Shown here: piece after piece, positions 1 through 41,526 of the stretch
Position numbering within the stretch: position 1 is the stretch's first letter
Layout: every line of letters starts with the position of its first letter
Virus record (IMG/VR): IMGVR_UViG_3300046780_000170
Span: 1 to 41,526 of that record
Direction: 5' to 3' (one strand)
From: a virus
DNA: 41,526 bases
The notes under the pieces: model-generated
Database searches by the model: none
Told to the model about the DNA's origin: nothing
The model's input: the letters and a program-made list of their open reading frames with translations, nothing else
Made by a program: the position numbers and the translations under genes

Positions 1-125
1 GCATCCATAGTGGTGCCGAAATACGGTGTGAACTGATTTTCGCGGAGGAACTCTACCCAGAAGTCACTTTGCCATTGTATTGGGGTTAAGCCCGGTCTTG
101 CCGGGGTTAGGATCATGTCAGCCAT
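1..125 (-). CDS. Major capsid protein, 5' end of the second copy (cut by the window edge)
   Basis: This is the first 41 codons of the capsid gene that is complete at the other end of the window. It is a product of linearising a circular sequence inside the gene, not a second gene. Compared with the complete copy it differs at two bases, both third-codon positions: Leu27 CTC against CTT, and Thr14 ACC against ACT. Both are silent. Confidence 0.9.
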   Translation of the reverse strand, partial: MADMILTPARPGLTPIQWQSDFWVEFLRENQFTPYFGTTMD

Positions 126-211
126 TGTTTGGGGTTCCGCATTGGGATTGCGGCCCGCTTCGACGACCCGGACTCGATAGGTCGAACCGCCCGCTTGTTA
201 CGACCCGGCTA
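1..211. repeat. Terminal redundancy, left copy
   Basis: These 211 bases recur at 41316-41526 with two mismatches, at positions 45 and 84 of the repeat. The overlap shows that the sequence closes into a circle of about 41.3 kb, as expected for a circular or circularly permuted phage genome assembled from reads. The ends cut a gene, so they are unlikely to be the physical packaging ends. Confidence 0.9.
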
Positions 212-304
212 CGGTCGGACACCCGCTGAGTTCACCCGGCGACGGTTAGCCCCACTTCGACGACCTGGGACTGGTCGAAACGCCCGATTGCCCCCGGCTA
301 CGGG
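157..304. repeat. Two degenerate copies of a hairpin-bearing unit upstream of the capsid gene
   Basis: The gap between the scaffold and capsid genes holds two related blocks, about 157-216 and 254-304. Each begins CTTCGACGACC, continues to GGTCGAA (a potential hairpin with stem GACC/GGTC), then CGCCCG, and ends near CCCGGCTACGG. The loop differs between copies (11 and 7 bases) while the stem is kept. In the transcribed direction this lies just before the capsid start, where no strong Shine-Dalgarno is visible. A 5'-UTR, processing or promoter role is possible. It does not fold as a convincing tRNA. Confidence 0.45.
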
Positions 305-320
305 GTAGGCACGGCACGTC

Positions 321-1208
321 TTAGTAACGCACTGAGCCGCCTGCGCCGTTGGGCCGCTTGCGGTTCTGGACGACACTGAGCACGTCCTCGAGGCTCGGCT
401 CGCCGGTCCATGCCCCCGCCGTGCGTCCTGCGACGCTGCGCGCGGTGCCAAGCGATGGCTGCATGCCGGCCGCTGGTGATGGAGCTGGCGTGGCCTTAGC
501 CTCGGCCTCCCACTTCACGCGCTCCTCGGCCAGTATCTTCTCGCGGTATGCGGCTGGATCGTCACCGACATCGCGCACCAGGCGCAGGCGGTCGACCTCG
601 CGGGTGAGCCAGGCATAGGGATGCGGCTGGCTGTAGAGCTTGCCGAACAGCGTCGGGTCCGCGTTGGCCAAGTTGCGGAACTCAGCCACATATTCCGACA
701 GCTTCTCTGCCCCGATCTTATCCGCCAACATCATCTCGGAGTTGTTGAGCCGCTCGTTGAGCAGCGCGGCCTGCTGCTGCTGGACGACGTGCTGGGCCCA
801 GCCCTGCGGGTTGGTGGCCGGGTCTGGCGGCGGCTGTGGGGGCGCCTGCGGCTGCGGTGGTGGGGCTGTCGCGCGGCGCTGGGCCTCATCGAACTGGCGC
901 TGCAGCTCCTTGTGCTTGGTCTCAGCCTCGACCGCACGGGCTTTCCAGTCCTGGCGGCGTTGGCGTTCGCGCTCCAGCACCTGCTGCGGGATGTACGACT
1001 TGCCGTCCTGCTCAAGCCGATCGGTCGGCTCCGCATCGGCCTCGTCCTCGGGCTCTGGCTTCGCTGTGGCGGGCTTAGCGGCCGGCTCGGCCTTTGCCTC
1101 GGGCTTCGGTGCCGGCGGCTCTGGCGCTGCCTGCGGGGCTGGTGCGGGGGCGTCTGTGACGGTCGCGGTCTCGCCCTTGAGGAAGCTCTCAAGTTGCTCG
1201 TTGGCCAT
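321..1208 (-). CDS. Putative head scaffolding protein
   Basis: A 295-residue protein starting MANEQLESFLKGE; the start is chosen because GAGGAT lies just upstream and the longer frame reads low-complexity sequence. Residues about 20-70 are rich in Ala, Pro, Glu and Lys. The middle (about 80-135) is a charged, Gln/Arg-rich probable coiled coil, followed by a Pro/Gln-rich linker and a mixed C-terminal region. Low complexity, high charge and coiled coil, together with a place directly before the capsid gene in transcription order, are typical of scaffolding proteins of short-tailed phages. Family membership is inferred from position and composition, not from a conserved motif. A minor head protein is the alternative. 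Confidence 0.65.
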   Translation of the reverse strand: MANEQLESFLKGETATVTDAPAPAPQAAPEPPAPKPEAKAEPAAKPATAKPEPEDEADAEPTDRLEQDGKSYIPQQVLERERQRRQDWKARAVEAETKHKELQRQFDEAQRRATAPPPQPQAPPQPPPDPATNPQGWAQHVVQQQQAALLNERLNNSEMMLADKIGAEKLSEYVAEFRNLANADPTLFGKLYSQPHPYAWLTREVDRLRLVRDVGDDPAAYREKILAEERVKWEAEAKATPAPSPAAGMQPSLGTARSVAGRTAGAWTGEPSLEDVLSVVQNRKRPNGAGGSVRY

Positions 1209-1289
1209 GGTGATCCTCAGAGATGCGTGTTGGTGGCGATCGACCCCGTGCCCGGTTCGTCTGGCAGGCACGGGGCGCCGCCTTCGGCC

Positions 1290-1595
1290 TCACCCGTGGG
1301 AGGAGTTCTCGGCCGTCAGTTCAAGTTCAGATGGCAGTGGCGGCAGCGTGCGGGCGCCTGGACGCAGCGGTTGTGGTGGTCGCTGGCGGGGTTCCGGCGT
1401 CGGCGCCCTCTGGGGCTGCTCCCGCATCTTCGGCAGCTTTAGTGCCTGCGTCTGCTTGGTGACGCTGTATTTGGAGCGCCCCATGAGCCGCCCGATCAGC
1501 ACCGGGCCGAGGCCGTTCTCCCAGAGTTGCCGCAACAACGTGCGCTCCTCGTCCGTCCAGGGCGTCGAGACGACGTGCTTCATGCTGGCTGGCAT
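1290..1595 (-). CDS. GcrA-like DNA-binding protein
   Basis: 101 residues. Residues about 12-55 (WTDEERTLLRQLWENGLG, then IGRLMGRSKYSVTKQTQALKLPK) match the N-terminal helix-turn-helix pattern of GcrA, the alphaproteobacterial cell-cycle regulator that works with RNA polymerase at methylated GANTC promoters. The C-terminal half is a Pro/Arg-rich tail without the cysteines of full GcrA, and the protein is short for that family. GGAG lies 9 bases before the start. It sits alone between an operator-like palindrome and the scaffold gene. It may adjust host or phage transcription. A generic Myb/SANT-type HTH is the alternative reading. Confidence 0.6.
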   Translation of the reverse strand: MPASMKHVVSTPWTDEERTLLRQLWENGLGPVLIGRLMGRSKYSVTKQTQALKLPKMREQPQRAPTPEPRQRPPQPLRPGARTLPPLPSELELTAENSSHG

Positions 1596-1649
1596 GGCGG
1601 CGCTCCGCTGTGCTAGGATGGCTTCCGCAATAAGTCCGAGAACTTCAGC

Positions 1650-1685
1650 GCCCCGTATCTCCCGTGTGAGACGGGGCTTCTTTTT
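1650..1685 (+). terminator. Hairpin with T-tract (rho-independent type, plus orientation)
   Basis: GCCCCGT and ACGGGGC pair across a loop that itself contains CTC/GAG, and the run TTCTTTTT follows on the plus strand. No plus-strand gene lies directly upstream, so it would stop antisense transcription entering from the left. On the minus strand it lies in the leader of the GcrA-like gene and could act there as an RNA structure. Confidence 0.55.
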
Positions 1686-1739
1686 GCCCCTGCGCGGTGG
1701 CCAATTGTGGCAACTGGCACTTTGCTACTCGGCAGGCGT

Positions 1740-1755
1740 CAAAATGGGCATTTTG
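1740..1755. promoter_or_regulatory. Operator-like palindrome
   Basis: CAAAATG-GG-CATTTTG is a perfect 7-bp inverted repeat placed 18 bases before the plus-strand gene that starts at 1773. It is AT-rich compared with its surroundings, as expected for a repressor site overlapping a promoter. Confidence 0.4.
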
Positions 1756-1772
1756 AAGAGTAGAGGGTGATC

Positions 1773-2030
1773 ATGTCTATGCCAGGATCGGCGTTTCGCC
1801 AGCCAGACGATATTGATGACATGCCACAGCCGTGCCCTGAATGCGCTGGCAGCGTGGATCAGGAAGCGACGCATATCAGCCTGCTGGCAGCGCCGATCCT
1901 GGGGCCGATGCTGGCGTCATACCTGGTCGCGGGGCGAGGCGTCACGGAGGCTGGCCTAGCGCATCTGCGGGCGACAGCGATCACCCAGGCTAAGGCGCTA
2001 TGGCAGGACACGTTGGCTGGCGACGCGTGA
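1773..2030 (+). CDS. Small plus-strand moron protein, unknown function
   Basis: 85 residues beginning MSMPGSAFRQPDD. GAGGGT lies a few bases before the ATG; a GTG two codons earlier is possible. The N-terminal part carries one CPEC pair (half of a zinc ribbon), followed by a hydrophobic/alanine-rich segment and a helical C-terminus. I do not recognise a family. It is transcribed against the surrounding late genes from its own leader, with a palindrome in front and a plus-oriented hairpin terminator further upstream, so it looks like a self-contained moron unit. Confidence 0.5.
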   Translation: MSMPGSAFRQPDDIDDMPQPCPECAGSVDQEATHISLLAAPILGPMLASYLVAGRGVTEAGLAHLRATAITQAKALWQDTLAGDA

Positions 2031-2056
2031 GGGGCAGGTTGATGAGTAGGAGGCGG

Positions 2057-2284
2057 CTACTGCCTCGTCAGGCACGCCGACAGCAACTGGTTGAGCACGT
2101 CGGCGGTGTGCTTCGCCCGTGCATCCACGAACCACGCCAGAAAGCCCAGCGCCATCACGTTGCAGAGCACCAAAGCTAGGAACTGCGGGCCCAGCCCGTG
2201 AGTGACCGACTGCCCCAGCTTGATCGCCGCCTGCACGACCGTGGTGTGGCCGTGGCCGTTGCCGTTGGGCGGAGCCTCGGCCAT
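2057..2284 (-). CDS. Small membrane protein, holin candidate
   Basis: 75 residues: a polar, Gly/His-rich N-terminus, one hydrophobic segment at about 33-53 (FLALVLCNVMALGFLAWFV) and a charged helical C-terminus. One membrane segment, small size and a TGATG junction with the preceding gene suit a single-span holin or an inner-membrane lysis accessory protein. No endolysin lies directly beside it, so the lysis assignment is tentative. Confidence 0.55.
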   Translation of the reverse strand: MAEAPPNGNGHGHTTVVQAAIKLGQSVTHGLGPQFLALVLCNVMALGFLAWFVDARAKHTADVLNQLLSACLTRQ

Positions 2285-2472
2285 CAGGCCACGTAACGCC
2301 CTTGGTCATCCCATTTCTGCCAGCCAGGCGTCGACGGCGTGAGAATGGCGATCGCCACCGGCTCTCCCAGCGTCATCGGGTCGCCGCCACCATACGTCGG
2401 GCACGGATTGTCGAATGCGAGGTAGTGGTCGCCGTTCTTCCACAGCCACAGCCTGGTCGGTTCCTCGCTCAT
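2284..2472 (-). CDS. Conserved-type small protein, unknown function
   Basis: 62 residues, rich in Trp, Pro and Gly, with no membrane segment or known motif. It starts at a TGATG overlap with the PEP-CTERM gene and ends at a TGATG overlap with the membrane protein downstream, so the three genes are translationally coupled. I do not recognise a family. Confidence 0.6.
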   Translation of the reverse strand: MSEEPTRLWLWKNGDHYLAFDNPCPTYGGGDPMTLGEPVAIAILTPSTPGWQKWDDQGRYVA

Positions 2473-3107
2473 CAGGCTCGCCGCTGACGCACCAAGCCAA
2501 GCCCGAGCAGCCCGACGCCCAGCAGCGCCAGCGTGGCAGGCTCCGGCACCGCGCTGGCGCTGAATGTCCCCGACACCGACGAGGTGAACGAGCCGATGCT
2601 GGTGCCAACGATCTGGAATGCCGGCGTGATGCCAGCGAACGCCAACCCCACCGCGCTCGGATTGAACAGGTCGGTGATCACATCGGATGTCAGCGTCAGG
2701 CTGTCCGGTGGGGCACCAACGGCGAGCGCGCCACCAGCACCACTGCCGAACGTCACGTCAGCGAATGTGCCGCTGAGGTAGTTCGTGCCGCCGCCGCCTG
2801 CCGCGCTGGTAATGCTGAACGTGCCGCTGAACTTCTGCGCGGATCCACCAAGGATCGGTTGGGCGGCGCCCACCGAGGCCGCACTGAGGTCGAAGAAGGC
2901 CGCAGTCGGGCTGCCATTCTCGATCTGGGTGATGCTGATCGACGCATCAGTCGCGCTGAGCGTCGTCGCATCCTGTGCGGCATTCTCGACGGCGCTGATC
3001 GGCGTCCCGGCGGTCTGGCCGAACGAGAGAATGACCGCCGCATAGGCCGGTGCGTGGAAGAAGCAGGCGCCAGCGATGATGCTGACGCCTAGCAGTGCGT
3101 GTTTCAT
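2472..3107 (-). CDS. Secreted protein with a PEP-CTERM sorting signal
   Basis: 211 residues. The N-terminus is a classic signal peptide (MKHALLGVSIIAGACFFH, then APAYA as cleavage site). The body is Ser/Thr/Gly/Ala-rich and beta-like. The C-terminus has the tripartite PEP-CTERM signal: VPEPAT, a hydrophobic stretch ALLGVGLLGLGLV, and a basic RQRRA tail. Such proteins are normally host exoproteins processed by exosortase and linked to exopolysaccharide. The start follows AGGGGC and coincides with the signal peptide. The open frame continues upstream without a stop through a Cys-rich stretch (codons from about 3263), which may be a separate fused remnant. Here it is a phage cargo gene, likely acting at the host surface. 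Confidence 0.85.
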   Translation of the reverse strand: MKHALLGVSIIAGACFFHAPAYAAVILSFGQTAGTPISAVENAAQDATTLSATDASISITQIENGSPTAAFFDLSAASVGAAQPILGGSAQKFSGTFSITSAAGGGGTNYLSGTFADVTFGSGAGGALAVGAPPDSLTLTSDVITDLFNPSAVGLAFAGITPAFQIVGTSIGSFTSSVSGTFSASAVPEPATLALLGVGLLGLGLVRQRRA

Positions 3108-3267
3108 GACGTGAAGCCCCTGTGTGTTTGTTGTCATCTTGCTTGCCCAGCTGGAGCATGTCTCGCGGCTGCTTGTGTTGCATGCCTGCAGAGCGCCCCA
3201 ACTGATGCTGGCAATCGGACGCCCCGGCCAGTAGCGGCAAGTGGCGCAATAGCGCCCGGTCATGTCG

Positions 3268-3777
3268 TCACTTAGGCTGTGCGTGTGGCGGCAGCGGCAT
3301 CCCAGGGCGCAGCGAGGGGTCAACGCTCACATACTTCCACCCAAGACTTGGGCTGTAGCAGAGCATCCAGAACGTCTGCGATGGCAGCGCGTTGTCGATC
3401 TGCCCGCCTTGCCCGCCAGGCAGCCCCTGATCGGGCCGTGGTGGATTACCGGGCATCGGCCCGCCGCCGGGATGCGCACCGCCTCCAGGCAGGCCCTGGT
3501 CAGGCCGCGCGGGGCGACCAGGCGACGGCCAGATGGTACCGGGCTGGACCGGCAGGGAGTTGTCTGGCCCGATCGGCACGATGGGGTTGCCACCAGTCGG
3601 CGGCGGCCAGATGCCAGGTGGCGCTGGCGGCAGCACGATTGGAAGCGATGGGCGGTCGCTGCTGATGCCATACCCAGGATCCACATCGCCCTCGGCGCCT
3701 GGCAGCTCATTGCTCGGATAATTGCTCCCGACGCTATCAAGCGTCAAAGCCCCGCCAGTCACGCGAAATGTTGGCAT
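3268..3777 (-). CDS. Pro/Gly-rich protein, unknown function
   Basis: 169 residues. The N-terminal 30 residues are ordinary (MPTFRVTGGALTLDSVGSNY). Residues about 40-130 are a Pro/Gly-rich linker with a repeated RPDQGLPGG motif. The C-terminal 30 residues (TFWMLCYSPSLGWKYVSVDP) look folded. GGAGAC precedes the ATG. I do not recognise a family. The linker and location in the late block suggest a virion-associated or lysis-associated role, which is inference only. Confidence 0.65.
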   Translation of the reverse strand: MPTFRVTGGALTLDSVGSNYPSNELPGAEGDVDPGYGISSDRPSLPIVLPPAPPGIWPPPTGGNPIVPIGPDNSLPVQPGTIWPSPGRPARPDQGLPGGGAHPGGGPMPGNPPRPDQGLPGGQGGQIDNALPSQTFWMLCYSPSLGWKYVSVDPSLRPGMPLPPHAQPK

Positions 3778-3902
3778 CAGATGTCTCCATGTGTTGATGT
3801 CGTTGCGTGTTGGACTCGACCGTGCTGAGATGGCGGGACCGCGTGGTGCAAGGCTCGCGGGAGAGTAGCCGGGCGGTGACCGCCAGAAGCCGCCCCTACT
3901 CG

Positions 3903-4091
3903 CTATCCGGCCCTGTCGTCACGCGACGGTTCGGTGGCAATCGCGATGCGCTTCCAGCCAGCCTCACACTGAGGGCAATGGATGGCGCGCATCGAGGCGA
4001 TGACGACCATGGCAGGCGCGTCCATCACCAGGTCGTGCATCCATCTGTGGTGACAGGCCAAGCAGAGAAACGGGGTGTTCTGCAGGATCAT
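3903..4091 (-). CDS. Small zinc-ribbon protein
   Basis: 62 residues with two CxxC pairs (CLAC near residue 10 and CPQC near residue 39) separated by a hydrophobic linker, the pattern of a zinc ribbon. GGG lies directly before the ATG, which follows the stop of a 24-codon membrane peptide by four bases. It may bind nucleic acid or act as an adaptor; no specific family is visible. Confidence 0.6.
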   Translation of the reverse strand: MILQNTPFLCLACHHRWMHDLVMDAPAMVVIASMRAIHCPQCEAGWKRIAIATEPSRDDRAG

Positions 4092-4095
4092 CCCA

Positions 4096-4170
4096 TCACG
4101 TTACCGCGGTGATCAGCAGCACGACCAGCGCCAGAAGCAGCCATGCCAGGGCCAGCGCGCCGTGGCTCAC
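4096..4170 (-). CDS. 24-residue membrane peptide
   Basis: This frame starts with GTG in a GTGA overlap with the stop of the methyltransferase gene. It encodes a polar start (SHG) followed by an almost unbroken hydrophobic helix (ALALAWLLLALVVLLI). The coupled start and the fit between two genes support translation. The sequence resembles the tiny membrane peptides at 5360-5616 just upstream in the same operon. Function unknown. Confidence 0.5.
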   Translation of the reverse strand: MSHGALALAWLLLALVVLLITAVT

Positions 4171-5363
4171 TCCGCAGCCTCCGCGAACAGATCGGCCATA
4201 CGCTCGTCCTCCGGGTCAGCGGCCGGCACATCCACGAACAGCGGCGCGTCGTCCCGGCAGCGCTGCATGGCCATCTCGGTGTAGGCGGTGTTTAGCTCGA
4301 TCCCGATCGCATCACGTTGCAGCCGGTCCGCAACCAGTAGCGTCGTGCCGGCACCAGCAAATGGATCAAGAACGACACAAGGCGACACGGGCGCATCGTG
4401 GCCGCAGCCTGCGCGCCAGCCGGTGGTGGTGCTCGCAACGCTTGGCCCCATGCGGATGTCATAGTCGCCGCTCAGAGCCTGCACAGCGCCTGCGTGCTTG
4501 CCGTTTGGCACGTTGCCTGCCTTCCCGCTGCCGCTGGTAAACGCCACCGATCGCTCTGTGATGCGGGTCCACGGCTTGCCGCACTGGCTGCAACACCCGC
4601 GCTCCGACGTGCCAGCCTTGATGCACCGCTCGGCCAGCGCAGGCGGAAACGTCGCAAAGTGGGCCTCGCTGTAGGGTGCCGTGGGCAGCGTCCAGACGTT
4701 GCGTAGGTTGCGGCCAACAAGCCCATCCTTCGGATATTCCCTCATCTCGCGATCGCCGTTCAGCGATGTATTGAAAACACGAGACATATCAGTGCGTCCT
4801 GTGGGCTCCTCCCGCACCGCATCGGCATCGTAGAAATACCGCGCGCTCTTGGTCAGCAGAAACACATGCTCATGCGCGCTCGTTGGCCGGTCCCTGCAAC
4901 TCTCTGGCATCGGGTTCGGCTTGTGCCAGATGATGTCAGAGCGCAGCCACCACCCATCCGCCTGCAACGCCAGCGCCAGCCGCGCAGGCATCATCAGTAG
5001 TTGCTTGGCGGCGAGACCCGGCACTGCACCAACACCATCGCGGTTGCTGTTGCCGCCGTTCTTATCGGGGTTGCCAGCACGCCAACCCACGTTGTTGCCG
5101 CCTGAGAACGAGTCACCGATATTGCACCAAACTGTGCCGTCTGGTCTGAGAACTCTTTTCACCTCACGGAACACCGCGACCATCGTCGCCAGATACTCGT
5201 CAGGCGTCGGCTCCGATCCAATCTCGCGATGCTTGTCCGGGTGCGATGCGTCCAAATACGAGCGCAACGCATAGTACGGGGGCGACGTTACAACTGTATG
5301 CACGCTGTCGGCCGGCAGCGTCGCCAGCACATCCCGACAGTCGCCTGCTAGCAGCCGGATCAC
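4167..5363 (-). CDS. Site-specific DNA methyltransferase (amino-methyltransferase, beta-type order)
   Basis: 398 residues. The catalytic motif IV (TSPPYYALRSY) is near residue 26 and the AdoMet-binding motif (VLDPFAGAGTTLLVADRL) near 345, followed by GIELN. Catalytic motif first and FxGxG last is the beta arrangement. SPPY is typical of N4-cytosine and some N6-adenine enzymes. Cys pairs at about 262-275 (CCSQCGKPW) suggest a small zinc-binding insertion. The GTG start overlaps the stop of the preceding gene (GTGA). No restriction partner is visible, so it is probably an orphan methylase protecting phage DNA or altering regulation. Target sequence cannot be read from the protein. Confidence 0.9.
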   Translation of the reverse strand: MIRLLAGDCRDVLATLPADSVHTVVTSPPYYALRSYLDASHPDKHREIGSEPTPDEYLATMVAVFREVKRVLRPDGTVWCNIGDSFSGGNNVGWRAGNPDKNGGNSNRDGVGAVPGLAAKQLLMMPARLALALQADGWWLRSDIIWHKPNPMPESCRDRPTSAHEHVFLLTKSARYFYDADAVREEPTGRTDMSRVFNTSLNGDREMREYPKDGLVGRNLRNVWTLPTAPYSEAHFATFPPALAERCIKAGTSERGCCSQCGKPWTRITERSVAFTSGSGKAGNVPNGKHAGAVQALSGDYDIRMGPSVASTTTGWRAGCGHDAPVSPCVVLDPFAGAGTTLLVADRLQRDAIGIELNTAYTEMAMQRCRDDAPLFVDVPAADPEDERMADLFAEAAE

Positions 5364-5527
5364 CAGAACCGCCCGCCGCCGAACAGGATGAGCAGCACGA
5401 TGATCAGCAGCACAAGCCCTATTCCTCCGAAGCCGCCGTATCCGTAGTAGCCGCCCCGATAGCCGTAGTATCCGCCGCCGAAGCCGAACAGCACAATCAG
5501 GATGACGACCAGCAGTAGCAGGTTCAT
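5360..5527 (-). CDS. Small Gly/Tyr-rich membrane protein (DUF3309-like)
   Basis: 55 residues: a hydrophobic helix (NLLLLVVILIVLFGF), a central Gly/Tyr-rich repeat (YYGYRGGYYGYGGFGG), a second hydrophobic helix and a short FW end. Helix, GYYG-type loop and LGLILLI-type helix resemble the small bacterial DUF3309 proteins. It overlaps both neighbours by four bases (ATGA at the start, GTGA at the end). Role unknown; a small membrane-active protein in lysis or envelope modification is possible. Confidence 0.6.
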   Translation of the reverse strand: MNLLLLVVILIVLFGFGGGYYGYRGGYYGYGGFGGIGLVLLIIVLLILFGGGRFW

Positions 5528-5616
5528 CGCAGCCACCAATCGACCAGGAACCCGATCGCCGTGCCGATCGGCCAAGCGATAGCCACAGCGACAGCCATCC
5601 GCCATTCGGTGCTCAT
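5524..5616 (-). CDS. 30-residue single-span membrane peptide
   Basis: Begins MSTEWRM, continues as one hydrophobic helix (VAVAIAWPIGTAIGFLV) and ends DWWLR. It is the first gene of a tightly overlapping run, and its stop overlaps the next start (ATGA). Short polar start, one helix and Trp/Arg end are typical of real phage membrane micro-proteins. Function unknown. Confidence 0.5.
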   Translation of the reverse strand: MSTEWRMAVAVAIAWPIGTAIGFLVDWWLR

Positions 5617-5776
5617 CTCACACCTGGCCAGAAGATAAACCCGATCGTCACGGCGCACCTCCTTGCGGCTGCGGCTGTGTAGATGCTGACATAAGGATGC
5701 CCTATAAGGGTGCGGGACCGGGCGCTGTTGGCACAGCAACCCGGTTCCTAACCAAACGACCCGCTGGAGGATCGAA

Positions 5777-6319
5777 ATGGCTGATCAACACATAGACGAA
5801 ATCTGGCGCGTTATCCCAGCCTACCCGAACTACGAGGTGAGTGACCTGGGGCGCGTGCGCCGCGTAGCCGGGCGAATACTGAAGATCTGGACGCCACCCC
5901 CTCCGCACAGAAAGTTGCCTTACACTCGGGTGGTCCTGTCAGATAGAGGCACGAGAACCCAAAAGACACTCTTGCTTCATAGATTAGTCGCTCAGGCTTT
6001 CATCCCGAACCCAGACAACAAGCCCTGTGTGAACCACATCAACTTCGACGTGTTAGATGCCCGCGCCGTAAACCTCGAATGGTGCACTCGTAAGGAGAAC
6101 GCGCTTCACTCGTACCATGCCGGACGCTGGGGGCAATTCCGTCCCCAAAGACGGGGCGCTGAACACCCGAGCGCCAAACTCACCGAAGATGACGTGAGGA
6201 AAATCCGCGAAATGTCAGCAAGCGGCATGTCTGATGCTGAGGTGGCCGGAATGTTCGGCGTAAGCCGGTGGAGCGTGTCTGAGATCAGAGACCGAAAGAC
6301 ATGGAAACACGTTGTTTAA
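5777..6319 (+). CDS. HNH homing endonuclease with NUMOD4-like and HTH parts
   Basis: 180 residues. Residues about 8-40 (EIWRVIPAYPNYEVSDLGRV) are NUMOD4-like. Residues about 70-115 carry the HNH core (LLHRLVAQAFIPNP, then CVNHINFD and NLEWCTRKEN). Residues 135-180 are a helix-turn-helix (KLTEDDVRKIREM, VAGMFGVSRWSVSEI) ending RKTWKHVV. GGAGG lies before the ATG. It is on the plus strand between minus-strand late genes, and its last codons overlap the portal stop tail to tail. This fits a free-standing homing endonuclease that cuts phage lacking it. Confidence 0.9.
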   Translation: MADQHIDEIWRVIPAYPNYEVSDLGRVRRVAGRILKIWTPPPPHRKLPYTRVVLSDRGTRTQKTLLLHRLVAQAFIPNPDNKPCVNHINFDVLDARAVNLEWCTRKENALHSYHAGRWGQFRPQRRGAEHPSAKLTEDDVRKIREMSASGMSDAEVAGMFGVSRWSVSEIRDRKTWKHVV

Positions 6320-8529
6320 GGCGGCCCACCGGGTGGCGTAGGTTGCGGGATCGGCGTGCGCATCAGCCGGTTCGTCGTGATGGCCGTCTGGTGCGTCTGG
6401 TGCAGCGTATGCTGAGCCTGATTTGCCACCTGCGGGATCTTGGCGGCGGTCAGCAGCGTATCGGCGCGCGTCTTGCTGATGTCGGCGGCCTTCTTCTGCA
6501 GATCGACCATGTGGTGAGCCATCGCCATGTCCTGCGTCATCTGCTCGGGGTCTGTCGGCTGCTGCATCGGCTGTGACGCGCCAGGCGGGTTGTCGGGAGC
6601 CACATGCGGTTGCCCGTAGGGTGGCGCGCTGAACTCACCATGCACGGAATGCACGTTGGCGGCGGCGTTCACCTTGCGCTCCTGCGCCAGCGCCATGTCC
6701 GCCTGCGCTTTCGCCTGTTTGCCCTGGATGTCGGCTTGCGCGTGCTGCGTTGCGAGTTGCCCTGCCTGCTGCTGCGCCTGCTGCTGCTGCTGTTGGTGCT
6801 CCTTCATGCGCTCGAGGATCTGATCTTTGTCGCGCAGCCCTGACGCCGCAATGAGCACGTCGCCCGGTATCAGCCCCGGCTGAACGCTCGCAAGCTGCAC
6901 GAGGCTCTGGAACTCTTCTGCCTGTAGTGAAGGTATATCAATACCCTCTTCTATAGTTATATCTACATCAAGATCGGATATGTCATTTTCTATGCCGATG
7001 ACCTGCTGCAATCGCGGATCGCCGGGTTGCAACTGCATCTGCTGCATCACCATGGCGCGGTGCTGTTCCGGCATATCGGCGAGCTTGTCCATTAGCCGCA
7101 CCGGGCGATTGATGCCGACCCAGCGCGTTTCATTCAGGTCATCCGTCACTCTGACCCACTTGCCACCGCTCCAGAACTCCCGCGCCGCCATCCAGCAACT
7201 CTCGTAGACGCGGCGTGACCAAAACCTGAGCGCATCGGCCAGCGGCTCGTTCTGCGCTGCACCGCCAGCTTGCATTGCCAACACAGCCCTGCCTGACAGC
7301 TCGCGCGGATCGGTGCCGCTCATGGCCGCGTTGGGGCCGCTGAGCTGCATCTCGGCGGTGGCGTGCTGGAGCAGTTGGAACTGGCCGGCGGCGAGGTCCG
7401 TGGTTTGCTGGATCTCGAACTTGAGGCCAGGCATCACCTCCACGTAGCCGTCTGGCTTTGCAACTTCTCGCCTGGCCTTGTCGACATCCGCCACCGCGCC
7501 CTGCTCTGCCACGACCTGGTGAACGTTGAGTAAGTGCATTGCCTTGGAGCGGCGCTTGTTGATCTCGTCCTGCAGGCTGATGAGCCCACGTACCATGCCA
7601 TAACGCTGGTTCTCGCGATTGATGTATGAGCTTTGCAGCAGTAGCCCTGAGCAGCTCTTGCCCTTACGGTCCTTGAACTTGGACTTCTGCGGCTTGGCCA
7701 GCAGCCCCGACTTGGTGTAGGTCGCGCGCCACCAGGTTCCACGCTCGGCCCAGTCGCATTGCACGAGCCGCACACGCCGCCGGTTGTTATCGGTCCAGAA
7801 CGCGGTCTCGGGGCGGTCATTGTAGTAGAAGTCAGTGGACGAGAACGAAGACTCAATCACATCATCCGCGTCGGGATACATCTCCTCGAGCGCATCGCGG
7901 TCGGTCCAGATGACCATACCCTTGTAGCGAGCGTCACTGAAGTCCAGCGATCGGCTATGCGGATCGTACCACACCCGGTCCCACGGAATATGCGTCATCG
8001 TCACGTTGCAGCTTCCCTGGCCGTCGTCCTCGAGGCCCAGGTCAACGCCACCGGCGCCCTCCGTCAGCATGTTCTCGAATACCAGGCTACGGAGCAGGCT
8101 GAAGCTGTTGTCGTCCGCGATGTAGCGCAAGCACTGCGTCGCAGCGTCGGCGCGGTCCTCCTCGGCGGGCGTACGGGCGAATGCCTTTGGATCGGTCCTC
8201 GCTTTGCGCTCCATGCCACAGAGCAACTCGAGCTTATCCTTGATCTTGTTGATCGTAATGATCGGCTGGCCGCGCTCCCGCAGAACCTTCAGCTCGTCCC
8301 TGGTGTATTGGTTGTGGTCAACGTAGTCGCGATCGCGCTGTGCGAGATCGATCTCATCTTGGCGCGCCAGTTCCGACTCCTCGAACCAACGAATTAGCTT
8401 CGCGTGGAGGTCGTCCAGATCCCTGGGGTACGCATCGGGATCACCGCCCGTCAGGTCACGGATCGCCGGCGGCGTGTCGGGGCCGCGGTCGCCGGTATGG
8501 ACGTGGAGATGGATTGCGGTATCGCTCAT
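6316..8529 (-). CDS. Portal protein (P22-like)
   Basis: 737 residues, the usual size for P22-type portals. The N-terminal 150 residues (YPRDLDDLHAKLIRWFEESE; ITINKIKDKLELLCGMERKAR; FSLLRSLVFENMLTEGAGGV) match the portal wing and clip pattern of short-tailed phages. The C-terminal 150 residues are Gln-rich coiled coil ending in a Pro-rich tail. It forms the dodecameric DNA gate at one head vertex and binds terminase. It lies downstream of terminase, as expected. A short AT-rich patch at about 6930-7000 (an Asp/Ile-rich segment) stands out in the GC-rich gene. Confidence 0.88.
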   Translation of the reverse strand: MSDTAIHLHVHTGDRGPDTPPAIRDLTGGDPDAYPRDLDDLHAKLIRWFEESELARQDEIDLAQRDRDYVDHNQYTRDELKVLRERGQPIITINKIKDKLELLCGMERKARTDPKAFARTPAEEDRADAATQCLRYIADDNSFSLLRSLVFENMLTEGAGGVDLGLEDDGQGSCNVTMTHIPWDRVWYDPHSRSLDFSDARYKGMVIWTDRDALEEMYPDADDVIESSFSSTDFYYNDRPETAFWTDNNRRRVRLVQCDWAERGTWWRATYTKSGLLAKPQKSKFKDRKGKSCSGLLLQSSYINRENQRYGMVRGLISLQDEINKRRSKAMHLLNVHQVVAEQGAVADVDKARREVAKPDGYVEVMPGLKFEIQQTTDLAAGQFQLLQHATAEMQLSGPNAAMSGTDPRELSGRAVLAMQAGGAAQNEPLADALRFWSRRVYESCWMAAREFWSGGKWVRVTDDLNETRWVGINRPVRLMDKLADMPEQHRAMVMQQMQLQPGDPRLQQVIGIENDISDLDVDITIEEGIDIPSLQAEEFQSLVQLASVQPGLIPGDVLIAASGLRDKDQILERMKEHQQQQQQAQQQAGQLATQHAQADIQGKQAKAQADMALAQERKVNAAANVHSVHGEFSAPPYGQPHVAPDNPPGASQPMQQPTDPEQMTQDMAMAHHMVDLQKKAADISKTRADTLLTAAKIPQVANQAQHTLHQTHQTAITTNRLMRTPIPQPTPPGGPP

Positions 8530-8550
8530 GGACCACGGGAGGGTGAGAGC

Positions 8551-8805
8551 ATGGAAGACGCCGTGACTATATCGATCAGGATCGATCAGTCGCCGTTCGC
8601 CTCAAGCGGCGAGCCGATGATGCTGCGCTACCAGATCGGGCGTGAGCAAGCGCTTGATCTCCACATCGGCCGCGCACCGCCGGCCTTCGATCTGGCAGCG
8701 ATGAGCGACTGGAACATGCGCCGCGAGCGAGCCGAGAGCCTGGCGCGGCACATTGCGGCTGACCTGGCGCACAAGGTGTTGCGGGCGTTCGAGCCGCGGC
8801 GCTGA
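8551..8805 (+). CDS. Small plus-strand protein, unknown function
   Basis: 84 residues starting MEDAVTISIRIDQ, with GGAGGGTGAG just before the ATG. The first half reads as beta strands and the second as an amphipathic Arg/Ala-rich helix. It is divergent from the portal gene, 21 bases from its start, and converges with the ADP-ribosyltransferase-like gene. I do not recognise a family. The strong ribosome binding site is the main evidence that it is a real moron gene. Confidence 0.55.
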   Translation: MEDAVTISIRIDQSPFASSGEPMMLRYQIGREQALDLHIGRAPPAFDLAAMSDWNMRRERAESLARHIAADLAHKVLRAFEPRR

Positions 8806-8827
8806 TATTGCTGGTGTGCGGTATCGC

Positions 8828-10312
8828 TCACTGGCTCGGCTGCTGTTGCTGGGTTCCGGCGGCTGCGGCGCCACCGCCTGCGATCAGGCCGGCGAGGCCG
8901 TACTTGCGCAATATCTCGATCGTGGCGGGGTCGAACACGACGTAATTATGCGTGCCTTGCCCAGCGCCTCGGCTGCCTTGGTCGAGGTAGCGAATGCCGG
9001 GAATGCCCGCGTCGCGGAGGGCCTGGGCGGCTAATGCTGCCGGATCGCCGGTGCGCGTCACCCCTTCGCGGTTGGTCTCCAGTTCGGCCATGTGCTGCCG
9101 TACCGACATGCTCATATCGTGCGGCGGGTATGGCGTGTTCTTCAGCGCGTCCTGCACCACCGGATGCTGCTCGCTGAGCGGCTTGTCCCAGTCGAGGAAA
9201 TGCTCCGGATCAGCGCCGATGTTCACCTCGTACATGTGGCCGGTATCTTTGATCCGCTCCAGTCCTCGCGCCTTCAAGTCCTGAAGCCCTGCAAGCGTCG
9301 CATCCATTTCCGGCTTACCGCCGATGAATGCGCTGGGGCCATATTTCGTCACGTCGTTAATAGCCTCATCGACAGAGCCGCTCTGGCGAAGCATCGAGGC
9401 AGCGAAGCCTTGCGGATTGCCCTTCTCAGCCGAATTGCTGAGCGCTTCGATGTCTACCTTGTTGCCACTCGCATCCTGCCAATAATGGCCCTGTCCCTTT
9501 TCCGCTACGAGCGCATCCCGATAGCTCCGCGCGACGCCCTCGCCCTCCGCGAAATACAGCCCATGGCCATACGCCTGCGCGCCCTCGCCGGTGCCAATCT
9601 TGCTGGTGTCGAACTGGTCGAACGAATGCGGGCTGCCGTGATACGCCACGATGCCAGGCGGCGGCACGTCACCCGGCGCTGTGGTGCCACCGCCAGGCAG
9701 CAATTGGGCATCGCTTACGGGGTAAGCCTTGCGGTCAATCCGGAAATCCGCGCGACCGTCCGGAAACTCGTCGTCAATGTTCAGATGCGCTGGGTTTACC
9801 TTCACCGATACGACGTGATCGCCGTACCCCGTCCCGGTTGGGGCGGTCGAAAGATAGACAGACGGCTCACCGGCAGAACTCAGGGTTTTGTTGGCGACAA
9901 TCTGGTTAGCCGCTTCCGGCGTTTTAGTGGCATGAAACAGCGTCACCGTACCGTCTGGGTTGAGCGGCAGCGCACGACCGCCTACTTCGATTGTCTTGGC
10001 CCCTGGCGCCGTGGTGCCCATCATGACGCCCTCGGCGGTAGCCTTGGCGCCCTCCACGAGGCCCTTCTGCGTCGGCAGGCCGGTGTCTGGATCGAGCAGG
10101 CCCTGGCGCACGCTCTCGGCGCGCTGGTCCTGTAGCCACTGCCAGGCCGTCTGGGCCGTCTGCGCCACGCCCTGGCCCACCGTAGGGGCTGCCGGGTTCG
10201 GTGGAGCGGCGTAGTTGAGCATCGGCGGGCCGAGGCCGTTGGGCTGGCCCACGGGGCTGTTGGGCTGCCACAGCCAGGGCATGTTCGGTGGGGCTAGGCT
10301 GTTGTCTGCCAT
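8828..10312 (-). CDS. Virion-associated protein with ADP-ribosyltransferase-like modules
   Basis: 494 residues. After a Pro/Asn-rich N-terminus there are two related modules. The first, near residue 120, reads VTLFHATKTPEAANQIV and later SVYLSTAP. The second, near residue 220, reads VAYHGSPHSFDQFD, then IGTGEGAQAYGHGLYFAE. Its C-terminal part (GIPGIRYLDQGSR, NYVVFDP, IEILRKYG) matches the ADP-ribosyltransferase of polyvalent phage proteins, with H-G and Y-F-A-E elements visible. Such proteins are often packaged and injected to modify host proteins. Its place between terminase and portal supports a head-borne role. Activity is inferred. Confidence 0.75.
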   Translation of the reverse strand: MADNSLAPPNMPWLWQPNSPVGQPNGLGPPMLNYAAPPNPAAPTVGQGVAQTAQTAWQWLQDQRAESVRQGLLDPDTGLPTQKGLVEGAKATAEGVMMGTTAPGAKTIEVGGRALPLNPDGTVTLFHATKTPEAANQIVANKTLSSAGEPSVYLSTAPTGTGYGDHVVSVKVNPAHLNIDDEFPDGRADFRIDRKAYPVSDAQLLPGGGTTAPGDVPPPGIVAYHGSPHSFDQFDTSKIGTGEGAQAYGHGLYFAEGEGVARSYRDALVAEKGQGHYWQDASGNKVDIEALSNSAEKGNPQGFAASMLRQSGSVDEAINDVTKYGPSAFIGGKPEMDATLAGLQDLKARGLERIKDTGHMYEVNIGADPEHFLDWDKPLSEQHPVVQDALKNTPYPPHDMSMSVRQHMAELETNREGVTRTGDPAALAAQALRDAGIPGIRYLDQGSRGAGQGTHNYVVFDPATIEILRKYGLAGLIAGGGAAAAGTQQQQPSQ

Positions 10313-10400
10313 GGGGCTTTGATGCCGGTTTGAAGCGTTCTAGCGAATTAGGTTCGCGCTCGACCCTGTTTTCCTGCGCGCCGCCAATCGGGCGATTGGT

Positions 10401-10610
10401 CTACAGACGACTGCGCCGCTTGTTGCGGCCGATAAACGAAACTTTGTGGACGGAATGCTCCGCGAGCCTCGTACGAACCCTGGCGATCTCGTCCATCAAC
10501 TCGCGGGTCATCGGCTCAGTCTTCCAGCGGTGCAGATCGGCCCTGCCCATCCCTGTCGGATACAGCGTGACCTTCTGAGGCAGATTGCCGTGCATCGCGT
10601 CACTCGTCAT
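10401..10610 (-). CDS. Small basic protein, unknown function
   Basis: 69 residues, starting MTSDAMHGNLPQKVTLYP within an 11-base overlap with the preceding stop. The C-terminal half is an Arg/Lys-rich amphipathic helix ending RNKRRSRL. Basic charge suggests nucleic-acid contact, but no family is recognised. Confidence 0.6.
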   Translation of the reverse strand: MTSDAMHGNLPQKVTLYPTGMGRADLHRWKTEPMTRELMDEIARVRTRLAEHSVHKVSFIGRNKRRSRL

Positions 10611-10848
10611 GCCGCGGCCGCGGCACCAGGCGATCGGTGACGCGCCCCACTTCCTCGGCCACGCAGGCGTCAGCGAAGTCGCGGAACCAGCGGGCAGTGA
10701 AGGCAGCGCGCTCGGCGTTGCTCTTGCACCCGGTCTCAACGTCAGTGGCAGCGAGGAACGCCTCGGCCCATTTCTGCGCGTCGGTCCCGGCGTGGCGCTG
10801 GAACGCGGCGCCGCTCAGCGTGGTGGTGTCTGGCTTGTCGTCCGTCAT
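10600..10848 (-). CDS. Small protein, unknown function
   Basis: 82 residues starting MTDDKPDTTTLSG in an ATGA overlap with the previous gene. Mostly helical, mixed charge, with no motif recognised. It is second in a run of three coupled small genes directly downstream of the large terminase, a usual place for packaging accessory or head-completion proteins. Confidence 0.6.
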   Translation of the reverse strand: MTDDKPDTTTLSGAAFQRHAGTDAQKWAEAFLAATDVETGCKSNAERAAFTARWFRDFADACVAEEVGRVTDRLVPRPRHDE

Positions 10849-11117
10849 GCGTCCCTCACTGGCAGCAGGTATCGCAGCGACTGCTGGGCGCTCTGCACGT
10901 CGCCCCCGGCCGCGTCCAGCACATCGGCCAGTGAGGAGCCGCGCGCCGTGCGTGGGTAGTCGGCACAGAACCTGCGCCACGCCTCGGGCATGCTGTCAAA
11001 CGCCGCCATCGACGCCCTGGCTCGTATGACTTGCTGCCAGTCGGCCTTGGTCAGCCGCACCCTGAGCGGCTTTGCGGGCACGATCGAGCGACGGCTACGG
11101 CTACGGCTACGCAACAC
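10845..11117 (-). CDS. Small protein, unknown function
   Basis: 90 residues with a GTG start overlapping the end of the large terminase by 11 bases. The N-terminus is an Arg/Ser repeat from a run of four CGTAGC-like hexamers (plus strand about 11089-11110), followed by a folded-looking helical region. If translation starts later, the Arg/Ser run is only coding overlap. No family recognised. Confidence 0.5.
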   Translation of the reverse strand: MLRSRSRSRRSIVPAKPLRVRLTKADWQQVIRARASMAAFDSMPEAWRRFCADYPRTARGSSLADVLDAAGGDVQSAQQSLRYLLPVRDA

Positions 11118-12558
11118 GCCAGCTCTCCACGGTGCTCTGCGATGCGCGGGCGAAGGCGCGGTCCCACGAGTCCTCGGGCGGCTTCGGCGCCAGCTCGCGC
11201 ACGAACGGTCGCGACATGCAGGCGTATCTACAACTGTCCGGCGCGTGGTCTTCCATGTCGCTATCCACGTCCTCCGGCCGCGCGTCGTCGTGCTGCAGCG
11301 CTGGCAGGGTGCGGATCAGATCGCGTGAGGTGCTGAACAGCAGGATCATCGGACGCCCGTCAGCATCGCCATCGAGCCTGGCGCGCACCTGATCCCAGCC
11401 GCCCATGGCGCCACGGCCTGCGACCCGCTTGTTGTCGGCTGGGCGGAAGATGACGCTCCCGCCCATCATGCGGTGCGCGATGCTGGGCCCACCGTCCTCC
11501 GCGAACATGGCTGGATCTGCGACGCCTGTCATTGGCTTGGGGTCGCCGTCCTCACGGCTCTTGATGCCAGCGGCGATGGCCTCGGCGGTCAGGCGCAGCC
11601 CGACGTTGGGCTCGTTCGACTTCATGCCGTACCATTCGCGGTAGTTGACGAGGCATCCTCGGGCGATGCTGGGGATGCTGCCATCCGACACGGCCCACCA
11701 GTGGCACGCAAATGGTCGAGCAGAACCCCAATCGAACGAACGGAAGCGAGGCCAGTGATCGGGCAATGATCGAGGGGCGATGACGTGCCGGTCCATACTG
11801 AACTCGGGAAAGAACGCGCCAGACACGACGCTCCAGTCGCCTTCCAGCCAGGCACGGACCAACTCAGGCGAACCCGATGCCCGCAGTCTTTGCACATAAT
11901 CTGGACCGAGATAGACGTTATCACTGACCCGGCTGGGAATGTAGATACGCTCGAGGCCGCTGCCATCTGTAAGTACCTGCCATCCCATTGGGGCTGGGTC
12001 GATGTAGCGTGCGCGCACCCACTGATGCCCCGGGCCGCCGGGGTTGCCGGTGAGGCGCATTGCAACCGGAACACCGGCGCCACTACGCAACGTGGCCATC
12101 AGCTTCATAATTGGAACCGGCGATGGGAAGTTGCCGCATTCCTCTATGTATACACGAGTGTAGCTATGACCTTGGTATTGCTCTGCGTCGGCATCACGTT
12201 CGAGGTATGCGAATGTAAGACGCGCGCCGTTGGGCATCGTAGCGCGCATTGGATTGTTGGTGAGTTGCGCTCCTAACTTTGTATATACAATGCGCGCACG
12301 TTCAAAAGTTTCCAGTAGTTCTATGCGAGTTCTGCGGATCATGAGGCCGATTGCGTCGGCGCGGTATTCATCTGCGTGAAGCGCCCAGTCGCCCAACACT
12401 GCATCGGTTTTGCCACCACCGCGCGCACCACCGAAGAAGCATTCAAAGATTGGGCAATCGATGAACGCTGACTGCGGACCTTTCTGCGGCTCCCAGGCGA
12501 TCAGTCGTCCGTCGTCAGTAGTCGCCTGCTGTCGGAGGGTGCGTGCATTTTGAGCCAT
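11107..12558 (-). CDS. terL: Terminase large subunit
   Basis: 483 residues. The ATPase domain has Walker A GGARGGGKT near residue 43 and a Walker B-like RVYIEECG near 133. The C-terminal half has the nuclease-domain pattern of terminases: FDWGSARPFACHWW near 268, GVADPAMF near 338, and later acidic residues. It is the motor and headful nuclease that cuts concatemers and drives DNA through the portal. It overlaps the small-subunit gene by 58 bases, so the two are coupled. Confidence 0.93.
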   Translation of the reverse strand: MAQNARTLRQQATTDDGRLIAWEPQKGPQSAFIDCPIFECFFGGARGGGKTDAVLGDWALHADEYRADAIGLMIRRTRIELLETFERARIVYTKLGAQLTNNPMRATMPNGARLTFAYLERDADAEQYQGHSYTRVYIEECGNFPSPVPIMKLMATLRSGAGVPVAMRLTGNPGGPGHQWVRARYIDPAPMGWQVLTDGSGLERIYIPSRVSDNVYLGPDYVQRLRASGSPELVRAWLEGDWSVVSGAFFPEFSMDRHVIAPRSLPDHWPRFRSFDWGSARPFACHWWAVSDGSIPSIARGCLVNYREWYGMKSNEPNVGLRLTAEAIAAGIKSREDGDPKPMTGVADPAMFAEDGGPSIAHRMMGGSVIFRPADNKRVAGRGAMGGWDQVRARLDGDADGRPMILLFSTSRDLIRTLPALQHDDARPEDVDSDMEDHAPDSCRYACMSRPFVRELAPKPPEDSWDRAFARASQSTVESWRVA

Positions 12559-12842
12559 TCGTCAGCGCTCTCGGTGGGCGTTGGTGCGCGGAGGACGTAG
12601 CTGTGCATCATGTCGAGGTTGCCCTCGACGGTGACGGTTGGCTTACCCCAGCCGCGATCGAGCAACGCAACGGCGGCTCCGACTCGTTCTTTGGGCGAAC
12701 GGAGCGCATCGACAAGGGCCGCGATTGCCTCGGACGTGTGCTCACGAGCGATTGCCTCAATGCCCTTGGCGCGTCCGGCGGGATTGCCGGATTGGCCTTT
12801 CTGGAACGGCCTGCCGACGACGCCATTAGGTCCGGCTGGCAT
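12501..12842 (-). CDS. terS: Terminase small subunit-like DNA-binding protein (DUF5681 type)
   Basis: 113 residues. The N-terminus has the signature FQKGQSGNPAGRAKG, common to DUF5681 proteins placed before large terminases, followed by two helices (EHTSEAIAALVDALRS, ERVGAAVALLDRGWGKP). Such proteins bind the phage packaging site. It is the first gene of the late minus-strand operon, and its start faces the strong plus-strand promoter at 12902. Identification as the small subunit rests on motif and position. Confidence 0.75.
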   Translation of the reverse strand: MPAGPNGVVGRPFQKGQSGNPAGRAKGIEAIAREHTSEAIAALVDALRSPKERVGAAVALLDRGWGKPTVTVEGNLDMMHSYVLRAPTPTESADEWLKMHAPSDSRRLLTTDD

Positions 12843-12901
12843 ACTGCATCCGCGCTGCTCTGAGCATTACGACAATTCCCATCCACACACGCAGATAGTT
12901 G

Positions 12902-12930
12902 TTGACACCAATCCACACATGTGGTTATAT
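12902..12930 (+). promoter_or_regulatory. Near-consensus sigma70-type promoter with embedded palindrome
   Basis: TTGACA (-35) and TTATAT (-10) are separated by exactly 17 bases. The spacer holds the inverted repeat CCACA-CA-TGTGG at 12913-12924. The 9-mer ATCCACACA occurs in the spacer at 12911 and again 30 bp upstream at 12881, so a repressor may bind at two sites on the same DNA face. The promoter drives the small-gene operon starting at 12957. Confidence 0.75.
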
Positions 12931-12956
12931 GCGGTCATCGAAACCGGAGACACCAG

Positions 12957-13220
12957 ATGGCCCGCATCCTCTACTTCACCGCCGACCAGCAGCTCACCGC
13001 AGTGCATCATGATGGTTCGATCTACACCAGCGCGAAGCACTTCACGGGTGTCACTCCTGACGGTCGCCGGGTGGTGGTGGAGCGGGCGATCGAGCGGAAG
13101 GCCAACCCCTCCAACCACAAGTGCGATGCGCGCTGCCTGAACGCCACTGGCTTCAAGTGCGAGTGCAGTTGCGGCGGCAAGCACCACGGGGCTGGCGCCT
13201 TCATATGCGAGGCGGCGTAA
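12957..13220 (+). CDS. Cys-rich small early protein
   Basis: 87 residues. The N-terminal 45 residues look like a small beta domain (ILYFTADQQLTAVHHDGSIY). Residues about 50-80 carry a Cys/His cluster (HKCDARCLNATGFKCECSC, GGKHHGAG), a likely metal site. GGAGA precedes the ATG. It is first after a strong promoter, so it is probably highly expressed soon after infection unless repressed. Function not known to me. Confidence 0.75.
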   Translation: MARILYFTADQQLTAVHHDGSIYTSAKHFTGVTPDGRRVVVERAIERKANPSNHKCDARCLNATGFKCECSCGGKHHGAGAFICEAA

Positions 13221-13263
13221 GCCGCTTCACCAGCCCACCAACATCGACACCGGAGACAGACAG

Positions 13264-13467
13264 ATGACCAAGACCGAAGCGATGACCGCCTACGAAGCTG
13301 CCAAAACCGCATTCGATGCGGCTCGCGAGCGCCGCTACACGCCTGGGCTGGACGAGGGCTACGGCCTTGCTGCCGGTCCGAACAAGCGCGCTGCGATTGC
13401 TGACTACCACGCTTGCTTGGAGGCGTTGAAAGCCGCTGAGCATGCTGTCGATCAGGCGGAGGGCTGA
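13264..13467 (+). CDS. Small helical protein, unknown function
   Basis: 67 residues, Ala- and Glu-rich, with two predicted helices (AMTAYEAAKTAFDAARERR and a C-terminal LKAAEHAVDQAEG). GGAGACAGACAG precedes the ATG. It is second in the plus operon. No family recognised. Confidence 0.65.
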   Translation: MTKTEAMTAYEAAKTAFDAARERRYTPGLDEGYGLAAGPNKRAAIADYHACLEALKAAEHAVDQAEG

Positions 13468-13470
13468 GCG

Positions 13471-13713
13471 ATGGAACTCTTCCACGGCATCATGTTTCGC
13501 TCGGACAACACCGAGGACTGCTACAGCGACGCCATGCTTGCGATCTTCAACCGGGCGCTGGCGGATCGGATTGCGCACCTTGAGGACGGCGATATGGAAG
13601 CGGCCTACGAGATAGCGAAGTCGTTTGCTGACGAGGTGAACAACCATCCGGTCATGTTTGATAATCCGGCTTGGCTGCGGTCGAGGCTCCCTACGCCGAC
13701 CAAGGAGGGTTGA
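13471..13713 (+). CDS. Small acidic protein, unknown function
   Basis: 80 residues, starting three bases after the previous stop; GGAGGGCTGAGCG provides a ribosome site. Mixed helical sequence (LAIFNRALADRIAHLEDGD, AYEIAKSFADEV). No motif recognised. Third gene of the operon. Confidence 0.65.
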   Translation: MELFHGIMFRSDNTEDCYSDAMLAIFNRALADRIAHLEDGDMEAAYEIAKSFADEVNNHPVMFDNPAWLRSRLPTPTKEG

Positions 13714-13716
13714 GCG

Positions 13717-13869
13717 GTGAGCGAGGCGACGACGAACGTGCGGATCACGATCTACGTGGCGCCGCAGCTTGACGAGCGGATTAGGCGAGCTGCTGAGCGT
13801 GCTGGGCAGTCGCTGAGCATGTGGCTGCAGCGAGCGGCTGAGGCGGCGCTGGCCAAGGAGGGCGACTAG
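13717..13869 (+). CDS. Ribbon-helix-helix-like DNA-binding protein
   Basis: 50 residues with a GTG start three bases after the previous stop; GGAGGGTTGAGCG lies upstream. A beta strand (NVRITIYVAP) is followed by two helices (LDERIRRAAERAG, then SLSMWLQRAAEAALAK), the layout of CopG/Arc-type ribbon-helix-helix proteins. As last gene of the small operon it could be the autorepressor that binds the CCACA/TGTGG palindromes at its promoter. That link is inference. Confidence 0.65.
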   Translation: MSEATTNVRITIYVAPQLDERIRRAAERAGQSLSMWLQRAAEAALAKEGD

Positions 13870-13871
13870 CC

Positions 13872-14444
13872 TCATTCCCGCGCCACGAGGCTGCTGACAT
13901 CGACTGAGACGTGTCTCACCTGACCGAACAGCAGCATGGCGATGACGGCGCGCTGACCTGTGACCGAGATAACGACGGCTTGGTGTCCTGCGAATGGTGA
14001 CCGGTTTCCCGGGGCTACGATGGCACCTACGCGGCGTCTAGCATCTGGTGCGTCGATTGATGCGGCGGCGGCCTGCGCGGCGTCCAGCGCGCTCCTGAGG
14101 GCCGCCACGACGGTGTCTGAGGTGTATGCCGGCAGCGAGCCGCATCGAACTAGGTCAACGACGCCTGGGGTGTCGCGGATGGGCGACCAGGACGTGTCGC
14201 GGTGGTCGAAGGCGATGAAGCCGTAGCGTGGGAACAGCGGGCGCTCGACGGGCTCGACCTTGGTCGGGATGACAGGATCACGCTGCCGGACGGTGCGGGT
14301 GGGGAACCAGACGCGATAGCCCACGAGCTCGAGGTTGGTCTTGGCCCAGGTCTCGGCTTGTGGCTGGGTATAAACGCAAGCCCAACGAATGCTGTGGCAC
14401 CCGAGGTGTTTGGCCACGGGGGCTGCGGTATCTACGGCTGCCAT
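13872..14444 (-). CDS. NusG/RfaH-like transcription antitermination protein
   Basis: About 190 residues from ATG 14444; GTG at 14465 or a longer frame to 14513 is possible. The NGN domain is clear: IRWACVYTQPQAETWAKTNL, then GYRVWFPTRT, PLFPRYGFIAFD and a GVVDLVRCGSLPAYTSD segment. The C-terminal part (GAIVAPGNRSPFAGHQAVVI, VRHVSVDVSSLV) is KOW-like. NusG-family proteins bind RNA polymerase and suppress pausing. It is last in the leftward early operon, the place of lambda Q, so it is a good candidate for late-gene antitermination. It converges with the small plus-strand operon. Confidence 0.8.
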   Translation of the reverse strand: MAAVDTAAPVAKHLGCHSIRWACVYTQPQAETWAKTNLELVGYRVWFPTRTVRQRDPVIPTKVEPVERPLFPRYGFIAFDHRDTSWSPIRDTPGVVDLVRCGSLPAYTSDTVVAALRSALDAAQAAAASIDAPDARRRVGAIVAPGNRSPFAGHQAVVISVTGQRAVIAMLLFGQVRHVSVDVSSLVARE

Positions 14445-14467
14445 CACGGATGCGTCAAGCGGCACGA

Positions 14468-14680
14468 TCAATCCAGGCTCTCGCGGACGGTGGCGAGGAC
14501 GTGCTCGGTCCATTCGGCGGCGAGCGGGATGCGGTCCTCGGGGGCCCAGCAGCGGAGCGCGTTGGTGGCCAGAAATCCTGCCAGCGTGAGCACGTCGTGG
14601 GGGTGTTGGTCGTAGAGGCGGCGCCCGAGCGATGCCATCATGTCAGCCAATTCGTGCTGGGTGAGCGGCTGCGGGGTCAC
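14468..14680 (-). CDS. Small protein, unknown function
   Basis: 70 residues from a GTG in a GTGA overlap with the preceding stop. All-helical (LTQHELADMMASLGRRLYDQ, DVLTLAGFLATNALRCW, EWTEHVLATVRESL). No known motif. Its place between replication-type genes and the NusG-like gene suggests a replication or transcription accessory role. Confidence 0.6.
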   Translation of the reverse strand: MTPQPLTQHELADMMASLGRRLYDQHPHDVLTLAGFLATNALRCWAPEDRIPLAAEWTEHVLATVRESLD

Positions 14681-15150
14681 GCCGCATGCTCGCCGCGGTG
14701 GAGGTAAGCCCATGCGTCTGGCGCGTGCTGGTGCAGCAGGCTGAGCGTATGCTCGCGCCAGTCGGTCACATCGGGGCGCGACAGCCGCCCGTCCTTCTCG
14801 CGTAGCGGCGCGAAGCCCTCGCGCTCGCGGCGCTGGTAGTAGCTCAGCCAGTGTCGGTTTTTCGCATCCATGTCAGCCACATTGTCGTTTAGCGCGGGAT
14901 AAGAGGGTGCCGGGAGTTGGCGCTGCCAGTCGCGGAGGTGGGCGACAAGCTCGCCGTAGGTCGGCAGGAACCGGCATTCGGCCGCGACATATTCCAGCGA
15001 TATGTTAGTCAAGCTTTCATTTTGGAACCGCATTGCGAGCAATGGCGCAATGTCCTCGACGAACTCGGCCGCATCGATCTCGTCCAGCTTGGCGGCGGTG
15101 ATCCTGCCGAGCCGAATGAGCCAGCGTTGGGCGATGATGAGGTCAGCCAT
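14677..15150 (-). CDS. Putative replication accessory protein
   Basis: 157 residues from ATG 15150, which overlaps the end of the DUF1376 gene. Helical, with WLIRLGRITAAKLDEIDA, then EYVAAECRFLPTYGELVAHL and a basic C-terminal region. Position directly after a DUF1376 protein is where phages often carry helicase-loader or primosome partners. No Walker motif is present, so it is not a DnaC-type ATPase. Function is inferred from position only. Confidence 0.6.
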   Translation of the reverse strand: MADLIIAQRWLIRLGRITAAKLDEIDAAEFVEDIAPLLAMRFQNESLTNISLEYVAAECRFLPTYGELVAHLRDWQRQLPAPSYPALNDNVADMDAKNRHWLSYYQRREREGFAPLREKDGRLSRPDVTDWREHTLSLLHQHAPDAWAYLHRGEHAA

Positions 15151-15913
15151 AGGCAGTCCCCTTGAGCTTGGCGACATAGTCGTGGAGTTGGACGACGTCC
15201 TCGGCAGTGCCATCGATCGTGGCAGTTTCTGCGGCTTCCAGGCGTCGCTCCAGTTCGACGAAGCCATTTCTGTGAGGTTTGGAGCGCGCGACGCGCCCCC
15301 CCCGACTGACGGGGGGGCTACGGGGGGGTTCTTTCCTGTCTTCTCCTGTCCTGTCAAACGCGCGCGAGGTCACATGACGCGTCACCAGAGCGTCACGTGA
15401 CGGAGAATGTGACGCGTCACCAGAGCCTCTGTGACGCGTCACAACATCGTCACTCGGAGGGGCTTGGCCGTTCGGTTTTTCGGGAGGGTGTGAGCCGTTC
15501 TGACTGGCCCGCCAACGCCTCATGCGTTCGGTGGCAGCCTCACGGTCGTCCTTGTGTTTTAATCGTGAGTCGTACGCCTTCAGCGCCTGCTCCGCCAGGA
15601 CGTGGTGATACCAGCGGTTGTCCCCGCAAAGCACGAAGCCATGCAGCGCCATCCCAGCCCGCAGCTTTTTCCAGGTCTTTGTATCCCGGCCAAGCCCAGC
15701 CAGTCGGCACAAAACGGCGTCGTCGTTCGGCAGGCTCGCAGCAGGCACCTGTTGCCACGCTTCCCACCACAGCCGCATCGCCACGCGGAACTCTAGGTCA
15801 TTGGCCCTAGCGTCGAAGTCGGAGGCGAACAACCGGCGGCCGAGCAGGGGCATCCACTCGTAGCCGCGCAGATCACAGTCAGGGGGCGTCAGAGGCATAG
15901 GAAGATCACTCAT
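15143..15913 (-). CDS. DUF1376-type replication protein (YdaU-like)
   Basis: 256 residues. Residues about 18-120 are a DUF1376 domain (YEWMPLLGRRLFASDFDARA, EFRVAMRLWWEAWQQVPAASL, LRAGMALHGFVLCGDNRWYH, QALKAYDSRL). These proteins occur at the replication-gene position of many temperate phages and resemble winged-helix replication initiators. Residues about 150-180 are a Ser/Thr/His-rich linker encoded by the iteron-like repeats at 15369-15442, with a Pro-rich segment after it. Having the repeats inside the replication gene recalls lambda O. The ATG overlaps the previous stop. Confidence 0.75.
   Translation of the reverse strand: MSDLPMPLTPPDCDLRGYEWMPLLGRRLFASDFDARANDLEFRVAMRLWWEAWQQVPAASLPNDDAVLCRLAGLGRDTKTWKKLRAGMALHGFVLCGDNRWYHHVLAEQALKAYDSRLKHKDDREAATERMRRWRASQNGSHPPEKPNGQAPPSDDVVTRHRGSGDASHSPSRDALVTRHVTSRAFDRTGEDRKEPPRSPPVSRGGRVARSKPHRNGFVELERRLEAAETATIDGTAEDVVQLHDYVAKLKGTAYG
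15369..15442. repeat. Iteron-like cluster of GTGACGCGTCAC palindromes (candidate origin)
   Basis: Within 75 bp there are three copies of TGACGCGTCAC (15375, 15410 and 15432), two of them extended to the 12-bp perfect palindrome GTGACGCGTCAC (15409-15420, 15431-15442), plus the palindrome GTCACGTGAC at 15392 and GTCACATGAC at 15369. The 17-mer TGACGCGTCACCAGAGC is repeated directly at 15375 and 15410. Dense palindromic repeats inside a replication gene suit an origin or operator cluster. The encoded VTRH residues are too irregular to explain the palindromes. Confidence 0.55.
15895..15911. repeat. 17-bp direct repeat flanking the array module (left copy)
   Basis: GCATAGGAAGATCACTC here and GCATAGGGAGATCACTC at 18994-19010 differ at one base. 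Both overlap the first codons of a gene (MSDLPM and MSSDLPM). They bracket the 3.1-kb segment holding both arrays, the HNH gene and the transposase-domain gene. Shared sequence at gene starts may be a recombination seam or a shared translational control site. Confidence 0.45.
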
Positions 15914-16172
15914 GGCAGCCACTCCCCACGGCCACGACGTAGGTCCGCCGATCGCGCCAGGCCCCCCGCGTCTCGGTTTGAATGCCCGCCTCGGCCAGCA
16001 CCCGGCGCATGTGCCGCGCACCCTCGCCAGCGCTGATGTGCAGGAACCGCCCCATCCACGCGGCCGATGGAATACGGCACCCAGGCCGCAGCCGGGGCAA
16101 TATCCACCGCTCGATCTTGGCGCGGTGCAGACGGCCCTCCGGCCTGGAATGTGAATATGTCGGGATTGTCAT
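15906..16172 (-). CDS. Small basic protein, possible HTH
   Basis: 88 residues. GGAG lies 9 bases before the ATG and the stop overlaps the DUF1376 start. Residues about 15-65 (AKIERWILPRLRPGCRIPSA, AWMGRFLHISAGEGARHMRR, VLAEAGIQTETR) suggest a winged-helix-like DNA-binding unit, with a YVVAVG strand at the end. Longer frames run upstream through repeats and hairpins but lack support. It is probably a small DNA-binding partner of the replication genes. Confidence 0.6.
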   Translation of the reverse strand: MTIPTYSHSRPEGRLHRAKIERWILPRLRPGCRIPSAAWMGRFLHISAGEGARHMRRVLAEAGIQTETRGAWRDRRTYVVAVGSGCHE

Positions 16173-16728
16173 GGCACAGCTCCGTTGACGCGGGGCAACG
16201 GCTATGCAAAATGAGCCCGTCAGGTTGCTCAGTTGCATAACCATCAGCACCGATGGTTCCAGTTTCAGCGCCCTCCGTGCTTCCAACACGGGGGGCGTTT
16301 TCATTGTGGCGTGAGCGATTGAGTCTGGCAACAAGTCGCTCTCGTTTCTCGGCACACTCTTGAGTCGCGGCTCGCTCGTGCATTCGGGTACGCTCGTTTC
16401 TAACGGCTCGCTCCGTGACGACGGCGCTCTCAAAGGTCACGGCTCGCTCTCGACCCACGGCACTCTCGCAGGGTCCGGCTCGCTCACTTTCGACGATACT
16501 CTCCAGCGCGACGGCTCGCTCGGTATGCTCGGCACTCTCTGATCCCACGGCTCGCTCAAGTCTTGCGGCACTCTCCGCGACGACGGCTAGCTCACCTCCA
16601 TCGGTACTCTCCCTAATGGCGGCTCGCTCCGTGCACTCGGTACTCTCCGAAGCCGCGGCTCGCTCGAGCAGCTCGGCACTCTCACCAACGTTGGCTCGCT
16701 CACCGTAACAGGTACTCTCCACGGTCAC
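15910..16728 (-). CDS. Possible array-1 reading frame (E-[S/R]-A-x3 repeat protein)
   Basis: A GTG in a GTGA overlap with the stop of the transposase-domain gene opens a frame through all of array 1, giving MTVESTCYGERANVGES and onward as alternating E-S-A/T and E-R-A triplets with three variable residues between. This is a different frame from the one used in array 2. After the repeats the frame runs on to 15910 through hairpins and over the 88-residue gene, so its C-terminal half is probably not translated as such. GTGA coupling is used elsewhere in this operon, which supports initiation. There is no independent ribosome site. A non-coding array is an equal possibility. Confidence 0.3.
   Translation of the reverse strand: MTVESTCYGERANVGESAELLERAAASESTECTERAAIRESTDGGELAVVAESAARLERAVGSESAEHTERAVALESIVESERAGPCESAVGRERAVTFESAVVTERAVRNERTRMHERAATQECAEKRERLVARLNRSRHNENAPRVGSTEGAETGTIGADGYATEQPDGLILHSRCPASTELCHDNPDIFTFQAGGPSAPRQDRAVDIAPAAAWVPYSIGRVDGAVPAHQRWRGCAAHAPGAGRGGHSNRDAGGLARSADLRRGRGEWLP
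16203..16258. other. Two adjacent hairpins in a structured non-coding segment
   Basis: The first hairpin pairs TATGCAAAATGAGC (16203-16216) with GCTCAGTTGCATA (16227-16239) around CCGTCAGGTT. The second pairs AACCATC (16239-16245) with GATGGTT (16252-16258). A third follows at 16269-16301. The gap lies between array 1 and the next gene and has no supported coding frame. It could be a leader or a structured RNA belonging to the array module. Confidence 0.5.
16269..16301 (+). terminator. Strong hairpin with T-tract (plus orientation)
   Basis: CGCCCTCCGTG pairs over 11 bp with CACGGGGGGCG around CTTCCAA, followed by TTTT. It ends plus-strand transcription heading into array 1. On the minus strand it is one of three successive hairpins before the gene at 16172. 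The plus-strand source is not obvious. Confidence 0.5.
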
Positions 16729-16737
16729 GGCTTCAAA
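16333..16737 (-). repeat. Array 1: alternating 9-bp repeats with 9-bp variable spacers, exact 18-bp period
   Basis: Read on the minus strand, GAGCGAGCC (type A) alternates with GAGAGTRCC (type B), each followed by 9 variable bases. There are 21 clear repeats from 16351 to 16719 (11 B, 10 A), with degenerate A-type edges at 16333 and 16729. No indel breaks the 18-bp period. Nine of ten A copies are identical; one reads GAGCTAGCC. B variants cluster at the low-coordinate end (16351, 16387, 16423, 16495), away from the transposase-domain gene, like the decayed distal end of a CRISPR. All 21 spacers differ from each other. Confidence 0.9.
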
Positions 16738-17588
16738 CCCGGAACCAAGTGCTGGTTCGGCACCTCGATGCGGTGAACATGGCCCCCAACGTGATCCAAG
16801 ACATAGGGCTTGGGTGGCCGTTCTCCGTACGTAACGAAGAACAGAACTTCGTGGAAATGGCTCAAGAATATCTTGACTGCCCACCGCTGCGCCCGAAGAT
16901 GAATGCGCGCAGGGGGAAGCTTGCCGGCAAGATAGTGCTTCTTCGCAGCCGTATCGTCCCCAAACCGCTTGGCCGTGAGTGATGCGGCAGCCTGCTCGGC
17001 GTAGTCCCCGGCCTCATTGCGCGCGATCTCACGCTCTTTGCGCTGCTGGTAGAGTTTGCCGTAGGTGTCGTCGGGGTGGTTGGAAACCTTGGTGAACGAC
17101 TCACCCACAATCCAACACAGGCGCTTGAGGCTGGCGTTCCACGGGCGTTTGGTCCCCTTGTCCCACTTCACTGTCGGATCGAGGCCGCAGAACCGCCATA
17201 TGTGCCCGACGGTGGGGGCTTTGGCGATGTCGATATGAGCGAGGAAGCCCGCGGTGATGACCGGGCCGATACCGACGATGCTGCGCATCCACACGCCAGC
17301 AGGCTGACCGGCGCCGTAGACATCCAGCGCGGCTTTAATCTGGTTCTCCAGTACCTGTTCCTGGGTGAACAGCCACGCGATGGTGTCGTGTGGTTCCGGG
17401 GCTTTCTCGTCGGTGGCCTGTGACAGCGTGCGGACCTGGTGTGCGGATCGGATGCGGTCTTCCTGGATCTTATAGTAGGCGTCACATAAAAATCTGACTT
17501 CGGCAGTCCCCAATGTTCTGGATGCTTCCCGTAAATCCTTGGTTAGCTTCTGTATTGGTGTCAGCAGAGAGGGATCAAGGTCGCTCAT
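16725..17588 (-). CDS. IS110-type C-terminal transposase-domain protein lacking a DEDD domain
   Basis: 287 residues. Residues about 100-170 match the Transposase_20 domain of IS110/IS116/IS902 enzymes: MRSIVGIGPVITAGFLAHID (helix-hairpin-helix-like), HIWRFCGLDPTVKWDKGTKR, and LKRLCWIVGESFTK. The first 100 residues are helical and show no RuvC-like DEDD motifs, which in true IS110 transposases occupy the N-terminus. I cannot place the catalytic serine. It is probably a domesticated nucleic-acid-binding relative and not an active element; no IS ends are seen. The ATG overlaps the HNH stop (ATGA), and the last codons (TTG AAG CCG TGA) form the degenerate first repeat of array 1. Confidence 0.75.
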   Translation of the reverse strand: MSDLDPSLLTPIQKLTKDLREASRTLGTAEVRFLCDAYYKIQEDRIRSAHQVRTLSQATDEKAPEPHDTIAWLFTQEQVLENQIKAALDVYGAGQPAGVWMRSIVGIGPVITAGFLAHIDIAKAPTVGHIWRFCGLDPTVKWDKGTKRPWNASLKRLCWIVGESFTKVSNHPDDTYGKLYQQRKEREIARNEAGDYAEQAAASLTAKRFGDDTAAKKHYLAGKLPPARIHLRAQRWAVKIFLSHFHEVLFFVTYGERPPKPYVLDHVGGHVHRIEVPNQHLVPGLKP

Positions 17589-18097
17589 GGCTTTTCAATC
17601 CACTGCTGGTTGTTGACGATCTTGAAGATAGTTCCCCGGTTTGCATTGAAGCGGCGCGCAAGATCGGCCTTAGGCTCTCCAGCCGCATGCGCAGCGCGGA
17701 TGGCACGAACAGCGTCCCACGTCAGACGAGCTGCGGGATGATCTTCGGCGCGTTTAAGATACTCAGGACTGGCGCGCGCCGGATGCTGGTCGCCGTAAAG
17801 GTGTCCATGCCGCAGTCGGCCTTTGGCAATCTTGTCATCGGTATTGTCCTGGTGCGTGCCAAGGAACAGGTGATCTGGGTTCCAACATGGCGGGTTGTCG
17901 CAGCGGTGCAGCACGAGCAATCCGCATGGGATGGGACCGCGATGGAACTCCCAGGAAAGGCGATGAACGTGGCGGACTTTCCCTTTGCGATTGATCTCCC
18001 CATAGCCGGCCTTTGTGCGCGCGCCAGCCCACACCCAACAGCCATCTGGTGTTCGTTGTGATCGTCGTTCCAACACCGCTAACAGGCTATCGCTCAT
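17585..18097 (-). CDS. HNH endonuclease of the array module
   Basis: 170 residues. Residues about 17-30 read PDGCWVWAGARTKAGYGEI, and the HNH_3-type core follows: VHRLSWEFHRGPIP near 43, then LLVLHRCDNPPCWNPDHLFL with GTHQDN. Residues 120-165 form a helix-turn-helix (ARLTWDAVRAIRAAHAAGE, LARRFNANRGTIFKIVNN). AGGAG lies 6 bases before the ATG, immediately after the array-2 stop. The stop overlaps the transposase-domain start. Coupling to that gene, with arrays on both sides, suggests a joint function. A homing endonuclease that simply landed here is the main alternative. Confidence 0.88.
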   Translation of the reverse strand: MSDSLLAVLERRSQRTPDGCWVWAGARTKAGYGEINRKGKVRHVHRLSWEFHRGPIPCGLLVLHRCDNPPCWNPDHLFLGTHQDNTDDKIAKGRLRHGHLYGDQHPARASPEYLKRAEDHPAARLTWDAVRAIRAAHAAGEPKADLARRFNANRGTIFKIVNNQQWIEKP

Positions 18098-18107
18098 GTG
18101 CGCTCCT

Positions 18108-18464
18108 CTATCGCGGTACTCTCGGGCGCCACGGCTCGCTCACCTGATCCGGTACTCTCATGCTGGCTGGCTCGCTCTCAGTCATCGGCACTCTCCGAAG
18201 ACCCGGCTCGCTCTTGGGTGCCGGAACACTCTCGCACCACGGCTCGCTCCTTTCACCCGGCACTCTCGGGGGCCACGGCTCGCTCTGCATATCCGGCACT
18301 CTCACAGGCGGCGGCTCGCTCACCTGATCCGGTACTCTCATACTAGCTGGCTCGCTCCCCTTAACCGGTACACTCGTCAGGCGCGGCTCGCTCAGGCTAC
18401 GCGGCACTCTCTTCCAGCTCGGCTCGCTCAGGCTCATCGGTACTCTCGCCGCGCGCGGCTTCAT
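18108..18464 (-). CDS. Array-2 repeat protein, (S/R)-(E/V)-P-x3 repeats
   Basis: 118 residues, starting MKPRAARVPMSLSEP and continuing to the end as alternating SEP and RVP triplets separated by three variable residues (12-residue period; two RVP copies are SVP). The ATG overlaps the stop of the preceding micro-gene (ATGA), and a GGAGGGGGG ribosome site lies just upstream, so translation is well supported. The stop is followed directly by the HNH ribosome site. B-type variants keep Val and Pro, and the base completing the Pro codon varies freely. No known family; likely extended, proline-kinked and charge-alternating. It may be a protein or the coding side of an RNA/DNA element. Confidence 0.65.
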   Translation of the reverse strand: MKPRAARVPMSLSEPSWKRVPRSLSEPRLTSVPVKGSEPASMRVPDQVSEPPPVRVPDMQSEPWPPRVPGERSEPWCESVPAPKSEPGLRRVPMTESEPASMRVPDQVSEPWRPRVPR

Positions 18465-18465
18465 C
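18115..18465 (-). repeat. Array 2: alternating 9-bp repeats with 9-bp variable spacers, exact 18-bp period
   Basis: Same repeats and phase as array 1: 19 clear copies from 18115 to 18447 (10 B, 9 A) and a degenerate A-type edge at 18457 (GATGAAGCC on the minus strand). All nine A copies are identical. B copies are GAGAGTACC or GAGAGTGCC, with two variants, GAGTGTTCC and GAGTGTACC. One 45-bp unit (18133-18177) recurs at 18313-18357 with two mismatches, showing internal duplication. The remaining spacers are all different. Confidence 0.92.
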
Positions 18466-18562
18466 GTCCCCCCTCCGCGAATGCCACCACCAGCATCCAT
18501 GTGCCCGCGGCGCTCAGCGCCCAGGCGCAGGCCGTCAGGGCAAGGGCGCGGAGCACCGACAC
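18461..18562 (-). CDS. 33-residue membrane or signal-like peptide
   Basis: The GTG start follows the VRR-NUC stop with no gap. The product (SVLRALALTACAWALSAAG, then TWMLVVAFAEGGR) is a single hydrophobic helix with an Arg near the N-terminus and a Cys in the middle, like a signal peptide or micro membrane protein. Its stop overlaps the start of the array-2 gene. Function unknown. Confidence 0.5.
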   Translation of the reverse strand: MSVLRALALTACAWALSAAGTWMLVVAFAEGGR

Positions 18563-19015
18563 CTAGGCCGCCACCCGGCCGCGCAAAGGGATCCCTCGAG
18601 CAGCCACCGCATCGAGCGCCTCGGGCACGGAGCGGACGACAGCGACCGGGAAGCCGGCAGCCTCCAGCCGCGGATGCAGCGCGCGCTGCGCCGGCGAGAG
18701 TTGCCCGCCGCGGCTCCGCTTCAGCTCGAGCAGCACGACGCGGCCACGCCACCAGATCGAGCAATCGGGCCAACCGGCCAAACAGCCCATGCGCTTCTTG
18801 CGGCCGCCCTCGACTGCGGATTTGGCGTTGCTCAGATCCCAGGCGGTGAAGATGGCATCGGACGGCAGCAGGTAAGCCATGGCGCTCGCTACCGACGCCG
18901 CCAGCTCGTCCTCCGGCGCGATCGGCGCGGTGAGCCGGAACCGTGCCGGCGTCGTGACCCGCACCTCGGCCACGCTGGCCGCGCCACCGACGCGCATAGG
19001 GAGATCACTCGACAT
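18563..19015 (-). CDS. VRR-NUC domain nuclease
   Basis: 150 residues starting MSSDLPMRVGG. The C-terminal 85 residues are a VRR-NUC fold of the PD-(D/E)xK group: GWPDCSIWWRGRVVLLELKR supplies the D and E-x-K residues, followed by QLSPAQRALHPRLEAAGFPV and VRSVPEAL. Phage VRR-NUC proteins are structure-specific or recombination nucleases. It could be the exonuclease partner of the Bet annealase, although it is in the opposite operon. The 17-bp repeat at 18994 overlaps its start. Confidence 0.85.
   Translation of the reverse strand: MSSDLPMRVGGAASVAEVRVTTPARFRLTAPIAPEDELAASVASAMAYLLPSDAIFTAWDLSNAKSAVEGGRKKRMGCLAGWPDCSIWWRGRVVLLELKRSRGGQLSPAQRALHPRLEAAGFPVAVVRSVPEALDAVAARGIPLRGRVAA
18994..19010. 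repeat. 17-bp direct repeat flanking the array module (right copy)
   Basis: Sixteen of 17 bases match 15895-15911 in the same orientation. It overlaps the first codons of the VRR-NUC gene, as the left copy overlaps the first codons of the DUF1376 gene. Confidence 0.45.
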
Positions 19016-19211
19016 GGCGCCACGTCGTGGCATGCTTCACGCGGTGGATCGTGGTCTTGTGGACGCGGTAGGCCGCAGCGATCCCGACGCACGTCTCGCC
19101 CCGCGCCAGGCGGCGGCGTATGACCGCGATGTCGGCCTCGGCCAGTTTGGCGCTACCGGCCAGCGAGCCTCGTGCGGCGGGGCTTAGCCCCGGCATCGGA
19201 GCGTCGCTCAC
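19005..19211 (-). CDS. Small helix-turn-helix protein
   Basis: 68 residues from a GTG in a GTGA overlap. Residues about 22-68 (LAEADIAVIRRRLARGETCV, IAAAYRVHKTTIHRVKH, TTWRHVE) form a resolvase/transposase-type HTH with the same layout as the C-terminal tails of the two HNH proteins here. It looks like a free-standing copy of a homing-endonuclease DNA-binding tail, possibly reused as a regulator. Confidence 0.7.
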   Translation of the reverse strand: MSDAPMPGLSPAARGSLAGSAKLAEADIAVIRRRLARGETCVGIAAAYRVHKTTIHRVKHATTWRHVE

Positions 19212-19321
19212 CGCCACAGCACCAGCACCGCAATCAGCGCGTCGGCCAGGATCCAGAGTGCCAGCAGCTCCAGGGCCAGGATCATGCGGTCGCCCTCCAG
19301 CTTGTCCAGTTGTGCCGCCAT
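19208..19321 (-). CDS. 37-residue membrane peptide
   Basis: MAAQLDKLEGDR followed by one long hydrophobic helix (ILALELLALWILADALIAVL) and VLWR. The ATG forms a TGATG junction with the previous gene and the stop overlaps the next start, so it is coupled on both sides. Function unknown. Confidence 0.55.
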   Translation of the reverse strand: MAAQLDKLEGDRMILALELLALWILADALIAVLVLWR

Positions 19322-19707
19322 CAATCGGCCGCCTCGGGCTGCACATCGGCGCCAACTTCGGCACTGCATCCGGTCGCTCCGTGAGATTGCCGGCTCTCCA
19401 GATAGTCGGCCTCGGCGTCCAGCTCGTCGGCCAGGCGACGCAGGCGCACCGCCTCGGCCCGCAGCATCGCCGCGCCGCGCACGCGGAACCGGTTCCACTC
19501 GGCCAACAGCACCGGACGAATGCCAGCCAACCGGTAGTAAAGCGTGTGGACGCGCCATGGGGTGATGCCGAGCTCGGGCGCTACATCGGCCAGCGACTGG
19601 TCCCAGGACAGGCCCCAGCGGCGCCGCGCGCCCACCAGCTTGCGCACCAAGGGGATGGCCACCTCGGCCAGGTCGTCACAGGAGTTTCGTGGTGACTTGG
19701 CCACCAC
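19321..19707 (-). CDS. HTH-containing early protein
   Basis: 128 residues from the first of two GTG codons three bases after the micro-ORF stop. Residues about 33-62 (LSWDQSLADVAPELGITPWR, VHTLYYRLAG) read as a helix-turn-helix. Residues about 75-110 are an Arg/Glu/Leu-rich coiled coil. The sequence resembles small DNA-binding proteins found after Cro in temperate phages. No specific family is assigned. Confidence 0.6.
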   Translation of the reverse strand: MVAKSPRNSCDDLAEVAIPLVRKLVGARRRWGLSWDQSLADVAPELGITPWRVHTLYYRLAGIRPVLLAEWNRFRVRGAAMLRAEAVRLRRLADELDAEADYLESRQSHGATGCSAEVGADVQPEAAD

Positions 19708-19709
19708 CG

Positions 19710-19781
19710 TTACGCCACTACGCCAAGCTGCCAGAAGTCGAGCGGGAGTTGTCGTGTGAGCAGGCCATTGTGTGTGTGCAT
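19710..19781 (-). CDS. 23-residue leader-like peptide
   Basis: GGGAGGG lies just before an ATG that opens MHTHNGLLTRQLPLDFWQLG, ending three bases before the next GTG start. The very good ribosome site and tight spacing suggest it is translated, perhaps to couple translation between the Cro-like gene and the HTH gene. Too short for family assignment. Confidence 0.4.
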   Translation of the reverse strand: MHTHNGLLTRQLPLDFWQLGVVA

Positions 19782-19814
19782 ACGGTTCCCTCCCTTGGTG
19801 CAGGCGTCAGGCAG

Positions 19815-20057
19815 TCAGCCGGCAGCCTCCGCTGGCTCATGCTGGCCGCAGCCGCAGGGCGGATCCCACAGATCGGGCCGCAGCAAGTGACGTGGGATGC
19901 CGGTGATGCGGCTAATGGGCGGCACCCGCTCGGCCGGTATGACCTTCCACTGCGAGATAGCCCCCTTCTCGATGCCAAGCTCACGGGCGATCAAAGTGCG
20001 AACCCCACGACAGGCGGGGGAGCGCAGCAGGTCCATTCCGGTGAGAACAGCGGCCAT
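19815..20057 (-). CDS. Cro/YdaS-like repressor, first gene of the leftward early operon
   Basis: 80 residues. The HTH (TLIARELGIEKGAISQWKV) is followed by IPAERVPPISRITGIPRHLL, then RPDLW, the exact layout of YdaS/Cro-type phage repressors. A Cys-rich short tail (CGCGQ) follows. It is divergent from the CI-like gene across a 109-bp region with two palindromes, so the pair forms a lambda-like switch, with this protein promoting the lytic state. Confidence 0.88.
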   Translation of the reverse strand: MAAVLTGMDLLRSPACRGVRTLIARELGIEKGAISQWKVIPAERVPPISRITGIPRHLLRPDLWDPPCGCGQHEPAEAAG

Positions 20058-20100
20058 CTGGGCAGGTTAAGCGCCGCTAAATCGGCTGTCCAGCCTCAAT

Positions 20101-20160
20101 TGTGCGCAAACGCACACTATTTATTTATTCAGGGAAACTGAACTGCCGGTATGGCATACC
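20101..20160. promoter_or_regulatory. CI/Cro switch region with two operator-like palindromes
   Basis: TGTGCG-CAAA-CGCACA (20101-20116) is a 6-bp inverted repeat. GGTAT-GGC-ATACC (20148-20160) is a 5-bp inverted repeat that ends seven bases before the CI start and would cover its ribosome site. Between them lies AT-rich ACTATTTATTTATTC, the likely promoter core for one or both directions. Different palindromes may serve different repressors. Confidence 0.7.
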
Positions 20161-20166
20161 ATAGCC

Positions 20167-20526
20167 ATGCCAATTGGCCAGAGAATCCGGTCGGCCCGCG
20201 CCGAGCTAGGCTTCACCCAGCGGTATGTCGCAAAGGCGCTGGGGGTGAACCCAAGTGCGGTCAATCAGTGGGAAAGCGGACTGACCAAACCCTCGATCGG
20301 CAAGCGCGTAGAACTGGCAGCCCTGCTAAAAATCAGCATTAGCGATCTGATCCCTGGTATGCCGGTCGATGAGATCACAGAGGCAATAGCTCAGACAATT
20401 CGATCATTGCCGCCAGACAAGCAGGCCACGCTTCTGACAATGGTCGAGCTTTTCGCAGCCGCAGCCGGCGATCCACCACCGGATAACCCAGGGCCTCGAA
20501 AAACAAGAGTGAAGCAGCACTCCTAA
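20167..20526 (+). CDS. CI-like XRE-family repressor
   Basis: 119 residues. The N-terminal HTH_3 domain (GQRIRSARAELGFTQRYVAK, ALGVNPSAVNQWESGLTKPS, LAALLKISISDLIPG) is textbook. The C-terminal part is a short helical region (ITEAIAQTIRSLPPDKQATL), probably for dimerisation. There is no LexA/CI-type Ser-Lys protease domain, so RecA-driven self-cleavage is not expected. The palindrome over its ribosome site suggests autoregulation. It would hold the leftward early operon silent. Confidence 0.9.
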   Translation: MPIGQRIRSARAELGFTQRYVAKALGVNPSAVNQWESGLTKPSIGKRVELAALLKISISDLIPGMPVDEITEAIAQTIRSLPPDKQATLLTMVELFAAAAGDPPPDNPGPRKTRVKQHS

Positions 20527-20900
20527 CTTCATTCAGCTGAGCTAATCTTTTTTCCGCCTCAATGGCGGTTTCCCCTTGCCTGTCGTGTTCAGTGGCGCTA
20601 AACTCCCCTCCGTCATTTGGTGACGCGAGGAACTGGTTATGGGTTTCGGCAACGGCGCGTATCGGCACGGCTCGACCCTCCCCTTCGGTGTCGTTCCGGC
20701 TGTCGAGAACAACCGTCATCACATCGTAACCGCGAGAACTCTGGCCGCAACACATCAATCGCCAGTTGCCACAATTACTGCCCAGGCCAACCGTCAACCA
20801 TCCGTTACTAAAGCGGTAGAATCCCGTCATCGCCAGCAGCTTAGCGCGGACTTCTCCGATGACGCTGCATCCACAGCAAAATATCGTTGGAGAACAAACG
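20527..20900. other. 374-bp segment without a confidently assigned gene
   Basis: A plus frame opens at ATG 20639 with GAGGAAC upstream and stays open to 21280, but its middle is the shadow of the gene at 20901. A minus frame (20830-20375) runs back over the repressor gene. Neither shows a known motif. A truncated peptide from 20639 could be translated. I see no clear RNA gene or promoter. Confidence 0.4.
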
Positions 20901-21077
20901 ATGCCCCGGCGACCGCGCCCCGTGACCTACGCGGAGGCGATGGCCGCCCTGCTGGACGCCTACCTGTCGGTGCTGAGCCTGCTAGAACTGCGCTTGGGGC
21001 AGCAGACCCGCGAGCGCCTGGAGCTGCTGCGGGACCGGCTGGCGCTGGTTGCGAGGCGCGACAACGGCCGGCGATAA
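20901..21077 (+). CDS. Small helical protein, unknown function
   Basis: 58 residues starting MPRRPRPVTYAEAMAALLDA, with GGAGA before the ATG. Two amphipathic Leu-rich helices (YLSVLSLLELRLGQQ, RERLELLRDRLALVARR) suggest a small coiled-coil dimer. Its TAA is inside the ATAA junction with the next gene. No family recognised. Confidence 0.6.
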   Translation: MPRRPRPVTYAEAMAALLDAYLSVLSLLELRLGQQTRERLELLRDRLALVARRDNGRR

Positions 21078-21280
21078 CCGGCACGCTGCGCCAGCGGGCC
21101 CTCGATGAGCTGCTCAACGACCTCGCGGAATATCGCGCCGCCAGCCACCCCGCCCTGCGCGCGTTCTGGCGCAAGCTGGCCATGCACGACATCCGCCGGT
21201 TCCGCAGGGACTACCTGATCCCCGAGCGCGCCGCGTTCGAGGCCGCGGTAGCCGCCAGTAAGCTCCGGAGGGCAGCGTGA
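21074..21280 (+). CDS. Small basic protein with an apparent AUA start
   Basis: Up to 68 residues: TGTLRQRALDELLNDLAEYR, then ALRAFWRKLAMHDIRRFRRD, YLIPERAAFE. It ends in a GTGA overlap with the next gene, so the frame is real at its 3' end. No ATG, GTG or TTG lies between the preceding gene's stop and the middle of this frame. The only start-like position at the junction is ATA in ATAA, as if an ATGA overlap had mutated. Starting at the internal ATG 21182 would give 32 residues. A frameshift joining it to the preceding gene is another option. Confidence 0.45.
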   Translation: MTGTLRQRALDELLNDLAEYRAASHPALRAFWRKLAMHDIRRFRRDYLIPERAAFEAAVAASKLRRAA

Positions 21281-21519
21281 CCGGCACCTGCCCCGATCTG
21301 CTCGCAGCGCTCCACCAGCGTCGTCGTGACCTCGAACTCGACGCCATGGCGGTAAAGTCGAGGCTGGCCGAGGTGGAAGACCTGATCTTCAAGCTGGAAC
21401 ACCCGCAGCCTCGCCGGCGCCGCAGGACCGAGCCCACAGAGCCGCCCCAGCACGTCCCAGGGGCCATCCACGCCCCTGACGACGAGCTGCCGCTCCAGTC
21501 AGACGCCCCCCGCGCGTAA
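21277..21519 (+). CDS. Small coiled-coil protein, unknown function
   Basis: 80 residues from GTG, with GGAGG nine bases upstream and a GTGA overlap. An amphipathic helix (DLLAALHQRRRDLELDAMAV, KSRLAEVEDLIFKLEHP) is followed by an Arg-rich segment and a Pro/Asp-rich tail. Probable coiled-coil DNA- or protein-binding factor. Family unknown. Confidence 0.65.
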   Translation: MTGTCPDLLAALHQRRRDLELDAMAVKSRLAEVEDLIFKLEHPQPRRRRRTEPTEPPQHVPGAIHAPDDELPLQSDAPRA

Positions 21520-21534
21520 CAGGGAGACCACACC

Positions 21535-21753
21535 ATGATCTCGCACGACTACTTCAGCACCGCGGACTGGGTGCTGGGCTTTGCCAAGCGCAACCAGCCA
21601 ATCGTCCCCCGCGAAGCCGCTCACCTCGCGCAGGTTTTGGTCGATCTCGCTGCCCGTGTGCGCCAGATCGAGAACGTGCCGCTGCGGCTGGACGCGCCCG
21701 AGGTCAGGCTGGGCTTCCACGAGCTACGCCGGGAGCGCCACGATGCCGACTAA
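21535..21753 (+). CDS. Small protein, unknown function
   Basis: 72 residues with GGGAGACCACACC before the ATG. Helical (HDYFSTADWVLGFAKRN, AAHLAQVLVDLAARVRQIEN), with an acidic/His tail. It overlaps the next start by 11 bases. No family recognised. Confidence 0.65.
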   Translation: MISHDYFSTADWVLGFAKRNQPIVPREAAHLAQVLVDLAARVRQIENVPLRLDAPEVRLGFHELRRERHDAD

Positions 21754-21916
21754 GACCATCAGTAAGAAAACCCTCAGAGAAATCGCAGACCGCATTGAGG
21801 GGGTGATTGATCACGTCCCAGCCTGGGACGGGCTGCCGTACTACGTCAGACGCTCAGCGGCCGTGAAAGCAACATACGCACTCATCGAAGTCCTGGAGGC
21901 CAACGATGCCGACTGA
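21743..21916 (+). CDS. Small basic/helical protein, unknown function
   Basis: 57 residues starting MPTKTISKKTLREIADRIEG, with GGGAG before the ATG, which overlaps the previous gene. A short helix pair and a Tyr-rich middle (PYYVRRSAAVKATYAL). Not recognised. Confidence 0.6.
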   Translation: MPTKTISKKTLREIADRIEGVIDHVPAWDGLPYYVRRSAAVKATYALIEVLEANDAD

Positions 21917-22223
21917 CCAGCTACCGCCGGCAGATGAGCTGTTCGACGTGCGGGATAAGATCAAGCAACTCACGTCGCGCGAACGCGAACTCAAGGCCAT
22001 CGTGATAGCCGACCCTTCGACCCGCACGGGAAACCACTACGCCGTGGACGTGAAGGAGGTGGCCACCGCGCGCCTGGACATCAAAGAAATGAAGGCGAAC
22101 CACCCGAGCATTGTCGAGCAGTTCACCCACACCGTGTTCGACAAGCGTGTGGAGCTACGCGGCATTTCAGATGACGGCGAACTGGTGTCACTGCGCCGCA
22201 AACCCGAGAAGGCCACACAATGA
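21906..22223 (+). CDS. Recombination-module accessory protein, unknown function
   Basis: 105 residues. An N-terminal helix (DELFDVRDKIKQLTSREREL) is followed by a beta-rich part (NHYAVDVKEVATARLDIKEM) and a basic C-terminus. Size and place just before the Bet annealase recall Gam-like or Gp157-like helpers, but the sequence is not diagnostic. Its stop overlaps the Bet start (ATGA). Confidence 0.6.
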   Translation: MPTDQLPPADELFDVRDKIKQLTSRERELKAIVIADPSTRTGNHYAVDVKEVATARLDIKEMKANHPSIVEQFTHTVFDKRVELRGISDDGELVSLRRKPEKATQ

Positions 22224-23257
22224 ACGCGATCACCACCACCGACGACAAACCAACGCACGACGAGGTCATCCGCGTGCTGGAGAACAGCCTGTATCCCGGC
22301 GCTAAGCGCGAGAGCATCGAGCTGGTGCTGGCGTATTGTAGGGCCAACGGCCTCGATCCAATGCTGCGCCCGGTCTACATCGTGCCCACCTCGGTCAAGA
22401 AGCCGGATGGCACCTGGGAAACACGCGACGTACTGATGCCAGGGATTGCTGACTATCGCATCAAGGCGGCACGCAGCGGCGAGTATGGTGGCAAGTCGGA
22501 GCCAGAGTTCGGACCTGATGTGCGCGAGACGCTCTCCGGTGTTGCGGTAGCCTATCCAGCGTGGTGCCGCATCACGGTGCGCCGGATCGTGCAGGGGCAG
22601 GCGCGAGAGTTCGTCGCCACCGAGCGCTGGTTGGAGAACTACGCCACGGCCAAGCGCGACAGCCAGGCGCCGAATGCGATGTGGAAGAAGCGCCCCTATG
22701 GCCAACTCGCTAAGGTCGCGGAGGCCCAGGCACTGCGCATGGCGTTCCCTGAGTTTTCGGCCGGCTACACGATGGAGGAAATGCAGGGCAAGACCGGACA
22801 GGACGACTGGTCAGGCCCCACGATCGACGCCGAGCCGCCGCCCGATCGCCGCTTGTCCCAGATGGCGCTTGCCGAAGTTGATGCGGCCCGCCAGACGCTC
22901 AACGATAGCATCCCGCTGAAGTCGGCAGCAGCCAAGATGGCGCGTCCCGAGCGCAAGGTGGACCCAACGCCCTATGAGGCCGGCCTGGTACCCGAGACGG
23001 ACGAGCAGAGGTGGAAGCGGAACCTGCTGGCCAAGCTGGCGATGGCGAAATCGCGGGCCGATGTTGTCGCGGTCGGTGCCCTAAAATCCGTCCATGCTGC
23101 GCAGGCATCCGGCATACCGGAACTGGCTGTGTGGGTCACGAAAGCGCTGAACGACGCCTTCGCCAAGTTCCCCGAAGAGGAGCCAGAGGCAGCCGAGCCC
23201 GGTGACGACCTGGACGAGGTCGTGATCGAGGGCCAGGAGAAGCTCGCGGCAGGCTGA
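22220..23257 (+). CDS. bet: Bet/RecT-family single-strand annealing protein
   Basis: 345 residues. The Bet/RecT core spans about 10-190: VIRVLENSLYPGAKRESIEL, YCRANGLDPMLRPVYIVP, LMPGIADYRIKAARSGEYGG, then WLENYATAKRDSQAPNAMW and AKVAEAQALRMAFPEF. The C-terminal 150 residues are a less conserved acidic tail. It anneals complementary single strands during phage recombination and concatemer formation. An exonuclease partner would be expected nearby; the VRR-NUC protein at 18563 is the only candidate seen. Confidence 0.93.
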   Translation: MNAITTTDDKPTHDEVIRVLENSLYPGAKRESIELVLAYCRANGLDPMLRPVYIVPTSVKKPDGTWETRDVLMPGIADYRIKAARSGEYGGKSEPEFGPDVRETLSGVAVAYPAWCRITVRRIVQGQAREFVATERWLENYATAKRDSQAPNAMWKKRPYGQLAKVAEAQALRMAFPEFSAGYTMEEMQGKTGQDDWSGPTIDAEPPPDRRLSQMALAEVDAARQTLNDSIPLKSAAAKMARPERKVDPTPYEAGLVPETDEQRWKRNLLAKLAMAKSRADVVAVGALKSVHAAQASGIPELAVWVTKALNDAFAKFPEEEPEAAEPGDDLDEVVIEGQEKLAAG

Positions 23258-23274
23258 TGCGCCTGATACAATTC

Positions 23275-23313
23275 GGGCCGGGGCAGCACTCCCAATGCTG
23301 CACCCGGCCCTTT
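23275..23313 (+). terminator. Rho-independent terminator after the Bet gene
   Basis: GGGCCGGGGCAGCA pairs with TGCTGCACCCGGCCC (14 bp with one bulged A) around CTCCCAA, followed by TTT. It sits 17 bases after the Bet stop and would end or attenuate the rightward early transcript before the three small genes at 23337-23989. Confidence 0.8.
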
Positions 23314-23336
23314 GACCGTAGGAGAGAACTACGACC

Positions 23337-23540
23337 ATGTCGATTATGCTGACGGAAGTTTACGACGCCTTCAAGGAGGCGAAGGTTTCAGATCCCACCG
23401 CGCGCAAAGCCGCAGAGGCCATCGCTGCCTACGATAACCGGCTCGCGGAAATCGTGTCTGACCTGCGGATGCTGAAATGGGCACAGGCTGCGACGTTCGC
23501 CATGACGCTCGCCGTGCTCGTCAAGCTGTTCATCCACTAG
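23337..23540 (+). CDS. Coiled-coil protein with a C-terminal membrane anchor
   Basis: 67 residues: a helical charged region (VYDAFKEAKVSDPTARKAAE, LAEIVSDLRMLKWAQAATFA) ending in a membrane helix (MTLAVLVKLFIH). GTAGGAGAG precedes the ATG. It resembles small DUF1640-type coiled-coil membrane proteins. It may join the next two genes in lysis or superinfection exclusion. Confidence 0.65.
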   Translation: MSIMLTEVYDAFKEAKVSDPTARKAAEAIAAYDNRLAEIVSDLRMLKWAQAATFAMTLAVLVKLFIH

Positions 23541-23549
23541 GAGGGCGGG

Positions 23550-23795
23550 ATGGACGACACACCAGAGCCGACGATCCGGGACGTAATCAAGCTGATGAAC
23601 GACCAGCACGAGCACGTGCTCAATCGGCTGACCAGGATAGAGGGCGAGGTCCGCGACCTACGCTCGGAGCACAGCGTCACGCGGGACATGGTGATCGCGC
23701 TGCCGGGCGTCGTGCTCGGGGCCATCGAGAAGGCGCTGCTGCAGCGTATGCGCACCACCGAGGACCGGCTCGACAAGATGGAGGGCGGGGGGTGA
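23550..23795 (+). CDS. Coiled-coil protein, unknown function
   Basis: 81 residues, almost all heptad-like (VIKLMNDQHEHVLNRLTRIE, GEVRDLRSEHSVTRDMVIAL, ALLQRMRTTEDRLDKMEG) with a short hydrophobic middle (PGVVLGAIE). GGAGGGCGGG precedes the ATG, and the stop forms TGATG with the next start. Likely a partner of its two membrane neighbours. Confidence 0.65.
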   Translation: MDDTPEPTIRDVIKLMNDQHEHVLNRLTRIEGEVRDLRSEHSVTRDMVIALPGVVLGAIEKALLQRMRTTEDRLDKMEGGG

Positions 23796-23989
23796 TGCTG
23801 CTCGCCGCCGGCCTCTGTTTCTTGCTCGTGCTATTTCCCGAGGCATTTGAGGGCTGGTCCGCAGTGCGCGCCGCCAAACGGGAGGCGAGGCGTGCGGCCA
23901 TGAGCAAATGGGAACTCCGGTTTCGCCTTCTGCGCAACCTCGCGATGTTCGCGTTCATCATCGCATGGGTGCATCACTTATTCACCTGA
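23795..23989 (+). CDS. Two-span small membrane protein, holin or exclusion candidate
   Basis: 64 residues: an N-terminal membrane helix (LLAAGLCFLLVLFPEAF), a strongly basic loop (RAAKREARRAAMSKWELR) and a second helix (NLAMFAFIIAWVHHLF). Two spans with a basic loop and small size fit a class II holin. It is, however, in the early plus-strand operon, which argues for an exclusion or membrane-stress role. It converges with the late operon. Confidence 0.6.
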   Translation: MLLAAGLCFLLVLFPEAFEGWSAVRAAKREARRAAMSKWELRFRLLRNLAMFAFIIAWVHHLFT

Positions 23990-23991
23990 CG

Positions 23992-25890
23992 CTACTGACC
24001 AACGGCCCCACCGATCATCATGCGGTTGACCAGCCCGGGCTGCGATAGGCTGAGCGGCAGGTTCTGCCCGTAAAGCCGCGACATCAGCCGGTTATACGCA
24101 AGGAACCCGCTGGCCTGCCCCTGGAGGTTGGGCGCCATGAAGCCCACCCCGGCACCGATCACACGCCCAGGCGCCCCCCCAATATCGGCGCCCAGTTTAC
24201 CCATCTCGCCAGCGGCCATCATTCGCGACCACATACTTTGTTGCATATGCGTCGCAGTTGGGCTGTTCGCTAAATCCTTTTCCACCGCCTTCATCGCGTT
24301 GCCGGTCCCGGCCATATCCGCAATATCCGCCTGCAACTTCGGATGAGGAAACATCACGCTCTGAGCCTCGGGCGAATAGAGTGGCTTGCGCCCTGTCATG
24401 GCAGTCGCGAACGAGGTCGGGCTTTCGGTGTTGGTCGCCGCATTGCGCAGCGCGTAGCTGCCGGTCTCGCCAGCCGCTCTCGGGAGGTTCAAAGCCAACC
24501 CCTCCAGACGGTCACCGCCAGTCCGCGCCTGCGCCATTGCATACTTCCCGGCTTCCTCTGGACTGGATGCCGTCAGCACCGGGTTGAGATAGTCCTCAAG
24601 CGCCCGGTGGCCAGCCGAGGTTGCAGCGTTCGCCTTGGCGAAACTGGCGAACGCATCAGGCGATACGCTGCGTGCTCCCGACTGCATATCGTCGCTCAGC
24701 GCGCCATAGAGCCTCCGCAACGCAGCCTGCGAGGTGTCGGCCACAGTGCTGGGATTTTCGATCTTCTCGCCGATTGCTGTGCGTAGGTTCTGCACCGACT
24801 GCCACGGCAGACTATTGCCGCCCTGCAGATCGACGCCGAGCGCATCGGATAGTGATTTCAAGGTTGACGGCTGCACCACCTTGCCAGTTTCGGCCGCGCC
24901 GGGAAACTTGCCCAGAACGTCTGATAACGTTTGCTGATAGTTGGTCACAGGCGTCGGCGTAGCGGCCGGCACTTTTGAACGGAAATCCTGCCAGAGTTGT
25001 TCGGTGCCCTGCTTGAAATTGCTGAGCCAGTTCAACGCATCGGTCTGCAACACATGTCCGACTTCGGCCGGCGTGCTGCTGCTTCCCAGACTGTCAGCGA
25101 TCTGGCTAAGCCTGTCCTGCCAGGCATTTGTCAGGTTTTCGCGCCCGCTTGCCATACGTCCGGCGGTGCCGGACAGGCGGCTGGCCTGCTTCTCGGCTGC
25201 CAGCAACATGGGGTCGCCCGTGGTCGTCCCCGCGAGGTCAGTTGGCAGCCCTTGGCGCAGGAATGCTGCGTACGTGTCGTTCGGGTTGGTATTTCCGATC
25301 GCTGTCCCGAGCCGCTGCCCAGTGTTCATGAGCCCGTTGACCGCCATACCGCCGAACAGGCCGCCAAGCAGGCCGCCAATGATAGGATGGTCCGGCAGCA
25401 GTTCAGCGCCTTCGCCGCCAGCGGCGCCCGCGCCAGCCCCCGCCGGGATCGCCCAGGGATCGGTCGCGGCCAGCAGCGCGCCGGTCGCCGCATCCATGCC
25501 ACGTCGCCCGAGCCACGTCTGTGGCTGATACTCCGTGCCGCCCCACGCGTTGAAAGTGGCATCCTTGGCGGTCTGGAAGTCGGGCACCAGGGGATAGTTC
25601 GGATTTAACGGGTGCTTGATGGAGGCCAGCGCCGCGTCGGCTCCGACATTCAGCCCCACCTTGTTACCGAGCCAGTCCACCCCTTGCGTGATGAGACGGG
25701 GAAACGACTCCAGGCCAGCCGCCGCATTGGCGCCCACCGTCTCGGCAATGCGTCCGGCGTCGGTCAACAGGCTGCCGGACGGTCCGGCTATCGGGTGCTG
25801 GCCTACGACAGACCACGGATCGACATTGATGTCGGGTGTCGTGCTGACAACGCCCCAGCCGTCATCCGCCGGTGTTACTGTGTTCGCCAT
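23992..25890 (-). CDS. Internal virion / DNA-injection protein
   Basis: About 632 residues; the ATG (25890) is directly preceded by an alternative GTG in the GTGATG junction. Gly/Ala-rich hydrophobic stretches at about 145-205 (AIPAGAGAGAAGG; IGGLLGGLFGGMAVNG) could insert in membranes. The rest is long helical sequence with many Asn, Gln and Ser. Large size and last position after the transglycosylase-bearing internal protein match the ejected proteins of short-tailed phages that extend the DNA channel across the envelope. Specific family not assigned. Confidence 0.65.
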   Translation of the reverse strand: MANTVTPADDGWGVVSTTPDINVDPWSVVGQHPIAGPSGSLLTDAGRIAETVGANAAAGLESFPRLITQGVDWLGNKVGLNVGADAALASIKHPLNPNYPLVPDFQTAKDATFNAWGGTEYQPQTWLGRRGMDAATGALLAATDPWAIPAGAGAGAAGGEGAELLPDHPIIGGLLGGLFGGMAVNGLMNTGQRLGTAIGNTNPNDTYAAFLRQGLPTDLAGTTTGDPMLLAAEKQASRLSGTAGRMASGRENLTNAWQDRLSQIADSLGSSSTPAEVGHVLQTDALNWLSNFKQGTEQLWQDFRSKVPAATPTPVTNYQQTLSDVLGKFPGAAETGKVVQPSTLKSLSDALGVDLQGGNSLPWQSVQNLRTAIGEKIENPSTVADTSQAALRRLYGALSDDMQSGARSVSPDAFASFAKANAATSAGHRALEDYLNPVLTASSPEEAGKYAMAQARTGGDRLEGLALNLPRAAGETGSYALRNAATNTESPTSFATAMTGRKPLYSPEAQSVMFPHPKLQADIADMAGTGNAMKAVEKDLANSPTATHMQQSMWSRMMAAGEMGKLGADIGGAPGRVIGAGVGFMAPNLQGQASGFLAYNRLMSRLYGQNLPLSLSQPGLVNRMMIGGAVGQ

Positions 25891-28205
25891 CACTTCACCT
25901 GGACGGGCTTGCCGTTACGCAGTGTCCATTGCTGCCCGTTCGAGAACACCGTGACGTGCCCTTCTACGAGGCTGGATAGTGCCTTCGGCGGAAGCGTCGC
26001 TGCGGGTGCTGTCTGCTGCGCAGGCGCCGAAGCTGGCGTCTCACGCGCCGGCTGGCGACCGTCAGGCTGCTGCATCTCCTGCGTGACCGGATCATAGATC
26101 GGCGCGAAACCGTGGTCGCGGTAGTATTGAGCCTGCCAGTTCAGCGGCAGCGTGCCAGTTGGGTTTTTGGCAGCCTCGGCCACTGCGGCCTGCCCCATCT
26201 CGCGCTCATAAGTGTATTGCGACCGCGCCCACGCCATGATGCGTTGCAGCGCCATAGGATCGTTCTGGATGCCTGGCTGCGTATGGATGAATTGCTCCAC
26301 CTTTCCGTCAGTGATCGCACTTCCGGGGCCGAGGGCCTGTCGTATTATAGCGCCACCGATAACCGAGAGGGTCTTTTGCGCGGTCTGCATATTGCCCACC
26401 GCCTCTGGATTGACCCCGAGTGAGGAAGTGTCGATCCCTAGAGACTTCGCAGCGGCCGCGGCGGTAGCGAGAGCATCGCTGAAATAGCCGGTCGGTACGC
26501 CGCCCTTCGCCGCCTCGCGGAGTTGGTTGCTCGCGTAGTCGATCTGCCCCTCTTGCTGCGCTGCATTGCGGGCCTGCGCAATCATGGCCGGCAGTTGCTT
26601 TGCTACATCCGTGCCCGTTCCGGTTCCCACCGCCTCGGCAGCCTTCCGCGCTGCAATGGCGGCCGGGTCCGCTGGCTGGAGAACATGCGCACCACTTGTG
26701 CTGGTCTGCCATACCGTGCCGTCTGGACCGACAACCAACCTGCCAGGTGGCTGGAAGCGCGGCTCGGTGCCGGGCCCACCGACCCAGATGCCGGAACCGG
26801 GCGTCGTCTCGTGATAATCGGCCAGTGGCTTCGCTGGATCGTCCAGCTTGCCGGTCAGCGTGTGCAACTGGCCTTCCTGTGTGTTCACCACGCTGTCGTT
26901 TTGCAGGGCCAGGGCGGCCTGGGAACGCAGGCCAGCAGCCAGGGTCTTCAGCCGTCCGGTCGGGTCGGGTTGAGCGTCCAGGATCATCGCCCTGCGTTGC
27001 AGGTCCATCGCTTCCTGGTACTGCTGCGAGTTCGCGCCAGTAGGCACCTCGGAGGCATGCGGCAGGTTAGCCTGGAATGACGCTGGTGGGGGAATTGGCG
27101 CGGCCGCAGCAGACGCTGGAGCGGGCTGTGGCTGCCCGGGCTGTGCCGGCGCCGCTGTGGACCCTGGTGGCGCCGTGGGTGCTGTCGAGGCCACCCGGTA
27201 TGACCCAGGCGTCCCACCGCCTCCTGCGGGCGCTGCGGTGGCTGTCGTGGTGGGCGCTCCTGTGGCAGGTGGCGTGTAGGCGGTGACCGCGGCGTTCGGA
27301 TCGGACGGCGCCAGCGTTGGCCGGTAGCGGAACACGTGCTGCACGTAGTTCGGATCGCCGCCGACGCCGAGGCCGTTGTAGGCGTGCAGAGCCGCCGCCT
27401 GCACTGCTGGATTATTCGGATCGCCGCCGCCCATCTTGGACTTGAGATACCGCGCGCCGAACAGGATGTTGTTGCGCACGTTGTCCGGTCCGGTGATCGA
27501 CGCTGGATCGACCCCCTGCATGCCGGGGCCGGGGCTCCGCGCCGTGCTTGGCATGATCTGGAAAAGGCCGATCTCGCCCGACGTGCCGACGTTGTTCGGG
27601 TTGAAGCTGCTTTCCTGCCGCGCCTGGGCAAGCAGCAGATCCACCGGGATGCCGGTTTCTTTCGACGCCTCCTCGAAATACGGCAGCCACTCGGTCGGCG
27701 CTGAAGCGCTCGCACCCGGGCCACCCGTGCCGCGGGCAGGGATGGCCGCGGATGGCGTCGCAGCCGCCCCAGACGCCGCTGCTCCACCATACCCTGGCTG
27801 CCTTGGCGTCAGCGCTGCATTGATCGCCGCGGTGGTTCCCGCCGGCGTCGCGATGCCCAGCTTGTACTGGTCAGTCACAGGCAGGCTCTGGCTGACCAGC
27901 ATCTGCAGCGACTGCTCGTCGGGCAACGTCGGGGGCGCGTACTTGGCCAGGCCCTGCGACTGCAGCACCCCAACCCCCTGCGCATACGCCTGCGCGCGCG
28001 CAGCAGGGTCTTTGATGTTCAGCAATCCAGCCGCAAGCCGCCCGACCTGTTCGTGGTCAGCCGCAGTCAGATCGAGCTGCTGGGCTTGCATGTGCAGTTG
28101 GTTGCTCTGATACGCCTGCCCCGCCTGCGCCACCTTGGCGGCGTCATACAGCATGTTCGGATTAGGCCCCGGCGAGACCTGCGGGCTTGAGAATGAAAAG
28201 GACAT
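25890..28205 (-). CDS. Internal virion protein with lytic transglycosylase domain
   Basis: 771 residues. Residues about 165-290 are an SLT/lysozyme-like domain: GIPVDLLLAQARQESSFNPN contains the catalytic Glu and the ES motif, followed by SGEIGLFQIMPSTARSPGPG and later ALHAYNGLG. Long Pro/Ala/Thr linkers lie on both sides (about 120-160, 305-380), with a helical C-terminal half. It would be ejected ahead of DNA to open peptidoglycan. It is the clearest cell-wall hydrolase in the window, although a dedicated endolysin is not seen. Confidence 0.88.
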   Translation of the reverse strand: MSFSFSSPQVSPGPNPNMLYDAAKVAQAGQAYQSNQLHMQAQQLDLTAADHEQVGRLAAGLLNIKDPAARAQAYAQGVGVLQSQGLAKYAPPTLPDEQSLQMLVSQSLPVTDQYKLGIATPAGTTAAINAALTPRQPGYGGAAASGAAATPSAAIPARGTGGPGASASAPTEWLPYFEEASKETGIPVDLLLAQARQESSFNPNNVGTSGEIGLFQIMPSTARSPGPGMQGVDPASITGPDNVRNNILFGARYLKSKMGGGDPNNPAVQAAALHAYNGLGVGGDPNYVQHVFRYRPTLAPSDPNAAVTAYTPPATGAPTTTATAAPAGGGGTPGSYRVASTAPTAPPGSTAAPAQPGQPQPAPASAAAAPIPPPASFQANLPHASEVPTGANSQQYQEAMDLQRRAMILDAQPDPTGRLKTLAAGLRSQAALALQNDSVVNTQEGQLHTLTGKLDDPAKPLADYHETTPGSGIWVGGPGTEPRFQPPGRLVVGPDGTVWQTSTSGAHVLQPADPAAIAARKAAEAVGTGTGTDVAKQLPAMIAQARNAAQQEGQIDYASNQLREAAKGGVPTGYFSDALATAAAAAKSLGIDTSSLGVNPEAVGNMQTAQKTLSVIGGAIIRQALGPGSAITDGKVEQFIHTQPGIQNDPMALQRIMAWARSQYTYEREMGQAAVAEAAKNPTGTLPLNWQAQYYRDHGFAPIYDPVTQEMQQPDGRQPARETPASAPAQQTAPAATLPPKALSSLVEGHVTVFSNGQQWTLRNGKPVQVK

Positions 28206-28224
28206 TATGTGTCGCCCCTATCGA

Positions 28225-28902
28225 TTAGATGGCGAGCGCAGAGCCAGGCGCGGCATAAGCAATCCCCTGCACCGGCAGGCTGCTTCCGCCGCCAGCGCCG
28301 CCGATGTAACTCTGGAACCCCTTATTGGTCAGCAACTGATTGGCGCCTGTGCCGAGACTGCTCGCAACGTTGCCGTAGATGCTGCTCTCCGCCCCCGCTG
28401 CACCCGTATCGATCTTGCCGATGTCAGAAGCGCCCCCGGTCGCCGCGCTGGCAATGCCGCCGGCCGCCGTCAGGCCAGCTCCCGAAAGCTGCTGCAATCT
28501 GTTCCAGTAGTTGCCGAAGTCGCTGGCCGCCAACCCGCTGCCGAACGTGTCCTCGGCCTTGATCGTGGCACCGGATCGGAGAATGCCTCGTGAGGCCGCC
28601 CCAGCATCCACCGCTCGAAGACCCTCGCCCAGTTGCCACTGGTATCCGGGGCTTTGCTGGAACTTAGCCATCGCCGCGTCTGCCGCAGGCTGCCCGTTCA
28701 ACCCGAGCAGGTCCGACTGGTCCGCCAGCGCCGGCTGCCCAGCCGTGGTCCACGGCGACAGTTGGTTGGTGGCAGTCTGAACACCCTGCTGGATCGCGGC
28801 ATTGGCCGCCGACTGTCCGCTCTTGATGGCCTGAGATTGCATGACGCCGCCAGCGATTGCGCCAGCAGCACCGATCCCAGCCGCAGCCACAGCGAACGGC
28901 AT
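28225..28902 (-). CDS. Internal virion / DNA-transfer protein
   Basis: 225 residues starting MPFAVAAAGIGAAGAIAGGV, a hydrophobic Gly/Ala-rich start typical of small ejected proteins such as those in gp14/gp7 positions. The rest is Ala/Gly/Ser-rich helix with GYQWQLGEGLRAVDAGAASRG, a pattern often seen in such proteins, and ends GIAYAAPGSALAI. It is the first of three ejection-type genes. The start is one base after the cupin stop. Confidence 0.72.
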   Translation of the reverse strand: MPFAVAAAGIGAAGAIAGGVMQSQAIKSGQSAANAAIQQGVQTATNQLSPWTTAGQPALADQSDLLGLNGQPAADAAMAKFQQSPGYQWQLGEGLRAVDAGAASRGILRSGATIKAEDTFGSGLAASDFGNYWNRLQQLSGAGLTAAGGIASAATGGASDIGKIDTGAAGAESSIYGNVASSLGTGANQLLTNKGFQSYIGGAGGGSSLPVQGIAYAAPGSALAI

Positions 28903-28903
28903 C

Positions 28904-29260
28904 TCAGTTCTCCTCGAAATCCAGGTGATGTTCCTCGGCAACCGCAGGCTCGTCGTCTGCCTCGAGGTGGTCCGCGTTGTGGATGCAGGCCAGCACAACA
29001 CCCGGCGTAAGCGTCAGGAAAGAATGCATGACGTGCGCCGGAATGCGGATCGTAGCAGGAGCGCAGTGCTCGGTCGGCCCGTCATCATCGCCCTCTCGCC
29101 ACAGACGAACGCGACCTTGTAGTAGGGCCGTCAGGTGACCGTACTCGTGCCCATGTTGGGGTATCAGCGTGTCAGCGTCCGGGATACGGTATACGCGATA
29201 GTATATACCGGCGTAGATCGTCAGGCTGATCGTCTCTGGCTGGTTGGGGGCGCGTTTCAT
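28904..29260 (-). CDS. Cupin-fold protein
   Basis: 118 residues. A cupin barrel reads through IYYRVYRIPDADTLIPQHGH, EYGHLTALLQGRVRLWREG and ATIRIPAHVMHSFLTLTPGV. The H-x-H-x3-4-H and later H positions are present, so a metal site is likely. An acidic tail follows (DHLEADDEPAVAEEHHLDFE). It is in the structural operon, near a putative hydroxylase. Substrate unknown; modification of a virion or host-surface component is possible. Confidence 0.75.
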   Translation of the reverse strand: MKRAPNQPETISLTIYAGIYYRVYRIPDADTLIPQHGHEYGHLTALLQGRVRLWREGDDDGPTEHCAPATIRIPAHVMHSFLTLTPGVVLACIHNADHLEADDEPAVAEEHHLDFEEN

Positions 29261-29377
29261 GTGCTAACGTCCTCTGGCGACCGGCTGCCCGCGAGAGCGG
29301 GCGATTGTGCCCGCTCAGGGTGACGGTTCGCATCGGGAGACACTGGAATGGTATTCCGTGTGTTCTTCCGGTGGGCA

Positions 29378-29457
29378 GGAAAGCGGATCACGGTTCGTAT
29401 CACGATCCGCTTCCTAGCCTAAACCGGAGGTCGGTCGGCTGCGAGAACAGCCGGCCG
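29378..29457. other. Two strong hairpins in the late operon
   Basis: GGAAAGCGGATC (29378-29389) pairs with GATCCGCTTCC (29404-29414) with one bulge. CGGTCGGCTG (29432-29441) pairs with CAGCCGGCCG (29448-29457). They fill most of the 209-bp gap between the hydroxylase and cupin genes, the largest gap between structural genes here apart from the capsid leader. There is no T-tract in the transcribed direction, so RNA processing or partial attenuation fits better than a simple terminator. Confidence 0.5.
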
Positions 29458-29469
29458 GCTTCTGGAAGG

Positions 29470-30021
29470 CTACTCCACTCGCATGCTCACGATCAAGGTC
29501 ACACGATCCGTCTGGCCTTCATTGACCGTGGAATGAGTTTGCAAATTGTCAAAAAGAAAACACTCTCCGACGTTCATCACAACGCGCTCATCGCCGCATG
29601 TGTTGTAGCAGCCAGGGTTGGTCGCCAGCGGCAGATATGCTTTCGTCTGGAACCATTCGCTGTGCCACCGCCCCTTGTCGTCGTGCGGCGCGACCTGGCC
29701 TCCTGCGGGGACTCTGGTGATCAGGCAGCCACCGAGTTCCACCGCCTCAACCCGTGACATCAACCCGAACACGATCGGGCGAAGATGCGGCAGCGCGTGC
29801 CAGGCCGGATACCACTGGCAACGGAACATCTCAGCGAAGGCTTCACGGTCTGTCAGTTGCTCAGGCGCCCTGAAGCGAAGCCAAATATCGTCTGTCCCTA
29901 CAAACGAGCCAGCGCCGCCAGTGCGCGCCCTGTGCTGGTTCCACAACTCCGGCTGCCTGTAGAGCGCCATGGCCAAGGGCAGCACTTCCACCCCGGATGC
30001 TATCTTGATGAAGTTACGCAT
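29470..30021 (-). CDS. Aspartyl/asparaginyl beta-hydroxylase-like dioxygenase
   Basis: 183 residues. The double-stranded beta-helix part begins near residue 100: GGCLITRVPAGGQVAPHDDK supplies the first metal-binding His with Asp, then GRWHSEWFQTKAYLPLATNP, GDERVVMNVGECFLFDN, and LQTHSTVNEGQTDRVTLIVS supplies the distal His and the Arg that would bind 2-oxoglutarate. This matches the AspH-like family. In a tail-gene cluster it may hydroxylate a virion protein or host target. Confidence 0.75.
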   Translation of the reverse strand: MRNFIKIASGVEVLPLAMALYRQPELWNQHRARTGGAGSFVGTDDIWLRFRAPEQLTDREAFAEMFRCQWYPAWHALPHLRPIVFGLMSRVEAVELGGCLITRVPAGGQVAPHDDKGRWHSEWFQTKAYLPLATNPGCYNTCGDERVVMNVGECFLFDNLQTHSTVNEGQTDRVTLIVSMRVE

Positions 30022-30248
30022 CGTCCCTCCGCCTGCTTCACCTCAAGCCACTTCTCAAAGCAGCGGATTACCTCCTCGCTCGTGTTGTGACACTCCACCG
30101 TTACGAGCGCATGCCGCCATCCGTTATTCAGTAGGATCGCAATTCCATAAGCCCCACCGTGGTCCCGCTCGCTCGTGCGAACAGACTTGATCCGATCGCC
30201 AAAGTGCTCCTCGACGTGCAGTCGCATCTTCTCGATCCAGTCATCCAT
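30000..30248 (-). CDS. Small protein, unknown function
   Basis: 82 residues from ATG 30248 (TGATG junction; a GTG one codon earlier is also possible). Alpha/beta-looking (MRLHVEEHFGDRIKSVRTSE, GAYGIAILLNNGWRHALVTV, EEVIRCFEKWLEVKQ). It overlaps the hydroxylase gene by 22 bases. No known family. Confidence 0.65.
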   Translation of the reverse strand: MDDWIEKMRLHVEEHFGDRIKSVRTSERDHGGAYGIAILLNNGWRHALVTVECHNTSEEVIRCFEKWLEVKQAEGRCVTSSR

Positions 30249-30748
30249 CACCGGGCCCTACGCGCCCTGATGGTGCCTGACGCCGTCGCGCTGCCGCTGA
30301 ACGAGCCGAGCGCCTGCAGCCACACCGTCGTCGCCGCCGTCACGTTGTAGCGCTTCAGCGCCGCGTTGATCCCGTTCACCACACTGCCCGTGGTCGGAAA
30401 CGTTGCCGCGATCTGCGTGTCGATGCCATCCAGACCAGCGCCGAAGATGTTGCGGGTGCCGCCTGGCGAGCTGATTTGCGCGTTGCCGGTCACATCCCAG
30501 TCGCCGGCCGGCAAATCGAGCGACACCACGTTGATCGGTACATTGTTCACCAGCGCCACCCCGGTTGCCGAGGCCGTCATGTATTCCCCGACCTGGCCCG
30601 CCGCTGCATCGGACCCGTCCGTGACGCCCCTGCCAATCTGCGAGAGAGCGTCAGACATGCTGCGGAAATAACCGCTCCACGCCTGGGTGTGCTGGCCGCT
30701 CGTCTCCAGCGGCGCCTCGTTGACCGGCGGCGGCGGCGCCAGCGCCAT
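30248..30748 (-). CDS. Tail-associated protein, unknown function
   Basis: 166 residues, starting MALAPPPPVNEAPLETSGQH in a TGATG overlap. An N-terminal helical part (YFRSMSDALSQIGRGVTDGS) is followed by a beta-rich domain (VVSLDLPAGDWDVTGNAQIS, TTVWLQALGSFSGSATASGT). The DLPAGDWDVTG pattern is common in phage fibre or fibre-attachment proteins. Likely a minor tail component. Confidence 0.65.
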   Translation of the reverse strand: MALAPPPPVNEAPLETSGQHTQAWSGYFRSMSDALSQIGRGVTDGSDAAAGQVGEYMTASATGVALVNNVPINVVSLDLPAGDWDVTGNAQISSPGGTRNIFGAGLDGIDTQIAATFPTTGSVVNGINAALKRYNVTAATTVWLQALGSFSGSATASGTIRARRAR

Positions 30749-32256
30749 CAGGCGCTCCCCTTCGTCACATCCACATCGATGCCGTAGATCGTGGCGTGGT
30801 GCGTCAGGGTGACGCGGAACATGCGCTGTCTGAACGAGCCCAGCCGCGTGGTGTAAACCCGCACGCGATCACCGTAGGCGGTGCCTGCCGTCATCGTGCG
30901 GCCCGGGCTCCAGGTGCGCCCGCCGTCGTCCGACCAGTCGAGCACAACGTCCCTCGTCGGTTGCAGCCCGCCCGCCTCCATCTCGATCTCCAGCCGCGCG
31001 CAGAACGCCCGGTAGGTCCCGGCCCACAATGGCGGCGTGATGAACTGTCGCATCACCGTGATGTCGTTGTCGGTGTCGATGATAAAGTTCAACCCGGCCG
31101 GATTGACGAAATAGCTACGTCCATCCACTGAACTGCCAAAGTGGTTGACGGTATCGACGCGGCCCACCGCATAGGGAAGCCACGGCCCGGAGCCGTCAGC
31201 GCTGCTCGACCGCTCAGCCCACGCCCCGGTTGCTACGTCATAAACCAGCGAGCGGTCGGGGAGGTTGAGCACGTAGAAGGTATGCCCACCCTCGAAATAA
31301 GACAGTGCCGAGCTAATCGCTGTCACACCGGCAAAGTTGATAATATCCTCGATGGCGTGCGTTGAAACGCGCTGCGCCTTGTAGCCGACGCTCCGGTTGA
31401 CCATGCCGTTGGTGCCGACCCAGAACAGCGAACCATCACAGATCGCCGCCGAGCGGATTGTCCCGCAGCCGGTCTGCAGCACGCCGCCATTCTGCCGCCT
31501 GAACGGGAAGAACGAGAGGCCGGCGGATAGACCTGTCTCCAGCCCTGACGAGCCAGCGTCATACCAAATTTCTATCCCACCGTCGCCCAGCAGCCACAAC
31601 TCACCGCGCAGCGTCATCACCCGGCGGATCACGTTGGGCACGCCATCGGCATAGGCGAAGTCGAGCGCATCATAGGCGGTGGGATCGAGCAGCAGCGAGG
31701 TGAAGAACTGACCGCCAATTTCATCCTGGCTGAACACGAAATAGCCGTCGAGATAGGTCACCGAGCGGGCGCCCGGGAAGTCGCCGCCAATCTGGTTCAG
31801 CGGTCCGCCGTGCGTGCATGTGAAGGCGTTCGGTGGCACGCAGACCACGGCGCCGTTGACGCCGACTGCGATCGTGACCATCAGGTTGAACGGAAAGTCG
31901 GTGCCGCTCGGCGTGCCGATGTCACCCAGATCCTCGACAACGAGCGTCGTGCTGCCGATCGGCTGCGTTGCCCGGTAGAAGTGCGTGCCGGACGCGACGT
32001 AGATGTTGCCGGGGTAATCGGTGTTCATGGCATGGACCGGCCCGGTGCCGTAGGTGACGCCCCCCCAGATCAAGCCTGGCGTGGCGATCAGCGCGGCTGC
32101 AGTGCGGCTGTCTGCCGGTTCCTGCTCGGCATACAGATTGAGGAGCCGTTTGTGCTGGAGCGGCGGCGAGGCGTGCTGGTAGCTCTCCAGCGGCAGCGGA
32201 ATGCGCTGCATGCCGGACGCGGGTGCAGGCGCGGCTTGGGTGGCGCTGCCAGACAT
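30748..32256 (-). CDS. Tail hub / packaged-DNA stabilisation protein (P22 gp10-like)
   Basis: 502 residues. The N-terminus (MQRIPLPLESYQHASPPLQH, KRLLNLYAEQEP) and the following beta-propeller-like repeats (ATPGLIWGGVTYGTGPVHAM, YVASGTHFYRA, GELWLLGDGGIEIWYDAGSS, ICDGSLFWVGTNGMVNRSVG) match gp10-like proteins of short-tailed phages. It forms part of the tail plug beneath the portal and gp4-type adaptor, attaching fibre or needle. Overlaps the tailspike stop by one base. Confidence 0.82.
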   Translation of the reverse strand: MSGSATQAAPAPASGMQRIPLPLESYQHASPPLQHKRLLNLYAEQEPADSRTAAALIATPGLIWGGVTYGTGPVHAMNTDYPGNIYVASGTHFYRATQPIGSTTLVVEDLGDIGTPSGTDFPFNLMVTIAVGVNGAVVCVPPNAFTCTHGGPLNQIGGDFPGARSVTYLDGYFVFSQDEIGGQFFTSLLLDPTAYDALDFAYADGVPNVIRRVMTLRGELWLLGDGGIEIWYDAGSSGLETGLSAGLSFFPFRRQNGGVLQTGCGTIRSAAICDGSLFWVGTNGMVNRSVGYKAQRVSTHAIEDIINFAGVTAISSALSYFEGGHTFYVLNLPDRSLVYDVATGAWAERSSSADGSGPWLPYAVGRVDTVNHFGSSVDGRSYFVNPAGLNFIIDTDNDITVMRQFITPPLWAGTYRAFCARLEIEMEAGGLQPTRDVVLDWSDDGGRTWSPGRTMTAGTAYGDRVRVYTTRLGSFRQRMFRVTLTHHATIYGIDVDVTKGSA

Positions 32257-33806
32257 CAGGCGTTAGGCCCCATCGAGGCTTCCCACCAGATGCTGGCGTT
32301 GGCTGTCAGTGCGGTGTCGGCATTCACTGTGATGCTGGTCGCGGTGATTGTGCCTAGGGCGAATGTGTGGTTCTGCTGGTTGCTAGAGATGAGGATGCCG
32401 CCTTGCGGGGTGTTTGGCAGCCCGTGCGCGAAGGTCACCGACGCGGCTCCCGAGGGCATAGTCGCGGTGCCACAGTTGCGCGAGGCGTACCCTGTGTTGC
32501 CGCGAATAGCGCGGGTGGGCGCCCAGCCGACCGCGTCGCCACCTATGGTCGAGCCGTTGCTGATGAAGAGGTTGCTGGTCACCGCAAAGATGTTAATGCC
32601 GTTCTGGATCGTCACCCCAGCCCCGGTGTTGTTCTGGAAGCTGCAGCCGTCGATCATCGTGCCGTTGGCACCGAGGGTTTCGATGATGGCACCGGCGCCG
32701 TTCACGTCGAACATGCAGCCGCTAACCAGGCATTCCATGCCGGCATTCACCAAGCCGGTGATCTTATTGTTGAAGAACCGCGCACCGCTGATCTTTGCGC
32801 TACCGTAGGGCGTCGCGGCGGTCTCGATGAACAATCCCACCCCGCTGCCGGCGACAAGCTGGCCGGCGCTGCTGAACCACGAACCAGAAACGTCAAGCAG
32901 CACCACACTGCTCGCGGCTACGTGCAGCGAGTAGTCCGTGCAGCTATCGATGACACAGCGTTCCCCGAAGAAAATCTCCCGGTTGGTGGCGCCGGTGTTA
33001 ATTTTACTAAGGAGGACGCCGGTGCCGCATTGCGATATTTCGCCGTTGAAGTAGACGCCGCCCAGGCTGCCCAGGATATTGGCGCCAACGGTGCAAAACA
33101 GGATGCGCCCGTCGATCGTCAACTCGCCACCTCCGGAGCCGGTTCCCGCAGCAGCGATGCCGTTGGCTGCGCAGATCGTGACGCACGCCGCATCCAGGTA
33201 GACGCGCGACAATCCGAGCGTGAAGTCGTAGCCGTTGTTGAGGCGATGGACGCCGCCGAGCCCCTGATAGTTGCTCACCGATCCGACTTGCACGTTATAC
33301 CAGGTCGAGTCGTAGACGACGCCGAGGGCCTTGAAGCCGGCCCCGGCAGTCTTGGCGACGGTGGCCCAGAGCGACAGATCGCGGAACACCAGCCGGTTGA
33401 CACCGGTTGCCAGTTGAAAGTGATCGGAGGTCGCATTGGTCGAGCGGATTTCTGAGTTGCAACCCTCGGTCACAGTGTTCGACCGACCGACGAGGATCGG
33501 AGATGATGTGAGATAGACACCTTGTGGAAACAGCACGACAGCGCCGGAGGCTGGCACAGCGGCATAGGCAGCATTGATGGCAGCGGTATCGTCGGTGGCA
33601 CCGTCGCCCTTCGCCCCCCAGTCGCGCACGTTGATCCACGGTAGGCCGGCGGCGATGTAGCTGCTGACGTAGCTACGGAACGCGGTGGCGGCGAAGCGTC
33701 CCGACCCCGCGCGCTCTCCAACCATCGACGAGGCATCGTTGACCGCGCCGAGGTCGGGCATGTCGACAATGCGGACGCCGGGGAACGTGCCTGTCGTGAC
33801 GCTCAT
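32256..33806 (-). CDS. Tailspike with pectate-lyase-like beta-helix
   Basis: 516 residues. Residues about 58-100 carry the Pectate_lyase_3 signature (INVRDWGAKGDGATDDTAAI and VLFPQGVYLTSS), followed by about 300 residues of right-handed beta-helix repeats rich in Gly, Val, Asn and Cys (SWFSSAGQLVAGSGVGLFIE, KISGARFFNNKITGLVNAGM, MIDGCSFQNNTGAGVTIQNG). A small beta domain ends it. Such spikes bind and often cleave surface polysaccharide, setting host range. Catalytic residues cannot be named from sequence alone. Confidence 0.85.
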   Translation of the reverse strand: MSVTTGTFPGVRIVDMPDLGAVNDASSMVGERAGSGRFAATAFRSYVSSYIAAGLPWINVRDWGAKGDGATDDTAAINAAYAAVPASGAVVLFPQGVYLTSSPILVGRSNTVTEGCNSEIRSTNATSDHFQLATGVNRLVFRDLSLWATVAKTAGAGFKALGVVYDSTWYNVQVGSVSNYQGLGGVHRLNNGYDFTLGLSRVYLDAACVTICAANGIAAAGTGSGGGELTIDGRILFCTVGANILGSLGGVYFNGEISQCGTGVLLSKINTGATNREIFFGERCVIDSCTDYSLHVAASSVVLLDVSGSWFSSAGQLVAGSGVGLFIETAATPYGSAKISGARFFNNKITGLVNAGMECLVSGCMFDVNGAGAIIETLGANGTMIDGCSFQNNTGAGVTIQNGINIFAVTSNLFISNGSTIGGDAVGWAPTRAIRGNTGYASRNCGTATMPSGAASVTFAHGLPNTPQGGILISSNQQNHTFALGTITATSITVNADTALTANASIWWEASMGPNA

Positions 33807-34345
33807 GGCAATGGCCCTCCGGCGAGATAAATAGCTTCGCCCGGATCGGTCAGCGTCGCCGGGTTGGGATCGGTGAGCATAATGACCGGGTTGACTGTGC
33901 GCGGCACCGAGTGCCTCAGATGCAGCCGCCCCTCGGCCAGCAGATCAGTCCCGCCGCCGCCGTCGTAGTCGAGCTGGAGCGCGTAGGCGCAGCGCCGCGG
34001 CCAGCCCGCCATGGTGGCCGTGGGGAAGCTGATGTCGAACGCGCCGAGGGCATCGCTGATCACGCCCGTGCCGACCCAAAGCACCGTCTGCGGGCACTGC
34101 GGCCAGTGCCAGTAGGCGCCATAGTCCCACGAGGAGCGGCCGTGCTGATCGGGCCAGACCAGCATTTGCAGCACCGGGCCACCGATGCCACCGCTCAGGT
34201 CGATGCCCTGCGCGCAGACGCTGTCGCTGTCCACCACGGTAACGCGCAGGAACAGCGAGTCCGCGCGGCCAAGCACCAGGTCGCGGCGTGGGATGTGGAC
34301 CGGCGAGGTGCGCATGTAGGGCACCGTCATGGCGAATGAGGGCAT
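33803..34345 (-). CDS. Minor tail protein, unknown function
   Basis: 180 residues; ATG 34345 or 34330 could start it. Beta-rich (LVLGRADSLFLRVTVVDSDS, VLQMLVWPDQ, YALQLDYDGGGGTDLLAEGR). The LGRADSLFLRVTVV pattern resembles small domains found with phage tail and fibre proteins. It overlaps the tailspike start by four bases. Likely structural. Confidence 0.65.
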   Translation of the reverse strand: MPSFAMTVPYMRTSPVHIPRRDLVLGRADSLFLRVTVVDSDSVCAQGIDLSGGIGGPVLQMLVWPDQHGRSSWDYGAYWHWPQCPQTVLWVGTGVISDALGAFDISFPTATMAGWPRRCAYALQLDYDGGGGTDLLAEGRLHLRHSVPRTVNPVIMLTDPNPATLTDPGEAIYLAGGPLP

Positions 34346-34348
34346 GCT

Positions 34349-35140
34349 CTATCCGATCATCGTGACGATGGGGCCGCCGGCCCGGATGGCGACGCGGGCC
34401 CAGTGTTCTATCGCAACCTGCGTCACTACGGCTTGCACCCCGGTGCCGGTGACTGTTGCCCAATGCTCTGCTGCGATCTGTGTGACCTGTGCTTGTGGGC
34501 TGGTGGTCAGCCAGTGTTCGGCACTGATCTGTGAAGCGAGAGCGTTGGTAGGGATCGACGCGCCTGCGGTGAAGCCGCTGGTGAAGCCCGACGGCACGGT
34601 GCCGGTGAAGGCGGTGTCACCGAAGTTGGCAATAAACTGATCGCCAGACGCTGCGACATTGCCAGATGGGTATAACGGAATACCGCCGCCGACGTTTATG
34701 GAAATACCCCCGACTCCAGTCGCCGGGTTCGCCGCGGTTACGCCGTTCCAGTTGCCTGCCGCACCAAGGCGAAGCCACATCAAGCGAGCACCCGCATCTA
34801 CCGCGTGACAGATGACAGCGCCGCTCGACCACGCACCGATAGCCGTTGAAACCGAGACGCCATCGACCCAGATGGCACCGCCACGATTAAGTCCAGCGGT
34901 CCCAACATTGGCAGTGTTGAATGCAGCACTGAGAAGGGAAGTGGACGACGCAACACCGACGCCGCTGCTAACGCTATTCGCTGTGTTGTAAGTGACTTCC
35001 CAATAGAACTTGCCGGTGATTTGCTTGTCGATCGCTCTGAGCGCACCGATGATGCCTGACGCCCAAGTGGCAACTAAATTGCCACCAGACAGAGTGATGC
35101 CAGCAGCTTTGTCACTCGGGTTCCACGTGGTGTTGGCCAT
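34349..35140 (-). CDS. SPRY-like tail protein with threefold AEHW repeat
   Basis: 263 residues. Residues about 1-150 resemble a SPRY/concanavalin-type fold (TLSGGNLVATWASGIIGALR, KFYWEVTYNTANSVSSGVGV, VICHAVDAGARLMWLRLGAA). The C-terminal 60 residues hold three copies of a short repeat (SQISAEHWLT, TQIAAEHWAT, TQVAIEHWAR), a type of beta repeat seen at ends of phage structural proteins. The ATG overlaps the previous stop. A role in receptor contact is plausible. Confidence 0.65.
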   Translation of the reverse strand: MANTTWNPSDKAAGITLSGGNLVATWASGIIGALRAIDKQITGKFYWEVTYNTANSVSSGVGVASSTSLLSAAFNTANVGTAGLNRGGAIWVDGVSVSTAIGAWSSGAVICHAVDAGARLMWLRLGAAGNWNGVTAANPATGVGGISINVGGGIPLYPSGNVAASGDQFIANFGDTAFTGTVPSGFTSGFTAGASIPTNALASQISAEHWLTTSPQAQVTQIAAEHWATVTGTGVQAVVTQVAIEHWARVAIRAGGPIVTMIG

Positions 35141-36630
35141 CAGGCGATCACAGTCGGGCCGATAGTCACATTGTTCACCGCAGCAGCCGTCCACGCTGCT
35201 GATGTGTTCGGATCAGTCAGATCACTGCGCCACACCCATTGCCAACCACTCGTGGTCAGCACCGCTGTGGTCGATGCCACCGTGGCACTGCCTGACTTGA
35301 GTTGCACAGCAGCCGTGCGTGTGCCTGCGTCTGACTTCTCCATGTAGCCGCGTGTCGTCACCATGAACGTAGATACAGGTGTCGATGCGATGGTAGCGAT
35401 ACCGTAGAAGTCAGCGTCGCCTGGGGTGCTGTCGTAGACGTAGCTGGTGGTGGTGTCCTGCTGGGCTTCGTTGACGACCGTGAAGTTACCGGCAGTCGCT
35501 ATCGTCAGCGTGCATAAAATCATAGTGGAAGAAGTCGGGCTTCCAGGTGACGCCACTGGGAAACTTGCGTAGGCAGTAGTAGTGAACCATGTCGGAGTGC
35601 CACCGCCCGAAGTGTAAGTGCCTGAAGTTGTGTCGCTACAAAAGCCGATAAAATACTGAACCCCTTTGGTCACAGCGATCGACGTGCCAAAAGTGAAGGT
35701 GTTCGCACCAGTGACGGGGTTCACGATGGAAGTCGCAGAGCCGAGAACTGCGGCAGGCTGGCCAGTCGCGCCGAGGGCGGTAGCAGCAAAGATCGAACAC
35801 TTCATATTGCCGGTATAGCCAGCGGTCATCGTGACCGTCGCGGTGCTGATCGTCCCATCATACGCAGCAACAAACCCTGCGTATTGAGCGCGTCCCGCTG
35901 TGACCGCGACCGTGGTGGCGGCGGTGGTTGTCGCTTGTAGGTAGGGGTTCGGCGACCGTGAGAACTGCACGGTGGCATCGCTCGCTGGCATGCGGGTGTA
36001 GCAGCGGATGTCGCCCATCCAAGCGACGGATGATGCGTCCGAGCGCCAGAACAGGTCGTCGATGTTGCCTGCGGACCCGCCACTTATTCCTATCCTATTT
36101 GCGTAATTGTTGGCCGTGCCTCCGCGTGTGTTGAGCACTGCGCCGCTATCGAAATCGTCCACATTGTTGCCATTCTTTCGAACGCGGAAGCGGCCGGTCG
36201 TGTTGTTGATCACCACCTCCATCTCGAAGGCATACCAAGTATTCTGCACCGTGAATGCGCCGGTATATGTCGCAAGTGTCGCTCCGGCTTGGTTTGTGGA
36301 GGTTAGCAAGATCGCGCCATCGCTGCGAAACACGATGGTGCATTGCGCTGTGCCTGCGTCTTGCAGTTGGACAAAGGCGTTGATCGTCGAGCCGCTTATT
36401 GCCGAGGTTTGAAAATAGGCAAGAACGACATGATGCACCGCGTCGTTTGCACCACTCGATTTAATCAAGACAGGACTAGCATTACCGCCCAAAGTGACGC
36501 GCTGACTTCCCGTAAAGCGACCTCCAGCCGCAAGGGTAAAACTACCAGCAACTCCACTGTCCCAATACCCATTGAGAGCATCGGCTGGCGCCGCATACAG
36601 ATCGAACCCATCGCCAAATGACCACGCCAT
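35140..36630 (-). CDS. Tail protein with lectin-like domain
   Basis: 496 residues. Residues about 1-200 look like a concanavalin/LamG-type domain (SFGDGFDLYAAPADALNGYW, NTWYAFEMEVVINNTTGRFR, VRKNGNNV, GNIDDLFWRSD). The next 290 residues are Thr/Ala/Ser-rich beta domains (VTMTAGYTGNMKCSIFAAT, YFIGFCSDTTSGTYTSGG). GC content and codon choice are visibly more AT-leaning than in neighbouring head genes, which suggests recent exchange of host-range modules. Probably binds glycans on the host. Confidence 0.7.
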   Translation of the reverse strand: MAWSFGDGFDLYAAPADALNGYWDSGVAGSFTLAAGGRFTGSQRVTLGGNASPVLIKSSGANDAVHHVVLAYFQTSAISGSTINAFVQLQDAGTAQCTIVFRSDGAILLTSTNQAGATLATYTGAFTVQNTWYAFEMEVVINNTTGRFRVRKNGNNVDDFDSGAVLNTRGGTANNYANRIGISGGSAGNIDDLFWRSDASSVAWMGDIRCYTRMPASDATVQFSRSPNPYLQATTTAATTVAVTAGRAQYAGFVAAYDGTISTATVTMTAGYTGNMKCSIFAATALGATGQPAAVLGSATSIVNPVTGANTFTFGTSIAVTKGVQYFIGFCSDTTSGTYTSGGGTPTWFTTTAYASFPVASPGSPTSSTMILCTLTIATAGNFTVVNEAQQDTTTSYVYDSTPGDADFYGIATIASTPVSTFMVTTRGYMEKSDAGTRTAAVQLKSGSATVASTTAVLTTSGWQWVWRSDLTDPNTSAAWTAAAVNNVTIGPTVIA

Positions 36631-36634
36631 CCCG

Positions 36635-37321
36635 CTAACTCCACGTCACAGCGAGCGACAGCAATGCATCAGTCGGGCTGCTGGTCGCTGATGTGATGAC
36701 CGCTGTGATCCGCTGGCCTGCCGTGAAGGTGTTCGCCGCCGAGGCTGTCGCGGTCGCTGGCGTCGCGCTGCTCACGGATACCGCCGACAGCCCGGTCACG
36801 TTCGTCCCGTTGATCTGGATCGCCACGCTGAAGCTTCCATTGCCGGTGAAATAGGTCAGCGCGGTTATGGTGCCAGCATACGGCGCGTCATAGGCCAGCC
36901 AGACGGTATCATTGGCAACGATCGCGCCGGTCACCCACTGGGCCTGGAGACGTGCGGTGTTGCGCGATGTGGCTGGTGTGCCAGCGGGGCCTTGGGGGCC
37001 TGTCGCTCCGGTGGCGCCTGTTGGTCCGGTGGGGCCTGGCACGGTGCTAGCCGCGCCGGCAGGTCCAGCAGGGCCAGTTGCCCCAGCCGGCCCCGTTGGT
37101 CCTGGCACCGTGCTGTCGGCGCCAGGCGGCCCTGGAGGCCCCGGCGTAGCAGGCCCAGGCGGTCCAGCCGGTCCTGGTGGCCCGCGCCACGCATCGCCTA
37201 TGGGATCGCACGGCACGTCCGGCGGCTGCGGGTTGCCCGCGAAGTCAGGGCCACCAGGAACGCTCGAGGACGGTGAGCCAGCGAACGACGGTCCGCCGGG
37301 GATGCTCACGCCGTCAGGCAT
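36635..37321 (-). CDS. Collagen-like tail fibre protein
   Basis: 228 residues. Residues about 46-120 are Gly-X-Y repeats (GPPGPAGPPGPATPGPPGPP, GATGPAGPAGAA), a collagen-like triple helix. The C-terminal 100 residues are a beta domain (LQAQWVTGAIVANDTVWLAY, SFSVAIQINGTNVTGLSAVS). The ATG overlaps the previous gene by 8 bases. It is probably a trimeric fibre or adhesin. Confidence 0.8.
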   Translation of the reverse strand: MPDGVSIPGGPSFAGSPSSSVPGGPDFAGNPQPPDVPCDPIGDAWRGPPGPAGPPGPATPGPPGPPGADSTVPGPTGPAGATGPAGPAGAASTVPGPTGPTGATGATGPQGPAGTPATSRNTARLQAQWVTGAIVANDTVWLAYDAPYAGTITALTYFTGNGSFSVAIQINGTNVTGLSAVSVSSATPATATASAANTFTAGQRITAVITSATSSPTDALLSLAVTWS

Positions 37322-37505
37322 TGTCAGCGTCCTCCATGGAGAACCGTGGCTGCGACTGCTGCTGCAACTGCTGCATTAGGGCGTCGATGATCGGGCGCAC
37401 GATCCGGTGCTGCCCAGCGTCCAAATGGCCGAGCACCGCCTCCCATTGCTGCGCGGTGAGCGTGGCGGAGAGCGAGTGGTTGGGTTCGATCGGCTGCATG
37501 TCCAT
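37314..37505 (-). CDS. Small helical protein, possible fibre chaperone
   Basis: 63 residues, MDMQPIEPNHSLSATLTAQQ followed by WEAVLGHLDAGQHRIVRPII and a Gln-rich helix. It is one base after the fibre stop. Small Gln-rich helical proteins between fibre genes often act as chaperones or capping factors; this is inference only. Confidence 0.6.
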   Translation of the reverse strand: MDMQPIEPNHSLSATLTAQQWEAVLGHLDAGQHRIVRPIIDALMQQLQQQSQPRFSMEDADNA

Positions 37506-37506
37506 G

Positions 37507-39012
37507 TCAGACACCTGCCACCGCGGCCCAAGTGCTTCCACCAGTCTGGTTAACGTAAAGATGTGCTCCTGCCGCACCATCGGTGCGTATCCATAGCGAG
37601 CCGTTTGGTGCTGTGCCGGAGGGAGCGCCAGTGCCTGCACGAATGGTCGGACCCGTGGTTGCGGCGTTCAATGCTATCGTGGTGAACGCACCGGCCGCTA
37701 CGCCTGACTGGCCGATTGCGATATAGTTTATTCCAGTGGTGTCGATGTAGCCGTTTGCCGCACTCGGCCCGATCAGCAGCGCGGTGCCCGCAGTGACTGC
37801 CCCGGTTGCGACAAGCGCCGTGAATGTGCCCGTATTGGCAGACTGCGCCCCAACGGGCAGCCCATTGAGCCCGGTACTATTGATATATCCGACGCCGGTC
37901 GTGCCAAGCGTAAACACATGGGCGGCACTGGCAGGAGCAACATAATTGAGTTGCCCGCTGGTGACATCAAATCCGTAAGTCCCGCCATACAGATCGACGT
38001 GCTTGGTCAGATCGGTCGTGCTTGCCGCAAAAGCAGAACCGAGATGCAGGCCGCCAGACGCCGTGACCGGCCCCGGCATGGTGATCGCGCCATTTGCCGC
38101 AACCGAAAAGCGCACTGTCTCCGCTGGATCAGCACTGACGATGTGAAACACGCCGTCAACGTCGAACTCTATGCCGGTGCCCACCGTGCCAGCGTCGCAG
38201 CGGATGAAGCCGCCCCGCGTGTTATTGCCGTCGATGATCCATTGCATTTCTGTGCGTGGCGCCATTGACGTAGCAATGAAGGTTCCGGCAGGGGTGGACG
38301 CCAGCGCATCGTGGCCGAATACAATGCCCTTGGCCCAGGTGCCTCCTGTTTTGATAATGCCGATCGCAGCAGAGCAGGGATACTGTGTCGGGGAGCCACT
38401 TGGCGGATCGCCACCTGACTGTATCCACAGTCCTATCGTGCTGCCATACGCCCCACTTATATAGGCATTAAGTTCGACGGTCGGTGCCAGATTGCAGATG
38501 CCGAACTCAGCACCTAGCGTGGTAGGCGCCCCCGCGTAACGCCGTGTTGAGCCGTAGAAAGCCCAAGTGTTACCGGCGTTTGGGCTTGTGCTGTCCGACA
38601 TGGCGAACGCAGCAAACCCGATATTCGCGGTCAGATTGCCGGTCCCATTGAAAATCTGATCTGAGGCTTTGACGGCAGCCGAACAGGCGATGTTGAAACC
38701 AGGGACGGTATAGAATGCTGCGAACGATTGCAGGTCGTAATACGTCAGGCCAGCCTGACCGACCCAGGTATAGTGCGAAGTGTCGCGCATAGCGGGATTG
38801 GCAACGCCGCCGAAGATGCCAGTCGTGGCTGTAACCCCGCTGCCCGTCACCGTGCCGCCGGCGAGCGGCAGGAACGGCGCACCTGCGGGCAATGGGCCTG
38901 GGACGCCCTGTGGTCCTGGCGGTCCCATCGGTCCAGGTGGCCCGACCCACGCAGCCGGATCGGGTGGCCCAGAGGCCGTCGAGTAGTCACTGTAGTTCAA
39001 GCGATATGCCAT
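37507..39012 (-). CDS. Tail fibre protein with short collagen-like segment
   Basis: 501 residues. Residues about 15-45 are a short Gly-X-Y stretch (GPPGPMGPPGPQGVPGP). The rest is a long beta-rich fibre body (GTVTGSGVTATTGIFGGVAN, FSVAANGAITMPGPVTASGG). It ends with the common fibre-tip module PTIRAGTGAPSGTAPNGSLW, then IRTDGAAGAHLYVNQTGG. The trimeric tip probably contacts the receptor. The start follows the gp4-like stop. Confidence 0.82.
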   Translation of the reverse strand: MAYRLNYSDYSTASGPPDPAAWVGPPGPMGPPGPQGVPGPLPAGAPFLPLAGGTVTGSGVTATTGIFGGVANPAMRDTSHYTWVGQAGLTYYDLQSFAAFYTVPGFNIACSAAVKASDQIFNGTGNLTANIGFAAFAMSDSTSPNAGNTWAFYGSTRRYAGAPTTLGAEFGICNLAPTVELNAYISGAYGSTIGLWIQSGGDPPSGSPTQYPCSAAIGIIKTGGTWAKGIVFGHDALASTPAGTFIATSMAPRTEMQWIIDGNNTRGGFIRCDAGTVGTGIEFDVDGVFHIVSADPAETVRFSVAANGAITMPGPVTASGGLHLGSAFAASTTDLTKHVDLYGGTYGFDVTSGQLNYVAPASAAHVFTLGTTGVGYINSTGLNGLPVGAQSANTGTFTALVATGAVTAGTALLIGPSAANGYIDTTGINYIAIGQSGVAAGAFTTIALNAATTGPTIRAGTGAPSGTAPNGSLWIRTDGAAGAHLYVNQTGGSTWAAVAGV

Positions 39013-39033
39013 GAGGAGCGTGCTCCGCTGGTG

Positions 39034-39678
39034 TTAGAAATACGCCACCGACACAGTCTCGCCACTGCTCGGCAGCGCGACATAGCGGTAGATCGCCACC
39101 ATGGCATCGCGCGTGTCGTTGGGATCGGTATCGCCGCCGAACAGCGGCGCCAGCGCATCAGCCGCCAGCGTGGCATACGGATCGCTCAGCGGGTCCGGTA
39201 TGTCTTGGATCGACCACCGAGCAATGCCACGCATCACGAGGTCGTTGTGAACATTCGTCACCGCCTGCTGTGCGTTGTTGTCGGCCGACAACACCATGGC
39301 GCCCTTGCGGATGCGCGCCTCGTGCAGCGGTACCATCGCCGGGTCGATGGATTTGCCGAAGGACGACCCAGCCATTGCCGCGGTGAGCTTGGTGTATTCC
39401 TCCGTGAACGCGCGCGGCACGGAGCCGACCGGCCACCACACCACGCCCTGAGCGTCCAATGCCGCATGCACGCTCGCCACCTTGTCGCGCATGAAGTCCA
39501 TGTCGGACGGGATGGGCGTTTCGTCCGAAGCGATGACGCCCAACTCGATCAGGGCGCCGATCGCGATGACATCGAATGAAACCATCTCCGTCAGGGTCGG
39601 GCTGTCATCGAGCGGTACGATCCGCACGCCAAGGCGACGGAGGGCCATCTGTGCGATCGTACCGACCGATGTCGTCAT
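39034..39678 (-). CDS. Head-tail adaptor (P22 gp4-like)
   Basis: 214 residues from ATG 39678. The N-terminus (VGTIAQMALRRLGVRIVPLD) and the later LTAAMAGSSFGKSIDPAMV and GAMVLSADNNAQQAVTNVHN segments resemble gp4-type tail accessory factors that bind under the portal ring. Helical, with the usual length for the family. It is immediately after head genes in transcription order, and the gp10-like partner is further along. Confidence 0.72.
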   Translation of the reverse strand: MTTSVGTIAQMALRRLGVRIVPLDDSPTLTEMVSFDVIAIGALIELGVIASDETPIPSDMDFMRDKVASVHAALDAQGVVWWPVGSVPRAFTEEYTKLTAAMAGSSFGKSIDPAMVPLHEARIRKGAMVLSADNNAQQAVTNVHNDLVMRGIARWSIQDIPDPLSDPYATLAADALAPLFGGDTDPNDTRDAMVAIYRYVALPSSGETVSVAYF

Positions 39679-39679
39679 C

Positions 39680-40261
39680 TCAGGCCACCACGACGCCAAC
39701 GGACGGCGGCGCCGCCGCCGAGCCCGCCGCGTTGGTCGCGGTCACCGTGCAGGTAGCGCTCTGTCCAACGTCAGCCGCCTGCACGTCGTAGGTCGCTGCG
39801 TCAGTGCCGACGCCCACGCTGTTGACCTGCCAGGCGTAGCTGTAGGACGTGGGCTCGCCGGACCATTCGCCCTGGGTGCAGGAGAGCGTCGTGCCGCTCT
39901 GGGTGACCGCTGGGGTGGCGGTGTTGACCGGCGCAGTGGCCGCGCCGCCGTTGCCGCCATTGCCACCGTTGCCGCCGGTTGGAGGCACCTCTACCTCAGC
40001 GCCAGGGTCGGCCGGGTCAACGCCCAGCTCCACGTATCCCGCATCGCGCAGCATCGTGTTGTGCTCGAGGTTGTCGTAGACGCCGCGCGCCCCGGCCGAG
40101 GCCGCGCTGTCGGGCGGCAGGACCACCGTGGCGCCCTGGATGCCGGCGATCTGTTCTGGCGTGGGCGGCTCTAGGCCGGCCTCAGCCGCGGCCGCGGTGA
40201 CGGACGCTGATACGGCGGGCAGCGGCCGGCGCTCACGACGCGGCGTGTGTTGTTCTTCCAT
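39680..40261 (-). CDS. Virion protein with Ig-like domain (decoration candidate)
   Basis: 193 residues starting MEEQHTPRRERRPLP, with GGAGAC before the ATG. The N-terminal 100 residues are helical and acidic, followed by a GGNGGNGGNGG linker. The C-terminal 80 residues form an Ig-like/Big domain (GTTLSCTQGEWSGEPTSYSY, DVGQSATCTVTATNAAGS). Such exposed domains often decorate capsids or aid surface adhesion. It lies directly after the capsid gene, past a hairpin terminator. Confidence 0.75.
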   Translation of the reverse strand: MEEQHTPRRERRPLPAVSASVTAAAAEAGLEPPTPEQIAGIQGATVVLPPDSAASAGARGVYDNLEHNTMLRDAGYVELGVDPADPGAEVEVPPTGGNGGNGGNGGAATAPVNTATPAVTQSGTTLSCTQGEWSGEPTSYSYAWQVNSVGVGTDAATYDVQAADVGQSATCTVTATNAAGSAAAPPSVGVVVA

Positions 40262-40277
40262 TGGATGTCTCCTGTGA

Positions 40278-40308
40278 GAAAAGCAGGAGGCCAATCAGTG
40301 ACCTCCTG
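40278..40308 (-). terminator. Hairpin terminator after the major capsid gene
   Basis: CAGGAGG and CCTCCTG pair across an 11-base loop, and CTTTTC follows on the minus strand. It lies between the capsid stop and the next ribosome site, so it would attenuate transcription and give capsid mRNA in excess over downstream genes. Confidence 0.6.
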
Positions 40309-40324
40309 TCGTAGCTACAAACAG

Positions 40325-41440
40325 CTATGCGTCAGCGACCGCTGCGCTCCAAACGGTCATCACGCCATTATCGACCGGTTTAGTAGTGTCAACAGTAGGA
40401 TCAGTGCCAAATCTTAATTTTTGTACTCCTCTTATTTCCTCAACGCCAACGCCATTCATAAATCCGTAGTCCCTTGTGTTGGTTATTACTTTCGTCCTTT
40501 GCGCCCAAGCAATCCCTATTGCTTGCGCCCCGCAGAGGTAGGACGCGCCGCAGTCGATGGTGGAGCCGCCAGGATCGCCGGTATGCAGGATCGGCAACTC
40601 GGGGATTTCGCGGATGATGACCCCATCGTAAATAAGGTCACCAGCCGTGAACAACGGATTGTCGCTGCCACGGTTCCAGGCGTATTGCAAGGCGTTGATG
40701 ATGACCGGGTCGAGCATCAGGTCACGGAACACGAGGCTCGGGACGAACATCACGTACCATTCCTCGTCATTACTGATCCTGATGGGGCGGATTTTCGGTA
40801 CTGCGGTCCTGGCCAGCCGCTTTGCGAGGGTGATTTGCGCGGCGGTCATCTTGTCGGCGGCATTGTCCACGGTTGCCAATGCAGTTGCATATACACCGGA
40901 GACTGCGTTGGCCTTGGAGATCCCGAACAGCACCCGATCGGCGTTGTTGACCAGCCAGGTGTTGCGCTGGGCTGCGGAGGCGGCGGCGTAGGTGACCTGC
41001 ACGTTGCCGTCTGCGGTGATCGCTCCGAGCGACGAGATGATGTCAGTGCGGAGCTTGTTAGCGGCCCAGTTCTTTAGGACGCTCCTGCCGGCTTGCAGCA
41101 GGTCGATCACCGACTTCTGTTCGTCCCAGTCACTCACGGCGACCGCGTGGCGGATGACGCTGACCACGACGTTTAGGCTGCGGGCGTTTAATATTTCTTC
41201 GTTGCCCTCGAGCACCGTGTTGCCGGAAACGCCTGCCCCGACCAGGTTCCTGACCGTGGGGAAGACGACAGTATCGCCGGGTTTGCGCGTAAGATCAGTC
41301 TGCAACTGTATCATGGCATCCATAGTGGTGCCGAAATACGGTGTGAACTGATTTTCGCGAAGGAACTCTACCCAGAAGTCACTTTGCCATTGTATTGGAG
41401 TTAAGCCCGGTCTTGCCGGGGTTAGGATCATGTCAGCCAT
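40325..41440 (-). CDS. Major capsid protein (N4-gp56 type)
   Basis: 371 residues. It has the layout of N4-gp56-like capsid proteins: an N-terminal helix (IQWQSDFWVEFLRENQFTPY), then KPGDTVVFPTVRNLVGAG, HAVAVSDWDEQKSVIDLLQA, NDEEWYVMFVPSLVFRDLML, and a late IREIPELPILHTGDPGGSTI with CGASYLCGAQAIGIAWAQRT. No strong Shine-Dalgarno is seen; the leader has repeated hairpins instead (157-304 in the other copy). The gene spans the linear ends of the circular map. Confidence 0.88.
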   Translation of the reverse strand: MADMILTPARPGLTPIQWQSDFWVEFLRENQFTPYFGTTMDAMIQLQTDLTRKPGDTVVFPTVRNLVGAGVSGNTVLEGNEEILNARSLNVVVSVIRHAVAVSDWDEQKSVIDLLQAGRSVLKNWAANKLRTDIISSLGAITADGNVQVTYAAASAAQRNTWLVNNADRVLFGISKANAVSGVYATALATVDNAADKMTAAQITLAKRLARTAVPKIRPIRISNDEEWYVMFVPSLVFRDLMLDPVIINALQYAWNRGSDNPLFTAGDLIYDGVIIREIPELPILHTGDPGGSTIDCGASYLCGAQAIGIAWAQRTKVITNTRDYGFMNGVGVEEIRGVQKLRFGTDPTVDTTKPVDNGVMTVWSAAVADA

Positions 41441-41526
41441 TGTTTGGGGTTCCGCATTGGGATTGCGGCCCGCTTCGACGACCCGGACTCGATAGGTCGA
41501 ACCGCCCGCTTGTTACGACCCGGCTA
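41316..41526. repeat. Terminal redundancy, right copy
   Basis: Matches 1-211 with differences at 41360 and 41399, both G in the left copy and A here on the plus strand. Both are silent in the capsid gene. Confidence 0.9.

What the first reader, a model, noticed from the sequence alone, without database searches (positions are those of the whole stretch)
16333..18465. Paired 9-bp alternating-repeat arrays flanking an HNH gene and an IS110-type domain gene
Two arrays (21 and 19 clear repeats) use the same two 9-mers in strict alternation at an exact 18-bp period, with variable 9-bp spacers. Between them are an HNH nuclease and a Transposase_20-domain protein overlapping by four bases. Repeats decay at the end of array 1 farthest from the transposase-domain gene. 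IS110 enzymes are known to use structured guide RNAs, so short arrays beside an IS110-type domain plus a nuclease raise the possibility of an array-templated DNA- or RNA-targeting system for phage competition or recombination. The repeats are far shorter than CRISPR repeats and I know of no described system with this layout.
Basis: partly seen in the sequence, partly recalled or inferred. Interest (0 to 1): 0.92.

Follow-up and report, generated by a model that had tools for sequence, protein, structure and literature searches.

The report
Phage TIGR-Tas locus targeting sibling phages
The paired repeat arrays are a TIGR-Tas system, a recently described RNA-guided DNA-targeting system, carried by a soil phage; comparison with sibling phages shows that its outermost guides match the same genomic spot in those siblings but not in the carrier, which gives candidate natural targets for a system whose targets were unknown.

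Summary
Two arrays flank an HNH gene and a Transposase_20-like gene. The unit is 36 nt: two alternating 10-nt repeats and two 8-nt spacers, on the minus strand with the genes. This is TIGR-Tas (Faure et al. 2025, PMC12045711): the protein matches NCBIfam TIGR_Tas_endo (2e-62) and its predicted fold matches TasH and TasR structures. The system is therefore known, in a TasA form with a separate HNH gene that comes and goes among relatives.

The new result is the targets. TIGR guides pair spacer A with one DNA strand and spacer B with the other. In that geometry, 9 of 93 guides from this phage group match (4 exactly, 5 with 1 mismatch) 5.2 kb of junction DNA from 19 alleles of the same locus. None of 5000 re-pairings matched as many, and no other geometry matched at all. 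The matching guides sit at array ends and do not match their own genome. Most cover a promoter-like junction upstream of a replication operon, including the uninterrupted site in phages lacking TIGR. A second phage group shows the same pattern, more weakly.

I infer RNA-guided exclusion of sibling phages, by binding or cleavage, possibly with homing. Activity was not tested.

The parts
18101..18465 (-). TIGR array 1 (upstream array): 10 guide units; truncated first edge repeat (GATGAAGCCG) and truncated last edge repeat (GAGCG) 3 bases before the HNH start codon, where it also looks like a Shine-Dalgarno sequence
   Evidence: repeat parsing; direct reading
17585..18097 (-). HNH_3 nuclease gene, 170 aa, free-standing homing-endonuclease type; overlaps tasA by 4 bases
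   Evidence: Pfam HNH_3 3.8e-13; PADLOC homing endonuclease model 5.9e-06; closest IMG/VR relatives (66%, 62%) also lie directly upstream of tasA
16725..17588 (-). tasA: TIGR-associated Nop-domain protein, 287 aa, no fused nuclease domain
   Evidence: NCBIfam TIGR_Tas_endo 2.2e-62, cut-off 100, score 210.9; PDB TasR 3.3e-11 and TasH 5.3e-08; model pLDDT 82.7, all 11 significant structural matches are TasH or TasR
16332..16737 (-). TIGR array 2 (downstream array): 11 guide units; first spacer TGACCGTG starts with the tasA stop codon; last unit CGACTCAA/AGAAACGA matches sibling phages exactly
16303..16331 (-). promoter-like junction directly 3' of array 2 (TTGCCA, 17 bp, CACAAT); the corresponding sequence in sibling phages is what the terminal guides match
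   Evidence: function inferred
15906..16172 (-). small conserved gene downstream (88 aa, no known family), followed by a replication-protein gene (15143-15913, DUF1376); anchor used to fetch sibling alleles

Best explanation
This is a TIGR-TasA system in a soil phage. The arrays are cotranscribed with the HNH and tasA genes and would be processed into 36-nt tigRNAs, each carrying two 8-nt spacers that pair with opposite strands of one DNA site. The outermost guides of the arrays recognise the cognate locus of sibling phages: the junction just downstream of the cargo site, which looks like the promoter of a replication operon, and sites just upstream of it. The carrier's own alleles differ, so it is spared. 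TasA loaded with these guides most likely disables a co-infecting or superinfecting sibling by sitting on, and where an HNH partner is present perhaps nicking or cutting, that site. Shown here: membership, geometry, allele-specific matches, self-avoidance. Inferred: expression, binding, promoter function, the outcome for the sibling, and any role of HNH.
For: Family. Geometry A + reverse complement of B with gap 0 follows from the published cleavage rules (PMC12045711). Junction DNA of 19 alleles, 5.2 kb, 93 guides: 4 exact and 9 at 1 mismatch or fewer, 0 in all 27 other geometry-gap combinations, 0 of 5000 re-pairings reach it (means 0.055 and 0.18). Upstream part of the same loci, 63.6 kb: 1 exact and 3 at 1 mismatch or fewer against 0.009 and 0.22. 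In DNA first fetched after the hypothesis, with every 24-mer seen before masked: 4 guides against 0.15 expected, 0 of 5000. Window guide 11/11 matches G003 and G004 exactly. Matched guides have 2 to 5 mismatches, mostly 4 or 5, at their best site in their own held sequence. Sites cover the -35 to +15 stretch of a promoter-like motif with constant 17-bp spacing upstream of a replication gene. A second phage group: last guides match the sibling allele with 1 mismatch and their own allele with 3; 8 against about 2 in array flanks.
Against: About 80 of the 93 guides have no match in the data held, so the rule is shown only for outer guides. The excess elsewhere in 3.2 Mb of related phage DNA is nil to weak. 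The junction is adjacent to the array, so position alone cannot separate promoter targeting from insertion-site targeting. Hosts, co-infection and expression are unknown; all alleles are metagenomic contigs. In the one published test, TasR did not block phage infection in E. coli (PMC12045711).
Confidence: 0.6

Rival explanations
1. RNA-guided homing. The system cuts the empty or alternative allele of its own insertion site in a co-infecting sibling, and repair from the carrier copies the TIGR locus into it, as phage homing endonucleases do.
For: L361 is a clean empty site: same upstream genes, then GATGACCGTTGCGAGACTC, then g15906, with the TIGR locus lying between TGA and GTTGC in the window. 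The first array-2 guides of G001 and G002 match that uninterrupted site with 1 mismatch, and carrying TIGR interrupts it. Guides match both flanks of the locus. HNH of homing-endonuclease type is present here. T4 homing endonucleases show the same non-self logic and marker exclusion (PMC2988022).
Against: TasA has no nuclease domain, and G002, held almost complete, has TIGR and guides but no HNH of this type. Several guides match siblings that already carry TIGR. No mobility was observed.
Confidence: 0.25
2. The terminal spacers are fossils: array growth copied neighbouring sequence into new units, without any targeting function.
For: Matching units are terminal and their sites adjoin the array.
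Against: Simple copying would give both halves in the same orientation; that geometry gives 0 matches in the junction set. The second half is always inverted, exactly as the published targeting rule requires. Guides match siblings better than the carrier.
Confidence: 0.08
3. The arrays serve defence against unrelated mobile elements or the host, and the sibling matches are a minor part.
For: Most guides have no match here; plasmid loss is the only activity published for native TIGR nucleases (PMC12045711).
Against: No excess of matches was found outside the cognate locus in 3.2 Mb, but unrelated phages, plasmids and hosts were not searched with the guides.
Confidence: 0.1
4. The protein is an IS110 transposase with a bridge-RNA-like array.
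For: Weak Transposase_20 match.
Against: IS110 equivalog model scores 23 against a cut-off of 140 while TIGR_Tas scores 211 against 100; no DEDD domain in 287 aa; no single bridge RNA (one search found no Rfam match).
Confidence: 0.02

Closest known systems
TIGR-TasA and TIGR-TasH (Faure et al. 2025, PMC12045711)
   Same: Nop-domain protein; dual alternating repeats; 36-nt unit; truncated edge repeats at array ends; arrays on both sides of the gene; phage location; 8-nt spacers as in the Salicola phage TasH locus
   Different: HNH is a separate gene overlapping tasA instead of a fused domain, and is present only sporadically; repeat sequences differ; candidate natural targets identified here, which that paper reported as hard to find
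Phage free-standing homing endonucleases and marker exclusion (T4 seg/mob, PMC2988022)
   Same: element sits at a variable site in a phage; recognises alleles of co-infecting relatives; own genome not recognised
   Different: recognition by RNA guides, many guides per locus; no cleavage or inheritance shown
Nuclease-free RNA-guided repressors (such as TldR; named from memory)
   Same: nuclease-lacking effector with guides over a promoter-like site
   Different: unrelated protein family; repression not tested here

Membership tests
TIGR-Tas | Tas protein with Nop domain | tested here: met
   NF052498 2.2e-62 over the cut-off; profile match to TasR and TasH chains; fold matches only Tas above E 0.001
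TIGR-Tas | array of two alternating 8-12-nt repeats with short spacers | tested here: met
   10-nt repeats, 8-nt spacers, 36-nt unit
TIGR-Tas | array starts with 5'-truncated and ends with 3'-truncated edge repeat | tested here: met
   both arrays
TIGR-Tas | rho-independent terminator after the array | tested here: not met
   terminator-like hairpin after array 2 has its T-run on the opposite strand; described as typical, not as defining
TIGR-Tas | processing into 36-nt tigRNA bound by Tas | not testable with these tools
   needs RNA sequencing
TIGR-Tas | spacers pair with opposite strands of adjacent target halves | tested here: met
   only this geometry gives matches; binding itself not tested
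TasH subtype | HNH fused at the N-terminus of Tas | tested here: not met
   HNH is a separate overlapping gene
IS110 transposase | full IS110 equivalog match with DEDD catalytic domain | tested here: not met
   23 bits against cut-off 140
homing element | recognition site interrupted by the element and intact in empty alleles | tested here: met
   for the first array-2 guides of G001 and G002 with 1 mismatch; not shown for the window's own first guide
homing element | site-specific cleavage and transfer into the empty allele | not testable with these tools
   needs mixed infection or in vitro assay
CRISPR-Cas | 25-36-nt repeats, Cas genes | tested here: not met
   10-nt repeats, no Cas match in PADLOC scan of the two proteins

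The most novel reading that the evidence does not exclude
TIGR loci of this kind are RNA-guided homing elements: each array end stores guides against the empty and alternative alleles of its own insertion site, so the locus spreads through a population of related phages while excluding their alleles.
Probability: 0.25. Interest if true: 0.93.

Novelty: new variant of a known kind. Interest (0 to 1): 0.82.

Why it matters
The discoverers of TIGR-Tas wrote that genuine spacer targets and the biological role are unknown, and that TasA without a nuclease is hardest to explain. Here sibling phages give specific, testable natural targets in the predicted split geometry, with self-avoidance. If binding is confirmed, it answers what some TIGR arrays are for, suggests where spacers come from, and adds an RNA-guided layer to competition between related phages.

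Tried and rejected
Searching GenBank phages for the TasA protein gave nothing. Guide search in unrelated parts of related phages gave no clear excess, so I do not claim genome-wide targeting. Other pairing geometries and gaps 0-6 were tested and give nothing in the junction set; the A.B gap-10 excess near arrays is array remnants. HNH as a fixed partner was rejected as a general rule: among 80 tas hits only five have this HNH type nearby, three directly upstream of tasA, although its two closest relatives are both tasA neighbours. IS110 transposition and Rfam RNAs were rejected. Supplementary files of the TIGR paper could not be opened, so a split HNH-TasA arrangement may already be listed there. 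No later paper on TIGR targets was found in the held library, which lacks most subscription papers and preprints.

Full report
What is there. The window is a 41.5-kb IMG/VR virus contig of a tailed phage with portal, terminase and major head genes on the minus strand. At 16332-18465 two arrays flank two overlapping genes. Read on the minus strand, the order is array 1 (18465 to 18101, 10 units), HNH gene, tasA, array 2 (16737 to 16332, 11 units). Each unit is edge repeat GAGCGAGCCG, spacer A, loop repeat GAGAGTRCCG, spacer B; repeats 10 nt, spacers 8 nt, unit 36 nt. Array 1 ends in a truncated edge repeat 3 bases before the HNH start codon; array 2 starts at the tasA stop codon.

What family. 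The Transposase_20 match is weak. The protein scores 211 bits against the TIGR_Tas_endo model (cut-off 100) and 23 against the IS110 model (cut-off 140). Its profile finds TasR and TasH chains in the PDB, and a model with mean pLDDT 82.7 matches only TasH and TasR structures at E below 0.001. Array layout fits the description of TIGR arrays in PMC12045711. It is a TIGR-TasA system. That paper describes HNH only as a fused domain in its main text and says that TasA lacks clear associations other than an occasional ParB-like gene.

The HNH gene. The nearest relatives of this tasA (96% identical protein) have array 1 ending directly before tasA and no HNH there. The same HNH type lies directly upstream of tasA in two other branches, L008 (66%) and L165 (62%), whose own relatives lack it. 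Those two are also the closest HNH relatives found in IMG/VR. It is thus a sporadic but recurrent partner or neighbour. Whether it works with TasA is not known.

Natural targets. TIGR guides pair spacer A with one strand and spacer B with the other (PMC12045711). The reported 8-nt 3' overhangs imply that the target reads spacer A followed by the reverse complement of spacer B. A first search of 141 guides in related phages gave exact hits in this geometry next to arrays of relatives. With 1282 guides from 90 loci, DNA within 100 bp of arrays held 2 exact and 9 near matches against 0.02 and 1.03 after re-pairing spacers. I then fetched alleles of the same locus by its conserved downstream gene. 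Of 17 such loci, four carry TIGR, and L360, L361, L379 and L380 look empty; others carry different cargo such as a C-5 methylase or a DUF5131 protein.

The test. In 5.2 kb of junction DNA from 19 alleles, 9 of 93 guides match with at most 1 mismatch, 4 of them exactly. All 27 other geometry and gap combinations give none, and none of 5000 re-pairings reaches either number. Examples: window guide 11/11 in G003 and G004; G006 guides 13, 14 and 15 of 15 in L357, G012 and L357; G001 guide 5/5 in L359; G001 and G002 first array-2 guides in L354 and L361. All are first or last-three units. Upstream, G004 array-1 guide 2/7 is exact in L353 and L361, and window array-1 guide 1/10 is one mismatch off in L359 and L379. 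In DNA not held before the hypothesis was formed, masked for anything seen earlier, 4 guides match against 0.15 expected. The related guides and alleles are not fully independent, so the exact probability should not be over-read.

Self-avoidance and replication. The 12 matched guides have 2 to 5 mismatches, mostly 4 or 5, at their best site in their own held sequence, some of which is partial. In a second phage group the last guide of L164 matches L135 and L209 with 1 mismatch and its own homologous site with 3; the last guide of L207/L209 matches L164 and L140 with 1 and its own with 3; L207/L172 18/18 matches L161 with 1 and its own with 3. Outside the window's group the excess in array flanks is about four-fold (8 against 2.04), and there it is not confined to terminal units.

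What the site is. An alignment to L361 shows the insertion: upstream genes, a small gene ending in GATGA, then CCGTTGCGAGACTC and g15906; in the window the TIGR locus lies between TGA and GTTGC. The junction resembles a promoter: TTCCGA or TTGCGA, 17 bp, then TATGAA, TAGAAA, TACAAA or CACAAT, with the 17-bp spacing kept in most alleles while the interior varies. Downstream lie g15906, a replication-protein gene and a NusG-like gene. Most matching guides cover this stretch; one (G004 7/7) covers the start region of g15906 in L352.

How it most likely works. Shown: family, geometry, allele-specific matches at the cognate locus, self-avoidance. Inferred: tigRNAs are made, TasA binds sibling DNA at the junction, and this blocks or damages the sibling. 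Repression suits a nuclease-free TasA and a promoter; homing suits the empty-site match and the HNH. Insertion point and promoter nearly coincide, so sequence alone cannot decide. I favour exclusion of siblings as the effect (0.6 for the statement as written) and hold homing at 0.25.

Limits. About 80 of the 93 guides have no match. No excess was found elsewhere in the related phage DNA searched. The host is unknown; tasA homologues occur in genomes of several phyla. All alleles are metagenomic contigs.

Noticed in passing
L350 (L237), L355 (L085), L360, L361, L379, L380: The site occupied by TIGR is a variable-cargo site in sibling phages: DUF5131 protein, C-5 DNA methylase, other genes, or nothing.
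   Followed up: partly
window 16267-16299, + strand: Strong hairpin between array 2 and g15906 that recurs with changed sequence in sibling alleles; its T-run is on the strand opposite to the genes. Role unknown.
   Followed up: no
L006/L007 tasA (L007:994-1950): TasA of this pair has a 31-residue insertion with a Cys/His-rich stretch in the middle of the Nop region.
   Followed up: no
L010, L011, L164: Some phages carry much longer arrays (up to about 35 units in one stretch) or many arrays per contig with the same repeats.
   Followed up: partly
window 18141-18177 and 18321-18357: Two units of array 1 share spacer B and a nearly identical spacer A (GCCAGCAT/GATCAGGT and GCTAGTAT/GATCAGGT); several guides recur in other phages with single transitions, as if tracking target variants or tolerating G-T pairing.
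   Followed up: partly
window 13872-14513: NusG-like antitermination gene in the operon downstream of the junction.
   Followed up: no
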